DNA of 64,000 nt from Mariprofundus sp. KV (lineage in GTDB: Bacteria; Pseudomonadota; Zetaproteobacteria; Mariprofundales; Mariprofundaceae): positions 1-64,000 of the forward strand of contig NZ_VWNB01000005.1 of NCBI RefSeq assembly GCF_013387475.1. The letters are read 5' to 3'. Of this stretch, positions 1-64,000 are shown piece by piece. Under the pieces are notes generated by a model. The model was not told where the DNA came from, did not search any database, and worked only from the letters and a program-made list of their open reading frames with translations. Position 1 is the stretch's first letter, and each line of letters opens with the position of its first letter. A program made the translations under genes and the position numbers.

Positions 1-124
1 TACCAGTGTGCTGGAGGGGATGAACAATCGCATCAAAGTCATAAAGCGAATGGCATACGGATACCGTGATAACGAATACTTCTTTCTCAAAATCAAAGCA
101 GCTTTTCCCGGACTTCCGCGATGA
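1..124 (+). pseudogene. 3' end of an ISL3-like transposase (cut by window start)
   Basis: An open frame enters from the window edge and ends at a TGA at 122-124. Its 40 residues include LEGMNNRIKVIKRMAYGYRD and then YFFLKIKAAFPG. This is the very typical C-terminus of ISL3-family DDE transposases, including the last catalytic Glu in the LEG motif. Only the tail is visible, so it cannot be decided whether the element is intact. I cannot place the right inverted repeat with confidence in the 11 bases before the cupin gene. Confidence 0.7.
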
Positions 125-135
125 ACCTCTTTTTT

Positions 136-471
136 TTACGCAGGAAGGCCGAAGTAGAGCAGGCTCATATCTTTATCAGAGCTGTTGACCACGGCATGCA
201 CTTCACCGGCATCGATGCGGATCGTGCTTCCCTCTCCAACTTTTACACTTTCACCATCAACGATGAATTCACCCTCTCCTGAGAGAAGGTAAAAAACCTC
301 ACAGATATGCTCATGATGGTGAGCTGAAACCTGCTGGCCGGGAGCCAGTATCGCTTGCGAAAGACGAACTGAGCAGGGCAACTCCGATTCATGCAGTAGC
401 ACCCTTTTCTTTATTTCAGGATCATGCGCCACAGCCTGAACTGCAACCATCTCAAGATTCACCACTTTCAT
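136..471 (-). CDS. Small cupin-domain protein
   Basis: A 111-residue single-domain cupin. The metal-binding pattern is visible as HHHEH followed by EVFYLLSGEGEF (motif 1) and a later EVHAVVN (motif 2), so a divalent metal centre is likely. The substrate cannot be read from sequence. I chose the ATG at 471 because a run of G (AAAGGGGGGG) sits just upstream as ribosome-binding site; an upstream extension to 495 reads MADERGGV and encodes that SD itself. It is divergent from the AlkC-like gene 47 bases away, and its 3' end faces the transposase tail. Confidence 0.8.
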   Translation of the reverse strand: MKVVNLEMVAVQAVAHDPEIKKRVLLHESELPCSVRLSQAILAPGQQVSAHHHEHICEVFYLLSGEGEFIVDGESVKVGEGSTIRIDAGEVHAVVNSSDKDMSLLYFGLPA

Positions 472-517
472 CACGCCCCCCCTTTCATCCGCCACTGCTC
501 TGAACTACTCTGCTGCA

Positions 518-1606
518 ATGGCTGAACCGTTTAAGAATCTATTCAATGAAGTACTGATCGACAATGTTGCCGCCTCTCTGGTCAAACACTGCCCTGACTT
601 TGATGCGATGGCCTTCAAATCATCGGTTTTCGACGCCCACTGGCAGCAGCGTGAGCTCAAGGATCGCATCTATCACATCGCCACATCTATGCAGCCCCTG
701 CTGCCATCAGATTATGCGCAGGCCGTTGCGATCCTACAGCTTGCTGGCGCAGCGTTCTCCGGCGTTGAATATCTGATTTTTCCGGCTTATGTGGAACTGT
801 TCGGCCTGGACGATTACGAGCCTTCGGTCAAAGCCCTTGAAGTGATGACCCCCTACTCCTCATCGGAGCTGGCTGTGCGCCCGTTTATCATCCGTTATGG
901 AGATCGCATGATGACGCAAATGGAGCGATGGGCGGAGTCGGAGAATGAACACGTGCGCAGACTGGCCTCCGAGGGCTGTCGACCACGCCTGCCCTGGGCG
1001 ATGGCACTGCCCGGGTTCAAGAGAGACCCTGGAGCTGTACTCAACATCATTGAAAAACTGATGGATGATAAATCCGAATATGTGCGCCGCAGTGTCGCCA
1101 ATAATCTGAACGACATCTCCAAGGATAATCCGGACGTTCTGATCGATCTGCTGCACAAACGTTTGGGGAAAAACAGTAGAACCGATTGGATTCTTAAACA
1201 TGCCAGCCGCAGCCTGCTTAAACAGGGAGATTCGCAAGTACTGCAACGGTTCGGCTTCAGTGATCCGGAGCATGTAAAAGCAGCAAATCTTGAAGTCGAT
1301 CAAAACGTAGCTATCGGCAAACAGCTGGCTTTCTCCTTTCAACTGCAGACGACTGACAGAGAGCTGGGCAAACTGCGCATCGAATATGCGATCGATTTTA
1401 TGAAGGCCAACGGCAGGCAGGCCCGAAAAATATTCAAGGTGTCAGAAGCCGACTATGCCGACACAACGAAAACAGTCGCTAAAACCCACTCCTTCAAACT
1501 GATTACTACCCGCCGTTATTATCCGGGCAGGCACGATCTTGCTGTGATTGTGAATGGCAAACAGCTGGCCTCAGAAGCCTTTGAACTGCTGGCTGAACAG
1601 CCATGA
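518..1606 (+). CDS. AlkC-type DNA alkylation repair glycosylase with C-terminal Ig-like domain
   Basis: The 362-residue protein belongs to the AlkC/AlkD HEAT-like repeat family, which removes alkylated bases (3-methyladenine, 3-methylcytosine) without base flipping. Residues about 1-245 are helical HEAT-like repeats, with RRLASEGCRPRLPW and EYVRRSVANNLNDIS typical of the DNA-binding groove. Residues about 255-360 are a beta-rich segment (LAFSFQLQTT...HDLAVIVNGK) matching the Ig-like domain known from AlkC rather than AlkD. The stop overlaps the start of the TfoX_C gene by 4 bp, so the two are translationally coupled. The start ATG at 518 has only a weak Shine-Dalgarno; other starts are not excluded. 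Confidence 0.85.
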   Translation: MAEPFKNLFNEVLIDNVAASLVKHCPDFDAMAFKSSVFDAHWQQRELKDRIYHIATSMQPLLPSDYAQAVAILQLAGAAFSGVEYLIFPAYVELFGLDDYEPSVKALEVMTPYSSSELAVRPFIIRYGDRMMTQMERWAESENEHVRRLASEGCRPRLPWAMALPGFKRDPGAVLNIIEKLMDDKSEYVRRSVANNLNDISKDNPDVLIDLLHKRLGKNSRTDWILKHASRSLLKQGDSQVLQRFGFSDPEHVKAANLEVDQNVAIGKQLAFSFQLQTTDRELGKLRIEYAIDFMKANGRQARKIFKVSEADYADTTKTVAKTHSFKLITTRRYYPGRHDLAVIVNGKQLASEAFELLAEQP

Positions 1607-1848
1607 GAAACATCGGCAAAGTCTCAAGAACGTGGTTAAGAGCAATCGAACTCCACACACTGGATGATCTGAAGCGTTGCGGCTCAGTAGCTACCTATCG
1701 CATGATTAAATCGATGCAGCCTCAAGCTACGCTGAACCTGCTCCGGGCACTTGAGGGTGCGATTCTCGATATCGACTGGCGTCACATACCGTCGGACCGG
1801 AAAGATCATCTGCTCAAATCCCTGCAGCAGAATCACCCTGATATCTGA
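1603..1848 (+). CDS. Stand-alone TfoX/Sxy C-terminal domain protein
   Basis: 81 residues matching the C-terminal helical domain of TfoX/Sxy: it opens with a helix-hairpin-helix-like LRAIELHTLDDLKRCGSVATYR and then the conserved LNLLRALEGAILDIDW. The usual N-terminal TfoX domain is absent, as in many TfoX_C-only proteins. In full-length proteins this family is linked to competence gene activation; the role of the isolated domain is not known. It overlaps the AlkC-type gene by ATGA, suggesting a shared transcript and perhaps a nucleic-acid-related role. It converges on the kinase gene that follows with only 3 bases between them. Confidence 0.8.
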   Translation: MRNIGKVSRTWLRAIELHTLDDLKRCGSVATYRMIKSMQPQATLNLLRALEGAILDIDWRHIPSDRKDHLLKSLQQNHPDI

Positions 1849-1851
1849 TTA

Positions 1852-4185
1852 TCAAGCCTTGTCGCCACTACCCTCCAGCTTGGATCTGATCACCTGGCTC
1901 ATCTCCCCCACCTGATAGGGTTTAAGTAACAGCGTACAGCTCTCCGGTAGCGTCGTGCTGGCCATCGCCTCCTCACGATCATATGCAGTAGCAAATATCA
2001 CAGGCACATCTGATCTGATCTCCTGCATCCTTCTGGCAGCCTCACCGCCACCGAGTCTGGGCATAACCAGATCAAGGATCACCAGATCAATCGTCTCACA
2101 CTTTTCGCGGAACAGCTGCACAGCAGTCTCCCCGTCGGTAGCGGTCAACACCTGATAATTCAAACTGGTTAACACCGCCTCACCAACCTCACGCACACGC
2201 TCTTCATCGTCCACAAGCAGAATCGTTTCGCCATGACCTTTAATTGTTTCAAACGCCTTTTCCAGCTGCTGGCTGCGTCCTGCCTCTTTCACCAGTGGCA
2301 GATAGATATGGAAACTGGTTCCCTGACCCTCACAGCTATCCACCTCTATGACGCCGTGATGATTCTCGATCGCACCATAGGCCATCGATAGGCCAAGCCC
2401 GGTACCTTTCCCCACCTCTTTGGTGGTATAAAACGGATCGAAGATTTTAGCCTGTTCCTGCGTGGAGATACCACATCCGTTATCAACAATGGAGAGACGG
2501 GCAAACTGTTTCACATCCAGTTGAGGATGGCGGCTTATAAATTCCCTGTCAGCCGAATACTCATTCAGCAGTAACTCCACCTTTGGCTCTCTCACACCCG
2601 ATACCGCATCATGCGCATTATTAAGAAGATTCATAATCACCTGCTGCAACTGGGTCTCATCACCAAGAATAACCAGATCTTCAGCCGGGATATCACAATT
2701 AAATTCAATGTTTTCAGGAATAACAACGCTGTTGAGTTGTAAAATCTCCTGCATGAAAGAGCTTAATCCGAACAGTTTCATCTGCACCCGGTCTTTGCGC
2801 GCAAAGGTAAGCAGCTGCTGAATCATCTTGGCTGCGCGAAACCCCAGCTGTTCAACAACCTCCAGTCGCTCATTGACCGTCGGGTTATCACCGACCAGTG
2901 AGCGCGCGAGATAGATATTGCCCGTCATGCCGGCAAGCATGTTATTAAAATCATGGGCGATGCCACCGACAAGTGTCCCCAATGATTCCATCTTCTGTGA
3001 CTGACGAAACTGCTCTTCAAGCTGCAGATGCTCAGTCATATCCTTGGCCATCAGCAGATAACCGAGCTGTTCATCACCTTCTTTAATAGCTGAGAATTCG
3101 ATATCAAGCGTACTCTCGCCATTGCCCTTAACCAGACTTTTCCTGTAGTGACCTTTCTTTTTCACTTCTGAGATAATCCGTTCCTGATCCAGAGAGGGAA
3201 AATGGCCATGAACCAGAAGGTTTTGCAGCGTGTATCCTGCCAGGGATTTATCATCGTATGAAAAGAGAGTGCTTGCCGCAGGATTTGAAATGGCAACAAC
3301 CATCTGTTCATCCAGTGCAATAATGGCTGAATCAATCTCGGAATTCATAATATTGGTTAGCAGAACACTTTTACTCAGACGCTGTTTGGCATGGCTTAAC
3401 TGGGTACGCATATGTTCCACGTAGCGTGTCTCAAAGGCAGTAAGCAGACTGGTCTGAGTGACAAGGCCAACAAGAAAACCATCATGATCCACTACCACCA
3501 GCTGACGAATCGAATGCTGTTGCAGCATTTCAGAGCTCTCGTATGCCGACACATTCAGATCAACCGTGATCACCGGACTACTCATAACATCAGCCACTGA
3601 GACGCCATCTGCACAGCCTGTTTTTTCGATAATGGCAGGGATATCACGCTCAGTGATAATTCCAACCGGTTGACGCTGACTGGTTACAACCACGGAGGTC
3701 TCTTCTCTTTCAACCATCATCGCAATAACATCAAAGAGCAGATCATCAGGCGCAACCCGAGCGGCAGTGGGAAGCATGACATCCATCGCACGTTTTTTAT
3801 GCAGAAGATCCATCATGCTCACAGCACGTAACAGATCAGAATGCGTCAGAACGCCGGCAACTTTATCACAATCGGTCACCACCAGATGACGAATATCTCC
3901 GCACTTAAGCATCTCATAGGCATCAAAAACAGATGTATCTGCAGAGGCGGAGAGCACAGGTGAACTCATCACCTCTGATATGGGTTGTGTTAAATCGGTA
4001 TTATGATGAACCAGGCGCATCACATCTCGCTCGGTAAGTATCCCTGCAGCTTTGGCCTGATCATCAACAGCCACTATGCAACTGATACGCTCATTACGCA
4101 TGATGCCGATAGCCTTTGCTATCGTCTCATCCGGTTTTACCTGAAACAGTTTACCTGACAGTAGCTGATCCACCTTTGTCGACAT
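1852..4185 (-). CDS. Hybrid sensor kinase: four CBS domains, PAS, HisKA, HATPase, REC
   Basis: A soluble 777-residue kinase with no membrane segment. Four CBS repeats fill about residues 5-250 (PVLSASADTSVFDAYEML, VAGVLTHSDLLRA, PVGIITERD, PVITVDL...IRQLVVVDHDG), so an adenine-nucleotide or similar ligand is the probable input. A PAS domain follows (about 265-375), then HisKA with phospho-acceptor His in GGIAHDFNN, the HATPase N box NLLNNAHDA and G boxes DNGCGIS/GKGTGLGLS, and a C-terminal REC with Asp in VILDLVMPR. ATG 4185 is chosen because GGGGAGGTG lies just upstream; the frame is open to 4248. It is an orphan, with no response regulator adjacent. The HisKA block closely resembles those at 23.3, 49.0 and 51.3 kb. 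Confidence 0.9.
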   Translation of the reverse strand: MSTKVDQLLSGKLFQVKPDETIAKAIGIMRNERISCIVAVDDQAKAAGILTERDVMRLVHHNTDLTQPISEVMSSPVLSASADTSVFDAYEMLKCGDIRHLVVTDCDKVAGVLTHSDLLRAVSMMDLLHKKRAMDVMLPTAARVAPDDLLFDVIAMMVEREETSVVVTSQRQPVGIITERDIPAIIEKTGCADGVSVADVMSSPVITVDLNVSAYESSEMLQQHSIRQLVVVDHDGFLVGLVTQTSLLTAFETRYVEHMRTQLSHAKQRLSKSVLLTNIMNSEIDSAIIALDEQMVVAISNPAASTLFSYDDKSLAGYTLQNLLVHGHFPSLDQERIISEVKKKGHYRKSLVKGNGESTLDIEFSAIKEGDEQLGYLLMAKDMTEHLQLEEQFRQSQKMESLGTLVGGIAHDFNNMLAGMTGNIYLARSLVGDNPTVNERLEVVEQLGFRAAKMIQQLLTFARKDRVQMKLFGLSSFMQEILQLNSVVIPENIEFNCDIPAEDLVILGDETQLQQVIMNLLNNAHDAVSGVREPKVELLLNEYSADREFISRHPQLDVKQFARLSIVDNGCGISTQEQAKIFDPFYTTKEVGKGTGLGLSMAYGAIENHHGVIEVDSCEGQGTSFHIYLPLVKEAGRSQQLEKAFETIKGHGETILLVDDEERVREVGEAVLTSLNYQVLTATDGETAVQLFREKCETIDLVILDLVMPRLGGGEAARRMQEIRSDVPVIFATAYDREEAMASTTLPESCTLLLKPYQVGEMSQVIRSKLEGSGDKA

Positions 4186-4315
4186 CAAACACCTCCCCCG
4201 CAGTAGCAGCAACCTGCATACGGGCCAATCACGCACTCTGACAAGCAAGGTTAATGCCTTTCTCTATATTCGGGGATATGATCCGTAAATAGTTATCCCC
4301 TCAAAGGAGCGGCGT

Positions 4316-5176
4316 ATGACCAAGGGAAGCTGTCTGTGTGGGCAGGTGAGATATGAGATCAGTGGTGAGATGGGGCCGATCACGCACTGCCACTGCCCGA
4401 GTTGCCAGAAGGCTCATGCTGCCGCCTTCTCCTCTGTTGCAGCCGTGCAACTTGCTGATCTGAGATTCACAGCCGGTGAAGCGCTGCTCAAGTTCTATGA
4501 ATCATCGCCGGGTAAAAAACGCTACTTCTGCTCCAACTGCGGCTCCCAGATTTATGCCAAACGTGAGGATCAGAACCACTATATTTTTCGTATGGGTACC
4601 ATTGATGGTGATCCCGGCACCCGGCCTGCCCAGCACATCTTCACCCGCTACAAAGCACCGTGGTACAATATCCATGATGATATCCCTGAGTTTCACGAAT
4701 GGGTCGTTCCGGAACAGCAGCGCAGTGCATCGACAGCGCCTGCATATCAGCAGCTCTGCACGATCATGAAGATCACACTTAATCTGGCATCAAAAAGAGC
4801 GGCCAGCACCTCCTTGCTGCTGCTTGAGGTCAATGCGGATGAACAGCAAAGTCTGACGACTGAAATCACCCATGAGATAAAAGGCACGATTCGAGCCTCT
4901 GATCTGATCGAACCACTTGGCAACAGCCGCTTCGCCGTACTGCTCCCCTACACCGATGCCAGAGCCGCAGTGATCCTGGCTGAACGCATTCGCAAGAGTG
5001 TTAAAACTGTCGCTCATCCTGCTGCGATCAGTATTGGTGCTGCTACACTGACTCCGGATCAACTCAATGAGACAAACCTGAGAGAAAATATCGATCTGTT
5101 AATTCATATGGCAGAGAAAGCGTGCCAGAGCTCCAACAGAAGCGGTGGTGAAAAAGCGATCCATTTTGACCGTTAG
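4316..5176 (+). CDS. GFA (CENP-V/GFA) zinc domain fused to a degenerate GGDEF domain
   Basis: Residues 1-135 form a GFA domain with the expected zinc ligands: C6 and C8 (SCLCGQ), C25/C27/C30 (CHCPSC) and C72/C75 (FCSNC). GFA proteins were named for glutathione-dependent formaldehyde-activating enzyme, but most have unknown substrates. Residues about 150-280 look like a diguanylate-cyclase fold: the RASDLIEPLGNSRFAVLLPYTDARAAVILAERIR segment aligns with the R.sD...R.GGDEFavlLp..... AERIR pattern, and ISIGAATL matches the usual SiGva. The GGDEF signature reads LGNSRF, so catalysis is very unlikely. SD AAAGGAG lies 6 bases before the start. The fusion is unusual; function is unknown. Confidence 0.8.
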   Translation: MTKGSCLCGQVRYEISGEMGPITHCHCPSCQKAHAAAFSSVAAVQLADLRFTAGEALLKFYESSPGKKRYFCSNCGSQIYAKREDQNHYIFRMGTIDGDPGTRPAQHIFTRYKAPWYNIHDDIPEFHEWVVPEQQRSASTAPAYQQLCTIMKITLNLASKRAASTSLLLLEVNADEQQSLTTEITHEIKGTIRASDLIEPLGNSRFAVLLPYTDARAAVILAERIRKSVKTVAHPAAISIGAATLTPDQLNETNLRENIDLLIHMAEKACQSSNRSGGEKAIHFDR

Positions 5177-5412
5177 CGTTTAATCAATCCGACAATAAAG
5201 ATCAGGATCACGGCACCCAGCACTGCAGCCATCAGCGTACCGATCATGCCGGCAAAAGAGAAACCGAGAAAACCGAATACGAACTTGCCGATAAAGGCAC
5301 CGATCACACCGATCACCATATTACCGATCAGCCCGTATCCGCCACCCTTCATCAGGTTACCGGCAATCCAGCCAGCCACTGCACCAATGAGTAGAAAAAT
5401 AAGTAAATTCAT
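5173..5412 (-). CDS. GlsB/YeaQ/YmgE-family small membrane protein
   Basis: 79 residues, almost wholly hydrophobic, with the family pattern GAVAGWIAGNLMKGGGYGLIGNMVIGVIGAFIGKFV and a second glycine-rich transmembrane hairpin. Members are inner-membrane proteins induced by stress (transglycosylase-associated family name is historical). The ATG at 5412 has GGGAGG upstream; an in-frame GTG lies two codons earlier. The 3' end overlaps the GFA-GGDEF gene by 4 bp in convergent orientation. Confidence 0.85.
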   Translation of the reverse strand: MNLLIFLLIGAVAGWIAGNLMKGGGYGLIGNMVIGVIGAFIGKFVFGFLGFSFAGMIGTLMAAVLGAVILIFIVGLIKR

Positions 5413-5473
5413 CGTCACCTCCCGATACCAATCGATGAGAGCTTAACCAACTGTTGCTATTTCAGCCATGCAC

Positions 5474-6883
5474 TCACTGCGCAGCAGGCAGCTGCCAGTC
5501 ACCACCGAGCGATTTATACAGCAGTGTGAGCGTGGTAAGCAGACGTGTTTCACTGCTGATAATATCGTTGCGCGTTGTCATCAGTGAGCGTTCAGCATCA
5601 AGGATGACCAGAAAACTCTCCTCACCGGCCTCATAGCGCAGTTTGGAGATTTCAAAAGCCTCTACTCTGGAGGCCTCGGCAGCGCGCAGCTGTTGAAGTG
5701 TCTGCCACTCGCGTGCGTAGGTGATCAGGGCAGACTCCGTATCTTCCAGCGCCAGCAGAATGCTCTGCTCATAGCGGGCAAGTGCCGCCTTCTCTTCGGC
5801 GTTTGCCACATCAACAGCGGCATGCAGGGCGCCACCGGCAAACAGCGGCCAGTTCAGTAATCCGGCCAGTGAGCGGGTCAATGTGGCCGGGGTAAACAGA
5901 TCACTGAACAGGCGCGCGCTGGAACCGAGTGAGCCGGTCAGTGAAAAACCGGGATAGAGATCAGCTGTAACAACGCCGATATTGGCCGTTGCCGCCGCCA
6001 GTTCACGCTCCGCCTGCAGCAGGTCGGGGCGTCGTTTGAGTAGCTCCGAGCGCAGCCCGACGGGGACACGATCACGGATCACCGGCATCGGTTTTTCTTG
6101 CGCAAGCGTTGCCAGATAAACTTCCGGCGCCTGACCGGTCAATACGGAGATACGAAAGATGCGCGCCATCATACGGGCTTCCAGATCGGGCAGTCCGGCC
6201 TGCACACTCTCCCGCTCGCCTCGTGCGCGCAGCAGATCCAGCTCACTGCTGACACCCAGTTCGGCCTGCGCAGCAGCAATCGCCTCCACCGCCGCAAGCA
6301 GCTCAATATTGTGCCTGCTCAGGGCAAGCTGACGCTGCAACCCGCGCAACTCAAAGTAGCTGGCTGCCACTTCGGCAATGACTGCAAGCCTCACCCCCTG
6401 CCGCGCAGCCTCTACTGCATCGATCCGGGCATCAGCCGCCTGCATCGCCCTGCGCGTACCTCCGAACAGATCAATCTCCCAGCTGGCATCAAGAGATGCA
6501 TCAAAACTGTTGCGCGTGCCTGTGTTAGCGCCAAATCCGGTCTGCCTGCTATAGCGACTGCGACGCGCTTCACCTGTCGCATCGAGTGTCGGCAACAGCC
6601 CTGCAGCAGCCTGCTGTCTGATCGCTTTTGCCCGCTCAACATTGGCCAGCGCAACGGCAAGTTCGAGATTGTTCGCCGCTGCTTTCTCTATCACTTCAGA
6701 GAGCAGCGGATCATCGAACTGCTGCCACCAGATACGGGTTGAATCCGATGCCTGCAAAACCTCCTTCGCCACAACTTCACCCTGCCACTGCTCGCCATGT
6801 TTAAATGCCGGCTGCTTGTAATCCGGGCCAACGGCACAGGCAGACAGACTCAGGGCAAGCAGGCAGAGAGCAGCCGGTTTCAT
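5474..6883 (-). CDS. RND efflux outer-membrane lipoprotein, NodT/OprM family
   Basis: 469 residues, third gene of the pump operon. The N-terminus is a lipoprotein signal ending in LSLSACAVGPDYKQP, a hallmark of NodT/CusC/OprM channels. Two outer-membrane efflux repeats follow, with PVGLRSELLKRRPDLLQAERELAAATANIGVVTADLYPGFSLTGSLG being the diagnostic central motif and ALEDTESALITYAREWQTLQQL the second coiled-coil repeat. It forms the trimeric exit duct for the AcrB-type pump. The start overlaps the pump stop by 4 bp (ATGA), giving translational coupling. Confidence 0.92.
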   Translation of the reverse strand: MKPAALCLLALSLSACAVGPDYKQPAFKHGEQWQGEVVAKEVLQASDSTRIWWQQFDDPLLSEVIEKAAANNLELAVALANVERAKAIRQQAAAGLLPTLDATGEARRSRYSRQTGFGANTGTRNSFDASLDASWEIDLFGGTRRAMQAADARIDAVEAARQGVRLAVIAEVAASYFELRGLQRQLALSRHNIELLAAVEAIAAAQAELGVSSELDLLRARGERESVQAGLPDLEARMMARIFRISVLTGQAPEVYLATLAQEKPMPVIRDRVPVGLRSELLKRRPDLLQAERELAAATANIGVVTADLYPGFSLTGSLGSSARLFSDLFTPATLTRSLAGLLNWPLFAGGALHAAVDVANAEEKAALARYEQSILLALEDTESALITYAREWQTLQQLRAAEASRVEAFEISKLRYEAGEESFLVILDAERSLMTTRNDIISSETRLLTTLTLLYKSLGGDWQLPAAQ

Positions 6884-9800
6884 ATCTTCTCCTCATGCTC
6901 AAGAAGCTCCGCTTCCAGCTTGCGGCCTGTGGCTTTAGGCGATGCGGTCTGCTGCGACCATAGTCGGTACATCACCGGCACGATAAACAGCGTGAAAAAG
7001 GTGGTCACCAGCACACCCGCCAGAATCACCGTACCGATCACCAGTCGCGTCTCTGCTCCGGCACCGGAGGAGAGTATCAGCGGCACTGCTCCCATCGCCG
7101 TGGTCAGTGCGGTCATGATAATCGGACGCAGACGTTTGCCGGTCGCCTCGATAATCGCCTGGCGGTACTCCACCCCCTCATCGCGCAGCTGATTGATGAA
7201 TTCGACAATCAGGATGCCGTTCTTGGCGGCAATGCCGATCAGGATAATCAGCCCGATCTGACTGTAGATATTCAGGCTCATACCAAAACCCCAGAGCGCT
7301 GCCAGCGCACCGGTAATGGCCAGCGGCACCGTCAGCATAATGGTCAGAGGGTGCAGGAAACTTTCGAACTGACCGGCCAGCACAAGGAAGGCAACCATCA
7401 GGGCCAGTGCAAAGACCAGATAGATCGAGGACTCGCTATCGATAAAGTCGAGCGATGGCCCCTTATAATCAATGGTTGCGCCCGGTGGCAGGTTATCGCG
7501 CACCAGCCCTTCGAGATAGGCCAGCGCCTCACCCAGTGAATAATTATCAGCCAGATTGGCCTCCAGTGTAATGGCACGCTGGCGGTTGTAGCGGTTGAGT
7601 GTATTGCTGTCGGCAAACTCACTGACCTGCACCAGCGAGGAGAGTGGAATCAACTGGCCACTGAGCTGGGAGCGCACCCGGACATTGCTGATATCGGAGG
7701 GTTGCTGCTTGAGCGACTTCTCACTCTCCAGCAACACATCGTACTCCTTGCCGCGATCAATATAGGTGGTGACACGGCGCCCCCCCATCAGCGTCTCCAG
7801 CGTCCGGTTGATCTCACTCACCGAAACGCCCAGCGCATCAGCGCGATCTCTGCGCACTGAGAGGCCGATCTGCGGTCTGGTCTCATTGTAATCGTGGTCG
7901 AGTCCGACAAGGCCGGGATGTTCAGAGGCTTTGGCCATGATAATATCGCGCCAGCCGGCCAGCTCCTCATAGGTCGGGCCGCCAAGTACAAACTGCACCG
8001 GTTTGACCTCGCCGCCGCCGAAGGCCTGCCGCACCATACTGAAGACACGCACGCCGGGAATATCGGCGGTCAGCTGTTTGACCTGATCAAGATAGAACCA
8101 GATCGGTTTGCGCCCGCTGTCCCAGTGGCTGAGCACGACAATGCCGCGGGCATCACTGTAGTTGGAGGTGGCACCGAAACTGCCCGGTGCGCGCATCAGC
8201 AGACGCTGAATCTCACCGGTTTCGGTAAACGGCATCAACCGTCGTTCAATCTCATCCATATGTTCACGCAGATAATCATAGGAGGCACCTTCAGGCCCCT
8301 TGATCATAATATAAAAGACACCGCGATCCTCTTTGGGTGAATACTCCTGCGGGATCTGACGCAGCAATAGCACAGCAACCACCAGCATCAGGCCGATCAC
8401 CAGCAGGGCCAGCCAGGGGCGATCAAGCATGCTGTTGAGTTTACCGAGATAGAAGCTTCGCAGCCGGGCAAAACTCTTGTCCAGACGCAGACTCAGGCCA
8501 CTGCTGTCGCTGCGCCCCTGCAGCAGTTTCGAAGCGATCATCGGTGCGATGGTCAGGGCGGCGAAACTGGAGAAGACCACCGCCGCTGTAATGGTGATGG
8601 CGAATTCGCTGAACAGGCGTCCGATATCCCCCTCCATGAAGGTGATCGGAATAAATACGGCGGCCAATACGGCAGTCGTAGCGATAACAGCAAAACCGAC
8701 CTGACGGGTACCACGAAATGCGGCAACCAGACGCGACTCCCCCATCTCCATACGCCGGTGAATATTCTCCACCACCACAATGGCATCATCCACCACCAGT
8801 CCGATGGCCAGCACCATCGCCAGCAGGGTGAGCAGGTTGATCGAATATCCAAAGGCGTAGAGCACGGCAAAGGTGGAGATCAGAGAGATCGGCACGGTCA
8901 CCGCCGGCACCAGCATGGCGCGCATACTGCCAAGGAAGAGATAGATCACCGCCACCACCAGCAGCACGGCAATCAGCAGTGTTTTGAACACCTCATCAAT
9001 AGCGTTATCAATAAATACACTGGAGTCGTAGCTCTGCTCCATATGCATGTGCGGCGGCAGCACCTCATTGACACGCGCCATCTCCTCTCTGGCCAGTCGG
9101 GCCACCGAGAGGGTGTTGGCCTTGGACTGCTTGACGATACCGACACCCACCATCGGGATACCGTTACCGCGCAGGATACTGCGCTCTTCGGTCACGCCGA
9201 CCTCTATCCGTGCCACATCGCCGAGGCGCACCAGATATCCATCGTTGCCGCTCTTGAGCACCAGCCCGCGAAAATCATCGGCACTGCTGTAGCTGCGCTG
9301 CATACGCACGGTGAAATCGCGTTTTTCAGACTCCAGTGTACCGGCCGGCAACTCCACATTTTCACTGCGCAGCACCTGCTCGATATCACCGGCAGTGAGT
9401 GCGAAAGCAGCCAGCCGATCGCGATCCAGCCAGATGCGCATCGCCTGCTCTTTGGCTCCGCCAATACGTACACGCGCCACACCATCGAGTGAGGCAAAAC
9501 GATCCTCCAGATAACGCCTGGCATAATCGGTGACCTGCATCGTGGTCATATCCTTACCGGTCAGATGTACCCACATAATCACCCGCTCATCGGCATCGGA
9601 TTTACTGATATCGGGTGGGTCGGCACCATCGGGAAGGTCATCCATGATACGGGATACACGGTCGCGGATATCATTGGCCGCCGCATCGATATCGCGATTG
9701 ATGCTGAAGCGTACCGATATATCAGAGCGCCCATCGCGACTCTTGGAGCTGATTGAACGCACCCCCTCTACACCGGCAATGCGCCCCTCGATCACTTCGG

Positions 9801-9990
9801 TAATGCGCGTCTCCACCACATTGGCAGCAGCGCCCCGGTAGTTGGTGGTGATGGAAACGACGGGTGGATCGATATCGGGATACTCGCGCAGCGGCAGATT
9901 GGAGAAGGAGAGAATGCCGAACACAATGAGCAGCAGATTGAGCACCAGCGCCAGCACAGGCCGACGCACACTGGTATCAGATATCCACAT
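6880..9990 (-). CDS. RND multidrug efflux permease, AcrB/HAE-1 type
   Basis: 1036 residues, the usual length of AcrB-type inner-membrane transporters, with twelve transmembrane segments and two large periplasmic loops. The proton-relay Asp pair is in GLVVDDAIVVVENIHRRM (about residues 400-416), and the first loop has the porter-domain start LREYPDIDPPVVSITTNYRGA. This indicates the hydrophobic/amphiphilic (HAE-1) class rather than heavy-metal CusA, which would have methionine clusters and other TM charges. The actual substrate cannot be told. It lies between the adaptor (29 bases upstream) and the channel (4 bp overlap). No TetR or other local regulator is seen next to the operon. Confidence 0.93.
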   Translation of the reverse strand: MWISDTSVRRPVLALVLNLLLIVFGILSFSNLPLREYPDIDPPVVSITTNYRGAAANVVETRITEVIEGRIAGVEGVRSISSKSRDGRSDISVRFSINRDIDAAANDIRDRVSRIMDDLPDGADPPDISKSDADERVIMWVHLTGKDMTTMQVTDYARRYLEDRFASLDGVARVRIGGAKEQAMRIWLDRDRLAAFALTAGDIEQVLRSENVELPAGTLESEKRDFTVRMQRSYSSADDFRGLVLKSGNDGYLVRLGDVARIEVGVTEERSILRGNGIPMVGVGIVKQSKANTLSVARLAREEMARVNEVLPPHMHMEQSYDSSVFIDNAIDEVFKTLLIAVLLVVAVIYLFLGSMRAMLVPAVTVPISLISTFAVLYAFGYSINLLTLLAMVLAIGLVVDDAIVVVENIHRRMEMGESRLVAAFRGTRQVGFAVIATTAVLAAVFIPITFMEGDIGRLFSEFAITITAAVVFSSFAALTIAPMIASKLLQGRSDSSGLSLRLDKSFARLRSFYLGKLNSMLDRPWLALLVIGLMLVVAVLLLRQIPQEYSPKEDRGVFYIMIKGPEGASYDYLREHMDEIERRLMPFTETGEIQRLLMRAPGSFGATSNYSDARGIVVLSHWDSGRKPIWFYLDQVKQLTADIPGVRVFSMVRQAFGGGEVKPVQFVLGGPTYEELAGWRDIIMAKASEHPGLVGLDHDYNETRPQIGLSVRRDRADALGVSVSEINRTLETLMGGRRVTTYIDRGKEYDVLLESEKSLKQQPSDISNVRVRSQLSGQLIPLSSLVQVSEFADSNTLNRYNRQRAITLEANLADNYSLGEALAYLEGLVRDNLPPGATIDYKGPSLDFIDSESSIYLVFALALMVAFLVLAGQFESFLHPLTIMLTVPLAITGALAALWGFGMSLNIYSQIGLIILIGIAAKNGILIVEFINQLRDEGVEYRQAIIEATGKRLRPIIMTALTTAMGAVPLILSSGAGAETRLVIGTVILAGVLVTTFFTLFIVPVMYRLWSQQTASPKATGRKLEAELLEHEEKI

Positions 9991-10019
9991 CTAGAACGCC
10001 TTCAGGAACGCAGTATGTC

Positions 10020-11135
10020 TCATCGGCCTGCTGCGGTTGGGAGAGGCAGTGACTGCCAGGTTTCGCTGACAGAGAGAGGTTGGCCCGGTTTAACAAAACC
10101 CATGCCGCGCACCACAACCAGCTCATCGGCGGCAAGCCCTGCGGTGATTTCAACCTGACCGTGGCGACGCAGGCCGGTCTCAACCGGCCTGATTTCAGCT
10201 TTGCCCTCAGCGTTCATCAGCGTCAGGAAATGTTTGTCCTGTTTCTGGGTCACACTCTCTTCCGGCACCATAAAACCCTGACGCTCATGCTTACGCAGCT
10301 CAATGCGCATCAACATGCCCGGTATCAGCCTGCCATCGCGATTATCAATCTCGGCCCGCAACAGTATTGAACGGGTCACCGGATCGATACGCGAATCGAT
10401 ACCGGTCAAACTGCCGCTAAAGGTTGCGCCGGGCAGCGCATCACAACTGGCCTGAATAGCAGCACCGACACTCAACCCCTCCAGCTCGGTGGAGGGGATG
10501 GTGAAATCGAGTTTAATGAGCGTGGCGTCATCCAGTGTCGTGATAACGGTTCCCGGCTGCAGCATCGCCCCGGGACTGATCCGGCGAATCCCCAAACCTC
10601 CGGCAAAGGGCGCTTTCAGCGTAAGCTCATCGATTCGTGCAGTGATCTGTTTGATGGTGCTGGTGGCCACCGTAGCCAGCGTTTTGCGCTCATCCAGATC
10701 GCGTCTGGCAGCGGCCTTGCGCGCCAGCAGTGTCTCCAGACGTTTGATTTCACGTCGATGTTCAGCCAGCTGTGCCGTAGCAGCGCCCAGTTGTGCCTGC
10801 TCCTCATCCTGCTCCATACGCACAATCACCTGCCCCGCTTTAACCTGCTGACCATCACGAAAGAGAATCTTCTCAACACGGCCGGCAATTCTGGCACTGA
10901 TCTCCACCGATTCACGGGAGCGGGCTGTACCCAGCGCTTCTGTACGGTCAAACAGCGCTACAGGATGGGCTTTGAATACTACAACAGGTCTCTCTTCTGC
11001 CTGTTTGCCGGGCAACGGCTGATTATCACAGGCGCAGAGCAGCAGCGTGAGCAGCAGCGTGAGCAGCAGCCCAAAGAGATAAGGGGGAAACTTGTCTGAG
11101 ATTACAGAGCAGCGGTTATACAACATAAGCTGCAT
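10020..11135 (-). CDS. RND efflux periplasmic adaptor (membrane fusion) lipoprotein
   Basis: 371 residues and first gene of the operon. The leader is hydrophobic with lipobox LLCAC, so the mature protein is probably an inner-membrane-anchored lipoprotein. Barrel-sandwich (lipoyl-like) halves appear at ISARIAGRVEKILFRDGQQVKAGQVIVRME and at LKAPFAGGLGIRRISPGAML, flanking a coiled-coil hairpin; a beta-barrel (LDFTIPSTELEGLSVGAAI) and membrane-proximal domain follow. The signal peptide contains LLLTLLLTLLL encoded by a near-perfect 12-bp tandem repeat. The start is uncertain: the codons at 11135 and 11126 are in frame and neither has a good SD. Confidence 0.88.
   Translation of the reverse strand: MQLMLYNRCSVISDKFPPYLFGLLLTLLLTLLLCACDNQPLPGKQAEERPVVVFKAHPVALFDRTEALGTARSRESVEISARIAGRVEKILFRDGQQVKAGQVIVRMEQDEEQAQLGAATAQLAEHRREIKRLETLLARKAAARRDLDERKTLATVATSTIKQITARIDELTLKAPFAGGLGIRRISPGAMLQPGTVITTLDDATLIKLDFTIPSTELEGLSVGAAIQASCDALPGATFSGSLTGIDSRIDPVTRSILLRAEIDNRDGRLIPGMLMRIELRKHERQGFMVPEESVTQKQDKHFLTLMNAEGKAEIRPVETGLRRHGQVEITAGLAADELVVVRGMGFVKPGQPLSVSETWQSLPLPTAAGR
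11037..11072. repeat. 12-bp tandem repeat inside the adaptor signal peptide
   Basis: The unit GTGAGCAGCAGC (plus-strand reading) occurs about three times in tandem and encodes the repeated LLLT block in the hydrophobic core of the lipoprotein signal on the minus strand. Loss or gain of a unit would stay in frame and change the signal length by four residues. Confidence 0.75.
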
Positions 11136-11264
11136 GCTATCGGCAGGGGGGAAACTGTGACAGCAGATTTACACGATATTTACACTTCAACCAGCAACAG
11201 AATATGGCACGGCAGATTTCGGCATAACAGAAGCCGCATGAGAGAAGCCGGTGAGAATGCAGGC

Positions 11265-11292
11265 TTGCAATCGGGATTTGACTGATTATGAT
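11265..11292 (+). promoter_or_regulatory. Candidate sigma-70 promoter of the rpsF operon
   Basis: TTGCAA (11265-11270) is followed after 16 bases by TATGAT (11287-11292), five of six matches to the -10 consensus. The bases just downstream are GC-rich (GCGCCGCC), as at stringently controlled ribosomal promoters. Transcription would begin near 11299 and leave a leader of about 90 nt before rpsF. The segment 11136-11391 has no gene. Confidence 0.45.
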
Positions 11293-11298
11293 GCGCCG

Positions 11299-11391
11299 CC
11301 ACTGTATGGGAAACCATGCAAACTACATACCTTGCTCCGGGCGCGCTAATCGTACCGGGGCGTACGTTTGTACACCGAGAGGAGCGCCGTT
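11299..11391 (+). promoter_or_regulatory. Structured rpsF leader, candidate S6:S18 autoregulatory site
   Basis: The leader holds a small hairpin with a GAAA tetraloop (ATGG/CCAT, 11306-11317). A second structure has GGCGC (11340-11344) pairing with GCGCC (11384-11388) around an inner hairpin GTAC-GTTT-GTAC (11362-11373) with CCG at 11375-11377 beside it. The outer stem encloses the SD GAGAGGAG of rpsF. In many bacteria an RNA element with a conserved CCG before rpsF binds the S6:S18 pair. That this is such an element is an inference from position and shape. Confidence 0.4.
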
Positions 11392-11856
11392 TTGTATTAC
11401 GAAACTATTTTTATCGTTAATCCTGATATCTCTCAGGAAAACACCGAGAAACTGACCGATGGTCTGGTCGAAAAAATCGAAAAAGTCGGTGGCCGCATTG
11501 TTAAACGCGAAAACTGGGGTTCACGTCCGTTGTCATATACCATTGCCAACCGTAAACGTGGCAACTACATGCTGCTGGTAACAGATGGCAGTGCCGATGC
11601 GATCAAGACCCTTGAGCATGCGATCAGCCTTGAAGAGCGTATTATCCGCTCCCTGACCACCAAACTGACTGAACTTTCTGACAAACCATCTCCACTGCTG
11701 CGTCGCGCTCAGGCTGCTGCCAAGCGTGAAGAGGTTGCTGCTGAAGAGAAAGCTGAAGCGGCAGCTGCTGCTGAAGCAACTGCTGCACCTGAAGCTGCTG
11801 TTGAAGAGAAAGTTGCTGAGGCCGCACCTGCTGATGGAGCAGACGCAAGCGCCTGA
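11392..11856 (+). CDS. rpsF: 30S ribosomal protein S6
   Basis: S6 of the 30S platform, partner of S18. The core YYETIFIVNPDIS...WGSRPLSYTIANRKRGNYMLL and the helix IRSLTTKL are all present. The start is taken as TTG at 11392, because GAGAGGAG lies 7 bases upstream and S6 proteins begin M(R)HYETIF; a longer reading from 11368 would include the SD. The C-terminal third (about residues 105-154) is a low-complexity Ala/Glu tail rich in AAEEKAEAAAAAEA. It is followed by priB in a different frame overlapping the last 23 bases. Confidence 0.95.
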   Translation: MYYETIFIVNPDISQENTEKLTDGLVEKIEKVGGRIVKRENWGSRPLSYTIANRKRGNYMLLVTDGSADAIKTLEHAISLEERIIRSLTTKLTELSDKPSPLLRRAQAAAKREEVAAEEKAEAAAAAEATAAPEAAVEEKVAEAAPADGADASA

Positions 11857-12193
11857 GTTTAACCGCGCCCGAGTTTCGGGCCGGCTACGCAATTTGCGTA
11901 AACGCTGGACACCGGATGGGGCTCTGGCACTGATTGCGGAACTGGTAACATCACGCCCGCAACTGGGCCCGGTTCGAGCAGGAGTCCAGGATCAGCAACC
12001 GATGCCACTTCGAGCAACAGGCGAGATATGCAACACAATCTCGGCGCTTGAAGGCAGGCATGTTGTTGTTGAAGGCTGTTTACGCAGACGATTTTACAGC
12101 AGGGACGGTGAACCTTGCTGGGGACAGGTGGAGATCTGGGTTGAAGCATGCCGATTGAAAAAACAATCCGCAGCTGACCCGGAACAGACCTGA
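11834..12193 (+). CDS. priB: PriB-like OB-fold protein (primosomal replication protein N)
   Basis: 119 residues between rpsF and rpsR, the classical place of priB in beta/gammaproteobacteria. FNRARVSGRLRNLRKRWTPDGALALIAELVT corresponds to the NRLxLxGxLxxxPxxRxTPxGxPxAxLxLA start of SSB/PriB OB folds, and ISALEGRHVVVEGCLRRRFYSRDGEPCWGQVEIWVEAC to the later strands. The likely start ATG at 11834 lies inside the 3' end of rpsF in another frame; an open frame extends further up but is only the shadow of the S6 Ala-rich tail. PriB would help restart forks by loading DnaB, whose gene ends this operon. Identity is divergent, hence moderate confidence. Confidence 0.7.
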   Translation: MEQTQAPEFNRARVSGRLRNLRKRWTPDGALALIAELVTSRPQLGPVRAGVQDQQPMPLRATGEICNTISALEGRHVVVEGCLRRRFYSRDGEPCWGQVEIWVEACRLKKQSAADPEQT

Positions 12194-12214
12194 GAAGAGA
12201 TTTAGGAGTAATAG

Positions 12215-12595
12215 ATGAGTGAAGATGTAAAAACAACTGCTGCTGCACCAGCACGTCCACAGGGTGACCGCCCTGCACGTCCACAGGGTGACCGTCCTGC
12301 ACGTCCACAGGGTGATCGCCCTGCTCGTCCACAGGGTGACCGTCCGCGTCGTCCACAGGGTGATGGTGGTCGTTTCCAGCGTCGTCGCAAGTTCTGCAAG
12401 TTCTGTGCAGATACAAGCCTGACCATCGATCATAAAGATCCGGATATGCTGCGCGGTTTCATTACCGAGCGTTGCAAGATCCTGCCATCACGCGTGACTG
12501 GCACCTGTGCCAAACACCAGCGCTCACTGACCACTGCGGTCAAACGCGCACGTGTACTGGCGCTGCTGGCATTCACCCCGCTACACCACGATTGA
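12215..12595 (+). CDS. rpsR: 30S ribosomal protein S18 with repeat-rich N-terminal extension
   Basis: The C-terminal 75 residues are standard S18: [44 protein letters not shown], with four cysteines that make a zinc-type ('C+') S18. The N-terminal 50 residues are [12 protein letters not shown] followed by five ARPQGDRP-like repeats, positively charged and probably disordered. Typical S18 is about 75 residues, so this one is about 50 longer. SD TTTAGGAGT precedes the ATG by 6 bases. S18 pairs with S6, encoded two genes upstream. Confidence 0.95.
12251..12370 (+). repeat. Five tandem 24-bp repeats in rpsR
   Basis: Units begin at 12251, 12275, 12299, 12323 and 12347 and share the core CGTCCACAGGGTGA. 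Each encodes ARPQGDRP or a variant (the last gives RRPQGDGG). Differences are mostly at third codon positions (GACCGC, GACCGT, GATCGC), so the copies have been kept by selection on the peptide or are aged duplicates. Confidence 0.95.
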
Positions 12596-12619
12596 TATCC
12601 TCGATCGTAGGGTGATCTG

Positions 12620-13612
12620 ATGCAGGATCAGGCACCTGAACAGCAGGTTATGCCGCCGCTGGTTGATTTTATACTGACCCGGCGGCTGCCCTGTGCAGCA
12701 CTGATGAGTTTCATGCTGCTTGGCATGTGGCTTCCGGCCATTGTACCGGGTATACCGACTGTCTTTGCCCTGCTGGTGATGACGCTGGGTATGGCCCTGC
12801 ATCTGATGACTCCGGCACTGGTGGCACTGATCACCTTTGGTGGAGGGTTAAGATTTGCCCTGCAGGTTGTTGCTATCGCGGCAGCTGCAGTGACAGCCCT
12901 GAGCGGTTTCTCGCTCTCGGCAGGCGTGGTGACACTGCTGCTTTATGGTCTGCTGCCAGCCCTTGCTGCAACAGCCCTGATGCAGCCCGGTGGCGTTCGC
13001 CGCAGTGCACAACAGCTGGCAGTGGGCACAGGTATTGCGGTGATAGTCGGTCTGCTACTGGCAGCCGGCACGAAGAATCTGGGGCTGCAGGAGTGGGTCA
13101 ACCTGCTACTGGAGCCACTGTTTGCTGATATGGCTGCGCTTCCGGCCGAACAGGTGCAGGCGATGCAGCTGTTCAGGGAGTCGATGGTTGCAGTGTTACC
13201 GGGCCTGTTGGCGCTGACACTGTGGATGACCTGGTGGGGTAATATGGGTTCGGCCCGTATTCTGGCCAGGAGATATGGTTTTTATCATGGTGAAGAGGCA
13301 AGCCTGCTCACCCTGAGTTTTGACAATGCACTGGCGTATCTGTTTGCTGTTGTGATGCTGCTGATGGTGATTGTCTCGGGTAATCTGCACTACCTTGTGG
13401 CCAATGCCGCGATCGTTATTGGCGGTCTGCTGGCAGCACAGGGGGTTATGGTTGCCCACAGCTGGCTGAAAGTGAAAGGACTGACTTTCTCAATCGGTCT
13501 GATGTATTTGATGTTACTCATCTGGTCTGCAATGATCGTACCATTCGTCATTGTCGGCCTGATGGATATTTGGTTTGATTTTCGCCGGAGATTTCCGGCT
13601 GCTGGAGGATAA
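12620..13612 (+). CDS. DUF2232 (YybS-like) polytopic membrane protein
   Basis: 330 residues with roughly eight hydrophobic segments. The position between rpsR and rplI, together with the FRRLPCA-type N-terminal region and the LPGLLALTLWMTWWGNMGSARILARRYG segment, fits the DUF2232 family that is often found in this operon. No catalytic motif is visible and the function is unknown. The 3' end reaches two bases before the rplI start, with the rplI SD (CTGGAGGAT) inside its last codons. Confidence 0.75.
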   Translation: MQDQAPEQQVMPPLVDFILTRRLPCAALMSFMLLGMWLPAIVPGIPTVFALLVMTLGMALHLMTPALVALITFGGGLRFALQVVAIAAAAVTALSGFSLSAGVVTLLLYGLLPALAATALMQPGGVRRSAQQLAVGTGIAVIVGLLLAAGTKNLGLQEWVNLLLEPLFADMAALPAEQVQAMQLFRESMVAVLPGLLALTLWMTWWGNMGSARILARRYGFYHGEEASLLTLSFDNALAYLFAVVMLLMVIVSGNLHYLVANAAIVIGGLLAAQGVMVAHSWLKVKGLTFSIGLMYLMLLIWSAMIVPFVIVGLMDIWFDFRRRFPAAGG

Positions 13613-13613
13613 A

Positions 13614-14063
13614 ATGCAATTGATTCTTTTGGAACGTGTTGAAGGTCTGGGTAATGTTGGCGACGAAGTTACAGTTCGTCCCGGTTATGGCCGCAACTAC
13701 CTGATCCCTAATGGTAAGGCTTCGCTTGCCACTGCCGGTAACCGCAGTGTGTTTGAACGCCGCCGTGCACAGCTTGAGAAGAAGCAGGAAGAAGTTCTGG
13801 CTGCAGCTAAAGCTGAAGCTGAGAAGATGTCCGGTCTGAGTCTTGAAATCGTACGTGCTACCTCTGATGGTACCCACCTCTACGGTTCAGTCAGCACTGT
13901 TGACCTCGCTCACCTGCTCACTGAAAACGGTTATACCGTTGAGCGTCGCAACATTCTGCTGGATGATCAGATCAAGGTTGTTGGTGATCACGAATTCCGT
14001 GTGCGTCTGCACCCGGATGTGACCGCTTCCCTGTCGATCAAAGTCTCTTCCGAGCAGCTTTGA
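13614..14063 (+). CDS. rplI: 50S ribosomal protein L9
   Basis: 149 residues starting MQLILLERVEGLGNVGDEVTVRPGYGRNYLIP, the signature of L9, then the long connecting helix and the C-terminal 23S-binding domain ending DVTASLSIKVSSE. ATG 13614 is preceded by GGAGG at 5-6 bases. The TGA overlaps the TTG start of dnaB. Confidence 0.97.
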   Translation: MQLILLERVEGLGNVGDEVTVRPGYGRNYLIPNGKASLATAGNRSVFERRRAQLEKKQEEVLAAAKAEAEKMSGLSLEIVRATSDGTHLYGSVSTVDLAHLLTENGYTVERRNILLDDQIKVVGDHEFRVRLHPDVTASLSIKVSSEQL

Positions 14064-15448
14064 GTCAAGCCATTCCCCTGCGTACCGATACGCTCAGAGA
14101 GCGTACACCGCCTCATGCCTATGATGCTGAGCGGGCGGTACTCGGGGGAATTATGCTTGATGCCGAGGCACTGGAGCGACTGGAAGGTTCACTAGAGCCT
14201 GAACACTTCTATGTCGAAGCCAATGCCCGGATTTTTTATGTTATCCAGGAGCTTTCAGCGCGCGGCCAGCCGGTCGATGCACTGACCATCAAGGATAATC
14301 TGGAGCGGCGCGATGAACTCGCCTCCTGTGGTGGCGAAGCCTATCTGGCCGATCTGGTCACTGCCGTCCCTACCTCCGCCAATGTAAAACATTATGCCGA
14401 TCTTGTTCGCGAGCGTTCTGTACTGCGCGAGTTGCTCTCTGTCTGTAGCAGCGTTAGCCGCGATGTATATGAAGAGACCGCGCGTGATGTCAACGAACAC
14501 CTCGATACCGCTGAGAAGAATATCCTCGCGGTTGCCGAGAAGTTCAACCGTTCCCGCCCCTCCTTTGCCAAGATGAGTGATCTGATGCTCTCAAGCTATC
14601 GGGAGCTTGAAGAGCGCTATGCCAATAAACAGCTGGTTACCGGCGTCTCCACAGGTTTTGATGATCTGGATGAGAAGACCTCGGGCATGCAGCGCGGCGA
14701 TCTGATTATTGTTGCCGGCCGTCCGAGTATGGGTAAAACCGCCTTCTCGATGAATCTCGCCCAGAATGCCGCCATGCGTGCAAGTGATAAAAACAGCGGT
14801 GTTGTGGCTGTCTTCTCGCTTGAAATGTCCTCCCAGCAGATCGCCCTGCGTATGCTGGCCTGTGAGGCACGCGTGGACATGCAGCATCTGCGTACCGGTC
14901 GTTTCTCCTCTGATGACTGGCGCAAACTGGCAGCAGCCAGTGGCTCACTGGCAGAATCGAAGATCTTCATTGATGATACCCCGGCCATTTCAGTGATGGA
15001 GCTGCGCTCCAAATGCCGCCGTCTCAAACGTGAAAATAAAGGCCTTGATATGGTGCTTATCGACTATATCCAGCTGATGAGTGGTCGTGCCAGCTCTGAG
15101 AACAGAGCCCAGGAAGTTTCCGAAATCTCCCGCTCCCTCAAAGGTCTGGCCAAGGAGCTGGATGTGGCAGTGATCGCCCTCTCCCAGCTTAACCGCTCGC
15201 TAGAGCAGCGCGCTGATAAACGTCCGGTGATGTCCGATCTGCGTGAATCTGGTGCGATTGAGCAGGATGCCGATGTGATCATGTTCATCTATCGAGATGA
15301 GGTGTATAACAAGAAACCCGAGAACGAAGGTCTGGCAGAGATCATTATCGCCAAACAGCGTCAGGGTCCGATTGGTGATGTGAAGCTCACCTTCGTGCAC
15401 CGCTTCACCCGCTTCGAAAACCACATCTCCGCCGGTTTCGACGACTAA
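14060..15448 (+). CDS. dnaB: Replicative DNA helicase DnaB
   Basis: 462 residues. The N-terminal helical domain starts PPHAYDAERAVLGGIMLDAEALE; the RecA-like domain has Walker A RPSMGKTAFSMN (about residues 218-229), Walker B VLIDYIQLMSG and the arginine-finger region LRESGAIEQDADVIMFIYRDE. It unwinds DNA at the fork and is the target of the PriA/PriB restart route. The start is TTG at 14060, inside TTGA shared with the rplI stop, so translation is coupled. No intein is present. Confidence 0.96.
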   Translation: MSQAIPLRTDTLRERTPPHAYDAERAVLGGIMLDAEALERLEGSLEPEHFYVEANARIFYVIQELSARGQPVDALTIKDNLERRDELASCGGEAYLADLVTAVPTSANVKHYADLVRERSVLRELLSVCSSVSRDVYEETARDVNEHLDTAEKNILAVAEKFNRSRPSFAKMSDLMLSSYRELEERYANKQLVTGVSTGFDDLDEKTSGMQRGDLIIVAGRPSMGKTAFSMNLAQNAAMRASDKNSGVVAVFSLEMSSQQIALRMLACEARVDMQHLRTGRFSSDDWRKLAAASGSLAESKIFIDDTPAISVMELRSKCRRLKRENKGLDMVLIDYIQLMSGRASSENRAQEVSEISRSLKGLAKELDVAVIALSQLNRSLEQRADKRPVMSDLRESGAIEQDADVIMFIYRDEVYNKKPENEGLAEIIIAKQRQGPIGDVKLTFVHRFTRFENHISAGFDD

Positions 15449-15491
15449 TTCATCTTTCCCGAACACCTGCATGCAGCAATTGCGGTCATTC

Positions 15492-15507
15492 AATCATTCG
15501 AATGATT
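15492..15507. other. Perfect 16-bp palindrome across the two-CW stop codon
   Basis: AATCATTCGAATGATT is its own reverse complement. It spans the end of the two-CW gene on the minus strand, 44 bases downstream of the dnaB stop, between convergent genes. It could be a protein site or a weak hairpin; there is no U-tract. Confidence 0.6.
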
Positions 15508-15709
15508 TGGGGTTCGCCTCCCTGTAATAATGGCACCCCCAAAGCTTGCACGTCTCCTTTTTCTCCATACCGGAGAGCTGCTCTCTCACCTCTGAAATTA
15601 CATGATGAATACAGAGCGTCTCATCGACCTCCCAGCACTGAGGCCCGTCTTTCTTACCGTACATGGGACACTCTGACTGTTTGCAGCCAAGATACTCGTA
15701 GCAGCGCAT
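15494..15709 (-). CDS. Small two-CW-type cysteine-rich protein
   Basis: 71 residues with paired Cys-Trp motifs: MRCYEYLGCKQSECPMYGKKDGPQCWEVDETLC and then CKLWGCHYYRE. This spacing of Cys residues resembles the two-CW domain found alone or in signalling proteins and may bind a metal. No signal peptide. SD GGAGGTGC lies directly before the ATG. Function unknown. Confidence 0.75.
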   Translation of the reverse strand: MRCYEYLGCKQSECPMYGKKDGPQCWEVDETLCIHHVISEVREQLSGMEKKETCKLWGCHYYREANPKSFE

Positions 15710-15783
15710 AGCACCTCCGCGTCATGACATACACACTCAACCGTATATTATAAGCTTAATTCCTACGGCCTTATTTGTCGAAT

Positions 15784-15808
15784 GACCATTGGCCGGAGGC
15801 CATTGGTC
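15784..15808. repeat. Near-perfect inverted repeat in the intergenic region before the SDR gene
   Basis: Arms GACCATTGGCC (15784-15794) and GGCCATTGGTC (15798-15808) pair with one mismatch around a 3-base loop. It is in the 289-base gap between the divergent two-CW and SDR genes. Confidence 0.6.
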
Positions 15809-15867
15809 GATGGGTAGCGTATCATTGAATAAATTTACGCTGAATTCCCTACCGTATTGGGAAAAGC

Positions 15868-15946
15868 ATTCACCTGATCCCCCAGGGGAGCAAGCAATGG
15901 TGCTCCCATTGCGCGATAGCTTCAATTCACCTGATCCCCCAGGGGA
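15868..15946 (+). repeat. 22-bp direct repeats enclosing two mutually exclusive hairpins
   Basis: The same 22 bases, starting ATTCACCTGATCCCCC, occur at 15868-15889 and 15925-15946, 57 bases apart. Between them GGGAGCA (15886-15892) can pair with TGCTCCC (15901-15907), or GCAATGG (15894-15900) with CCATTGC (15906-15912); the two stems overlap and cannot form together. The second repeat ends 52 bases before the SDR start. This looks like a regulatory leader or a pair of operator sites; no known RNA class is recognised. Confidence 0.6.
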
Positions 15947-15998
15947 TGCCCTTCTCTCTCTTTGAGGTTAACATCGCGACCTCGCAGGGGGAAAGGGT

Positions 15999-16730
15999 AT
16001 GAGTCAGCAGTTTAAAGATCGTATTATCATGGTGACCGGTGCATCTGATGGCATCGGCCAGCAGGTTGCCGCAGCGCTCGGTGAAGCAGGCGCCAGCGTT
16101 ATTGCCCTTGGCCGCAGTGAGGATGGTCTGCAGCAGACAATGGAGCGCGTTGAAGAGCTCGGTAGTCGTTGCCTCTGTATCCCGTTTGATCTCAATGATT
16201 TCGACAACTACGGTAAACTGTTCCTCTCCCTTAAAGATCAGATTCCCCACCTTGATGGCTTGGTTCACTGCGCTGGTGATATGGATCGCTGCACGCCGCT
16301 GCAGTATGTGAAGGTTGATGATTTCCGTAAAATGCTCGATATCCATCTTACCGCACCGAATATGCTGACCCAGATCATGTTCCCGCTGCTCAGACGTGCT
16401 GAGGCTGCATCGGTGATCTTCACCAGCTGTGATATGGTCGATAAGGATATGGCCAACTGGCACGGTTATGGCATGGCCAAGCGGGCGCTCGCCTACGCTG
16501 CAGCGATGTGGCAGATGGAGCATCCCGACAAACCGTTCCGCTTCAACACCCTTAATCCGGGACGTGTACGCACCAAACTCTTTAAGCGCACCTACGGTGG
16601 TGAACATCCCGATATGGTGCCGCCGGCCAGTAGTGTGACCCCGGCCTACCTCTATCTGCTATCGGATGAATCCAAAGCGCTGCGTGGCCAGACCGTGCAT
16701 GCCAGCGATCTGTTCGCAACCAAACAGTAA
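15999..16730 (+). CDS. SDR-family oxidoreductase (YciK-like)
   Basis: 243 residues of classical short-chain dehydrogenase fold. The cofactor loop is TGASDGIG (about residues 14-21), followed by HCAGD (NAG-like), the catalytic Ser region SVIFTSCDMV and YGMAKRAL, giving the Y..(M)AK catalytic pair. Similarity to enterobacterial YciK is suggested by DMDRCTPLQYVKVDDF and the closing LLSDESKALRGQTVHA. The substrate is unknown. It follows the direct-repeat/hairpin region and has SD GGGGGAAAGGG. It converges on the large kinase gene. Confidence 0.85.
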   Translation: MSQQFKDRIIMVTGASDGIGQQVAAALGEAGASVIALGRSEDGLQQTMERVEELGSRCLCIPFDLNDFDNYGKLFLSLKDQIPHLDGLVHCAGDMDRCTPLQYVKVDDFRKMLDIHLTAPNMLTQIMFPLLRRAEAASVIFTSCDMVDKDMANWHGYGMAKRALAYAAAMWQMEHPDKPFRFNTLNPGRVRTKLFKRTYGGEHPDMVPPASSVTPAYLYLLSDESKALRGQTVHASDLFATKQ

Positions 16731-16749
16731 TCGGGCAGAGTGCTTATAC

Positions 16750-19700
16750 TCAGGCTTTTCGAACCGCCTGCTCAACACCCTCCAGCAGCAGTAGTGCTGC
16801 ATCAAAGTCGTAAGCATCGAGATGTTTCTTCATGCGTGGAAGCTTGGCTGCAATCGATGTGCCGGAAAGGGCTGACTCAAGCTCATCAAGAAGATCAACG
16901 GCATCACCGTCATAATCCTCCAGTAGCAGGCGCATGCGTTTAAGCACGGCATTGGCCCGGTCGCGATCAAACTCACCATCCTCTGCCACCACCACCGTTT
17001 CAGATTTCCCCTCAAGCCAGCCGCGGATTGCAGCGATAATCTCAACAAGCATGTTGGCAGCCACCCGAAAATCATCCGCATTGGTATCGCTGCCTTCGCG
17101 AATCAGCAGCTCCAGTCGGCCAGCCTCATCATGCAACGCTTTGGCACCGATATTTCCCGCCACACTCTTTAAGGAGTGGAACAATCGCTGCGCAACAGCA
17201 GCATCACCGCGCTCCATCGCCTGCAAGGCCTGTTCTGTGACATTAGCCTGACTCTCGACAAACTTGCCAACAACCTTACGGTAGAGTTGCAGATCACCAC
17301 CCACGCGCCTCAGGCCATCGCTGACATCAATACCATGCAGCTGTGGCAGCGTCTCATCCTGAGTCTGCTCGACCATGCCAACCTCACCCAGACGGAAACT
17401 GCTCACCCACTTCTCCAGCTTACTATAGAGGTCCTGCGGATCGATCGGTTTGGCGATATGATCATTCATGCCCGCCTCAAAACAGTCACGCACATCTGAG
17501 GGCAGCACATTGGCAGTCATGGCGATAATCGGAAGATTTGCAAAAGCGGCATCGCTACGAATCAGACGCGTAGCCTCCAGCCCATCCATAATCGGCATCT
17601 GCATATCCATCAGCACACCATCAAAACTATCCGAGCGCACTGCATCAACGGCCTGTTGCCCGTTGTGGGCAACAACCAGACTGATACCTGCTTTAGTGAG
17701 CAGCCCTTCAGCCACCATCTGGTTGATCGGATTATCCTCAACCAGCAGCAATCTGGCCCCCTGCAGATGTGCCACACTGCCAGCCAGCCCATCTTTACCT
17801 GTAGCCTGCTCATGATCACTACTACTAAAACCGAACACGCCTGCGATCGATTCAAGAATCGAGGTGGCTGTAACAGGTTTGAGCAGTGTGGATGCAAAAC
17901 CGGCTCTGGCAGCCTCCTCATTGGCCACATTCTGACCATAGTTGGCGGTCAGAATAGCGGGTGGCAGCGTTTTGAGCCTGGCGGCTTTACGGATCAATGT
18001 GTAGCTCTCAAAACCGGTTGTTTCAGCCAGAGTCCAGTCGATGATCAGCAGACCGAAAGGATCAGTTGCGGAATCCTTCAACGCTTTCGCTGCCTCTTTT
18101 ACTGTCGAGACATGCGCGGCACGCATGCCAAAGCTCTCAATAAAACGGGCCAGAATGATTTTGGAGGTGGGGTTATCATCAACAATCAGCGTACGCAGCC
18201 CCTGCAGCGGCTCAGGCACGACAATCACTTTGGAGACACTCTCAGTAGCTGCCTCAAAACGCGCCGTAAAATAGAAGCAGCTACCCTTGCCTTCGACACT
18301 GTCCAGCCCGATTTCACCACCCATCATCTCAACCAGCTGTTTGCAGATCGCCAGTCCCAGACCGGTACCGCCATAACGGCGGGTAATCGAGCTGTCGGCC
18401 TGGGTAAAGGCCTGAAACAGGCGCGACTGCTGCTCTTTACTCAGGCCGATACCGGTATCGGTCACCGTAAAACGGATCAGATGGCCATGTTCATCAGATG
18501 ACTGAATTCGGGCGCCAACAATGATCTGCCCCTCTTCGGTAAACTTTACGGCATTGTTCACCAGATTCAGCAACACCTGTCCCAGACGATGCGGATCACC
18601 ATTTAAGCGTGGCATGCGGGGTGGAAAATCGATAAGGAAATCGAGCCCCTTTTCACTGGCGCGAACACCACCGATATTGGCCAGATTATGCATCGCCTCA
18701 TCCATATCGAAATCGATGCGATCCAGCTCCATTTTGTGCGCTTCGATCTTGGAGAAATCGAGAATATCGTTGATGATGGAGAGCAGCACTTCGGAAGCCT
18801 CCAGCGTTTTGGTCAGATAGTTGCGCTGCTGTTTGTCTCTTTCGCGATCCAGCGTCAGATGTGTCAGTCCGATCACCGCATTCATCGGGGTACGGATCTC
18901 GTGGCTCATATTGGCAAGGAAATCACTCTTGGCCTTCATCGCAGCAATGGCCCTGTCTCGCGCTTCAGCCAGTTCGCGGGTGCGATTCTCCACCTGCTCC
19001 TCCAGCGTATGGCTATGCTCTTCCAGCTTCTCATAGGAGTCGCGCAGGCTTGCCGCCATCTCCTCTAGTGAGCTTACCAGTACACCGATCTCATCTTCAG
19101 TGCGGATACTGATATGCGGCGTGGCACTGAAATCGCCGCCGGCCAACTCGTGCGAAAAGCGAACCAACTGCTGAATCGGACGCGTCCACATGCCTGCCAG
19201 GAAATAGACCACGATGGAGCCGACAACCAGAAACAGCAGCGCTGTAAGTGTCGCCTGCAGCAGCATATGGTTCATCTCATCAGCCACATAGGCTTCCGAC
19301 TCTTTCAATGCCTTGTTCAACTCATCGAGAGAGAAACCAAGTCGCAATACACCCCACTGCTCCTCATCCACCAAAATCGGTACAATCGACTCCATGAAGG
19401 CGAGCTCTCCGACTTCGAATTCGTGTTTGGCTTTGAGCTTCTGACTGACAGCAAATTCGGAGACATGACCGTGCAGAATCTCCTGCCTCAGCTCACTGCT
19501 CAGATTGGCACCATAGGCGACTCTGGGCTGATCACCCTGCATCAGAATCACATATTTGAGATCATCGATATCGCGCACGACCTCACGCACATACTGGTTG
19601 GCCAGAGACAGACGGTAGGTGGCAATCAGTTTCTGCAGATGACTGGACATCTGTTCCGAGGCGCGATCTGATTTCTTGGTCATCTGCTCCTTGAGAAAAG

Positions 19701-19866
19701 AGCTGTGAGCATTGAGATTTTTTTTCAGGGCAGTTTTCTGACTGGTCACCTGCAGCACCGTCAACAGTCCCACAATTGCCACGATCATGCCGACCATCGC
19801 CACCATCAGTTTCCAGCGAATACCTTTTCGTATCGAGAGCTTTCCCATCAACTCAGTATCATTCAT
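16750..19866 (-). CDS. GacS/BarA-like tripartite hybrid kinase: HAMP, HisKA, HATPase, two REC, HPt
   Basis: 1038 residues. The N-terminal TM (about 20-40), an extracytoplasmic sensor of about 160 residues, a second TM and a HAMP linker come first. Kinase core: phospho-His in [19 protein letters not shown] box [10 protein letters not shown] boxes DTGIGLS and [12 protein letters not shown]1 has Asp in [11 protein letters not shown]2 Asp in [13 protein letters not shown], and the HPt His is in [14 protein letters not shown] near residue 900. All phosphorelay residues are present, so it should pass phosphate to an external regulator, which is not in this window. ATG 19866 is preferred over an in-frame TTG two codons up, with AAGGG upstream. 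Confidence 0.92.
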
Positions 19867-20014
19867 CGACAACCCTTATGGTGCAGCAGCACCCGGCAAA
19901 TTAGATGCGTATCATCATCACCTGTCTATAACAATTCTATGGGAAGCATCACAAACAGGCCAAAAATAAAAAAACGGTGTAGGCGCTAACGGGTGATCCG
20001 GCTATCATTGCCTC

Positions 20015-20956
20015 ATGTCGAATTCACCTGATCTTTCCGTTTCATTTGCCGGTCTCACCCTGCAAACCCCACTCGTCCTGCTCTCCGGCTGTGTCGGTTT
20101 TGGCGAGGAGTACACCCGTGTTGAGGGGTGGGATAACCGCAACATCGGCGCGGTTATCCTCAAAGGCACCACACTGGAGCCGCGCATGGGCAATGCACCA
20201 CACCGCGTTTATGAGACCCCATCGGGCATGCTCAATGCTATCGGCCTGCAGAATCCCGGTGCGCGTTATGTGGTAGAAAATATCCTGCCCAACCTGCCGC
20301 ATGAGCAGACCCAGTTCTGGGCCAATGCCAACGGCACCTCGCCTGAAGAGTACGCCGAGGTGGCCCGCATCTTTGAAGATTCACCGGTTACCGCCATTGA
20401 GATCAATATCTCCTGCCCCAATGTTAAGGAGGGTGGTGTCCATTTCGGTAACGATCCACGCATGGCGGCCCGCGTGGTCGAAGCGATGCGTCCCCACACC
20501 AGCAAACCGCTGATCACAAAACTCTCGCCCAACAGTGCCGATATTGCTGAAACAGCACGTCTGGTGATTGAAGCGGGCAGTGATGGCCTCTCGGTGATCA
20601 ATACACTGGTGGGTATGGCTGTGGATATCGAAAGTAGAAAACCGGTCATCAATAATATCTCCGGCGGTCTCTCCGGCCCCTGCATCAAACCGGTTGCGCT
20701 GTGGAAAATTCATCAGACACGCGCTGTTGCAGCCAAACACAATATCCCGATTCTCGGTCAGGGCGGCATCACCAATGCCAAAGATGCGGTTGAATTTGCC
20801 GTGGTTGGCGCCGATGCCATCGGTATCGGCACTGGTCTCTTCTATGATCCACTGATGTGTGGAAAGTTGTTGGACGGTCTCTCCGATTATCTCAATCGCC
20901 ACAATCTGGGCTCCTATACAGAGCTCGTGGGAAGCCTTGTTACGAACAAAGCTTAA
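20015..20956 (+). CDS. pyrD: Dihydroorotate dehydrogenase, class 1B catalytic subunit
   Basis: 313 residues. Oxidises dihydroorotate to orotate in pyrimidine synthesis. The active-site Cys is in INISCPNVKEGGVHFG, the form typical of class 1B (PyrDB); flavin-site motifs are LKGTTLEPRMGN, NAIGLQNPG, NNISGGLSGP and GQGGITNAKDAVEF. Class 1B usually needs the PyrK Fe-S/FAD subunit; no pyrK gene lies beside it here. Its last 20 bases overlap the proposed start of the secreted nuclease. Confidence 0.93.
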   Translation: MSNSPDLSVSFAGLTLQTPLVLLSGCVGFGEEYTRVEGWDNRNIGAVILKGTTLEPRMGNAPHRVYETPSGMLNAIGLQNPGARYVVENILPNLPHEQTQFWANANGTSPEEYAEVARIFEDSPVTAIEINISCPNVKEGGVHFGNDPRMAARVVEAMRPHTSKPLITKLSPNSADIAETARLVIEAGSDGLSVINTLVGMAVDIESRKPVINNISGGLSGPCIKPVALWKIHQTRAVAAKHNIPILGQGGITNAKDAVEFAVVGADAIGIGTGLFYDPLMCGKLLDGLSDYLNRHNLGSYTELVGSLVTNKA

Positions 20957-21683
20957 TCTGCTGCTGATTGCTCTGCTGCTCACTGCGGCAGGGGCTGCAG
21001 ATGCCGGATCACTCTCTGTTGTTGGTCAATCCCGCTGGGTAGAGGTGGGCAGAGTAATCGATGGCGATACCTTCCACACCAAGAGCGGCGAAAAGGTGCG
21101 TCTGCTTGGTATCAACACACCCGAGATCGCCCATGACAGCTCGCCTGCCCAACCCTACGGCATCGATGCCAAACGCCAGCTAGAGCAGTTGATCAGTGGC
21201 AAAACCGTACGTCTGCAACTGGATCGAGACAGAAAAGACAACTACGGCCGTACACTGGCTCAGGTTTTTTTAAGGGATGGCAGCTGGATCAATGCACTGC
21301 TGGTACGCCAAGGTCTGGCCCTTGTCTACACCTTTGCCCCGAATTTCCAGTGGGCGCAGCAGCTGTTAAAAGAGGAGGCACTGGCGCGCAACAATATGCT
21401 CGGCATCTGGAAATCAGAGAGGTTTAAAGTGCTTGATGCCGGCGATGTGACGGCTCACCTGATCGGTCAGTTTCGTCTGCTGCGCGGCCGCATCAAGAGC
21501 AGCGGCCCATTCCGCTACCAGCTCGGTAAAGTCATGGTCACCATTCCGCGCAGCGCCAGAGGGTGGTTTACTCCTGCACAGATGCCCCATGACGGGCAGC
21601 AGGTGATTGTGCGTGGCCGCATACGCACATCAACCGGTGGTGGCCTCTTTCTCGCTTTGCACTCACCCTTTGATCTGGAATAA
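20937..21683 (+). CDS. Secreted thermonuclease-like (SNase) protein
   Basis: 248 residues. Staphylococcal-nuclease fold: VIDGDTFHTKSGEKVRLLGINTPEI supplies catalytic Asp/Arg positions, DRDRKDNYGRTLAQVF the next Asp and Arg, and GLALVY, ARNNMLGIWK the C-terminal helices. A second OB-like part (about 175-245) follows. TTG 20937 is chosen because it begins LLRTKLNLLLIALLLTAAGAADA, an evident signal peptide, and overlaps pyrD by 20 bases; the frame is open further up but only as pyrD shadow. It probably cleaves extracellular or periplasmic nucleic acid. Confidence 0.85.
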   Translation: MLRTKLNLLLIALLLTAAGAADAGSLSVVGQSRWVEVGRVIDGDTFHTKSGEKVRLLGINTPEIAHDSSPAQPYGIDAKRQLEQLISGKTVRLQLDRDRKDNYGRTLAQVFLRDGSWINALLVRQGLALVYTFAPNFQWAQQLLKEEALARNNMLGIWKSERFKVLDAGDVTAHLIGQFRLLRGRIKSSGPFRYQLGKVMVTIPRSARGWFTPAQMPHDGQQVIVRGRIRTSTGGGLFLALHSPFDLE

Positions 21684-21731
21684 TCCGCTTTCTGCCCTCA
21701 TCCTTGGGCTCTCTCAATCCGGAGGTAATTT

Positions 21732-23186
21732 GTGAAATCCCGTTTCATGCTGCTGTTGATGCTATTAACCCTGCTCTCTGCCTGCGCCAAAAATCCGGCC
21801 ACCGGCAATCAGGACTTTGTCATGATGAGTGAGACCGAAGAGCTGAAGATCGGTAAACAGGCCTTTGCAGAGTTCAGTAAAAATCTGATCCTGCTGCCTG
21901 AGAGTGATCCACTGGCGCAATATGTGAACCACGTCGGTCAGAAGGTGGCGGCAACTGCGGATCGGCAGGATCTCTTTTACCACTTCTATGTTGTTGATGA
22001 TGCAACGATCAACGCCTTTGCCCTGCCCGGTGGTTATATCTTTATCCATCGCGGCCTGATCAACCATATGAATAACGAAGCCGAACTTGCTGCTGTGCTC
22101 GGCCATGAGGTCGGCCATGTCACCGCCCGCCATTCGGTACAGCAGATATCCAAGGCCAGAGCTTATCAGACGGCCCTGATGATCACCTCTGTGTTTGTTC
22201 CCATCCCGCAGGGGGCAACGATGTTCTCCGACCTGATCGCTCTCTCCATCATTCAGGGTTATGGCCGTGATGCCGAGTTCCAGTCCGACGAGTTATCTAT
22301 CCGCTACCTGACTCAGGCCGGTTATGACCCCAACGCCACCATCGGTATTCTGAAAACACTTAAGCGACTGGATGAGATCGATACGCTTGAGAAAACAGAT
22401 GCCGGTGAGAAGGTGGAGAAATACCACGGCGCCTTCTCCAGCCACCCGGAGACACGCAAACGTATCGAAAAGAGTATTGCCGAAGCCGCTGCAGGTCAGC
22501 TCAGTGGCGGCCTGACCAATCGCGACACACTGCTTTCAGCCATCAATGGTTACGCCTATGGCGACAGTGCTGAACAGGGCGCAGTTGTTGGCCGTCGTTT
22601 CCTGCATCCCGAGCTCGGTTTTCAGCTTGAGTTCCCCAAGGAGTGGGTGATCAACAACACGCCGCAGGCGCTGCAGGCACGCCTGCGCAAGCAGGAGGTC
22701 TACTTCCAACTTCAGCTGGTTGAGCTGCAGAAGCGTTACAGTGTTGAAGAGGTATTACAAAAGTCTTTTCCGAAAGAGCGTAATCTTAAGATCAACAGTG
22801 GCAGGCAGGCCGGTATGGACTACGCCCACGCCAGCATTAAACGCTCAGCCCCCAAGGTGAGCTTCGCCATGATTGATGCCCACGTCTTTCTGCAGGGCAG
22901 CAGAGCTTTTGTACTGACCATGTGGTGTGACAGGGATGAGTTCGATAAACACGCAGCTGATTTTGCCACCATTGCCAAATCGTTCCGCTCTTACGACAAA
23001 CAACGTGACGGAGATGTGCCGCGCATAGCACTACATCAGTGGAGAGCGGGTGACTCATGGCAGGCTCTCGCCGCCAGCAATAAGAACATTCTGGGTCGTT
23101 TCACGGCTGACCGGCTGGCTGCACTCAACAGCATGGGCCTGGAGGAGAAGCCTGCTACAGGCAGCCTGATAAAAATCGTGAAGTAA
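21732..23186 (+). CDS. M48-family metalloprotease lipoprotein (BepA-like)
   Basis: 484 residues. Signal with lipobox LLSAC; zinc site HEVGHVTARH (about residues 122-131) and the third ligand Glu in AEFQSDELSIRYL, characteristic of periplasmic M48 peptidases involved in outer-membrane protein quality control. The C-terminal half (about 290-480) carries an additional domain seen with such proteins, ending in a LysM-like segment (HQWRAGDSWQALAASN...LIKIVK). GTG start with GGAGGT at 8 bases. Confidence 0.9.
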   Translation: MKSRFMLLLMLLTLLSACAKNPATGNQDFVMMSETEELKIGKQAFAEFSKNLILLPESDPLAQYVNHVGQKVAATADRQDLFYHFYVVDDATINAFALPGGYIFIHRGLINHMNNEAELAAVLGHEVGHVTARHSVQQISKARAYQTALMITSVFVPIPQGATMFSDLIALSIIQGYGRDAEFQSDELSIRYLTQAGYDPNATIGILKTLKRLDEIDTLEKTDAGEKVEKYHGAFSSHPETRKRIEKSIAEAAAGQLSGGLTNRDTLLSAINGYAYGDSAEQGAVVGRRFLHPELGFQLEFPKEWVINNTPQALQARLRKQEVYFQLQLVELQKRYSVEEVLQKSFPKERNLKINSGRQAGMDYAHASIKRSAPKVSFAMIDAHVFLQGSRAFVLTMWCDRDEFDKHAADFATIAKSFRSYDKQRDGDVPRIALHQWRAGDSWQALAASNKNILGRFTADRLAALNSMGLEEKPATGSLIKIVK

Positions 23187-23281
23187 AAGCGGCGCTGATC
23201 TTGCTTGTTGATTATACAGCACCTAAAACAGGAGGCTCTATTGGCCCCTTTGAAACAGACAATCAGTAACGACTGCATGCG

Positions 23282-25246
23282 ATGTTTAACTTCGCAAATG
23301 ATTGTTATATCAAGTCTTTAATGATCCACGCCTCCAACTTTCCACTACTTGACCGCATCTCCAGTGGCATTCTGGCGATCGACAGAGATGGCAGGATTAT
23401 GCTCTGGAACAGTGTCATGGAATCGTGGCACAGGAAAAGCAGGGCTGAGATGAGCGGCAAAAATCTGTTCAAGCTCTTCCCGCATCTGGACAACAGTATG
23501 TTCAAAGCAGAGCTGGCCGGAGTATTTGATAGTAGCAACACAGCAGTTTTCCCTGCTGCTGATCAGCAGATCATCCCCTGCCCGCTTGCCGGTGGCGAGT
23601 TTCGTCATCAGAAAGTAACCATCTCGCTGCTGGATGAGCATCAACTGGCACTGTTCACCATCGAGGATCAGACCGAACAGCGCAAATTGATCCACGACTA
23701 CAGGAAGATAGCAGCCAGCCTTCAATCTGAACTGAATCAGAAAAGCCGTCTGATTAGCGCTATCGATCAGGCTGCCGAAGCGATCATTATCGCCACGGTT
23801 GATGGTAAAATTGATTATGTGAACAAGGCCTTTTTCACGCAGACGGGATGGCAACATAGTGATCTCAGCAACGCCACACTGGCGCAGCTGTTCACGCAGG
23901 CTGAAGATGGTTTTGAAACACACCTGAATCGGGTATTTAGTGAAGGAAAAACCTGGCAGGGACGACAGAAGATCAGTGGTAGTGACGGCACACTGTTTAC
24001 CGCCTCGGTCAGTATCGCCCCCATTCAGGATGAGAGCGGCACAGCCACCCATGTGGTGATTATTCAGGAGGATATCAGCCAGCAGGTCGCTCTTGATGAG
24101 CGTTTGCGTCGCTCACAGAAACAGGAGGCGCTGGTCACCCTAGTTGGCGGCATTGCACACGACTTCAACAATCTGCTCGCCGGCCTGATCGGCCAGACCT
24201 ACCTGGCCAGCCGCGAAGTTAAAGAGATGCCCAAGACGCTGACTCGTTTGAAGAAGGTGCAGAAGATTGCTCAGGAAGCCTCTGAGATCGTCAAGCAGCT
24301 GTTAACCTTTGCCCGACAGGGCGACCATTCAGCCAAAGAGTTCCCGCTCAGCGCCTTCATCAAAGAGTTCCATAAACTGGCGCAACATACGGTACCCGAA
24401 TCGATTCAACTGCGGTTGGATTTCTCACCTGACGAATACACCTTCAGAGGTGATGCCAATCAGCTGCAGCAGTCACTACTGAACATGATCCAGAATGCTG
24501 TAGAGGCGTGTGGTGACAACCATAATGGGTTGATCGAACTGACCCTTAACCCGCTTGATCCAGCTAAAGATATGGCGCACATTGTTAAATATCCGGTACT
24601 GCGACATGGCAATTTTGCCCATATCCAGATCAGAGATAACGGACGCGGTATCAGCAGTGAAAACATTGAAAAAATATTTGACCCTTTCTACACCACCAAA
24701 CAGTTGGGCAGTGGCTTGGGATTGGCCATTGTTATGGGTTGTATCCGCAGTCATCACGCCATTATCGATGTGCAGAGCACGCCCGGAGAAGGCAGCACAT
24801 TCCATCTCTTCCTGCCACTGAAAGTGGCCAAACCCATGACCCCGACCATTCCCGTGGAAAATTCACTCAACGCCACTATTTTGCTGGTCGATGATGATCC
24901 CAATGTACTGGAACCGACCAAAGAGTTGCTGGAGTGCATGGGGCACCATGTCACACTGGCGTGTGATGGAATTGAGGCGTGTGAACGCTTCGAGTCCAAT
25001 CCGGCCCAGTGGGATATTGTCATCACCGATATGGTGATGCCACGCATGAACGGGCTGGAGGCAGCACGCAGGATGCGCATGCTGGTGCCAACGATTCCGA
25101 TCATCTTTGCTACCGGTTACGATCGTTCTCTGGTGATTGAAGATACCCGCAAAATGGCGCAGACACTGCTGATCAGCAAACCGTTCAATCCTGACGAACT
25201 GGATCAGCAGATTATCAAAATGGTGAAAACCAACCGAGGCAGTTAA
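23282..25246 (+). CDS. Soluble hybrid kinase: two PAS, HisKA, HATPase, REC
   Basis: 654 residues, no membrane span. Two PAS domains: about 20-130 (GILAIDRDGRIMLWNSVME) and about 155-275 (AIIIATVDGKIDYVNKAFF...VVIIQEDIS). Kinase core: GGIAHDFNNLLAGLIGQTYLA, NMIQNAVEA, DNGRGIS, GSGLGLAI. REC with Asp in DIVITDMVMPRMNG. The HisKA region is very close to that of the CBS-kinase at 1.9 kb (HDFNN.LAG...YLA). The start is unclear: ATG at 23282 and ATG at 23321 both lack a good SD. Orphan. Confidence 0.9.
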   Translation: MFNFANDCYIKSLMIHASNFPLLDRISSGILAIDRDGRIMLWNSVMESWHRKSRAEMSGKNLFKLFPHLDNSMFKAELAGVFDSSNTAVFPAADQQIIPCPLAGGEFRHQKVTISLLDEHQLALFTIEDQTEQRKLIHDYRKIAASLQSELNQKSRLISAIDQAAEAIIIATVDGKIDYVNKAFFTQTGWQHSDLSNATLAQLFTQAEDGFETHLNRVFSEGKTWQGRQKISGSDGTLFTASVSIAPIQDESGTATHVVIIQEDISQQVALDERLRRSQKQEALVTLVGGIAHDFNNLLAGLIGQTYLASREVKEMPKTLTRLKKVQKIAQEASEIVKQLLTFARQGDHSAKEFPLSAFIKEFHKLAQHTVPESIQLRLDFSPDEYTFRGDANQLQQSLLNMIQNAVEACGDNHNGLIELTLNPLDPAKDMAHIVKYPVLRHGNFAHIQIRDNGRGISSENIEKIFDPFYTTKQLGSGLGLAIVMGCIRSHHAIIDVQSTPGEGSTFHLFLPLKVAKPMTPTIPVENSLNATILLVDDDPNVLEPTKELLECMGHHVTLACDGIEACERFESNPAQWDIVITDMVMPRMNGLEAARRMRMLVPTIPIIFATGYDRSLVIEDTRKMAQTLLISKPFNPDELDQQIIKMVKTNRGS

Positions 25247-25308
25247 AGGCCTGTAATGCATAGCGAGCATCGATACAGCACGGAGCTCATTCTCCTGCAG
25301 CTTCCACC

Positions 25309-25935
25309 TTATTCGGCCCCGTCAAACAACCCCTGCAGCAAGGCGTCGCTCATCTGCTGCATGTGATCAGGGAAGAAATGCCCAGCCCCCTCAATGGCAT
25401 GGAAATCGATATGGGCTTTGTCTTTGACGCTGGCTCGCACCCGCGCAAAGGGGACAATCTCATCATCGGTGCCTGCAATCACCGTGATCGGCCTGGTCTC
25501 GCCACGCATGAAAGCGAAGGGCCAGAGATTCACGGCAGGTGCAACGGCAAACATATGGGAAACGCGGCTATCGCTTCTGGCAGCCTGCAATCCGGCATAA
25601 CAGCCAAAAGAGAAGCCGGCCATCCAGAGTGGTGCGTAGGGGTGCATCTGGCTCATCCACTCAAGAGCTGCGCGGGCATCATCGCTCTCCCCTCGCCCCT
25701 CATCCCATTCGCCTTGGGACTCTCCCACGCCACGAAAATTAAAACGCAGAACAGAGCAGCCCTGCTGCTCAAATGCGCGGCTCATCCAGTAGACCACCTT
25801 GTTACGCATGGTGCCGCCAAACTGCGGATGCGGATGACAGACCACCACGGCAGGGCTCTCCTCTTCACCGGGATGGTAGAGCCCCTGCAGTCCGCCGACA
25901 GGGCCCGGAACAGTGACCTTAATATGCTGACTCAT
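25309..25935 (-). CDS. Alpha/beta hydrolase (COG2945-type)
   Basis: 208 residues. Nucleophile elbow GFSFGCYAG (Ser about 109), acid in AGTDDEIVPF and His in EGAGHFFPDH complete a catalytic triad; VVCHPHPQFGGTMRNKVV and FNFRGVGESQGEWDEG are the family hallmarks of COG2945 hydrolases. No signal peptide, so cytoplasmic. Substrate unknown. It starts on the last base of the upstream Spx/ArsC-like gene (TGATG), so the two are coupled. Confidence 0.88.
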   Translation of the reverse strand: MSQHIKVTVPGPVGGLQGLYHPGEEESPAVVVCHPHPQFGGTMRNKVVYWMSRAFEQQGCSVLRFNFRGVGESQGEWDEGRGESDDARAALEWMSQMHPYAPLWMAGFSFGCYAGLQAARSDSRVSHMFAVAPAVNLWPFAFMRGETRPITVIAGTDDEIVPFARVRASVKDKAHIDFHAIEGAGHFFPDHMQQMSDALLQGLFDGAE

Positions 25936-26282
25936 CAGTGCCCGAACATCTCGCTATAGGCGACTTCGGAAAAGCCCACTTCAATACCATCACCTTTTAC
26001 CAGCACAGGGCGTTTGATCATCGAGGGATATTCACACATCAATGCAATGGCACGCTCCCTGTCTACCCCCTCTTTCTGCTTATCAGTCAGCTTGCGCCAG
26101 GTCAGGCCGCGCCGATTCAGCAGCAACTCCCAGCCAACCCTGTCAGCCCATTGCGAGAGAAGATCACGACTGACCCCCTCTTTTTTGTAGTCGTGAAAGG
26201 TATATTTTACAGCATGTGCATCCAGCCAGCTGCGCGCCTTTTTCATGGTGTCGCAATTGGGGATACCGTAGAGGTCACACAT
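25935..26282 (-). CDS. ArsC/Spx-family thioredoxin-fold protein (YffB-like)
   Basis: 115 residues. GIPNCDTMKKARSWLDAHAVKYTFHDYKKEGVS and the closing MCEYPSMIKRPVLVKGDGIEVGFSE are typical of YffB, an ArsC-like protein with a single redox Cys (C in PNCDT). Arsenate reductases of this fold need an Arg trio that is not obvious here, so glutathione-linked reductase of unknown substrate is more likely. ATG 26282 has AAGGAG at 7 bases; a TTG two codons up is less likely. Confidence 0.85.
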   Translation of the reverse strand: MCDLYGIPNCDTMKKARSWLDAHAVKYTFHDYKKEGVSRDLLSQWADRVGWELLLNRRGLTWRKLTDKQKEGVDRERAIALMCEYPSMIKRPVLVKGDGIEVGFSEVAYSEMFGH

Positions 26283-26354
26283 CAGCAAACTCCTTTATTG
26301 TTAAAATCAATATTGGAAGAGCCTGACTTTATTAAGCACATCCATCGGGTAATC

Positions 26355-26951
26355 TCAGTCGGTCTGTTCGCGAATGAATGCGAAGAACTCCATCGCCCCC
26401 TCTGTGGTGAGTGGCGTAACAACCATCTCGATCGAGAACTCAAAGCCGTCACGATGCAATCCCTGGGTTCGCATCGGCTTGTACAGCCATGGGCCGATAT
26501 TGGTTTTTTTGTAGTGTTGCATGCCGCGACGATGATCCTCGCGCAGCCGTTCAGGAACGATTGTCTCAAGTGGTTCGCCGATAATCTTATGGCGCGGCCA
26601 GCCAAAGAGAATCTCGGCACTGCGGTTCCACTCAATGATATTGCCATCGGCATCAGCGCTGACATAAGCATCGTAGGTGTGGTCGATGATCGCCTGCAGA
26701 CGCTCACCCTTCTTCTCCAGCTGACCCCGCAGTGCCTGCTGGCGGCCGAAATCACGCTGGGCATAAAAGCCGAAACCGATCAGCGTCGCAGAGATCAACA
26801 GCCGCATCCAGAGCTCATCGGCATCCGCACTGAACAGATTATCCAGGAAACTTTCATCACCGAATATGAACACATGCAACAGCGCTTCAGCAGGCCAGAA
26901 CAGCACCGCCACAAGAATCCCTAAACCACTATAGCCTATCCGCTGCAGCAT
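26355..26951 (-). CDS. Membrane-anchored single PAS-domain protein
   Basis: 198 residues. Two hydrophobic segments (about 8-27 and 45-63) are followed by a short coil (GRQQALRGQLEKKGERLQAIID) and one PAS domain (DAYVSADADGNIIEWNRSAEILFGW...IFPERLREDHRRGM). No output domain follows; the protein ends after the PAS. It may be a sensor lacking its effector or a PAS protein that acts on a partner. SD GGAGGG precedes ATG 26951. Confidence 0.85.
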   Translation of the reverse strand: MLQRIGYSGLGILVAVLFWPAEALLHVFIFGDESFLDNLFSADADELWMRLLISATLIGFGFYAQRDFGRQQALRGQLEKKGERLQAIIDHTYDAYVSADADGNIIEWNRSAEILFGWPRHKIIGEPLETIVPERLREDHRRGMQHYKKTNIGPWLYKPMRTQGLHRDGFEFSIEMVVTPLTTEGAMEFFAFIREQTD

Positions 26952-27031
26952 CAACCCTCCCGTTCAGGCGCATCGCAACGTGCAACCTGAAAGCGCCTTC
27001 CCTGGCACGCTTTGAGTAATATGTACCTCGA

Positions 27032-27850
27032 TCACTGCTGTTGCAACGCATATTGCGCAAAAAGCTGTGACGTTGAGACATTCCGATCCAGATAGAGAGA
27101 GAGCAATTGCAGATCAGCCGCTCCTCCGATCTCCCCGCTAACAATGGTGTCAAAACCGGCTCCACCAATCAACCTTAATCGGGTTGTGATAAACAGCCGA
27201 TCAAGCACCCGATCAGCAATCAGAGTCCTATGCACCTGCGGTCCGGCAATCATATAGGCACTGCGATAACCCTGCTCTATCAACACGCTTTTCACTGCAG
27301 CACCGGACACATCAGGGCTATCGAGCACAAACAGTTCAACGCCTGCAGCTTGAAGTGCCGCACCTCTGGCAGGCTCAGCCCGGTTGCCTGTACATATCAA
27401 AACACGTCGTCCCTGTAGCAGCTTCAGAGCAGCGACAGGAATATCGAGACTATTGGATAGTATCAGCACGTCAGGCTGAGCTCTCAGGCCCGCTGACTTT
27501 CGCCAGTCTCGAAGGTCGGCATATTCATCCTCCTGCCCCACCGGCAACAGATCCTGAGCTTCACCTTTGGCGAGCTGCCTGAAATAGCGGGCAGAGGTGA
27601 TCATCACATCAGCCTGAGCTGCCAGTTCCTGATAGAGCCTCCAGTCGCGACGATTGATGATATCCGTAGGTACCTGTGACTGCGATGGGCGCTCCGTGGT
27701 GAGCGAGATACGTCCATCGAGACTGGTGATGTAGTTGGAGTAGATCAGCAGATCACCATCGGCAGCCTGCCTGTGCAGGTTCAAGCCAAGGTAGAGCCCT
27801 TGAAGCGGCCTCTCCTCCTCAGTCGGCGGATAGAGTGATAGCACGGTCAC
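27032..27850 (-). CDS. RibD C-terminal domain / dihydrofolate-reductase-fold protein
   Basis: About 272 residues. The pattern LLIYSNYITSLDGRISL near the N-terminus, DVMITSARYFRQL, AYMIAGPQVHRTLIADRVLDRLFITTRLRLIGG fits the RibD_C domain (pyrimidine reductase-like). The deaminase domain of RibD is absent. The start is uncertain: the frame is open to 27937, but that extension overlaps the promoter and SD of the divergent DUF6868-like gene, so a GTG near 27850 (VTVLSLYPP) is more likely. Confidence 0.7.
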   Translation of the reverse strand: MTVLSLYPPTEEERPLQGLYLGLNLHRQAADGDLLIYSNYITSLDGRISLTTERPSQSQVPTDIINRRDWRLYQELAAQADVMITSARYFRQLAKGEAQDLLPVGQEDEYADLRDWRKSAGLRAQPDVLILSNSLDIPVAALKLLQGRRVLICTGNRAEPARGAALQAAGVELFVLDSPDVSGAAVKSVLIEQGYRSAYMIAGPQVHRTLIADRVLDRLFITTRLRLIGGAGFDTIVSGEIGGAADLQLLSLYLDRNVSTSQLFAQYALQQQ

Positions 27851-27912
27851 GCTGGCAGAGCCGCTGACGCATTTGCCGATGAAAGAATAAAAGCAGCCAT
27901 AGAGCCATAGAC

Positions 27913-27918
27913 TATAAT
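27913..27918 (+). promoter_or_regulatory. Candidate -10 element of the DUF6868-like gene
   Basis: A perfect TATAAT 34 bases before the ATG at 27952, with SD GGAGGT at 27941-27946. The -35 region is poor. Confidence 0.4.
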
Positions 27919-27951
27919 GGTAATGAAGGCTGTTCACAACGGAGGTATTCC

Positions 27952-28353
27952 ATGGCTATTGCCATGTTTCGCGATCTGTTTTTCTGCTCTGCCATCATCC
28001 ATATCGGACTACTGCTCTGGTGGCTTCTCTTCTTCAGGGAAGCTCTGAATATCTACGTCCATGTAGTTCTTCAGCACGCAAAGGCAAAAGCGTGGTTTTT
28101 CCTTTGCTTACAAAACCAAGCACTTACTGTGCATATTTTGGCAAGCCATCCATGGCTTGCACGGATACGCTGACTTTTTCAGAGCATCCTTAGCTTTGCC
28201 CGTGATCTGATCTATCGCATGCACAGCCGTTTTTTCAAACTTCCGGATGCGACGTTTGATGCCATCCACTACGGCGGCATGGCCGTCTACAAACTATGCA
28301 TCTTCATTTTCACTATTGTCCCCTACTTTGCCTTGCTGATTATCAGCCCATAA
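27952..28353 (+). pseudogene. DUF6868-like small membrane protein gene broken by an insertion
   Basis: The first ~30 codons (MAIAMFRDLFFCSAIIHIGLLLW...) and a downstream in-frame stretch from about 28186 to a TAA at 28351-28353 (LSFARDLIYRMHSRFFKLP, FDAIHYGGMAVYK, FTIVPYFALLI) together make one 80-85 residue two-TM protein of the DUF6868 type. They are separated by about 140 bases of non-matching sequence with strong hairpins and an in-frame TGA at 28171. Both halves stay in the same frame. As it stands only a 73-residue product with an unrelated tail would be made. Assignment to DUF6868 is from memory of the family pattern. Confidence 0.7.
28045..28188. mobile_element. Short hairpin-bearing insertion (MITE/REP-like) in the DUF6868-like gene
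   Basis: Within the break are GCAAGCCAT-CC-ATGGCTTGC (28141-28160), a perfect 9-bp stem, and an imperfect hairpin of GCAAAGG (from 28078) with CCTTTGC (ending near 28108). No coding capacity for a transposase. The exact ends cannot be fixed; a clear target-site duplication is not seen. TTCAG occurs near both ends (28033 and 28178). Confidence 0.5.
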
Positions 28354-28368
28354 ATAACACTCGGGCTT

Positions 28369-28779
28369 ATGCAGGAGAAAAGCACCATCATTGAGCAGTT
28401 GCGGCAGTGGAGCGTCAGATTGAAAACCGGTCTGCAAACGCTCTACCTGTGCGGCAAACATCCTGAAACACCGAGGCTGGCCAAGACCATTGCTATCATT
28501 GTTGTCGTCTACGCCTTAAGCCCAATCGATCTGATTCCCGACTTTATTCCCGTCATCGGTTATCTGGATGATCTGCTACTGGTTCCGGCAGGTATCTGGT
28601 TAGCCATTCACCTGATTCCCGATCCCATCTGGCAGGCCTGCAGAGAGGAGGCGCTTCGCCATCCGATGCAGCTGCCGATAAACCGTACAGCAGCTATCTT
28701 TGTGGTCATCTTCTGGCTGATTATTCTGGCCCTGCTGTTATGGCTGTGGCTAGAGCCAGATTCAGCCGCTAGTCTCTAA
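28369..28779 (+). CDS. YkvA-like DUF1232 membrane protein
   Basis: 136 residues. The conserved DUF1232 core VVVYALSPIDLIPDFIPVIGYLDDLLLVPAGIWLAIHLIP is complete; a further TM helix (FVVIFWLIILALLLWLWL) closes the protein. Membrane location; biochemical function unknown. It lies 15 bases after the broken DUF6868-like gene. Confidence 0.9.
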   Translation: MQEKSTIIEQLRQWSVRLKTGLQTLYLCGKHPETPRLAKTIAIIVVVYALSPIDLIPDFIPVIGYLDDLLLVPAGIWLAIHLIPDPIWQACREEALRHPMQLPINRTAAIFVVIFWLIILALLLWLWLEPDSAASL

Positions 28780-28798
28780 CCTGAATCAAGGAGCTCCT

Positions 28799-29554
28799 AT
28801 GTCCCCATTGCGTTTTGTTCAATCCGGCCTGTTCGCCACCACCCTGCTTATCACCACCCCTGCAACTGCCGGCTGGATGGATCAGCTCGGTGGCGCTGTC
28901 GATACCTACAACAAGGCCACGCAAGGCAGCACAGCCACTGCCACAGCATCATTAACCAACAGCGATATGATTGCAGGGCTTAAAGATGCACTGCGGGTCG
29001 GCTCTGAACAGGTGGTCGGACAACTCAGCAAAAACGACGGGTTCAACAGTGATCCGAAAATTCATATCCCCCTCCCTGAGAGCATGCAGCACGTGAAATC
29101 GGCTCTCTCAGCAGTCGGCATGGGTTATATGATGGATGATCTGGAGCTGAAACTGAATCGCGCTGCCGAGGTGGCGACCCCCAAAGCCAAACGCATCTTC
29201 GCAGATTCGATCAAAGCGATGACCATTGATGATGCCAAAAACATCCTCAGTGGCCCGGATGATGCCGCCACCCAGTACTTCAAAGGCAAGATGAGCAAGC
29301 CGCTCTCGGCAGAGATGCGCCCTATCGTACAGAGTGCACTGAATGAAGCCGGAGCCGTGCAGGCCTATGACTCCGTGATGGGTGAATACAGCTCACTGCC
29401 TTTCGTACCTGATGTAAAAGCCAACCTCACCCAGCATGTACTTGATCTGGGACTGCAGGGCATATTCCTCTACATGGCCGAAGAGGAGGCCGCGATCCGT
29501 AAAAATCCGGCCAAGCGCACCACCGACATCCTGCGAAAAGTATTCAGCCGCTAA
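28799..29554 (+). CDS. DUF4197 exported protein
   Basis: 251 residues. Signal peptide ending ATAG followed by WMDQLGG; the family hallmarks LKDALRVGSEQVVGQLSKNDGFNSDPKIHIPLPESM and AKRIFADSIKAMTIDDAKNILSGPDDAATQYFK are all present, as is the C-terminal DLGLQGIFLYMAEEEAAIRKNPAKRTTDILRKVF. Periplasmic, function unknown. SD AAGGAG at 7 bases. Confidence 0.92.
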   Translation: MSPLRFVQSGLFATTLLITTPATAGWMDQLGGAVDTYNKATQGSTATATASLTNSDMIAGLKDALRVGSEQVVGQLSKNDGFNSDPKIHIPLPESMQHVKSALSAVGMGYMMDDLELKLNRAAEVATPKAKRIFADSIKAMTIDDAKNILSGPDDAATQYFKGKMSKPLSAEMRPIVQSALNEAGAVQAYDSVMGEYSSLPFVPDVKANLTQHVLDLGLQGIFLYMAEEEAAIRKNPAKRTTDILRKVFSR

Positions 29555-29749
29555 CCACACTTCGTATGTAAATCGGGTGAAATCCGGGGTTGCTAACGTT
29601 GTTGTAACGTTCTACGTCGCTTCTCTACACATAAGAAAAAGTCCGACAGGACCCATGCATTTTATTTAGAAGAAGCTATACTCTCTAAACTGATTGGAAG
29701 ATCAGCGCCCCCTATACATCAACAGCAGAGCAGGAGCAGCATCAGGGCT

Positions 29750-30412
29750 ATGGTTCAACAGCAAGACAGTACGCTATCACGTGGATGGAGAGTGATCTCA
29801 ACCATCGACTCTTCGCACTCACTTATCAGTTGGGTGGGCATCACACTGACCACCTTTATCGCGGCTATTGTTGCCGATATGGCTCACGCTTCAAAATCGA
29901 CCGTAGTGATCATCGGGGTGGCTGTATTTATTCTCACTACCCTGCTGGTGATGACTATACTCGGTCGACGTAAAGCGGTGGAAGAGAAGAGGATGATCGA
30001 CAGCACTGCCAAAATATCTCTTCTTCAACTGCGCAGTGAGGCACTTTTGAGAGGCTGGAATTTCAGCCGGGGCAGCGAGCAGACGCTGGAGTTTACCCTG
30101 ACCGTCAGTCAGGCCGCACTGGATTGTCAGATCGAGTTCTGGGGGCGCAAAGAAATTGACGCCGCAGAGGAGGTAATCCGATCCAATCCGCTGCAACCGA
30201 TTCCCGCTGGTCACTGGTTAGAGTTTGCCGTTGAACCGGTCCGCTTTGTCACCTCAACGGACAACTATTTCACTCGCAGTTATGAGTTCCCTTCACTGGA
30301 GAAAAAAGGCTACCTCGATCTGCATCTGAACCGCGAGCAGGCTCTTATATGGTTAGATACGACTGCAGAATCCTCCAGAAATCCAGACCTGAAAAGCCAG
30401 CCAACTGATTAA
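29750..30412 (+). CDS. Unrecognised two-TM protein
   Basis: 220 residues that I do not recognise. Two membrane helices near the N-terminus (about 25-47 and 52-73) precede a soluble, probably cytoplasmic domain of about 145 residues with alternating hydrophobic strands (LEFTLTVSQAALDCQIEFWGRKEI, HWLEFAVEPVRFVTS). No motif suggests an enzyme. The segment 29555-29749 before it holds no gene. It ends 7 bases before the first of three hairpins. Confidence 0.6.
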   Translation: MVQQQDSTLSRGWRVISTIDSSHSLISWVGITLTTFIAAIVADMAHASKSTVVIIGVAVFILTTLLVMTILGRRKAVEEKRMIDSTAKISLLQLRSEALLRGWNFSRGSEQTLEFTLTVSQAALDCQIEFWGRKEIDAAEEVIRSNPLQPIPAGHWLEFAVEPVRFVTSTDNYFTRSYEFPSLEKKGYLDLHLNREQALIWLDTTAESSRNPDLKSQPTD

Positions 30413-30418
30413 TTACCA

Positions 30419-30485
30419 CAAATCTACAGGACAGTAGATTTGGACGACGATTAGTCGCCCTCAGGGATAGCGGCAGGAGCCGCTA
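30419..30485. terminator. Three consecutive hairpins between convergent genes
   Basis: CAAATCTAC/GTAGATTTG (30419-30442), GGACGAC/GTCGCCC with one mismatch (30442-30460) and TAGCGGC-AGGA-GCCGCTA (30468-30485) stand side by side between the stops of the unknown two-TM gene and the muralytic lipoprotein gene. None has a U-tract, so termination in both directions is only a suggestion. Confidence 0.45.
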
Positions 30486-30486
30486 G

Positions 30487-31086
30487 TCAGAACCAGCTAC
30501 CATCATCGAGGTCATCTTTGCAGCGTCTTAGCTGTTTATCATAGATGGCAGCCTTGCGTTTGACCTTTTGAGACACCTTAATCAGCCACGGTTTTTTGTT
30601 ATAGGTTTTACGTTTCCAGCCACCATGCCCTTCATGATAGGCAAGATACTGATTGTAGGCATCCCACTTGGAGATGCCGAGGGTTTTCTGTGAGTAGGTG
30701 CCATACCAGCCGATGAAATCGGTGGCATCTTCGAAATCATCACGATCTGCCCCCCAGTTGCCGGTCTGATCAATATACCAGTCCCAGGTCTCATCTTTAA
30801 CCTGGGCATAACCGTAAGCGGTAGTGATACGGCCATAGGGGATAAAGCCCAGTATCCAGTCACGCGGGGTTTTCGCCTCAGCCCGGAAACGGGACTCCTG
30901 CCACATGATCGCCATCTGCACATGCACCGGTACGCCCCACTTCTCAAAGGAGTCGTTGGCATACTCATACCAGTCATCTTTCTCTTTAAAAATTGAGCAT
31001 ACATCATCAACATTTTTCGGCGGCCCACTGGCACAGCCAACCAGAGCAAACAGAGAAAAGATCAGTAGCAGCCTGGTCAGTGACAT
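30487..31086 (-). CDS. Lytic-transglycosylase-like (SLT) lipoprotein
   Basis: 199 residues. Lipoprotein signal MSLTRLLLIFSLFALVGCAS. Then MAIMWQESRFRAEA with the catalytic Glu of SLT lysozyme folds, AYGYAQVKDETWDWYIDQTG and YLAYHEGHGGWKR typical of a COG4764-like branch. Likely cuts peptidoglycan glycan strands in the periplasm. ATG 31086 lies two bases after the stop of the large oxidoreductase, so it probably shares its transcript; the longer open frame up to 31149 only covers the end of that gene. Confidence 0.85.
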   Translation of the reverse strand: MSLTRLLLIFSLFALVGCASGPPKNVDDVCSIFKEKDDWYEYANDSFEKWGVPVHVQMAIMWQESRFRAEAKTPRDWILGFIPYGRITTAYGYAQVKDETWDWYIDQTGNWGADRDDFEDATDFIGWYGTYSQKTLGISKWDAYNQYLAYHEGHGGWKRKTYNKKPWLIKVSQKVKRKAAIYDKQLRRCKDDLDDGSWF

Positions 31087-31088
31087 AT

Positions 31089-34000
31089 CTACATCAGCAC
31101 CCGTTCGATGCCGCCATTTTTCACCTTCTGAATAAACTGCTTCTGCCAATCTTCACCATGCAGGTGTCTGGCCAGTTCAATGACAATGTAATCTGCACTC
31201 ACACCACTCTGATCTTCCAGACGGGAGAGTCCCTGGAAACATGACGGGCAGGAAGTGAGGATCTTCTGCGGGTTTTCACCGGGCATCTGTGCCTTGGCAA
31301 GCTCCATCTGCTCCTCTTTACGTGTACGGATCTTGCCGGCGATCTGAGGATGTGCAACAGCCATCGTACCCGCCTCACCACAACAATCTTCCGACTTCAC
31401 CGCATCCTGACCGAGCAGCGATTCGATCGCCGCTTTGGTGCCATGACGTTTCAGTGGCGAGTGGCACGGTACGTGGTACATATACTCCACACCACTGACA
31501 CGTTCGGTCTTCACTCCCTGCTCCATCAGGTACTCATGAATATCGATCAGCGGCGTATCCGGGAACACCTGCCCCAGCTCATACTTGGTCAGCTGATCAT
31601 AACAGGTGCCGCAGGAGACAATCACCGCCTCAAAATCGAGGTAGGAGAGCACCTTCTTCATACGGTGGAAGAGCACCCGGTTATCATAGGTAATCTGATC
31701 ACCGCGCTCATGATCGCCACCTGCCGTAGAGGGGTAGCCGCAGCAGAGGTAGGAGGGTGGCAACACCACATTCACACCGAGATCATAGAGCATCGCCTGC
31801 GTGGCCAGCCCGACCTGAGAAAAGAGACGCTCAGAGCCACAGCCGGGGAAGTAGAATACCGCCCGCCCATTGGCTTTTTTCGGATCACGCAGAATCGGAA
31901 TCATATTCTTGTCACTCGATTCAAGACCCAGCTTCTGACGCGCCGTACCGGCCTGCAGGGCTGGCAGTGGTCGCTCGATGAAATTGATCACCTGCGCCTG
32001 AATACCCTCCAGATTACGACTGGCAGCCGGCTCATTTTTCACCAGACCGGCCATTTTACCCAGCCGGTTGAGCATACGGTGCCCCGCATAACCCCAGCGA
32101 ATAACAACCTCGCGCATCAGTCGAACGGCATTGGGATTCTGCAGGGTGAGGAACATCAGTGAGAATCTGGAGCCAATATTGAATCTGGCCTGCCCCTTAT
32201 CCTTGAGCAGTGCTCGCATGCGTTCGGTCACATCACCGAAATCGATATTCACCGGACAAGGGCTTTCACATTTATGGCAGATCGTGCAGTGGTCTGCGAC
32301 ATCCTGCATGCCTGCAAACTGCTCAAAAGAGATACCTGAGCCGGTCTGTGACTCATAGAGAAACGCCTCGATCATCGCGCCACTCGCCTGAATCTTGTTA
32401 CGCGGACTGTAGAGCATATTGGCGCGCGGGAAGTGGGTGTTACAGACCGGCTTGCACTTACCACAACGCAGGCATGGTGAGATCGCTTCGGAGAGGTCGG
32501 TAAGATCAGCCGCCTCGAGAATCATCGACTCCATCTCCAGCAGATTAAAACTCGGCGTATAACTCAGCTGCAGATCGGTATCGGGCATCAGTTTGCCACG
32601 GTTAAAGAGATGATTCGGATCAACGCGTTTGAGGTACTCGGCTGTCTCGACCAACAGGTTCTTATCCATGTACTCCAGTTTGGTAATGCCGATACCATGT
32701 TCACCGGAGATCACACCACCAAGCTCCACCGCTTTGGCCATCACCTTCTCAACCACGCGATGCGCCTTTTTCATCATGCCATAATCGTTGGAGTTGACCG
32801 GAATATTGGTGTGCACATTGCCATCTCCGGCATGCATATGGGTGGCAACCACAATACGACTGGAGAGTGCTTTTTTATGCGCTCTGTTAACGCCATCAAT
32901 CAGAGCGTCGTGACCACGCAACATATCGTGTAGCGGCTTCTGCACGGTCTCACGGTAGGAGACACGCAGTGCAGAGCGCTGAATGACACGGAACAGCGCT
33001 TCAGAACGTTTGTATTTGATACCCTCAAGCAGGTGGGCTACTTCCCAGGCAGGTTCATCCATACCTTTCAGCAGTCGGCACCAGTTCTCTCTGGTCTCGG
33101 CAATCAGTGTGATACATTGATCAAGTTTTTCGGTCAGATAGGGATCATCATCAAGATCCAGATCGCTGGTCTCCAGTCGGTTACCGCTGATACGCGAACG
33201 CGCATCGGTGAGATAGGCCGAGATCGCCTCAATGGCATCTTTCTTATTGAGAATGGAGTTCTCGATATTCAGATGTTCCACGTAATCGTTATATTCAGAG
33301 AGACGATCCAGCGGAATCACCACATCCTCATTCATCTTGAAGGCGCGCGTATGTTTGGCAATGGCAGCCATGCGGCCCCGGTCACCCCAGAAACGCTTGC
33401 GGTCAGCCTCGCTGGTAGCGACAAAACCTTCACCATTACCGTTGGAGGCAATGCGGCAGATGTCAGCACAGGCTTTGGCAACGGCATGCTCATCATCACC
33501 GGAGACATCGATCAGCAACACCACACGTGGCGCCTGACGACGTGTGGCTTTGGAGATATATTCAATCGCTTTGACATACTTCTCGTCAAAGTGCTCCAGC
33601 CCCTCAAGGTGGGCTCCCTCCAGCGCATCAACGTGGTGCTTGATCTTCACCATCGCCTTGGTTGCGTCACTCAGCTCCTGGCCGAAAAACTCACAGCAGA
33701 CGGTACGGGTAACTTCAAAAGAGCGGTGCAGTACAAAGGTCGCTTCAACAATAAAGCCATCGGTGCCCTCTTTCTGCACACCGGGAAGTCCACCCATCGC
33801 TTTGCGCGTCACATCCTTGCCCAGCCCCGGTTTACGGAACACCGAGCCTTTGATGGTCAAGATCTCTTCAGATAGCTGTGCTCCGGACCTGGCATCGGTT
33901 TTGGTCAGCCTGAAACTGACCTCAGCCTCATCATGCACCTTGCCCATATTATGGTTAATACGCTCCACCAGCAGCCAGTTGCCATCGGGTGTCACCATCT

Positions 34001-34898
34001 TCCAGGAGAGCAGGTTATCTACACAGGTTCCCCAGATCACCGCATGTTTACCACCGGCATTGGAGGCGACATTGCCGCCAATAGTACAGGCCCAGAGACT
34101 GGTCGGATCGGTGGCAAAGACATGCGGCCGACTCGCCTCCATTACCTTACCGGTCACCGCACCGGCACCGGCAGTGATGGTTGCCACCTCACCCTTGCTG
34201 CCCACATCCTGCGTGATGATCGGACCGATCTGATCCAGCTTCTCAACATTGATAATCACAGCATTATTGGAGAGCGGTACAGAACCACCGCAGAGGCCTG
34301 TTCCGCCACCGCGCGGGATTACCACCAGATCCAGCTCGGCAGTCGCACGCACCAGACCGGCAATCTCTTCTGCAGAGTCAGGAGTAAGCACACAGAACGG
34401 TGCATGATGACGCCAGTCGGTAGCATCAGTGGCATGATGGGTAAGCGTATAGGCATCAAAATGGACATTATTGACGTGGGTGAATTTTGCAAAAGCACGA
34501 CGTGCTTTTTTGCGCTTGGCAGGCTCCTGATCAAACCAGGCGTAGAAATCTTCAAGCATGCGCCCGGTGCAGGCGGCCATCTTCTGTGCACGCGGATTTT
34601 CCGATGCGCCCTGCGTAATACGGGCCAGACGATCATAGTGACGACGGTACATCTGCTGGCGTCGTTTCTGGTTATTCAGCAGATCGTTGCGCAAAAATAC
34701 GTTACGCTCAACCACCCAGAGATCACCGAGAATCTCAAACAGCATCCGCGCAGAACGCCCGGTACGGCGCTGGGTGCGCAATACGTTCATATCATCCCAG
34801 GCATCCTCGCCCAAAAAGCGGATGACAATTTCCCGGTCAGAATATGATGTGTAGTTGTAAGGTATCTCGCGAATATTCTCGGACAAACATATCTCCAT
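31089..34898 (-). CDS. Large FAD-linked oxidoreductase with DUF3683, FAD-oxidase, 4Fe-4S and two CCG domains
   Basis: 1269 residues. An N-terminal DUF3683 domain (about 1-130, IPYNYTSYSDREIVIRFLG) precedes an FAD-binding PCMH domain with GGGTGLCGG and GGNVASNAGG. An FAD-oxidase C domain with HMHAGDGNVHTNIPV and SGEHGIG follows (to about 740). A 4Fe-4S pair CLRCGKCKPVC and CTICHKCESPCP, then two CCG (heterodisulfide-reductase-like) domains at CCGYPSTAGGDHER and HVPCHSP...DCCGEAG, complete it. This is the layout of D-lactate/glycolate-type dehydrogenases that feed electrons to the quinone pool, fused into one chain; the substrate is not known. No TM helix. Confidence 0.9.
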   Translation of the reverse strand: MEICLSENIREIPYNYTSYSDREIVIRFLGEDAWDDMNVLRTQRRTGRSARMLFEILGDLWVVERNVFLRNDLLNNQKRRQQMYRRHYDRLARITQGASENPRAQKMAACTGRMLEDFYAWFDQEPAKRKKARRAFAKFTHVNNVHFDAYTLTHHATDATDWRHHAPFCVLTPDSAEEIAGLVRATAELDLVVIPRGGGTGLCGGSVPLSNNAVIINVEKLDQIGPIITQDVGSKGEVATITAGAGAVTGKVMEASRPHVFATDPTSLWACTIGGNVASNAGGKHAVIWGTCVDNLLSWKMVTPDGNWLLVERINHNMGKVHDEAEVSFRLTKTDARSGAQLSEEILTIKGSVFRKPGLGKDVTRKAMGGLPGVQKEGTDGFIVEATFVLHRSFEVTRTVCCEFFGQELSDATKAMVKIKHHVDALEGAHLEGLEHFDEKYVKAIEYISKATRRQAPRVVLLIDVSGDDEHAVAKACADICRIASNGNGEGFVATSEADRKRFWGDRGRMAAIAKHTRAFKMNEDVVIPLDRLSEYNDYVEHLNIENSILNKKDAIEAISAYLTDARSRISGNRLETSDLDLDDDPYLTEKLDQCITLIAETRENWCRLLKGMDEPAWEVAHLLEGIKYKRSEALFRVIQRSALRVSYRETVQKPLHDMLRGHDALIDGVNRAHKKALSSRIVVATHMHAGDGNVHTNIPVNSNDYGMMKKAHRVVEKVMAKAVELGGVISGEHGIGITKLEYMDKNLLVETAEYLKRVDPNHLFNRGKLMPDTDLQLSYTPSFNLLEMESMILEAADLTDLSEAISPCLRCGKCKPVCNTHFPRANMLYSPRNKIQASGAMIEAFLYESQTGSGISFEQFAGMQDVADHCTICHKCESPCPVNIDFGDVTERMRALLKDKGQARFNIGSRFSLMFLTLQNPNAVRLMREVVIRWGYAGHRMLNRLGKMAGLVKNEPAASRNLEGIQAQVINFIERPLPALQAGTARQKLGLESSDKNMIPILRDPKKANGRAVFYFPGCGSERLFSQVGLATQAMLYDLGVNVVLPPSYLCCGYPSTAGGDHERGDQITYDNRVLFHRMKKVLSYLDFEAVIVSCGTCYDQLTKYELGQVFPDTPLIDIHEYLMEQGVKTERVSGVEYMYHVPCHSPLKRHGTKAAIESLLGQDAVKSEDCCGEAGTMAVAHPQIAGKIRTRKEEQMELAKAQMPGENPQKILTSCPSCFQGLSRLEDQSGVSADYIVIELARHLHGEDWQKQFIQKVKNGGIERVLM

Positions 34899-34978
34899 AT
34901 TTGGGCGTTAATGATGACGCGCGGACGCAGCATAATAAGCATGCGAGATGAATAAAACCTTAATTCTCAAAAGCAGTT

Positions 34979-34992
34979 ATCGCAATTGCGAT
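34979..34992. promoter_or_regulatory. Perfect 14-bp palindrome in a divergent promoter region
   Basis: ATCGCAATTGCGAT is its own reverse complement. It lies 81 bases upstream of the large oxidoreductase start and 109 bases upstream of the small TM gene, so it could be a shared operator. The regulator is unknown. Confidence 0.5.
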
Positions 34993-35100
34993 TTATAGCA
35001 CACTTCAGTGCTCAAAGCAGGCCTGATCATGGTCGGGTGTTCATTCGCAGCCGGCGCCGCTAATATGGCGCGCCTAGACCTTTTTTGTGGAGAGTTGCGA

Positions 35101-35298
35101 ATGAAAACCAGCACCCGTGTCATGGATATCATTATTTTCGCCATATGCCTGTTTACCGTTCTTCTGATGTTTGAATACAGGAACGAGGTTGGCCCTAACA
35201 TGCAGTGGGGCGTCTCCATTCCGCTGGGTCTGATCGGCCTCTTCTTTGGTTTCAGGGCTGCCAACCCCGATATCGTCAGAGGTGAAAAAGAGGATTAA
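35101..35298 (+). CDS. Small two-TM protein, unknown
   Basis: 65 residues: MKTSTRVMDIIIFAICLFTVLLMFEYR, then GVSIPLGLIGLFFGFRAANPDIV and a charged tail GEKED. Two membrane helices. I do not recognise a family. ATG 35101 is chosen because GGAGAG lies 7 bases upstream; the frame is open to 35008 but the extra segment is not hydrophobic-membrane-like in the same way. Confidence 0.6.
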   Translation: MKTSTRVMDIIIFAICLFTVLLMFEYRNEVGPNMQWGVSIPLGLIGLFFGFRAANPDIVRGEKED

Positions 35299-35351
35299 TT
35301 CACAGCCCTCCGTATCTGCGAGGGTGTTTCGAGCTTTCTGAGAGGTGCTCT

Positions 35352-35984
35352 TCAGTATGTCAACAGCGGTGTCTGGTGGATATATGCCGGATGCTCAAGC
35401 TCTCTTAACATAAAATGGGCAACATCGGCACGGGATATTTTTCCCGCTTTAATGCCTCTCAGGTCAGTTAAAACCCGGTATTTGCCTGTAAACTCTGTTC
35501 GCGTCAGTAGCGCTGGCCGCAGAATAGTCCAGTCACAACCACTGGCTCTAATCAGCTCCTCCTGACGGTTCTTATCGTCATACACATGTTTGAGCAGCAC
35601 CGGCCTGGTCACTTTGTCGTAAAAGAAACCGCCATGACCTTCACTATCCCCCGCGCCTATACCTGTAACAGCCAGTAGTCGTTTGACACCAGCTTGCTCC
35701 ATGCCACCAAGAACATTTCTCGTTCCATCAGAGAAGAGATTGACCGGCTTGCTGGATGGCACCATGCCAATCGTAAGACAGACCGCATCCTGGCCGACGC
35801 ATGCCCCCTCAACGATCTTTCTGGTCATGATATCACCAACACGCACCTTAAAATTCCTGTGCACATGCCCCTCAAACACGCGCTTATCCCGAACCAGCGC
35901 TGTAACCTTATGACCTGCATCAATCGCCTGCTTGACCAGCTCCAGACCGATACCACGTGATGCGCCGATAATCAGGATCTTCAT
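35352..35984 (-). CDS. NAD(P)-binding atypical SDR
   Basis: 210 residues. N-terminal MKILIIGASRGIGLELVKQAIDAGHKVTALVRDK is a Rossmann nucleotide loop; AVTGIGAGDSEGHGG and RQEELIRASGCDWTILRPALLT are typical of atypical SDRs of the NAD(P)H-binding (NmrA/biliverdin-reductase-like) group. Catalytic Tyr-Lys is not evident, so it may reduce a special substrate or act as a sensor. SD GGAGGGTGAG precedes ATG 35984. Confidence 0.8.
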   Translation of the reverse strand: MKILIIGASRGIGLELVKQAIDAGHKVTALVRDKRVFEGHVHRNFKVRVGDIMTRKIVEGACVGQDAVCLTIGMVPSSKPVNLFSDGTRNVLGGMEQAGVKRLLAVTGIGAGDSEGHGGFFYDKVTRPVLLKHVYDDKNRQEELIRASGCDWTILRPALLTRTEFTGKYRVLTDLRGIKAGKISRADVAHFMLRELEHPAYIHQTPLLTY

Positions 35985-36055
35985 CTCACCCTCCAGCTGG
36001 CTTGCAGCAAGCACACACTACATATTTGCCATCAGATGGCACCAGCCCCAGACAT

Positions 36056-36092
36056 AAAAAAAGCCCGCCTGACTTTTCGTCAGACGGGCTTT
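36056..36092 (-). terminator. Rho-independent terminator of rpsT
   Basis: Stem AAAGCCCGCCTGAC (36060-36073) with GTCAGACGGGCTTT (36079-36092), loop TTTTC; on the minus strand the hairpin ends in a run of T (A at 36056-36062). It lies 20 bases past the rpsT stop. Confidence 0.9.
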
Positions 36093-36112
36093 AAAAATCG
36101 AAACTGGTTAAA

Positions 36113-36376
36113 TCAGGCGATCGCTTTTACACGAGCGTTCAGACGCGACACACGGCGTGAAGCCTGGCGTGCATGAATCTGATTCTTGCGACCGGCACGA
36201 TCCAGCAGTGAAGTTGCCTGACGCAGTGCTGCAGTTGCAGTCTCTTTGTCACCGGCTTCTACAGCGGTCAACACCTTCTTGATAACAGTGCGCATAGTAG
36301 ATTTCTGCGTACGGTTCTGCAGACGTTTTTTCTGATCCTGACGTGCACGTTTCAGTGCTGATGCATGGTTTGCCAC
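36113..36376 (-). CDS. rpsT: 30S ribosomal protein S20
   Basis: 87 residues: (M)ANHASALKRARQDQKKRLQNRTQKSTMRTVIKKV...NQIHARQASRRVSRLNARV, a standard S20 of lysine/arginine-rich helices that bind 16S rRNA. The start is GTG at 36376 with AAGGAG 10 bases upstream; a longer open frame up to 36442 has no support. It is a single-gene unit closed by a strong terminator. Confidence 0.95.
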   Translation of the reverse strand: MANHASALKRARQDQKKRLQNRTQKSTMRTVIKKVLTAVEAGDKETATAALRQATSLLDRAGRKNQIHARQASRRVSRLNARVKAIA

Positions 36377-36557
36377 GTTTTCTTGCTCCTTGCAGCCTCT
36401 CAACTGCGCTTGATATGGGCGCGGAACAATACCGTCTGGCAATGCAGTGTCAACAGATTACTGACAGACAAAGCGGGTGCACAAAGTAAAAATTAGGTCT
36501 ATCCTCGCCGCTGTAATGTCTTTGCATTACACGATGTTTAAAAGTATAGGGGGAATC

Positions 36558-37007
36558 ATGAAAGTTTCTGATGTCATGTCACAGGGATGTCTTACCTGCA
36601 AAGCTGGTGATACGCTGCATGATGCAACACAAAAAATGGTAATGCGCCGCTGCGGTTCACTGCCGGTCGTCGACGACAACGACGCCAGCAAGTTGATCGG
36701 CATTGTTACCATCCGCGATACCATGCTGCCACTTTATCCCAATTTTGGTGAATATATACACGATGCAAAAACAGCACGTGACTTTGAAGATATGGAAGAG
36801 AACTACAAACGCGTAATGTGCATGAAGATCAAGGATGTTATGACACCTGATCCCATGACGGTGGCTTCCGACACTCCGGTTCTCAAAGCGGCCTCCTACA
36901 TGGGCCTGAAAAACCTGCGCCGTATTCCGGTGGTTGACGATGGCAAGCTGACCGGCATGATCAGCATTGGCGATATCAATCGTGGCATGTTTATCCACAA
37001 CGGTTAA
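36558..37007 (+). CDS. CBS-pair protein
   Basis: 149 residues that are just one Bateman module: MKVSDVMSQGCLTCKAGDTLHDATQKMVMRRCGSLPVVDD, then KIKDVMTPDPMTVASDTPVLKAAS...LRRIPVVDDGKLTGMISIGDI. Such proteins bind adenine nucleotides and often regulate partners. ATG 36558 has AGGGGGAA upstream, and the frame before it (from 36477) has no SD. A terminator follows 23 bases after the stop. Confidence 0.9.
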   Translation: MKVSDVMSQGCLTCKAGDTLHDATQKMVMRRCGSLPVVDDNDASKLIGIVTIRDTMLPLYPNFGEYIHDAKTARDFEDMEENYKRVMCMKIKDVMTPDPMTVASDTPVLKAASYMGLKNLRRIPVVDDGKLTGMISIGDINRGMFIHNG

Positions 37008-37030
37008 CAGATTGCTGTTACAAAAATATC

Positions 37031-37063
37031 AGGCTCCGGTTTTTACCGGGGCCTGTTTTGTTT
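37031..37063 (+). terminator. Terminator after the CBS-pair gene
   Basis: AGGCTCCGGT-TTTT-ACCGGGGCCT (37031-37054) followed by GTTTTGTTT. It ends 17 bases before the next start, so the bifunctional kinase-like gene would need read-through or its own start between. Confidence 0.85.
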
Positions 37064-37079
37064 GCAAGGCGGATTAAGC

Positions 37080-38576
37080 ATGGATTCAGTTCCAGCCCAC
37101 CTCAAGGCCTTGTTTGATGCGGCCATCTATCCGCATCCGGCAGAGAAGATCGAGATGATCCAGACCCATATCTCCTGGGTATTCATGGCTGGCAACTACG
37201 CCTACAAATTTAAAAAACCTGTCGATTTTGGCTTCCTCGACTTCAGTACGCTGGAGAAGCGCAAATATTTCTGCCAGCGCGAGCTGGAACTCAACCGCCG
37301 CATCTCCCCTGCTATCTATCTGGGAGTACACAGCATCTCTCGACAAGGTGACCACTATCAGCTTGATGGCGAAGGCGAGGTGGTTGATTACTGCCTGAAG
37401 TTGCACCGATTCAGCCAGTCGGACCTGTTAGATGGTCGACTCAAACGTGATGATTTTGATGCTGCATGGATGGATCTTCTGGCTTGTGATACAGCCCGCT
37501 TTCACGCGGGCTCAACAAGCAACAGCGAGATCGATCATATCGCCCTGCTGCATGACCACATCGCACTCAATCTGGAAGCGGCATCCCGTCACACTGATGC
37601 CGGGCTTAACCGCCACACCATTCAAAGCCTCACTGCGTTTGCCGAATGTGCACTGGCACAGCTGCAGCCACTGCTTGAAACCCGTCAATCAGCTGGCCAT
37701 GTCCGTCACTGCCACGGTGATCTGCATCTGAAAAACATCGCCCTGATCGATGGTTATCCACACCTCTTTGACTGTATTGAGTTTAATGATGATTTCAGCA
37801 CCATCGATACCATGAGTGATGTCGCATTCCTGATCATGGATTGCGACGCCCATGGCCGAACTGATCTCGGCATGCGCTTTCTCTCCCGCTATCTCGAATG
37901 CTCAGGTGATTATGAGGGCCTGAAGCTGCTGCCGCTCTATCTCTTCTACCGGGCCACCGTGCGCGGCAAGGTGGCATGTCTGCTGGCGGATGAGCTGGAG
38001 GGAGAGAGCAGAGCAGTGCAATTAGCTGAGGCGGCAAACTATTTCGAACTTGCGCTTGGCTACACCGTCAAGCGGCAGAACGCACTGTTCGCCATTGGCG
38101 GCCTCTCCGGCAGTGGCAAAAGCTATCTGGCACTGCTTGGCTGTGGAGAAGAGCAGGCCATCATGATTCGCAGTGATGCCACCCGCAAACGCATCAAGGG
38201 TAACTACCCGGGTCTGGAGCTGTATGGCAGACAGATGCATATCAACACCTACAATGACATATTTGAGGCTGCGAAAACTACCATTGACGCAGGTTATTCA
38301 GTCATTCTCGATGCCACATTCATCGATTCAGATTCACGCCTTCATCTAAAACAACTGGCAGAGCGCTGCTCAGTACCACTTCACCTCTTCTGGCTGGATA
38401 TCGAAGAGCCTGTTATAAGAGCTCGAATCAAGCAGCGACAATTCGCCGTCAGTGATATCTCCGATGCCGACCTGCATGTGCTCGAACTGCAGCTGGCAGC
38501 ATATAAAAAACCTGATGAATCGTGGGTTGAGTTTCTCACTACAAACAGCATCTGGCCGCGCACGCATGGCAGGTGA
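37080..38576 (+). CDS. Bifunctional protein: APH-like kinase domain plus P-loop (AAA_33) kinase domain
   Basis: 498 residues. The N-terminal part (about 1-330) is an aminoglycoside-phosphotransferase-like fold with the catalytic loop RHCHGDLHLKNI and the metal-binding Asp in HLFDCIEFND. The C-terminal part (about 340-498) is a small P-loop kinase with Walker A GLSGSGKSYLA and the later IRSDATRKRIKG and VILDATFID, as in zeta-toxin/polynucleotide-kinase-like ATPases. This tandem is a known widespread 'AAA family ATPase' whose substrate is unknown. ATG 37080 has AAGGCGGA upstream. Confidence 0.85.
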   Translation: MDSVPAHLKALFDAAIYPHPAEKIEMIQTHISWVFMAGNYAYKFKKPVDFGFLDFSTLEKRKYFCQRELELNRRISPAIYLGVHSISRQGDHYQLDGEGEVVDYCLKLHRFSQSDLLDGRLKRDDFDAAWMDLLACDTARFHAGSTSNSEIDHIALLHDHIALNLEAASRHTDAGLNRHTIQSLTAFAECALAQLQPLLETRQSAGHVRHCHGDLHLKNIALIDGYPHLFDCIEFNDDFSTIDTMSDVAFLIMDCDAHGRTDLGMRFLSRYLECSGDYEGLKLLPLYLFYRATVRGKVACLLADELEGESRAVQLAEAANYFELALGYTVKRQNALFAIGGLSGSGKSYLALLGCGEEQAIMIRSDATRKRIKGNYPGLELYGRQMHINTYNDIFEAAKTTIDAGYSVILDATFIDSDSRLHLKQLAERCSVPLHLFWLDIEEPVIRARIKQRQFAVSDISDADLHVLELQLAAYKKPDESWVEFLTTNSIWPRTHGR

Positions 38577-38621
38577 TTCCGGTCACATAAAAAGTTCATC
38601 ACCAAGCCATATTTCTTCGTC

Positions 38622-38627
38622 TATAAT
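38622..38627 (+). promoter_or_regulatory. Consensus -10 element before the 38.7-kb gene
   Basis: A perfect TATAAT. With transcription starting about 7 bases later, near 38634, the first in-frame ATG (38634) would be leaderless, so translation more likely begins at 38673. No good -35 is seen. Confidence 0.45.
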
Positions 38628-38672
38628 ACCTTTATGAAGGTGACGGCACACAATAATGATCAGCAGGGAAAC

Positions 38673-39098
38673 ATGGATATAGACCATATGTCTTACAGGC
38701 ACGATATCGACCTTCCCAACCGGTTGATTATCACAACCTGGAGCGGCAGGGCTTCAGATGATGACTTCATCCAGGCCTTAACCAGCTATCAGCAAGAGAT
38801 CAAAGGCCATCGTGATTACCAGCTATTTAATGAACTTCTTGATTTTCGCCACATCACCAAACTCAACCTCTCAACCAGAGGCATCATTGAGCTTGGCAGA
38901 ATTGCCCAGCGCACAGATCAACCTGCTGTTCAGACAAAGCTTGCTATCGTGATCAGTTCAACAGTGGCCTTTGGACTGGCGCAAATGTACATCACCTACC
39001 GAAATCTGGTTCCCAACAGCAACAAAAAACTGAATGCATTCAAAAGATACAACGATGCATTTGAATGGCTCACTGCAGCAACAACCCCTGACCAGTAG
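38673..39098 (+). CDS. Unrecognised small soluble protein, STAS-like in outline
   Basis: 141 residues: HDIDLPNRLIITTWSGRASDDDFIQALTSYQQEI then YQLFNELLDFRHITKLNLSTRGIIELGRIAQR, KLAIVISSTVAFGLAQMYIT and a C-terminal FKRYNDAFEWL. The strand/helix order resembles SpoIIAA/STAS-like proteins, where FKRYNDAFEWL-type ends are common. No catalytic residue is obvious. Start chosen at 38673 (SD CAGGGA; promoter position), while 38634 remains possible. Confidence 0.6.
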   Translation: MDIDHMSYRHDIDLPNRLIITTWSGRASDDDFIQALTSYQQEIKGHRDYQLFNELLDFRHITKLNLSTRGIIELGRIAQRTDQPAVQTKLAIVISSTVAFGLAQMYITYRNLVPNSNKKLNAFKRYNDAFEWLTAATTPDQ

Positions 39099-39124
39099 GG
39101 GTACTCTGATTATTCAGAGCCCCC
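39098..39124. terminator. Hairpin between convergent genes
   Basis: GGGG-TA-CTCTGA-TTAT-TCAGAG-CCCC, with a two-base bulge, lies between the stops of the STAS-like gene and phoH. There is no U-tract; it may serve both directions. Confidence 0.5.
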
Positions 39125-39138
39125 TGCAGCCACCTCTC

Positions 39139-40506
39139 TTAAAGCACTTCAACCGCTCTGGATGCCAGCCTTGAACGCTCACTGGCTTTAAGCGCGATAT
39201 GACCGGCATGCTCCCAGCCTGCGAAAGCCATCGTCGCCTGTGTCAGACCATTGGTATGGGCGGTCAGATAAGGGGTATCGATCTGGGCATTGTTACCCAG
39301 CAGTAGAATCTTCGAATCCTCACCCATACGGGTCACAATCGTTTTCATCTGATGCGGGGTCAGGTTCTGTGCCTCATCAACAATCAGCCATGTTTTGGTA
39401 AATGTGCGCCCACGGGCAAAAGAGAGTGCTGCAATCTCAATCCTGTGCTGACCAAGAATATCACCGATATTCTGCGCCTCATCGCCAAGCAGAATGGAGA
39501 GGTTGTCGGTAATCGCACCCATCCACGGCTCCAGTTTCTCGCGTTCTGTGCCGGGAAGAAAACCGATATCCTGTCCCATAGGCACCGTTGCACGAGTCAC
39601 CAGAATCTTTTCATACAAGCCCATATCCAGCGTCTGGTGCAGCCCACAGGCCAGTGCCAACAGGGTTTTACCTGAACCGGCAAGCCCGAGCATCGCCACC
39701 AGATCCAGTTCTGCATCCATCAGCAGATTCATCGCCATGTTCTGCTCCAGATTTCTCGCCTTAATGCCCCAGATGGCGTGGCGATCACTGCGATAGGATG
39801 TGATGTCGCAGAGATGAACCCTGCGCCCCTCATCAATCTGGGTACACTGCACCGCAACCTCGCGCTCACCGGGCAGCACCACAAAGCTGTTCAGGAACGG
39901 CAGCTCCTTCTCCTGTGGCCAGGTCACGATATAACGGTTGCCGTGATCGTGTTCACCAACCTCCATATCCTCAGCCATCAGACTCCACTCCGCCTCATCC
40001 AGTCGCTGTTTGCCGCTGGGCAGGATAGAGAGATCGGTAACCACACGATCTGAGCGGTAATCTTCGGTTCTAAGACCCAGTGCGCGTGATTTGATACGCA
40101 GATTGATATCTTTGGATACCAGAATGACATGGCGATCCGGATGCAGCTTCTGCATGGAGAGGCTGACTGCGATAATACGATTATCCCCTCCGCTTCTGGC
40201 CAGCGAGTCAGGTAGAAGTTTAAGTGATTCAATCGTCGACATTTCGAAATAGAGTCTGCCACCACCGGGAAGCAGACACCCTTTGGAGAGATCTTCGCAC
40301 TCTGCACTGAGTTCATCCAGCTGACGGGAAGCATCGCGCACGTTGCGAGCCAGCTCATCCAGCCCCTTCTTGATCTTGTCCATCTCCTCAAGCACGACAA
40401 TCGGGATCACCACATCATGCTCATCAAAGCGTTGCAGTGCGTTAGGATCATGTACCAGTACGTTTGTATCTAAAATGTAGATCTTGCGCTTCTCGGTATC
40501 GTTCAA
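39139..40506 (-). CDS. PhoH-family protein with N-terminal PIN domain
   Basis: 455 residues. The PIN domain opens with YILDTNVLVHDPNAL and carries the acidic residues of an RNase-like site (about 5-140). The PhoH ATPase has Walker A GLAGSGKTLLALACGL (about residue 262) and Walker B TWLIVDEAQNLTPHQMK, with RGRTFT just before it. PIN-PhoH (PhoH2-like) proteins couple ATP-driven RNA unwinding with cleavage. It is a single gene upstream of which the tRNA cluster starts in the opposite direction. Confidence 0.93.
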   Translation of the reverse strand: MNDTEKRKIYILDTNVLVHDPNALQRFDEHDVVIPIVVLEEMDKIKKGLDELARNVRDASRQLDELSAECEDLSKGCLLPGGGRLYFEMSTIESLKLLPDSLARSGGDNRIIAVSLSMQKLHPDRHVILVSKDINLRIKSRALGLRTEDYRSDRVVTDLSILPSGKQRLDEAEWSLMAEDMEVGEHDHGNRYIVTWPQEKELPFLNSFVVLPGEREVAVQCTQIDEGRRVHLCDITSYRSDRHAIWGIKARNLEQNMAMNLLMDAELDLVAMLGLAGSGKTLLALACGLHQTLDMGLYEKILVTRATVPMGQDIGFLPGTEREKLEPWMGAITDNLSILLGDEAQNIGDILGQHRIEIAALSFARGRTFTKTWLIVDEAQNLTPHQMKTIVTRMGEDSKILLLGNNAQIDTPYLTAHTNGLTQATMAFAGWEHAGHIALKASERSRLASRAVEVL

Positions 40507-40631
40507 GATTCGTCTCCCTGAAAATAGATATGAGTCATGCCAAATATAGTTGACGCTTTACGATTAATACGATGCTATGGAGCCTGATAGTGAGATATAA
40601 TCTGACGCAACAGCTACCCGAAAGTCAATGC

Positions 40632-40659
40632 TTGACACTCCCCGCTCATTCGCCATTAT
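40632..40659 (+). promoter_or_regulatory. Promoter of the first tRNA-Gly/Cys pair
   Basis: TTGACA (40632-40637), 16-base spacer, CATTAT (40654-40659), then a GC-rich discriminator CGCGCCGTCC before the tRNA. The same arrangement recurs before the second pair. Confidence 0.75.
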
Positions 40660-40670
40660 TCGCGCCGTCC

Positions 40671-40746
40671 GCGGGTATAGCTCAGTTGGTAGAGCGCGAC
40701 CTTGCCAAGGTCGAGGTCACCGGTTCGAGCCCGGTTACCCGCTCCA
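40671..40746 (+). tRNA. tRNA-Gly(GCC), copy 1
   Basis: 76 bases with encoded CCA. Acceptor GCGGGTA/TACCCGC, D arm with AGCTCAGTTGGTAGAGC, anticodon loop TTGCCAA with GCC at 40704-40706, T arm GGTTCGAGCC. Confidence 0.97.
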
Positions 40747-40753
40747 TATTAAA

Positions 40754-40776
40754 GGGTCCGTAAGGACCCTTTTTTT
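40754..40776 (+). terminator. Terminator-like hairpin between tRNA-Gly and tRNA-Cys, copy 1
   Basis: GGGTCC-GTAA-GGACCC (40754-40769) followed by seven T. It may partly end transcription after tRNA-Gly or act in processing. Confidence 0.75.
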
Positions 40777-40794
40777 ATCTGTTCAGGTTCAGAC

Positions 40795-40870
40795 GGCAGG
40801 GTGGCTCAGTGGCTACGGCGGAGGACTGCAAATCCTTTATTCGCGAGTTCGATTCTCGCCCCTGCCTCCA
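40795..40870 (+). tRNA. tRNA-Cys(GCA), copy 1
   Basis: 76 bases with encoded CCA. Acceptor GGCAGGG/CCCTGCC, discriminator T, anticodon GCA at 40828-40830, T arm GAGTTCGATTCTC. U73 is the usual Cys identity base. Confidence 0.96.
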
Positions 40871-40967
40871 ACCTGAATCACTTCACTTCGAAATCATCCC
40901 GCCATATAAAACCTAAAGCGCCAGATACCGACAGCCTTCATCTTTTTAATTCCTCACCATCCTACCT

Positions 40968-40995
40968 TTGACAATGGCAAAACAGACGGCATTAT
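40968..40995 (+). promoter_or_regulatory. Promoter of the second tRNA-Gly/Cys pair
   Basis: TTGACA (40968-40973), 16-base spacer, CATTAT (40990-40995) followed by TCGCCCCG; the hexamers, spacing and next bases match the first promoter, though the spacer differs. The 40871-40967 segment holds no gene. Confidence 0.75.
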
Positions 40996-41006
40996 TCGCC
41001 CCGTTA

Positions 41007-41082
41007 GCGGGTATAGCTCAGTTGGTAGAGCGCGACCTTGCCAAGGTCGAGGTCACCGGTTCGAGCCCGGTTACCCGCTCCA
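41007..41082 (+). tRNA. tRNA-Gly(GCC), copy 2
   Basis: Identical in sequence to the copy at 40671 over all 76 bases; anticodon GCC at 41040-41042. Confidence 0.97.
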
Positions 41083-41091
41083 GATCTAAAA

Positions 41092-41118
41092 GGGAGGATT
41101 GCTCCTCCCTTTTATTTT
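41092..41118 (+). terminator. Terminator-like hairpin between tRNA-Gly and tRNA-Cys, copy 2
   Basis: GGGAGGA-TTGC-TCCTCCC (41092-41109) followed by TTTTATTTT. Its sequence differs from the matching hairpin in copy 1, although position and design are the same. Confidence 0.75.
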
Positions 41119-41132
41119 AAGTGGTTGTTAAC

Positions 41133-41208
41133 GGCAGGGTGGCTCAGTGGCTACGGCGGAGGACTGCAAATCCTTTATTCGCGAGTTCGATTCTCGCCCC
41201 TGCCTCCA
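41133..41208 (+). tRNA. tRNA-Cys(GCA), copy 2
   Basis: Identical to the copy at 40795; anticodon GCA at 41166-41168. Ends 11 bases before the stop of the convergent glnE gene. Confidence 0.96.
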
Positions 41209-41219
41209 ACCTACCTCCC

Positions 41220-43958
41220 CTACTCTTTAACTTTAAGAAGTTGATTAAACAGTTCGTGCACCCTGTTCATGCGCTCAATCAACACCTCGGGTTTTGTGAT
41301 CCCGGCGTGCCTGCGCATGGTCTCCCACTCGGTAGCCCCTGCATCATTCGGAAGCTTGCCAATCGAGCGCCACAACTCGACGCGCAACGCATTCTCCATC
41401 TGCCGGAAGTCAAGATAAGTAGCGGCCAGCCAGCTGCCCGCCTCTCTCCACATTTCTGGCGCTGATTCCGGAAGATCGTTAAGCACATCAATGGTTCGAC
41501 GCGCACTACCGCCGAAGGCCAGCCGTGCATATTGAGCCAGAAACTCGATATCAACCAGACCACCGGCATCATGTTTGAGGTTGATTAGCATCTCTGATTT
41601 GCTGGCCAGATGGTCAATCATTTTACGGCGCATCTCCACCACATCAGCAGCTAACGTTTTATGATCGCGTTTTTGATCCAGAATCTCCGTCACGATCTTT
41701 TCCACAGCTCTCTTTGCGGCATCAGGCCCTGCAGCAGCACGTGCCCTGCACAACGCCTGATGCTCCCAGGTCTGAGCCTCACGCAACTGATAATCATGGA
41801 AGCCGATCAGACTGGTCACCAGCACACCACTACTTCCGGATGGGCGCAGCCGTGCATCAAACTCGAATCCAGCTCCGAACGGTGGCGGTGCAGTCAGATA
41901 CTGGATAACGCGGCGCCCAATGCGCTGGGCATGCTCACCTATACTGCGTTTTCCGAACATCTCACGCGGATTATCATGTACAAAAACAAAGACCATATCG
42001 AGATCGGAGACCAACCCCATCTCGTGTGAACCATGCTTGCCCATGGCCAGCGCCACGAATGGGAAATCTTTGGGTAGATCCATCTGAAACAGGCAGAGTC
42101 GAATCACGGCAGCCGTTGCAGCATCAGCGATATCCGCCATCCAGCCGCCAATGGTCATGGCATCGGATGCATGCGCATCAACCGCCAGTGCACATAACAG
42201 CCGCCCCTTATCTACACCCCGTCCAATATCAGCCAGTGTCTGCTCAACATCGTCAAAATCGTTCTGTGCATTGAGCTCTGCACAGATAGCCCTGATATCC
42301 ACCTCACCATGCTCACTCATCAGCGGCCACTCCAGCCATGAGGGGTCTCTGGCAATATGATCTGCCAGATAACGACTGGCAGAGAGTACGCCGATCAACC
42401 AGTCCAGTGCCCCCTGATGGGTAGCCAGAAGATCGATCCAGGTAGCACGACCGGAGATGGCATGGATCAGGTCGGCAAAGGCCTCCAGTGCAGAGAGTCC
42501 ATTCTCATCATCGAGCCATTTCGGCATTGCCTGTTGCAGAATGCGCCCGGTCTGCACTCTGCTACGCTCAGGCAGCAGACCTCGCGAGAGCCACCTGTCA
42601 ATTCGCTCTAGCGCCAGCCCCATGCGCTCACGCTCTTCCGCTGCCAATTTTTCCATTCCTTGCTGGGAACCGGAGAGCCAATCGATCTCTTCCACAACAT
42701 CGTCACCAACCGGTTTGACAAACTTTCTGAATGCATCCTCGACAATGGCAGCGTGATGCACCATCTGCTGTTCGATATGATCGATACCGGTCGCAGCAGT
42801 GAGATAGTCAGCATAATCCTCGGGTAGTTTATGGGTCTGCTCACCACGGCGGGACTGAATCGCATGCTCAATGCGCCGCCAGAAGCGGTATGCGGCTTTC
42901 AGATCAGCCACATCCTCTTCTCCGATCACACCCGCCTGCATGAGTCGATCAATGGCGATCATGCTGGGCTGAACCCTCAACTGGTTATCACGCCCTGCAT
43001 GCAGCAGCTGCAATGACTGAATAATAAACTCAATCTCACGGATACCACCCCTGCCCCGCTTGACATCAAAACCGGGTGCAATGCCGCCTAACCCCGCCTG
43101 TCCGTCGATGCGCCGCTTCATATCGGCAAGGGCTGATACTGTGGTGTAATCGAGATAACGCCTGAAAATAAAGGGGGCGATACCATCAATAAAAGCCTGA
43201 CCCAGCGCCACATCCCCGGCTACCGGTCGCGCTTTGATCAGCATTGCCCGCTCCCAGGTCTGTCCATACTCCAGATAGTGGCTGAGTGTCGCTTCCAGAT
43301 GCAGGGCAATTGCTGCCCCATCACCACCGGGACGCAGGCGCATGTCCACCGGCCAGACGATGCCATCGACTGTACGCTCACTCATCAGACGAATCAGCAT
43401 GCGTGAGAGATGCATATAGTACTCAGGCGCAGGGATCGACTGACGCCCTTCCACCGTACTGCCTTCGCCTTGCCATAGAAACAGTGGATCGACATCCGAA
43501 CCCAGATTCAGTTCACGTCCACCCAGTTTACCCAATCCAATCACACAGAATGAACCACCTTCGATACGGCCATACCGCGGTGCTATCAGCCTTGCTGCCA
43601 TCCTCAAGGCCTCATCCATCAGCCCTGAAGCCAGATCAGCAATAGCGCGACATGAGTCATCCATATCACCGTTCAACCCCATCTCCCACCAGATCAGGTG
43701 ACGATGACCGCGATGTTTGCAACGCCGCAGATGCGACAAACAGCTGACCAGATCACCGCTCTCACAAGCAGGCACCCAGCTTTCACTACCATCGGGAAGC
43801 AGTGCCTCATCAAGCGGTCGAAAAAGAGCACTGCACTCAACCTCATCAGCATTGCGTATCAGTATCGAAAACTGCTGAGATATTGCGCATAGACGCCGAA
43901 CATCGGCATGTAGACTTTCAGGGCTATGTTGAAGGATGAAATCGATCTGATCACTCAT
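41220..43958 (-). CDS. glnE: Bifunctional glutamine synthetase adenylyltransferase/adenylyl-removing enzyme
   Basis: 912 residues. Adds AMP to, or removes it from, a Tyr of glutamine synthetase. Two nucleotidyltransferase domains are visible: the N-terminal adenylyl-removase with GLGKLGGRELNLGSDVDPLFLW and the C-terminal adenylyltransferase with AMGKHGSHEMGLVSDLDMVFVF, each followed by its helical PII-sensing domain. Length is near the usual 945. ATG 43958 (MSDQIDFILQ) is the natural start; the frame runs to 44009. Its substrate GlnA and effector GlnB are encoded a short way upstream on the same strand. Confidence 0.95.
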   Translation of the reverse strand: MSDQIDFILQHSPESLHADVRRLCAISQQFSILIRNADEVECSALFRPLDEALLPDGSESWVPACESGDLVSCLSHLRRCKHRGHRHLIWWEMGLNGDMDDSCRAIADLASGLMDEALRMAARLIAPRYGRIEGGSFCVIGLGKLGGRELNLGSDVDPLFLWQGEGSTVEGRQSIPAPEYYMHLSRMLIRLMSERTVDGIVWPVDMRLRPGGDGAAIALHLEATLSHYLEYGQTWERAMLIKARPVAGDVALGQAFIDGIAPFIFRRYLDYTTVSALADMKRRIDGQAGLGGIAPGFDVKRGRGGIREIEFIIQSLQLLHAGRDNQLRVQPSMIAIDRLMQAGVIGEEDVADLKAAYRFWRRIEHAIQSRRGEQTHKLPEDYADYLTAATGIDHIEQQMVHHAAIVEDAFRKFVKPVGDDVVEEIDWLSGSQQGMEKLAAEERERMGLALERIDRWLSRGLLPERSRVQTGRILQQAMPKWLDDENGLSALEAFADLIHAISGRATWIDLLATHQGALDWLIGVLSASRYLADHIARDPSWLEWPLMSEHGEVDIRAICAELNAQNDFDDVEQTLADIGRGVDKGRLLCALAVDAHASDAMTIGGWMADIADAATAAVIRLCLFQMDLPKDFPFVALAMGKHGSHEMGLVSDLDMVFVFVHDNPREMFGKRSIGEHAQRIGRRVIQYLTAPPPFGAGFEFDARLRPSGSSGVLVTSLIGFHDYQLREAQTWEHQALCRARAAAGPDAAKRAVEKIVTEILDQKRDHKTLAADVVEMRRKMIDHLASKSEMLINLKHDAGGLVDIEFLAQYARLAFGGSARRTIDVLNDLPESAPEMWREAGSWLAATYLDFRQMENALRVELWRSIGKLPNDAGATEWETMRRHAGITKPEVLIERMNRVHELFNQLLKVKE

Positions 43959-44092
43959 TGCATGAGTATACCCAAGCAATCGGAAGAGGAAAACCTTCGC
44001 AAGCAGCAATTAAATTTCCATCTCTTCGGACCGATATATAAAAGTGAAATGATGAAAGCGGTTCATCAGCGACAAGCAAAGGAGGTCCGGTG

Positions 44093-44317
44093 ATGATGCA
44101 ACAATCAGTCCAGTTAACCGGCATCTCGAGCTTTGGCAGCGACTGGTCCAACAGGATGGGAAATCCGTGGATCGTAAGAAAAATCACCGATCACGTACTC
44201 TTCTCTGCACAACCGGGCCCATGGATGCTGGTTGAGCGCGACCATTTTCAACGCTGGGTCAACCTCAGCACAGATCGCAACTTCCTGATCAGCTGGGCAG
44301 GCTGGTTAAAGTGTTAA
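44093..44317 (+). CDS. Small unknown protein with a very strong ribosome-binding site
   Basis: 74 residues, Trp- and aromatic-rich: WSNRMGNPWIVRKITDHVLFSAQPGPWMLVERDHFQRWVNL and WAGWLKC. No TM helix or known motif. SD AAAGGAGGT (44078-44086) lies 6-9 bases before the ATGs at 44093 and 44096, the best SD in the window, so real translation is likely. It stands alone between glnE and glnA, divergent from glnE. Confidence 0.7.
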   Translation: MMQQSVQLTGISSFGSDWSNRMGNPWIVRKITDHVLFSAQPGPWMLVERDHFQRWVNLSTDRNFLISWAGWLKC

Positions 44318-44346
44318 GTATCCCGTAAAGATTCCACCAAACAAAT

Positions 44347-44373
44347 AAAAAGGCCGCCCAATGGGCGGCCTTT
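44347..44373. terminator. Bidirectional terminator of glnA and the small protein gene
   Basis: AAAGGCCGCCC (44349-44359), AAT loop, GGGCGGCCTTT (44363-44373). On the minus strand it ends with TTTTT; on the plus strand only TTT follows. It sits 25 bases after the glnA stop. Confidence 0.88.
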
Positions 44374-44397
44374 CAGTTTCGATCTGATCAAGCGTGA

Positions 44398-45831
44398 TTA
44401 GACAGAGTAGTAGAGTTCGAACTCTTTCGGATGCGGACGCATACGAACTTCATTGAGCTCTTCCATCTTCAGCTCGATGTAGGCATCGATCATGTCGTCA
44501 TCCATGACACCACCGACTTTCAGGAAGTCACGGTCTGCATCCAGTGCATTGAGCGCCTCTTCCAGAGAACCGCAAACAGTAGGAATCAACTTGCCCTCTT
44601 CCGGTGGCAGGTCATAAAGATTCTTGTCTGCTGCTTCGCCCGGATCGATCTTGTTAGCAACACCATCGAGGCCGGCCAGCATCATAGCGGTGAAGGCCAG
44701 GTACGGGTTGGATGTGCAGTCAGGGAAGCGAACTTCGATACGGCGAGCCGGATCAGAGTTTACAACCGGGATGCGGATAGAAGCTGAACGGTTACGGTTG
44801 GAGTAAGCCAGCATTACCGGAGCCTCAAAGCCTGGGACCAGTCGTTTATAGGAGTTGGTAGAGGCATTGGTGATGGCGTTCAGTGCCTTGGCATGCTTGA
44901 TGATACCACCGATGTACCACAGTGCTTCCTGAGAGAGGTTGGCATACTTATCGCCAGCAAAGAGGTTCTTGCCCTTCAGCCACAGAGACTGATGCACATG
45001 CATGGCAGTACCGTTATCACCGTAGATCGGCTTAGGCATGAAGGTAGCAGTTTTACCATGCGCATGTGCCACATTGTGGATGACATACTTGTACCACTGC
45101 ACCTCATCCGCCTTCTGGATCAACTCAGCAAATTTCATCGCCAGCTCACACTGACCTGCAGTTGCCACTTCATGGTGATGGGCTTCCACGTGGATACCCA
45201 GATCGGTCAGCACCAGCGACATATCACTGCGGATCTCATGCAGAGAGTCAACCGGAGGAACCGGGAAGTAACCACCCTTCACGCGCGGACGGTGACCGGA
45301 GTTACGCATCATGCCTTCAGAAGCATCAGCAAAGTTCTTGTTAGAGTTCCAGGCCGCCTCTTCAGATTCGATCTGGTAGCCGCAGCCGCCCATATCGTTA
45401 TTGAAGCGAACACCGTCAAAGATAAAGAACTCCAGCTCAGGGCCGAAGTAAGCAGTGTCAGCAATACCGGCAGAGCGGATGTAGTTCAGGGCACGCTGTG
45501 CCACCTGACGTGGGCAACGGTTGTAATCCTGACCGGTAATCGGATCGATTACCTGGGCAACCAGCACCAGAGTGGAAGCTTCAAAGAATGGATCGATATT
45601 TGCACTTTCCGGATCCGGGATCAGCGCCATGTCTGAATTGTTAATATCACACCAGCCGGCAACCGATGAGCCGTCGAAGGCAAAACCGTCTTCGAATGAA
45701 TCTTCACTCAACTGATGGATTGGATAGGTTACATGCTGCCATTTGCCACGTGTATCGGTGAAACGTACGTCAACAAATTCACACTCGTTCTCTTCGATCA
45801 AATCGAAAACTTTTTTGATAGCGTCACTCAC
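44398..45831 (-). CDS. glnA: Glutamine synthetase type I
   Basis: 477 residues. Assimilates ammonium into glutamine. Signatures [45 protein letters not shown] and NRSASIRIP are present. The adenylylation Tyr is in [10 protein letters not shown] (about residue 407), so this is the GSI-beta form controlled by GlnE, whose gene lies downstream. The start is a GTG at 45831 with GGAG 8 bases upstream. glnB lies 96 bases upstream on the same strand; no sigma-54 motif is seen in that gap. Confidence 0.97.
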
Positions 45832-45927
45832 AACTAATCTCCTGTTCTGTTTTTAGAAAGTCCCACCCGGTAAAATGGATGCGCGACTGTGTCACAACAT
45901 GGCTGAAAAGGCAATCTCAGAGCCGGG

Positions 45928-46293
<366 letters not shown>

Positions 46294-46322
46294 CTATCGC
46301 ACGCCGGGAACACCGACGCCTG

Positions 46323-47927
46323 CTACTCCCAGAAACCGTGGGTGATCGGATAGCGGCGATCACGGCCAAAGGCGCGTTCGGTGATCTTCACACCCGGCGG
46401 CGACTGACGTCGCTTATACTCTGCCAACTGCAGCATGCGTACCACCCGCTTGACCTCGGCAACATCATAACCGCGTGCAGCAATTTCTTCCACGCCCAAA
46501 CGCTCCTCGATGTGAGCTGCAAGAATTGCATCAAGCACATCATAATCGGGCAGTGAGTCGGAATCCTTCTGATCGGGCCTGAGTTCAGCTGAAGGTGGTT
46601 TGCTGATTGTATTTTCCGGAATAATTTCGACATCCCGATTTATCCAGCGCGAAAGTGCAAACACCTGTGTTTTGTAGACATCTTTCAATACGGCAAAACC
46701 ACCAGCCATATCACCGTAGAGCGTGGCATACCCCACAGCCATCTCCGACTTGTTTCCAGTGGTGAGCACCATGCGACCGGTTTTGTTAGAAATTGCCATC
46801 AGCAACACACCGCGAATACGCGCCTGAATATTCTCTTCGGTCAGATCAGGTTCTGATTTCCCCCAGCTTGCAAAGGTATCACTTAGCGTAGCCTCAATGG
46901 CATCCACACCATCGGTAATGGGCAGCGTGATCGAATCCATGCCCAGATTGGCAACCAGCGCCTCGGCATCAGAGAGAGAGTGATCACTGGAGTAGCGTGA
47001 TGGCAGCAGTACACCGAGCACATTTTCAGCTCCGAGCGCCTCCACCGCAATCACAGCAGTCAAGGCTGAATCGATACCACCGGAGAGACCGATCACCACC
47101 TGCTTACATCCATTGCGCCGCACATAATCGGCCACACCCAACACCAGCGCTTTGTGCACCTGCTCCAGCTCATCAGGCAAAGGCGCTAACGACTGAGAGC
47201 CGACAGCAGCAAGATCAAGCAGCCCACTCCAGGTTTCAAACATCGGCGCACGTAAAAGGAGGTTGCCTTGAGAGTCAGCCACATGAGAGCCGCCATCAAA
47301 GACCACCTCATCCTGACCACCGACCGGATTAAGGTAGACCACCGGTGCCGCAAACTGCCTGGCGCGTCGTGCCACCAGCGCCTCACGCTGGGCCTGTTTA
47401 CCCATGTGAAACGGCGAAGCGTTCAGATTCAGCCAGAGATCACAGCGTTTGCCCGCCTGCTCATTAGCCAGCTCATCATGCCAGAGATCTTCACAGATAC
47501 CGACACCGACAGACCAGCCATTGATCTCAAAGATGGCGTGTTCCCCGCGACCGGCTGAAAAGTAGCGCTGCTCATCAAAGACACCGTAGTTGGGTAATTT
47601 CTGTTTGTCGTAACAGCCGACGACCCGGCCGTGTGAGGCGAGCACCACACTGTTACGCAAAGTCGAGCCCTCTCGTCGTGGCGTCCCGAAAGCAACGATA
47701 GCATTGCCTGAGGCAGCGACAACGGCCTCCACAGCCAGCTCCACCTGATCCATAAACAGCGGCCGCAACAACAGATCCTCAGGCGGGTAACCCGTAACAG
47801 CCAGCTCAGGCAACACAACCAGATCAGAGCAGTGCTTTTGCGCCTCCGCCATGGCCTGATGAATCTGGCGCACATTGCCGGTCAGATCACCCACCCTGGG
47901 ACTGATTTGTGCAATAAAAATTTTCAT
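46323..47927 (-). CDS. nadE: Glutamine-dependent NAD+ synthetase
   Basis: 534 residues. The last step of NAD synthesis. The N-terminal nitrilase-like glutaminase (about 1-250) has E in VLPELAVTGYPPEDLLLRP, K in YDKQKLPNYGVFDE and Cys in VGICEDLW; the synthetase has the PP-loop GLSGGIDSALTA and TTGNKSEMAVGYATLYGDMAG. ATG start overlaps the queA stop by 4 bp. glnB is 56 bases downstream. In some proteobacteria PII is reported to bind and control this type of NadE. Confidence 0.95.
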   Translation of the reverse strand: MKIFIAQISPRVGDLTGNVRQIHQAMAEAQKHCSDLVVLPELAVTGYPPEDLLLRPLFMDQVELAVEAVVAASGNAIVAFGTPRREGSTLRNSVVLASHGRVVGCYDKQKLPNYGVFDEQRYFSAGRGEHAIFEINGWSVGVGICEDLWHDELANEQAGKRCDLWLNLNASPFHMGKQAQREALVARRARQFAAPVVYLNPVGGQDEVVFDGGSHVADSQGNLLLRAPMFETWSGLLDLAAVGSQSLAPLPDELEQVHKALVLGVADYVRRNGCKQVVIGLSGGIDSALTAVIAVEALGAENVLGVLLPSRYSSDHSLSDAEALVANLGMDSITLPITDGVDAIEATLSDTFASWGKSEPDLTEENIQARIRGVLLMAISNKTGRMVLTTGNKSEMAVGYATLYGDMAGGFAVLKDVYKTQVFALSRWINRDVEIIPENTISKPPSAELRPDQKDSDSLPDYDVLDAILAAHIEERLGVEEIAARGYDVAEVKRVVRMLQLAEYKRRQSPPGVKITERAFGRDRRYPITHGFWE

Positions 47928-48955
47928 AATTGCTTTAATCCCGGCACAAACATCGCATCACCATAGGAGTAGAAGCGGTAGTTGTGAGCTTTGGCAAATT
48001 CGTAAGCATCCAGCACTGCCTGATGCCCGGCCAGCGCGGCCACCAGCATAATCAGGGTCGACTTGGGCAGATGAAAGTTGGTTAACAGCGCGTCCACAAT
48101 CTGGAAATGGTAACCGGGATAGATAAAGATGGAAGTCCTGCCTGCGCCTGCCTGTAGCTTCCCCTCTACAGAGGCCGCCTCCAGTGTGCGCAAGCTGGTA
48201 GTGCCAACGGCAACAATGCGTCGCCCCTCAGCTCTGGCACGGTTCACCAGCTCGGCTGTTTCAGAAGGCACGATGAACGCCTCCTCATGCATCACATGGC
48301 TATTGACGTCATCCACCTGCACCGGTTGAAAGGTGCCTGGGCCGACATGCAGCGTGAGATGGGCAAAAACCGCACCGGCATCCTGCATCGCAGCCATCAG
48401 CTCCGCAGTCAGGTGCAGCCCGGCAGTGGGCGCTGCCACAGCACCTGCATGTTTGGCAAACACGGTCTGGTAGCGCTCTTTATCCTCCTCACTGTCAGGG
48501 CGATCAATGTAGGGGGGTAGAGGCATATGTCCAAAGGCTTCAATGGCGGCAGCCACATCATCAGCTCGCAACAGCACTTCGATATTTTTGCCATCGCGTT
48601 TGAGCACTTCAGCACTGAAACCCTCTGAAAAGGTAATCATCGTGCCCGGCTTCAATGGCTTGTTCGATTTCCCCCAGGCCAGCCAGACATGGCTTTCACC
48701 TGTCGGCTCCAGCAGCAACACCTCGACCTTGCCACCACTGGCTTTGGTACCCATCAGACGGGCAGGAATAACTCGGGTGTCATTGATCACCCATACATCA
48801 CCCGGCTGCACCAGCCCGGGCAGATCTGTGATCTTCGCATCAATCGGTTCGCCAGTTGTTGGCAGACAGAGCAGACGCGATGCATCACGCTGCTGCAGCG
48901 GCTTTTTGGCTATAAGATGTTCCGGAAGTTCGAAATCGAAATCGCTGACTTGCAT
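47924..48955 (-). CDS. queA: S-adenosylmethionine:tRNA ribosyltransferase-isomerase
   Basis: 343 residues. Makes epoxyqueuosine on tRNA from preQ1 and SAM. Family motifs: MQVSDFDFELPEHLIAKKP, VINDTRVIPARLMG, GAVAAPTAGLHLT, VGPGTFQPV and TNFHLPKSTLIMLV. First gene of queA-nadE, coupled by a 4 bp overlap. No preQ1 riboswitch is seen in the short upstream segment. Confidence 0.96.
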   Translation of the reverse strand: MQVSDFDFELPEHLIAKKPLQQRDASRLLCLPTTGEPIDAKITDLPGLVQPGDVWVINDTRVIPARLMGTKASGGKVEVLLLEPTGESHVWLAWGKSNKPLKPGTMITFSEGFSAEVLKRDGKNIEVLLRADDVAAAIEAFGHMPLPPYIDRPDSEEDKERYQTVFAKHAGAVAAPTAGLHLTAELMAAMQDAGAVFAHLTLHVGPGTFQPVQVDDVNSHVMHEEAFIVPSETAELVNRARAEGRRIVAVGTTSLRTLEAASVEGKLQAGAGRTSIFIYPGYHFQIVDALLTNFHLPKSTLIMLVAALAGHQAVLDAYEFAKAHNYRFYSYGDAMFVPGLKQL

Positions 48956-49013
48956 GGTGCAGGAGTCTAGAAGCCCGTCAGCTGTTTGGAAATGATAAGC
49001 AGCAAAAGCAGTG

Positions 49014-51119
49014 CTAGGCCGGCTTGTGCATCACCTCATAGAGAACGGTTTTCAGCTCTTTGGCCTTAAACGGTTTCTGCAAAAAGGCATCAGGTCGATC
49101 ACCACAGACCAGTGTGCCCGCCTCCACTTCACTGTAACCGGAGACAAGAATAATCGGCACATGCGGATTGATCTGGCGCATGCCAGCCATCGCTTCAACG
49201 CCACCGAGCACCGGCATGGTCATATCCAGCAGCACAGCCACCAGATCATGGTGATGCTGTGCAAACTGCTCCAGCCCCTCTTTGCCATCGTCGGCAGTCA
49301 GCACATCAAAATTGAGCATCTCAATAAACGAACAGGCCACCGAACGCACGCGCAGATCATCATCAACCACAAGCACCCGGCCGTCACCTCGCCACGCCTC
49401 CACCTCCATGGTGGTCACCATCTTCTCTTTTACGGCTTGGTTGGTCGCAGGAAGATAGACGCGGAAGGCAGTGCCCTTGCCCGGCTCACTGAACATCTGA
49501 ATGGCACCTTTATGGCCGCAGACAATGCCAAGTACCGCGGAGAGGCCAAGGCCGCTACCGGTCTCCTTGGTGGTGAAGAAGGGATCAAAAATCTTCGTCT
49601 GCATCTCCGGATCGATTCCACAACCGTTATCACGAATCTCAATGGCGACAAACTCACCCTCATCCAGTTCAGAGCCGTTATACATCCGATCCAATACGTT
49701 ACGATCAATATGTTTAAAGCCGGTTGAAACCTTGATCTCGCCCGGCTCTTTGCCGATAGCATCAGCCGAATTGACAATAAAATTGAGAATCAACTGCTGA
49801 ATCTGGGCCATATCCCCCTCAATACCGGGAAGATGGCTATCAAGCTTCATTTTCAGAGAGATATTACTACTAACCGAGGCTCTGATCAGTTTGCCCATCG
49901 ACTTCACCATCTCGTTCAGGTTGAGCACCTCAAGCTCATAACTGCCCTTTCCGGCATAGGCCAGCATCTGCTTACAGAGCTCGGCGGCATGATCACAAGT
50001 GCCAACAATATTCTCGATATAACCGTGCAGAGGTGAATCGGGTTCAGCCTTGCCAATCGCCAATTCCGCATTGCCTGAGATCGCAGCCAGAAGGTTATTA
50101 AAATCGTGGGCAATACCACCGGCCAGAACACCGAGAGACTCCAGCCGCTGGGCATGCTCCAGCTGCGTTTTGAGGTTGTAGTGCTCTTCATCCTGACGCA
50201 TCCGCTCGGTCGCATCCTCCAGCGACACCAGGAAGGCAGGGATCCCCTCAATCCTGACAGGAGACGAGAGCAGCGAGCCAGCAAAGGAGCTGCCATCCTT
50301 TCTCACGATATGGATATCATAAAGTGGAATCGGCCTGCCGCTGTCACTCATGCGGTTGATGTTCTCTAACACCAGGCCATGATCCGAGGCATCAATATAA
50401 TCAAACAGCGAACTGCCGATCACCTCTTCAGCACCATCAGCGCCCAACAGAATAGCGGCATTGATATTGCAGTAGATCCATTTGCCATCACTATGCAGTG
50501 CTATGGCATGCGGCATCGCATCAAGCAGTTGGCGATGGCTCACCTTGCTTTCGGAAAGTGCAATTTCCCCCTGCCTCAGGAGAGATGATGTTTCATTCAG
50601 ACGAACGCCTTTAAGCTCTTCACTCTTCTCCCTTGAGAGCACCGTATAAACAGCGACGAGCGTGAAGGCAAAATAACCAAGACCGATATATACCAGCTTC
50701 TGCCACACAATTTCCTCAGATCCGATACCGAGCACTACAATGATCAGGGCATAGATCACTGTCCAGGCCAACCCAATGCGGGAACCAGCGCTCAGACATG
50801 CGACAAAAGGAAGGCCTAAGCTCCAGATAAAACCGATATCACTATAACCGCCCTGCAGAAACAGAAATGCAAAGAGGATCACCGGGTGTAAAATATAGAG
50901 ATGTTTGAGAACCGTTGAAGAAGGGCTACCTTTTCTGGCCCACCAATAGAGTGCGGAGAGCGTAAGCACCATCAGGAATTCGATTTGACTCAGGTCGAAA
51001 AGACCAAGTGTGAAATTGATCGTGGCAAAGATAAATACAAAAGGAATAGAGACAAGCATGGTGAGCAGAAGCGGATCCATCTGCATCACACTATGCTGTA
51101 TTCTACTCCAGTTCCCCAT
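49014..51119 (-). CDS. Membrane hybrid kinase: multi-TM N-terminus, PAS, HisKA, HATPase, REC
   Basis: 701 residues. About six hydrophobic helices (residues 15-175) form a membrane sensor. PAS (about 205-315, HAIALHSDGKWIYCNINAAILLG), HisKA with SLGVLAGGIAHDFNNLLAAISGNAELA, N box NFIVNSADA, G boxes DNGCGID and GSGLGLS, and a C-terminal REC with Asp in AVLLDMTMPVLGG follow. ATG 51119 has GGAGAGGTG upstream; the open frame to 51143 contains it. A 140-base gap separates it from the next kinase on the same strand. The PAS-kinase part is paralogous to that neighbour. Confidence 0.9.
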   Translation of the reverse strand: MGNWSRIQHSVMQMDPLLLTMLVSIPFVFIFATINFTLGLFDLSQIEFLMVLTLSALYWWARKGSPSSTVLKHLYILHPVILFAFLFLQGGYSDIGFIWSLGLPFVACLSAGSRIGLAWTVIYALIIVVLGIGSEEIVWQKLVYIGLGYFAFTLVAVYTVLSREKSEELKGVRLNETSSLLRQGEIALSESKVSHRQLLDAMPHAIALHSDGKWIYCNINAAILLGADGAEEVIGSSLFDYIDASDHGLVLENINRMSDSGRPIPLYDIHIVRKDGSSFAGSLLSSPVRIEGIPAFLVSLEDATERMRQDEEHYNLKTQLEHAQRLESLGVLAGGIAHDFNNLLAAISGNAELAIGKAEPDSPLHGYIENIVGTCDHAAELCKQMLAYAGKGSYELEVLNLNEMVKSMGKLIRASVSSNISLKMKLDSHLPGIEGDMAQIQQLILNFIVNSADAIGKEPGEIKVSTGFKHIDRNVLDRMYNGSELDEGEFVAIEIRDNGCGIDPEMQTKIFDPFFTTKETGSGLGLSAVLGIVCGHKGAIQMFSEPGKGTAFRVYLPATNQAVKEKMVTTMEVEAWRGDGRVLVVDDDLRVRSVACSFIEMLNFDVLTADDGKEGLEQFAQHHHDLVAVLLDMTMPVLGGVEAMAGMRQINPHVPIILVSGYSEVEAGTLVCGDRPDAFLQKPFKAKELKTVLYEVMHKPA

Positions 51120-51259
51120 GACCAGCACCTCTCCGTTCGCCAATGTAACTAAAAAACAGGCTGACTTTTTTAGAGTACCCCTAAGTTATAATCCTACTCA
51201 TCCACACCATAAACCAGTTGTAGCAAAATATTACTGTATTTGAAAGTATTGCGTCACCA

Positions 51260-53992
51260 TTACTGCAAGTGGTCGCTGTCCTCTTCAAATAAATTTCCTA
51301 TTTTCTCATGCAGAGCTTCGGGCGCGTATGGTTTCTGAAGGAATCCCGCCAGCCCCTGCCCGACAAAACGACTGGTTGCATCCTGCTCATTATAACCACT
51401 GGAAAGCATGACTTTCACATCAGGATTGATGCGGCGCAGTTCACGGAAACACTCTTTACCATCCATTTTCGGCATCGTCATATCAAGCAGCACAGCCACG
51501 ATCTCAGACTGATGTTTTCGATATATCTGCAAAGCATCCAAACCATCTACCGCACTTAGTGTTTTAAAGCCCATCTCCTCCAGCAGCATGATAGCAACTT
51601 CCCTGACCGTCTCCTCATCATCAACAACCAGAATAGTTCCACCGCTATGCCAGTATTTTGTTTCAACCTGACTGGCCTGCTGCAGGGCATAATCCTGTGA
51701 TGAGACCGGCAGCAGCACCTTGAATGTCGTACCTTTACCCACCTCGCTGTAGATGCGCAGTGCACCCTGATGGCCGCGCACAATACCCAACACCGCACTC
51801 ATACCCAGACCGCGACCGGTAAATTTGGTGGTAAAGAAGGGGTCAAAAATCTTATGCATCACAGCTGCATCCATACCACAACCGGTATCAGAAACCTCAA
51901 TAAATACGTAGCGCCCTTCCGGTAACTCCTGATCGGTGATGGTCTGGCTGAGATAGCTCCTGTCTGCATGCATCACACCGGTTGCAAAGGAGATCACACC
52001 GCTCTTGCTCCCAATCGCCTCATTGGCGTTGGTGATCAGGTTCAGAATAATCTGCTGCAACTGGGCCGCATCAGCCTCCACAGCAGGCAGGTTTTCTGCC
52101 AGATGGTATTTGATCACCACATTTTTCTCGATGGACACCTCCATCAGCCGGGTCATCTCCTCAACCAGGTGTGACAGATCAACAGCCTGAACAACAAACT
52201 TACCTTTACCGGAATAGGCCAGCATCTGCTTACAGAGATCAGATGCGCGCTGCGTGGAGGTCTCAATGCGGGCGAGAAACTCTCTGGCCGGGGAGGCCTC
52301 ATCGATATTTCGTCCTGCCAGGGCCGCATTGCCCATCACCGCAGTCAGAATATTGTTAAAATCGTGGGCAATACCGCCAGCCAGGATGCCGAGAGACTCA
52401 AGCCGCTGCACATGCTCCATCTTCTCCTGTTGCAACAGTTTTTTCTGCTCTTCCACTACCTGCTCGGTGATCTCCTGCACTGTACCGATAGAGGTCAGAG
52501 GCCTGCCCTCTGCATCGCATTCGGTTTCACAGCGCTCCCGCACATATTTAATGCGACCATCATCAAACAGCAGTCGGTGCCTTACATCATAGCCGACCGA
52601 CTGCTCAAGATGTCTTGCATATGCACTGCTCACCCTCTCTCTATCATCCGGATGGATGGTCGCAACAAATGCTTCGTATGAGGCACCAAATTCAGTCTGC
52701 TCTATCTCAAAAATACGGTAAACCTCATCCGACCACCACAACTCATTACTGGTTAGATCAAGCTGCCAGCTGCCGACATGCGCCACGCTCTGGGCGGCCA
52801 GCAGATGCTGCTGCATCTTCCTCGCTTCATGCTCAGCCTCAACTCGCTTAGTCACATCACGAATCACCGTCATCGCTGCCATGCTTCCCTGATCCCGGAA
52901 CGGAATTCCCTGCACCTCAGCCTTAAATTCACTGCCATCAAGCCGCAAAATCCCCTGCAGCATCAATGGAGCAGGCAAGGCATCATCCACCTCTTTGCGA
53001 ATCCGTTCTGACACCTGATCACGCAGATCTAAATGGACTCGTTCAATCACAGGCGTGCCGATCACCTCATCCTCAGCTTGCGCGCCAAACATCATCAGCA
53101 TGGCAGGATTACAGTAGACCCAGCGCCCATCCCTGTGAATACCGACACCGTCCGGAATAAGATCAAACAGGAGCTGGAAGCGATTTTCACTCTCACTCAG
53201 TTGCAGCGCTGCCCGCTGCCGTGCAATAAGTAGCAGCAGCAGATAGAGCAGCAGCACAATAGCCAATGCTGCCAGCAGATACTGGTTACGTTTATTCTCC
53301 TCAACCCTGGCAGCGAAATAGCGGTCATAGGCAGCTGAAAGTTCCCTTGCATTCTCTGCTGTACCACAGGTAACCACTGTATTAATAGCGTCAATAACTT
53401 GTGGTGAATAATTCAGAATGACCTGCAGATGGCGATGCAGTTTTTTCAACCCCAGCGCTTTAGTTCTGTTTAAGCCACGTTGAATTCGAGCTTTGGCATC
53501 CTGATCGTTGGGGTAGATACTCCACTGAAATACATCACGATTGAGCTCGGTAAGCCATTGATAATGTTCGGGATAATCTGCTTGCAGCTGTGAAACTAGC
53601 GTAGGTATGTAACGCAGTGAGTTGGATAAAATGGCATAAGAGGCCTTAAAGTCTGATGCGCCCTGCAGCTGGATCTGAGCCGATGTTTTCAGTGCAACAA
53701 GATGATCATCAAACTCACTATTATTAGAGAGTTGCAGGGTGAGCTCTCTGCTGAGACTGTTCAACTCAGCCAGATCCCTGCTCATCAGGTCATAATTAAA
53801 GAGGTTCCTGCTATAGACCTGCAACATATTCTGCTCGGACTGGGCATCAAGATGCTCCAGCCGCTCCAGCATATAGTGAATATTGTGTGGTTCATTGGCA
53901 TCAAAGCGCTGAACGTTGATCAACTGCATCACCAGCAGCATGCCCAGGCAGGTAATCAACAGAACATGCACTTTCAATGAAACAGTTTTCAC
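51260..53992 (-). CDS. Membrane hybrid kinase with DAHL-like sensor, two PAS, HisKA, HATPase, REC
   Basis: 910 residues. One TM at the N-terminus, then a helical extracytoplasmic region of about 220 residues and a second TM (YLLAALAIVLLLYLLLLLIA). The helical region (LSNSLRYIPTLVSQLQADYP) resembles the double all-helical DAHL sensor. PAS at about 265-385 (IPDGVGIHRDGRWVYCNPAML) and at about 400-515 with a following PAC. HisKA SLGILAGGIAHDFNNILTAVMGNAALA, N box NLITNANEA, REC Asp in AVLLDMTMPKMDG. GTG start overlaps the peroxidase stop (GTGA), so the peroxidase and kinase are coupled. Confidence 0.9.
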   Translation of the reverse strand: MKTVSLKVHVLLITCLGMLLVMQLINVQRFDANEPHNIHYMLERLEHLDAQSEQNMLQVYSRNLFNYDLMSRDLAELNSLSRELTLQLSNNSEFDDHLVALKTSAQIQLQGASDFKASYAILSNSLRYIPTLVSQLQADYPEHYQWLTELNRDVFQWSIYPNDQDAKARIQRGLNRTKALGLKKLHRHLQVILNYSPQVIDAINTVVTCGTAENARELSAAYDRYFAARVEENKRNQYLLAALAIVLLLYLLLLLIARQRAALQLSESENRFQLLFDLIPDGVGIHRDGRWVYCNPAMLMMFGAQAEDEVIGTPVIERVHLDLRDQVSERIRKEVDDALPAPLMLQGILRLDGSEFKAEVQGIPFRDQGSMAAMTVIRDVTKRVEAEHEARKMQQHLLAAQSVAHVGSWQLDLTSNELWWSDEVYRIFEIEQTEFGASYEAFVATIHPDDRERVSSAYARHLEQSVGYDVRHRLLFDDGRIKYVRERCETECDAEGRPLTSIGTVQEITEQVVEEQKKLLQQEKMEHVQRLESLGILAGGIAHDFNNILTAVMGNAALAGRNIDEASPAREFLARIETSTQRASDLCKQMLAYSGKGKFVVQAVDLSHLVEEMTRLMEVSIEKNVVIKYHLAENLPAVEADAAQLQQIILNLITNANEAIGSKSGVISFATGVMHADRSYLSQTITDQELPEGRYVFIEVSDTGCGMDAAVMHKIFDPFFTTKFTGRGLGMSAVLGIVRGHQGALRIYSEVGKGTTFKVLLPVSSQDYALQQASQVETKYWHSGGTILVVDDEETVREVAIMLLEEMGFKTLSAVDGLDALQIYRKHQSEIVAVLLDMTMPKMDGKECFRELRRINPDVKVMLSSGYNEQDATSRFVGQGLAGFLQKPYAPEALHEKIGNLFEEDSDHLQ

Positions 53993-55029
53993 CGTGAATC
54001 TTTCCTGTTTTTTATCGGGAAAATAAGATGCTCTCTCTCTTTCGGCTCAAGCGATCTGCCTCTGAATTCACCCGGCAGTGTGTAGAGAAAACTGATGATA
54101 GATCGAACATCAGCATCAGGAATTTCACGACCCAACTGGTACTTGGCCATAGTTCGAATCGCATCATAGAGCGAATCGTAAGCCCCATTATGGAAATAGG
54201 GCGCAGTCAATACGGTCAAACGTAGTGATGGTACTTTAAATCGATGTTTGTCAGACGCCTTTCCCGTCACATTAAAGCGGCCCAGGTCCGAACTGTTTTC
54301 AATCGGATGATCATCATAATAGCTGCCCATCACACCCAGAACCTGAAACAGATTGCCACCCACGTTGGAACCCTGATGACAGGCCATACAACCATACTCT
54401 TTAAACAGACGGTAGCCTTTTTTCTCTTCATCTGTGATCGCATCGGCTTCCCCTTTCAGATAGCGATCAAATCGTGAATTCGGGGTAATCAGAGTACGTT
54501 CAAACTCAGCAATAGCATGTTTGATATTGGCTGCAGTGACGCCATTGTTATATAACTGGGAGAAGGTTTCCCGGTAGTAGGAATCAGCACTGAGTTTTTT
54601 AACTACATCAGGCCAGGTTGAGGCCATCTCCGCATGTGCTGTTACCGGTCCAGCAACCTGATCCTCCAGCGTCTCGGCGCGCCCATCCCAGAACTGTGAA
54701 AAATTGAGTGCGGCATTAAAGACCGTCGGGGAGTTGGCAAGTCCGACCCTCCCATCAACGCCAAAGGAGCGTTTCAGTCCATCAGCCCCACCCTTCTCAT
54801 CAAGATCATGACAGTGGGCGCAACTGATAGAGTTATCTACGGAGAGCTTCGGCTCAAAGAAGAGCTTTTCACCCAGAGCCGCCTTGTCGACATCATATGC
54901 CAGTTTGACCGGAATCGGCTGAATCGGTTCAAGGGCAAGGTCTATAGCTTCAGAGGCGTGAGTAAACAGGAACAGGGAGAGCAGGGATGATATCAACACC
55001 CTGCAGTGATAAACCCTGCTCTCCCCCAT
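53989..55029 (-). CDS. Di-heme cytochrome c peroxidase (CcpA/MauG family)
   Basis: 346 residues. Signal peptide (to about HASEA), then two heme sites CAHCHD (about residue 74) and CMACHQ (about 218), with the family segment LGEKLFFEPKLSVDNSISCAHCHDLDEKGGADG. KRSFGVDGRVGLANSPTVFNAALNFSQFWDGRAETLEDQVAGP follows, and KVPSLRLTVLTAPYFHNGAY closes it. It reduces H2O2 in the periplasm with cytochrome c electrons, or acts in another redox role as MauG does. ATG 55029 has GGGAG at 7 bases. It is the first gene of a pair with the DAHL kinase. Confidence 0.93.
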   Translation of the reverse strand: MGESRVYHCRVLISSLLSLFLFTHASEAIDLALEPIQPIPVKLAYDVDKAALGEKLFFEPKLSVDNSISCAHCHDLDEKGGADGLKRSFGVDGRVGLANSPTVFNAALNFSQFWDGRAETLEDQVAGPVTAHAEMASTWPDVVKKLSADSYYRETFSQLYNNGVTAANIKHAIAEFERTLITPNSRFDRYLKGEADAITDEEKKGYRLFKEYGCMACHQGSNVGGNLFQVLGVMGSYYDDHPIENSSDLGRFNVTGKASDKHRFKVPSLRLTVLTAPYFHNGAYDSLYDAIRTMAKYQLGREIPDADVRSIISFLYTLPGEFRGRSLEPKEREHLIFPIKNRKDSR

Positions 55030-55053
55030 GATCAATCTCCCATCTATAAATAT

Positions 55054-55719
55054 TTAGAGTGTCACCACGCCGTCAGGAGTAGCCATCAACACAATATCGG
55101 CCCCCTGATGTGAAAAGATACCATTGGTAACCACACCCGGAATGCTATTAAGATGATCCTCAAGGCCACGCGGATCAGTGATGGTCAGCCCCAGCACATC
55201 AATAATGACATTGCCGTTGTCGGTAATAAAACCTTCACGCAGCACCGGCTTACCACCCAGCTTCCTGCATTCGGTCATCAGCAACTCCTGTGCCATCGGA
55301 ATCACTTCAACAGGTAGCGGAAAAGCCCCCAGATGTTTCACCTGTTTGGTCTGATCAACAATGCAGATAAATTGATCAGATGCTGCAGCCACGATCTTCT
55401 CTCGTGTCAGGGCTCCGCCACCACCCTTGGTCAGGTTGCGACCTGCATCAAACTCATCAGCACCATCGATATAGACCGACAGGGAGTCCACCTGCTTCAG
55501 GGCATCATTGAGACTGAGAACCGGAATACCGTGCCCCTCAAGCCTGGCCGCGGTCGCCTCTGAACTGGCAACCGTACCGATAATATCACCCTTCATACTG
55601 GCCAGGGCATCGATAAACATATTGGCAGTAGAACCCGTACCAACACCAACGATTGTACCGCTTTTCACATACTCCAGCGCAGCTTCTGCCACCTGTTTCT
55701 TCATTTCGTCCTGGGTCAT
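55054..55719 (-). CDS. rpiA: Ribose-5-phosphate isomerase A
   Basis: 221 residues. Interconverts ribulose-5-P and ribose-5-[42 protein letters not shown] and the later EVIPMA fit RpiA. ATG 55719 ([14 protein letters not shown]) has AGGAGGGG 6 bases upstream. It lies 24 bases upstream of the peroxidase gene. Confidence 0.96.
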
Positions 55720-55836
55720 GCATCCCCTCCTATTCAAAACTTGAACAGCAGACTAGCGATTCAGGAGCCATTCGGCAAAGAGAGGAGAAGGCATGTCAGA
55801 TTTGCCGTAACCCCTCTTAACCCCTACTCTGCCGCC

Positions 55837-56562
55837 ATGCCTGAAAGTGTAGCTACAAGCGATATTGTCCTCACCGGACTGGTGCTGTTCGGCATCCTGC
55901 AACTGTCCTGGTTTTCGGTCATGCTGCTACGCCGTGGTGCTCCTGCCGAGACCATCCAACAGGCACTGCCGCCGATCTTTTCGATCTGGGTGCTGATGTG
56001 GCCGGTCTATATTGATGCCAGCTGGTTATGGGCAGGGCTGATTGCACTGCTCATCCTCAGCCTTGTCGCGACCAGCTTGAAGAGGCCTTTTTTTCACCAT
56101 TTAAGGATAGCCTGGAGCCCTGTTGTGGAAGAGACCGGCATAGCCGTGTCGCAGCGCCCCCTGCTAATGCCGCTCACCCACACCATCACCGCCCTGCTCA
56201 TCGCCTCTCTCTGGTTTCAGGCGATCCCTGAGTTCGGCTTCGGACTGGCTTTATGTTTCTGTATCGCTTTTCCGGCAGCCTACTGGGTAGACCAGCTTGC
56301 CACCCGGAGATTCAACCACCGCACACTTGGCTTTCCCGCCCACCCTGATCAGACGCTGGCAGGTCACATCACGCTGATAGCCGTCTCTACAGCCCTGCTC
56401 TGCTGGGCACTACATGTCTACCACGGAACCGCCTGGCAAGCACTATTGATCGCCACGCTGATAGCAGCCATGACAGCATCCGCCACACGGGCGCTGTTTC
56501 CCGGACGCTGGAATGGCCCGGCTACAATGCTGACCAGCGGCTTTGTCATGTGGCTGTTATAA
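55837..56562 (+). CDS. Unknown polytopic membrane protein
   Basis: 241 residues with about seven hydrophobic helices and no motif that I can name. YWVDQLATRRFNHRTLGFPAHPDQTLAGHITLIAVS is faintly like the CTP-dependent polyprenol/phytol kinase pattern, but the usual GD and K residues are missing; I do not rely on it. ATG 55837 (MPESVATSD) is chosen because the upstream open frame to 55741 is not membrane-like; no SD is visible. Confidence 0.55.
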   Translation: MPESVATSDIVLTGLVLFGILQLSWFSVMLLRRGAPAETIQQALPPIFSIWVLMWPVYIDASWLWAGLIALLILSLVATSLKRPFFHHLRIAWSPVVEETGIAVSQRPLLMPLTHTITALLIASLWFQAIPEFGFGLALCFCIAFPAAYWVDQLATRRFNHRTLGFPAHPDQTLAGHITLIAVSTALLCWALHVYHGTAWQALLIATLIAAMTASATRALFPGRWNGPATMLTSGFVMWLL

Positions 56563-56701
56563 CCGTAAAAGCAGTCTATACTATCATTAGTGACAAATCT
56601 CACGGAACCGTTTGTAAACAGTGGCACTATTCGCAACATATTGAAATTTATGAGTGCAGAGCGCACATAATCTGCAATGGTTACATAAACAGGAGAAAGA
56701 G

Positions 56702-57271
56702 ATGGCAGTAGATATTTCATGGATGGAGAAGAGCATCCTCAAGCGAGAACTCACCGCTTCCGAGCGCAGTGCACTGAACTGCCTCACCGTATCCAATATC
56801 GCTTCAGGCGAAAAGATCATCACTGAAGGACAGGCTGGCGGCACGCTGGAGATCATGCGTTCAGGCAAAGCCAAGGTTGAGGATAACAATCGCTATGAAG
56901 GGCGCGTTATTCTTGCCGAGATTGAAGCAGGCACCATCTTTGGTGAACTCAGCTTCCTGAACAACAAACGCAGAAGTGCGGACGTGACCGCCCTTGAGAA
57001 CTGTGTGATCTACACGCTTGCCCACGATGATTTTACAGAGCTGATGAAAAACCATCATGAACTGGCCTACACGATTCTCACAGCCATCATGGATCGTCAG
57101 ACCAGTGTGATCATGTCGCAGCGCGTCACCCTTGCTCCACTGCTGCGCACTCTCAAAGACAAAGCCCAGAAGCTGCCGCTGTTTATCAAGGTTGCGCCGC
57201 TGGTCTTTATCGTGCTCTATATCATGGCCTTCTTTTTTATCTCATGGAAGGATTTCAATTACGGCGGTTAA
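56702..57271 (+). CDS. Membrane-anchored cyclic-nucleotide-binding protein without DNA-binding domain
   Basis: 189 residues. A cNMP-binding beta-barrel (about 15-130) with phosphate-binding cassette FGELSFLNNKRRSADVTA, having the Glu and Arg used to hold cyclic nucleotides. No helix-turn-helix follows; instead a helix and one C-terminal TM (APLVFIVLYIMAFFFISW, about 165-182) anchor it to the inner membrane. SD AGGAGA precedes the ATG. It may be a receptor tied to the CpdA-cyclase pair that converges on it. Confidence 0.85.
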   Translation: MAVDISWMEKSILKRELTASERSALNCLTVSNIASGEKIITEGQAGGTLEIMRSGKAKVEDNNRYEGRVILAEIEAGTIFGELSFLNNKRRSADVTALENCVIYTLAHDDFTELMKNHHELAYTILTAIMDRQTSVIMSQRVTLAPLLRTLKDKAQKLPLFIKVAPLVFIVLYIMAFFFISWKDFNYGG

Positions 57272-57297
57272 TGCATATCCGGCATGGCCATCAAAAC

Positions 57298-57329
57298 AAA
57301 CGGGCGCTCTCTGAGCGCCCGTTTTCGTT
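57298..57329. terminator. Terminator after the cNMP-binding gene
   Basis: CGGGCGCTC (57301-57309), TCT loop, GAGCGCCCG (57313-57321), then TTTTCGTTT. Between convergent genes; the minus side is flanked by AAACAAA, so it may work both ways. Confidence 0.9.
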
Positions 57330-57401
57330 TGACTTTCTTTTATACGAAGTCGCAGCCAGTCATTTTCACTCTGGTTTTAACAACCCTTTCGGGAGCGCTG
57401 T

Positions 57402-58193
57402 TTAGTAGGGATCCTTATTGTTCAGATCGGGTGGAATGAAACCTTCAACGCGTTCAACAGCGGTCTGGATCTCGCCACTGTCGAGCAACCTGATCCAGCG
57501 ATAGCCGGGGGATTTGTTGTCCATGCCGAAATCGTCACTTCTGGGGCGGAACTGGATACAGGTGGAGGGGGATCCAAGCACACGCACACCCTCGTGAAAG
57601 GTATCAAAAGCCTGATGAATATGGCCACAAAGCAGCACCTTCACCTGCGCATAATCGGCAATCAGATCCCAGAGCACTTCACTGTTTTCAAGGCTGATAT
57701 CATCCAGCCAGCGACTACCTATATCACAAGCATGGTGGTGCAGTGCAATCAGCGTGTATTTATCCGCTGTGGCCTCAAGGATGGTTCTCAGGCGCTCCAA
57801 CTCATCAACGGCCAGGAAGCCTGAGATCGTACCTGTCCTGTGGGAGTTAAGCGTAATCACCTGCCAGAGGCCAAGATCAAGATGGTCACTGTAGGATGCG
57901 CAGGATCTCAGCGCCGGAATCAGGGAACCTCGAAGCGCACCCAGATTGGCATGGTTACCCGGCGAGATCATCACCGGTGCACACCACGGCAGCATTGCCG
58001 CTACCTTGGCATAGGTTGCTACAGCTTCATCCTGCGCCATATCACCACCGAGAACCACAACATCAGGGTCAGGGTAATGGCGGTGAGCCGCCTCCAGAAC
58101 CGCCGCATAGCTCTCAACCGGGCGCACACCCTTGAGCTCACCGACCGGATCATCATAGAGATGCGCATCGGAGATATGCAGTAACAGACTCAT
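57402..58193 (-). CDS. cpdA: CpdA-like 3',5'-cyclic-nucleotide phosphodiesterase
   Basis: 263 residues, class III (CpdA/metallophosphoesterase) fold. Metal motifs HISDAHL, GGDMAQDE, GNHAN, ALHHHACDIG and CGHIHQ, plus GSPSTCIQFRP, are typical of CpdA; the usual GNHD reads GNHA. Probable hydrolase of cAMP or another cyclic nucleotide. The start overlaps the cyclase stop by 4 bp (ATGA), so synthesis and breakdown enzymes are made together. Confidence 0.88.
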   Translation of the reverse strand: MSLLLHISDAHLYDDPVGELKGVRPVESYAAVLEAAHRHYPDPDVVVLGGDMAQDEAVATYAKVAAMLPWCAPVMISPGNHANLGALRGSLIPALRSCASYSDHLDLGLWQVITLNSHRTGTISGFLAVDELERLRTILEATADKYTLIALHHHACDIGSRWLDDISLENSEVLWDLIADYAQVKVLLCGHIHQAFDTFHEGVRVLGSPSTCIQFRPRSDDFGMDNKSPGYRWIRLLDSGEIQTAVERVEGFIPPDLNNKDPY

Positions 58194-59608
58194 GACAGCG
58201 CATTCTCTGCCAGCAACCGGCTGACTAATATTTCGGCCTCAGCCGGAATGTAGGTGATACAGACATGAACATGCAAAGGATCATCGGAGATCTGTCGAAT
58301 GACTTTGACATAGAGATCTGACGCATCGGCCAGAGTCAGCTTCAGACTGCTCAGCAGTGGACACTCCTGCTCCACCTGCATATCAAACACCGCCGCATTC
58401 AAGGCCAATATTTTTCCGGCAAATCGCTCACGGGCAAACTTACCCTCAAGCAGGGAGACACTCACGTCCACAGGATTGCTTAATGCGATGAACGGCTCAT
58501 CCCTCTTATCCGGCAGCAGCAGCTCTTCATCACCATAGACACCGCCGACATCGTAAATCGTCATCTCTTCAGTAATGCCTTTGGGCATCACCTGCAACTC
58601 ATTATCGATACGCAGCAACACATCACAAGCGTTACGGGTCGCTTCAGAGATCAGAATCTGGCCACCTACGGTATAGGACTCAATCCTTGATGTTGTATTC
58701 ACAACGCGGCCGACAACGGCATATTTACTGCGTTTTTTCGAACCAATATTGCCGACAATGGCAGCCCCGCTGTTTACTCCGATACCCATCTGCACCTTGG
58801 GATAACCCTTCTGCTGATAAATGCGATTTACCGCCCCCATCGCCAGCTGCATCTCTACCGCACAACGCACTGCACGTGTGGCATCATCCTCGCGCTGAAT
58901 CGGCGCACCGAAAATGGCCAGTACAGCATCACCGATAATCTCATCGATGGTACCCAGATATTTCTGGATCACCTCGGTCATCTCAGCCAGGTAGATATTG
59001 ATCATATCCACCACGGTTTCAGCAGGCAGCCGCTCACCAATGGAGGTAAAACCTCTGAGGTCAGCCATCAGCACTGTCACATCCCGCTTCTCTCCACCCA
59101 GTTTCAGACCGTGCGGCGAATCGATCAGGCTGTCGACAATCTCCTCAGAGAGATAACGACCGAAGGTGTCGCGGATAAATCGGTATGCTGAGCGCAGTTT
59201 AAGATGGGTCTCAACGCGGGCATGCACAATCGCAGGGGTGATCGGCTTACTGATATAATCAACTGCGCCCATCTCAAATCCCAGCACCTCATCATGGGTC
59301 TCGTTCATGGCGGTCACAAAGATCACCGGAATACCCTCTGTGCGGGGATCGGCTTTCAGGCGACGACACACCTCATAGCCATCCATGCCGGGCATCATAA
59401 TATCCAGCAGGATCAGATCAGGTGCCTTATCGGAGAAGCAGCGCTGCAGCGCCTGCTCACCATTGATCGCCACCCTGACGGTATAGATCGACTTCAGCAC
59501 GCCACGCAGCACATCAATATTTTCAGGGGTATCATCAACAACCAGAATGGTTGCCTTCTCCGGTTGCGTCGCGGTCGCGTTTTCACCGCTCTGTATATCA
59601 CTGCTCAT
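58190..59608 (-). CDS. Response-regulator class III nucleotidyl cyclase
   Basis: 472 residues. REC at about 20-140 with Asp in LILLDIMMPGMDG and IFVTA...YISKP. The cyclase homology domain (about 180-355) has metal Asp in VLMADLRGFTS and IIGDAVLAIFG, and the transition-state Asn/Arg in VVNTTSRIES. The nucleotide-specificity pair is unusual: E where adenylyl cyclases have K (IDEIIGDAV), and R where they have D (YAVVGRVVN). The C-terminal 100 residues look like a degenerate PilZ-like barrel. ATG 59608 (MSSDIQSGE); a TTG at 59653 also opens the frame. Substrate cannot be assumed to be ATP. Confidence 0.88.
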   Translation of the reverse strand: MSSDIQSGENATATQPEKATILVVDDTPENIDVLRGVLKSIYTVRVAINGEQALQRCFSDKAPDLILLDIMMPGMDGYEVCRRLKADPRTEGIPVIFVTAMNETHDEVLGFEMGAVDYISKPITPAIVHARVETHLKLRSAYRFIRDTFGRYLSEEIVDSLIDSPHGLKLGGEKRDVTVLMADLRGFTSIGERLPAETVVDMINIYLAEMTEVIQKYLGTIDEIIGDAVLAIFGAPIQREDDATRAVRCAVEMQLAMGAVNRIYQQKGYPKVQMGIGVNSGAAIVGNIGSKKRSKYAVVGRVVNTTSRIESYTVGGQILISEATRNACDVLLRIDNELQVMPKGITEEMTIYDVGGVYGDEELLLPDKRDEPFIALSNPVDVSVSLLEGKFARERFAGKILALNAAVFDMQVEQECPLLSSLKLTLADASDLYVKVIRQISDDPLHVHVCITYIPAEAEILVSRLLAENALS

Positions 59609-59694
59609 GGCGGTAATATGACATAAAATGAGCGCAGTGGCATCCCCCTTCAACCTGCTAATGACATTTAATCAGCGGTTCATAGAGTTGCCGG

Positions 59695-60531
59695 ATGCAG
59701 ACCACAAACAGCCAACTTATTCAGATCGCTCTTACTGAGGATGCCGCCTTCAATGACCTGACTGCTCAGGCCACGATCAGCGCCGATGCAACAGGCAGTG
59801 CGCGCATCACCGCCAAGGCAACTGGCATACTCTCCGGTGTATCACTTGCTGATGAGGTGTTTGCCAGTGTTGATACCAATATCACACGCCACTGGCTGCT
59901 TGCTGATGGCGACAGAGTTACAACTGGTGATGTCATTTGCGAACTGAGCGGCCCGCTGCGCGCCCTGCTCGCGGCTGAGCGCACCGCCCTGAACTTTCTG
60001 CAACACCTCTCCGGCATCGCCACCGCCACCAGCCTTTTTGTTGAAGCAGTTGATGGCACAGGCTGCCGCATTGCCGACACACGCAAAACCACGCCAGGCC
60101 TGCGCAGGTTGGAGAAGCTGGCCGTGTTACATGGTGGCGGCATCAACCATCGCATGGATCTGCAGAGCGGCATGCTGATCAAAGAGAACCATATCCACGC
60201 CTGTGGCTCGATCACCGATGCCGTGCACGCCTGCAGCAGCATCCATCAAGATATATGGGTTGAGGTGGAGTGTGAAACAGTGGCAGAGGTGATAGAAGCT
60301 GTGGCTGTCTGTCCCGATATTATTCTGCTCGATAACATGGAACCGTCGATGGTGGCTGATGCCCGCAAGATCGTTCCCGATTCAATCCTGCTTGAAGCTT
60401 CAGGTAACATCACCCTGAGCAATGCCCGCGCTTATGCCGAGACCGGCATTGATCGCATCGCCATCGGCGCTATCACCCACTCTGCCCCGGCACTGGATCT
60501 CTCCATGCGCATCACCGGCAAACAGTTGTGA
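59695..60531 (+). CDS. nadC: Nicotinate-nucleotide pyrophosphorylase (carboxylating)
   Basis: 278 residues. Converts quinolinate and PRPP to nicotinate mononucleotide in NAD synthesis. LTEDAAFNDLTAQ, AERTALNFLQHLSGIAT, RIADTRKTTPGLR, KLAVLHGGGINHRMDL, IKENHI and LLDNM are the family motifs. The stop overlaps the GTG start of birA (GTGA). Confidence 0.95.
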   Translation: MQTTNSQLIQIALTEDAAFNDLTAQATISADATGSARITAKATGILSGVSLADEVFASVDTNITRHWLLADGDRVTTGDVICELSGPLRALLAAERTALNFLQHLSGIATATSLFVEAVDGTGCRIADTRKTTPGLRRLEKLAVLHGGGINHRMDLQSGMLIKENHIHACGSITDAVHACSSIHQDIWVEVECETVAEVIEAVAVCPDIILLDNMEPSMVADARKIVPDSILLEASGNITLSNARAYAETGIDRIAIGAITHSAPALDLSMRITGKQL

Positions 60532-61487
60532 GTGAGATTCGCGACAATATCCTTAACTGCCTGGACGCCAGCAGTGAACCGGTCTCCGGTGATCTGCTGG
60601 CTCAGCAACTGGGTCTGTCGCGCACCGGCATCTGGAAACATATTCAACTGTTGAGAAAAAGTGGCGCCAACATCGTTGCCCACTCCGGGCAGGGCTATAC
60701 GCTGGAATCCGAGGTGTTCAGCAGCGGCCTGTTGCATAAACGCTGCAACGGCAAGCGCATCGGCAATAAAATTCTTATCCTTGATGAGACCGACTCTACC
60801 AACCGTGATGCCATGGCTGCAGCTGATCAGGGTGGTGATGAGGGACTGGTCATCTTTGCCCACAAACAGCTTGCAGGTAAGGGGCGTCTTGGCCGCCGCT
60901 GGCACACCATTACCGATTCACTGGCCTGCAGTGTACTGCTGCGCCCCGACCTGCCACCGGAGCAGGTACCGCAACTCTCACTGCTCACAGCAGTTGCCTT
61001 GCACGATGCGCTGGCACACTTCTCTCCTGATATCCGCATCAAGTGGCCCAACGACATTCTGCACAAGGGTGCGAAACTGGCAGGCATTCTTACCGAGATG
61101 CGGGCCGAACCGGGGCGCGTGCACGCTGTTGTACTTGGGTTCGGCATTAATCTCGCTGCCCCTGTCGATGGCTGGCCTGCTGATATCACCCAGAAGGTGA
61201 CCGATCTACAGAGCATCGCTGGCGGCAAAATATCTCGCCTTGATCTTGCCGCATCGCTGCTTAATGCACTGGACTACTGGTACGACATCTATCTACAGCA
61301 GGGTTTTGCGCCAATTCATACCTCCTGGTGGCGCGCCCATGCCGCCTCCGGTCAGCAGGTTCGCGTACACAATGGTCAGGGTTATATTGATGGCATTGCC
61401 ACAGCCCTTGATGAGGATGGTGCCCTGCTACTGAAGACAAGCGGCGGAACTCAGCGCATCATTGCCGGCGACCTGGAGTTACGATGA
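60528..61487 (+). CDS. birA: Biotin-[acetyl-CoA-carboxylase] ligase / biotin repressor
   Basis: 319 residues. The N-terminal winged helix (about 1-65, GLSRTGIWKHIQLLRK) gives a DNA-binding repressor; the ligase domain has ETDSTNRDA, the biotinyl-AMP loop KGRLGRRW and SIKWPNDI-like RIKWPNDILHKGAKLAGILTE, then the C-terminal SH3-like part. So both enzyme and repressor roles are probable. Starts at GTG overlapping nadC and ends overlapping coaX by 4 bp. Confidence 0.95.
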   Translation: MSEIRDNILNCLDASSEPVSGDLLAQQLGLSRTGIWKHIQLLRKSGANIVAHSGQGYTLESEVFSSGLLHKRCNGKRIGNKILILDETDSTNRDAMAAADQGGDEGLVIFAHKQLAGKGRLGRRWHTITDSLACSVLLRPDLPPEQVPQLSLLTAVALHDALAHFSPDIRIKWPNDILHKGAKLAGILTEMRAEPGRVHAVVLGFGINLAAPVDGWPADITQKVTDLQSIAGGKISRLDLAASLLNALDYWYDIYLQQGFAPIHTSWWRAHAASGQQVRVHNGQGYIDGIATALDEDGALLLKTSGGTQRIIAGDLELR

Positions 61488-62287
61488 ATAGAACCACATC
61501 TGCCACCAAACGCCTTCTTGTTGCCGATATCGGCAACACGCAGATGGTATTCGGCCTCTATGAGGGTGATCAGCTGCAAAGCCACTGGCGCCTCTCCAGT
61601 GAACGCCAGCTTACCCCCGATGAACTGGCCTGGCAGCTGCACGGCATGTTTGAACAGTCCGGTCAACCGGCTACAGATATCGATGGCATTCTCATCGCCA
61701 GTGTCGTGCCCCATCTGGATGCGCCTCTGGCAGCTGCCTGTGAACGCACTTGCGGTATTAAAGCCGCATTTGTCGGCTCATCAGCGATCAAAACCGGCAT
61801 GGCTGTGGATTATAAAAACCCGCGTGAAGTCGGTGCTGATCGTATCGTCAATGCTATTGCCGCCAGAGAACGCTTTGGAGCGCCGGTGATCGTACTCGAC
61901 TGCGGCACAGCGACCACCTTCGATATCGTCTCGCCTGAAGGGCACTATGCCGGCGGCCTGATTCTGCCGGGCATCGAAATTTCACTCAAAGCACTCTGCA
62001 AACGGGCTGCCAAACTGCCCGAAGTCTCCATTGTTCGCAGTGAAACCCTGATCGCCCGCGACACCGCCACCAGCATGCAGGCCGGCAGCTACTGGGGCGC
62101 TATCGAGAGCTATCGCGGCATTATCAGAAGATTGCGTGAACAACCCGGTTATGAGTCTGCGCCGATTGTCGCAACCGGTGGACTGACCGCCCTGCTCAAC
62201 AGCGATCTGCCCGAGATTACCCACCATGAACCGTTCCTCACACTTGCCGGACTTCACCTGCTCGCCGATCGCCATTTTCAGCCATAA
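61484..62287 (+). CDS. coaX: Type III pantothenate kinase
   Basis: 267 residues. First step of CoA synthesis by the monovalent-cation-using CoaX. LLVADIGNTQMVFGLYEGDQ, VGADRIVNAIAA, VLDCGTATTFDIV and GGLILPGI are the ASKHA signatures. The ATG is inside the birA stop (ATGA); the TAA shares its last base with the next ATG. Confidence 0.95.
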   Translation: MNRTTSATKRLLVADIGNTQMVFGLYEGDQLQSHWRLSSERQLTPDELAWQLHGMFEQSGQPATDIDGILIASVVPHLDAPLAAACERTCGIKAAFVGSSAIKTGMAVDYKNPREVGADRIVNAIAARERFGAPVIVLDCGTATTFDIVSPEGHYAGGLILPGIEISLKALCKRAAKLPEVSIVRSETLIARDTATSMQAGSYWGAIESYRGIIRRLREQPGYESAPIVATGGLTALLNSDLPEITHHEPFLTLAGLHLLADRHFQP

Positions 62288-63390
62288 TGAGTGTAAAAAC
62301 AGCCACTATAAATAGCTGTTTGGCAGCCCGCAGGGCAACGGCTATCGTTGCGCCCATGCCGCACGTTCTGCCATCGATAACAGCCCTGTTTTTTTCCACC
62401 CTGCTTCTGCTTCCTGCTCCGCTACTGGCTTCAGAGGCCAATAGTGCAGAGAGCCCTTCGGCTATTGTTAATGAGTGCAAACGTATCGGCAACAAACTCG
62501 GCAGTGTTTCAACCAGAGAGTGCCTGTCCCATCAACTTCAGGAGAGCGGTGGCACCTCGGTCACCGGTCAGGCGATCATGATCAAGGAGTACCCGCCGCT
62601 GGCTGCAAGAGAACCCAAAGCCAGAATCCTGCTGATCGGTGGCACCCACGGTGATGAGTACTCCTCAGTGAGTATCATTTTCAAGTGGATGAAAACGCTC
62701 GACATTCACCACTCCGGCCTGTTTCACTGGCATGTCTCACCACTGGTCAATCCCGATGGACTTCTGCAGCGCCCCTCACAGCGCCTGAACGCCAACGGTG
62801 TTGATCTTAACCGTAATATGCCCACCCCAGACTGGTACAAGAGCACCAGCGCCTACTGGGAAAAGACCGGCTTTGATAAACGACGCTATCCCGGCACTGC
62901 CCCCTTAAGTGAACCGGAATCACGCTGGCTCTATGAGGAGATCCGCACATTCAAACCGCACGCCATTGTCTCCGTACATGCTCCCTACGGCGTACTTGAT
63001 TTCGATGGCCCACCGGTTGGCCCTAATCAGCTGGGCCAGCTGCACCTGCATCTGATCGGCACCTACCCCGGATCCCTCGGCAACAGCGCCGGAGTTCAGC
63101 ATCAGATCCCGGTTATAACGGTTGAACTCCCCCATGCCGGCATCATGCCCTCAGAAGATGAGATCTCGCGCATGTGGATGGATCTGATCAGATGGTTGCG
63201 CCTGAATGTGCCAAAAGAGAAGACCACCAGAGCTTATGCCACCTTTGATGAAACATCGAAACAGCTGATGGCATCTCCTGCAGTCGACACGGGTCAACAG
63301 ACAAAAGCCCCTGCTGCAGCGGCAAAAGCAGCCGCAACAGAGGCAGAGAAGAGTTCAGATATTCACATGAACAGCAGGATCGATAATTGA
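62287..63390 (+). CDS. M14-family zinc carboxypeptidase (MpaA/murein-peptide-amidase-like)
   Basis: 367 residues. N-terminal secretion signal (MPHVLPSITALFFSTLLLLPA to SEA). Zinc ligands H and E in GGTHGDEYSS, H in HAIVSVHAPYG, and the catalytic Glu in ITVELPHAG are present; LNANGVDLNRNMPTPDW is the substrate-binding NR segment. It likely trims peptidoglycan peptides in the periplasm. The C-terminal 60 residues are an Ala/Lys-rich low-complexity tail. Start 62287 (TAATG coupled to coaX) or ATG 62356; the latter gives a more usual signal length. Confidence 0.85.
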   Translation: MSVKTATINSCLAARRATAIVAPMPHVLPSITALFFSTLLLLPAPLLASEANSAESPSAIVNECKRIGNKLGSVSTRECLSHQLQESGGTSVTGQAIMIKEYPPLAAREPKARILLIGGTHGDEYSSVSIIFKWMKTLDIHHSGLFHWHVSPLVNPDGLLQRPSQRLNANGVDLNRNMPTPDWYKSTSAYWEKTGFDKRRYPGTAPLSEPESRWLYEEIRTFKPHAIVSVHAPYGVLDFDGPPVGPNQLGQLHLHLIGTYPGSLGNSAGVQHQIPVITVELPHAGIMPSEDEISRMWMDLIRWLRLNVPKEKTTRAYATFDETSKQLMASPAVDTGQQTKAPAAAAKAAATEAEKSSDIHMNSRIDN

Positions 63391-64000
63391 TGACCAGACC
63401 ATGGATGTTTAACCGTTACAAGGCTCTGGCGCTGGTGATGCTTATGGCTATGGCCACCCCTGTCGACTCGGCAGTCAGCGATCAGCAGCGCGAGAGAGCC
63501 TATCAGCTTCTTCAACAGGGTGAGCATCATGCCGTAACGGCGCTGGCCAGAGGTGATCGTGAGATTCTGCTGGGGCTACTTGCCCTTGAGCAGGGCAAAA
63601 CCAAAAAGGCCATTACTTTTCTCAGCAGCAGCAGTGTTCAGGGTGATCCGGTTGCGGCCATGATCCGGGCAGAGGCCTACCGCCGCCAATCGGTTCAGGC
63701 TGCCACGCGGGCGGGAAATTATGCCCATGCAGTCAATGCCGACATCAGCAGACTCAAAGAGGCAAAACTGAGCGCCGGACTTAATGAGGCAGAGCTTCGT
63801 CTTGAGAAATTTGTTGCAGCCATCGATAAGAAACCAGTTGCAGTCGCTGCAGTTGTCACCCCGGAACCTGTTGAGCAACAGCCCGTCACCACAACGGTCT
63901 GGGTCAACGACAATACCACCCCGCCGGTTTCTGAAGCTATAACGCTGCTGGAGAGCGTAAGTCAGGCGATTGAGAGCTGGCGCAACGACTGGCAATCGCG
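63390..64000 (+). CDS. Exported protein, N-terminal part only; Cds6/SnoaL-like relative possible
   Basis: A frame starts at ATG 63390, overlapping the TGA of the M14 gene (TGATG), and runs off the window end without a stop (about 203 residues). It has a signal peptide (MFNRYKALALVMLMAMATPVDS), a helical repeat region (REILLGLLALEQGKTKKAITFL...DPVAAMIRAEAYRRQS) and a Pro/Val linker. The last residues AIESWRNDWQS resemble the start of SnoaL-like domains that end Cds6/L,D-transpeptidase-linked proteins. That, plus the cell-wall neighbour, hints at an envelope role. Coupled to the M14 gene. Confidence 0.75.
   Translation, partial: MTRPWMFNRYKALALVMLMAMATPVDSAVSDQQRERAYQLLQQGEHHAVTALARGDREILLGLLALEQGKTKKAITFLSSSSVQGDPVAAMIRAEAYRRQSVQAATRAGNYAHAVNADISRLKEAKLSAGLNEAELRLEKFVAAIDKKPVAVAAVVTPEPVEQQPVTTTVWVNDNTTPPVSEAITLLESVSQAIESWRNDWQS

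Follow-up and report, generated by a model that had tools for sequence, protein, structure and literature searches.

Few cases of bacterial cGMP signalling are known, and the way in which the signal ends is poorly described; since a cell usually has numerous cyclases but only a small number of phosphodiesterases, which of them go together is mostly an open question. The locus described here, located in a window of 64,000 nucleotides from Mariprofundus sp. KV, raises the question of which of its genes for making, degrading and binding a cyclic nucleotide belong together, and which nucleotide they handle. The first-pass annotation had presented a compact circuit composed of a REC-cyclase, a CpdA-like hydrolase and a membrane receptor, and the reading frames together with their Pfam and NCBIfam domains confirm the three genes and their positions. 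The first (58190..59608 with the stop included, minus strand) encodes a protein of 472 aa comprised of a REC domain (PF00072, E 3.4e-26), a class III cyclase domain (PF00211, E 3e-26) and a PilZ-like tail; the second (57402..58193, minus strand) encodes a putative CpdA-like class III cyclic-nucleotide phosphodiesterase of the calcineurin-like type of 263 aa (NCBIfam PRK11148 (CpdA), E 1.3e-64); and the third (56702..57271, plus strand) encodes a protein of 189 aa, which combines a CNB domain (residues 33-118; PF00027, E 1.5e-18) with a C-terminal hydrophobic anchor.

The stop of the cyclase gene and the start of the cpdA-like gene share the ATGA at 58190..58193 (minus strand), the coupling which the first-pass annotation had pointed out. 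An overlap of four bases (ATGA or GTGA) was seen in six examined cases, namely the window and five other genomes or loci (G001, G008, G012, G003 and L109), while other junctions overlap or are spaced by a few bases, with approximately 100 bases in G016, G019 and G020. Read from the sequence, this overlap is a translational coupling of cyclase and CpdA. The CNB gene is convergent to both, literally as annotated, and is separated from the cpdA-like gene by a terminator-like hairpin of 12 pairs (57298..57324, no strand assigned); the scan returned this single hairpin versus 1.9 in shuffled sequences, a count that is not significant, and its position is apt. Because of the opposite direction and the hairpin in between, the CNB gene is probably not part of the transcript of the two enzymes. 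The chromosomal order rpiA - membrane protein - [CNB] - CpdA - cyclase - nadC - birA - coaX forms a stable block, a housekeeping neighbourhood that is unlike a mobile defence island. The membrane protein adjoining rpiA (273 aa; window 55741-56562) is conserved genus-wide and matches neither a Pfam nor an NCBIfam family. Near the pair (window 49014-53992) are genes for two hybrid histidine kinases with PAS domains, which may be candidate partners of the REC domain.

The conservation of this organization was scrutinized in 78 genomes of the order, using cut-offs of E <= 1e-100 for the cyclase, E <= 1e-40 for CpdA and E <= 1e-35 for the CNB membrane protein, which are carried by 21, 29 and 9 genomes, respectively. 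Cyclase and CpdA are both present in 18 of the 78 genomes, and in each of these 18 they are adjacent and on the same strand, over a range of 50-93% protein identity; the 18 cases share ancestry and represent one family, not 18 independent events. This adjacency is beyond chance. A cyclase with no CpdA detected was found in G005, G021 and G035, which are drafts with 87-93% completeness. Against the refuting condition set in the first-pass annotation, a lack of synteny of the three genes elsewhere, the two-gene claim stands, and the three-gene claim largely fails, since synteny with the CNB gene is confined to one clade of seven genomes.

In five Mariprofundaceae the two enzymes are fused, a REC-cyclase-PilZ-like-CpdA protein with a linker being encoded by a single continuous frame (G004, G017, G018, G022 and L114/G062; loci L089 5-9 kb, L090 5.8-8 kb, L040, L091 and L114 2034-4208). 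These frames span 744, 797, 772, 749 and 735 codons, respectively, counted from stop to stop, the proteins being somewhat shorter. The fused forms group on one side of a branch in both the cyclase and the CpdA tree (moderate support, two long branches), and since they come from several assemblies and group in both trees, a sequencing error is unlikely to be the source of the fusion. Among the 112 CpdA-bearing Pseudomonadota in a sample of 398 genomes, frames of more than 700 codons are confined to the five Mariprofundaceae, and no other frame is longer than 462 codons. The cyclase type itself is widespread, the species collection containing 350 or more relatives. In the best 80 relative loci, CpdA adjoins the cyclase only in Mariprofundus and near relatives, and none of these loci outside the Zetaproteobacteria has a CpdA beside this cyclase type; the coupling is therefore an innovation of this group, added to a cyclase that is itself common. 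A second copy of the cyclase is located elsewhere in G003, G010, G013 and G005, and no CpdA adjoins it in G003, G010 and G013, the three genomes in which positions were compared.

The REC domain of the window cyclase (residues 21-132; 59213..59548, minus strand) has all response-regulator residues intact: the acidic pair D25 and D26, the phospho-acceptor D69, T99 and K121, which are invariant in 14 orthologues. Its class III catalytic domain (residues 171-359; 58532..59098, minus strand) is identical to that of the Synechocystis guanylyl cyclase Cya2 (2w01) at 97 of 191 aligned residues (51%), and contains the metal ligands D183 and D227, the purine-site pair E223 and A297, and the transition-state residues N304 and R308; D183, E223, D227, N304 and R308 are invariant in an alignment of 45 relatives. 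At the first purine-specificity site, adenylyl cyclases have Lys and guanylyl cyclases Glu, and at the second site adenylyl cyclases have Asp or Thr. Column alignment with Cya2 places E223 (codon 58940..58942, minus strand) at the first site and A297 (codon 58718..58720, minus strand), supported also by the relatives, at the second, so that window cyclase and Cya2 read E/E and A/G in the two columns. A297, the equivalent of Asp1018 of adenylyl cyclase, is positioned within Y-x-V-V-G. The first-pass annotation had read this pair as E and R: its Glu stands, and its Arg is R301, four residues downstream, a register error that led us to discard the E/R pair.

Among the best 80 relative loci, the purine pair is E-G in 64 and E-A in 16. 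The same genome encodes nine class III cyclases, and the window REC-cyclase is the sole one with an E-A/E-G pair, the remaining eight having K-T, K-D or degenerate purine sites. In guanylyl cyclases, Glu is combined with Cys, Ser, Thr, His, Ala or Gly, and Cya2 is of the E-G type (PMC4215837). Based on the E-A/E-G pair, the 51% identity to Cya2 and the unique occurrence of such a pair among the nine cyclases, cGMP is the leading prediction, and the product is probably cGMP, perhaps with cAMP, this being likelier than an unusual nucleotide. Of the proposal of cGMP or a less usual cyclic nucleotide, the former half is plausible and the latter is not supported. The cCMP cyclase EaPycC uses F100, R142 and Q144 (PMC11224242); its R142 precedes the second metal Asp by four residues, and because Glu (E223) occupies that place in the window cyclase, a pyrimidine product is unlikely. 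Two cyclase-like genes of G000 were noted in addition: L185 (contig C1, approximately 37.9 kb) encodes a class III cyclase-like protein with a ferredoxin-like Cys-rich segment N-terminal to it and degenerate purine-site residues, and L187 (contig C22, approximately 14.2 kb) a membrane protein whose degenerate cyclase domain lacks the usual metal and Asn/Arg motifs and which is possibly a pseudo-enzyme.

The C-terminal tail of the cyclase (residues 372-472; 58193..58495, minus strand), already annotated as PilZ-like, is a PilZ-like beta-barrel according to structure modelling. An AlphaFold model built from an alignment of 45 tails reached a mean pLDDT of 94.2, and the structures ranked highest by Foldseek are PilZ domains (3kyf with E 2.4e-3 at a probability of 1.00; TM 0.5-0.7 for the PilZ structures), the E-values being modest and the probability high; the tail is also well folded in the model of the full-length cyclase (pLDDT 84.5, pTM 0.64). 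Pfam PilZ matches are weak and occur in six of the 45 family members (best E 0.0055); the tail of the window protein matched no Pfam family, and a PDB sequence search with it returned nothing. Binding of c-di-GMP by the tail is not expected, since both c-di-GMP motifs (RxxxR and D/NxSxxG) are absent from it, and the tail is probably a linker, dimerisation or docking module, not a c-di-GMP sensor.

CpdA enzymes are best known for cAMP as their substrate. Similar to E. coli CpdA, the predicted partner enzyme is a class III phosphodiesterase, matching PRK11148 over residues 4-251 with 218.3 bits, which is just below the equivalog cut-off of 225; it differs from the E. coli enzyme in this score and in being coupled or fused to a cyclase. 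It has the calcineurin-like fold (PF00149), with the metal ligands D9, H11, D51, N80, H81, H191 and H193 invariant in 18 homologues.

We consider it probable that the REC-cyclase and CpdA constitute one signalling unit, in which a Cya2-type cyclase would be controlled by phosphorylation and the coupled CpdA would remove its product. A sensor kinase would phosphorylate D69 of the REC domain, and this would shift the arrangement of the cyclase dimer and switch on the formation of cGMP, perhaps accompanied by some cAMP. The coupled or fused CpdA would hydrolyse this product, resulting in short or local pulses instead of a lasting rise, and fusion or coupled translation would fix the ratio of the two enzymes and keep them together. 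The tail-anchored CNB protein is an optional neighbour in one sub-clade and possibly, but not necessarily, a reader of the signal.

Bifunctional GGDEF-EAL and Rel/Spo enzymes unite the synthesis and the degradation of a messenger in a single polypeptide. Somewhat more tentatively, the family described here might be a cyclic-mononucleotide counterpart of GGDEF-EAL proteins, with a phospho-controlled guanylyl cyclase and its own CpdA in one polypeptide generating self-limiting cGMP pulses, and with the two enzymes of the family being either separate (ATGA-coupled) or fused; messengers and folds differ, a class III cyclase being combined here with a calcineurin-like phosphodiesterase. Cya2, which shares the Glu at the first purine site, has Gly instead of Ala at the second and Tyr where the window cyclase has Ser307, and the N-terminal REC domain, the PilZ-like tail and the CpdA partner are features of the window system. 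In the XC_0250/XC_0249 cGMP pathway of Xanthomonas, the partner of a class III guanylate cyclase is a receptor of the CNB-GGDEF type (PMC3770947). As with the predicted guanylyl cyclase of the window, a gene for a CNB-domain protein is found next to the cyclase, but the Xanthomonas cyclase has TPR repeats where REC is found here, the receptor is of the CNB-GGDEF and not of the CNB-TM type, and no phosphodiesterase is mentioned (PMC3770947), whereas CpdA is present here. The plant enzyme CAPE carries cyclase and phosphodiesterase in one polypeptide (PMC5159850), as do the five fused relatives; it is, however, eukaryotic, makes cAMP, and has its phosphodiesterase N-terminal, as a conserved-His catalytic domain for which no calcineurin-like fold is reported (PMC5159850). 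In the open-access literature we came across no class III cyclase of a bacterium that is fused to a phosphodiesterase; the parts are known, and it is their arrangement, the bacterial coupling and fusion of cyclase and CpdA, that is new.

The first-pass annotation had also cast the CNB protein as a dedicated reader, which would turn the locus into a three-part circuit with a specific membrane receptor for the product of the neighbouring enzymes. Its description of the protein is accurate, as there is a single C-terminal hydrophobic segment (residues ~162-180, mean Kyte-Doolittle 2.5) and no C-terminal helix-turn-helix of the CRP/FNR type was found, and the GE and R-S/T-A residues of the phosphate-binding cassette are present in the window protein; it may be a cyclic-nucleotide receptor. 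The gene is tight to the pair in four genomes (G000, G016, G019 and G020) and keeps to one side of the pair throughout the clade of seven genomes, but it is missing from 11 of the 18 genomes with the pair. In three genomes the site between the CNB and cpdA-like genes has taken insertions: in G001 both contigs end there, one of them within the final codons of an IS110 transposase remnant (L082 8019-8138, end of L081); G008 has 3.1 kb with genes that, named by eye, encode an acetyltransferase-like protein, a small protein and an RsgA-like GTPase; and G012 has 13.5 kb. In G027 and G023, CNB orthologues are found among unrelated genes and have no close cyclase homologue with them, and the Arg of the cassette that contacts the phosphate is replaced by Lys in G008 and G012 and by Thr in G023. 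The convergent orientation and the likely terminator also speak against a common circuit, and with 17 CNB-domain matches and nine cyclases in the genome, proximity of a CNB gene by itself says little. The protein's only tie to the cyclase is its location in one clade, its linkage to the pair beyond chance is weakly indicated, and we regard a dedicated three-part circuit as unlikely. Base specificity of the CNB domain was sought through the S128/T127 positions of CRP; the C-helix alignment is ambiguous, and this approach gave no prediction.

Less easily set aside, though still improbable in our judgement, is that the main product is cAMP, or that cAMP is formed together with cGMP, and that the pair tunes the general cAMP-CRP network. 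Cya2 has a similar affinity for ATP and GTP (PMC4215837), so that by analogy an E-G pair need not shut out ATP, CpdA is by family a cAMP phosphodiesterase, and the genome encodes several K-T and K-D adenylyl cyclases as well as a CRP-like regulator (L188; G000 contig C11, approximately 110 kb) retaining the E. coli CRP ligand residues R82, S83, T127 and S128, because of which a cAMP-CRP branch probably also exists. However, all relatives have the invariant Glu and not the Lys of adenylyl cyclases, and it is the E-to-K version of a Cya2-type domain that is deposited as an adenylate cyclase (6fht). That CpdA is the general phosphodiesterase of the cell, merely sharing a transcript with the cyclase, would agree with the single CpdA homologue found in the genome, which could serve all nine predicted cyclases, and with the presence of CpdA without this cyclase in G007 and other genera; the conserved overlap and the fusion to this particular cyclase make such a convenience of the operon quite improbable. 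Pycsar anti-phage systems (PycC with PycTM or PycTIR), finally, likewise have a class III cyclase with a CNB membrane protein nearby, recalling in outline PycC with PycTM, and PADLOC PycC models match the cyclase domain, but these matches are limited to the class III domain, which is generic, none of the PycTM models matches, PycTIR models match only by their CNB part in a protein that has no TIR, and where the CTP cyclase has Arg (PMC11224242) the window cyclase has E223. With the pyrimidine-site residues missing, a CpdA partner, a REC input and the stable neighbourhood of rpiA, nadC, birA and coaX, an unusual cyclic pyrimidine acting on a membrane effector is extremely improbable, and membership in Pycsar was rejected on the specificity residue and the missing PycTM effector.

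The reading of maker and breaker as a pair, strongly supported by the adjacency in 18 of 18 genomes and by the five fusions, remains the one that we prefer. Such a conserved and sometimes fused pair is a self-contained unit that can be tested, and it tells which phosphodiesterase goes with which cyclase.
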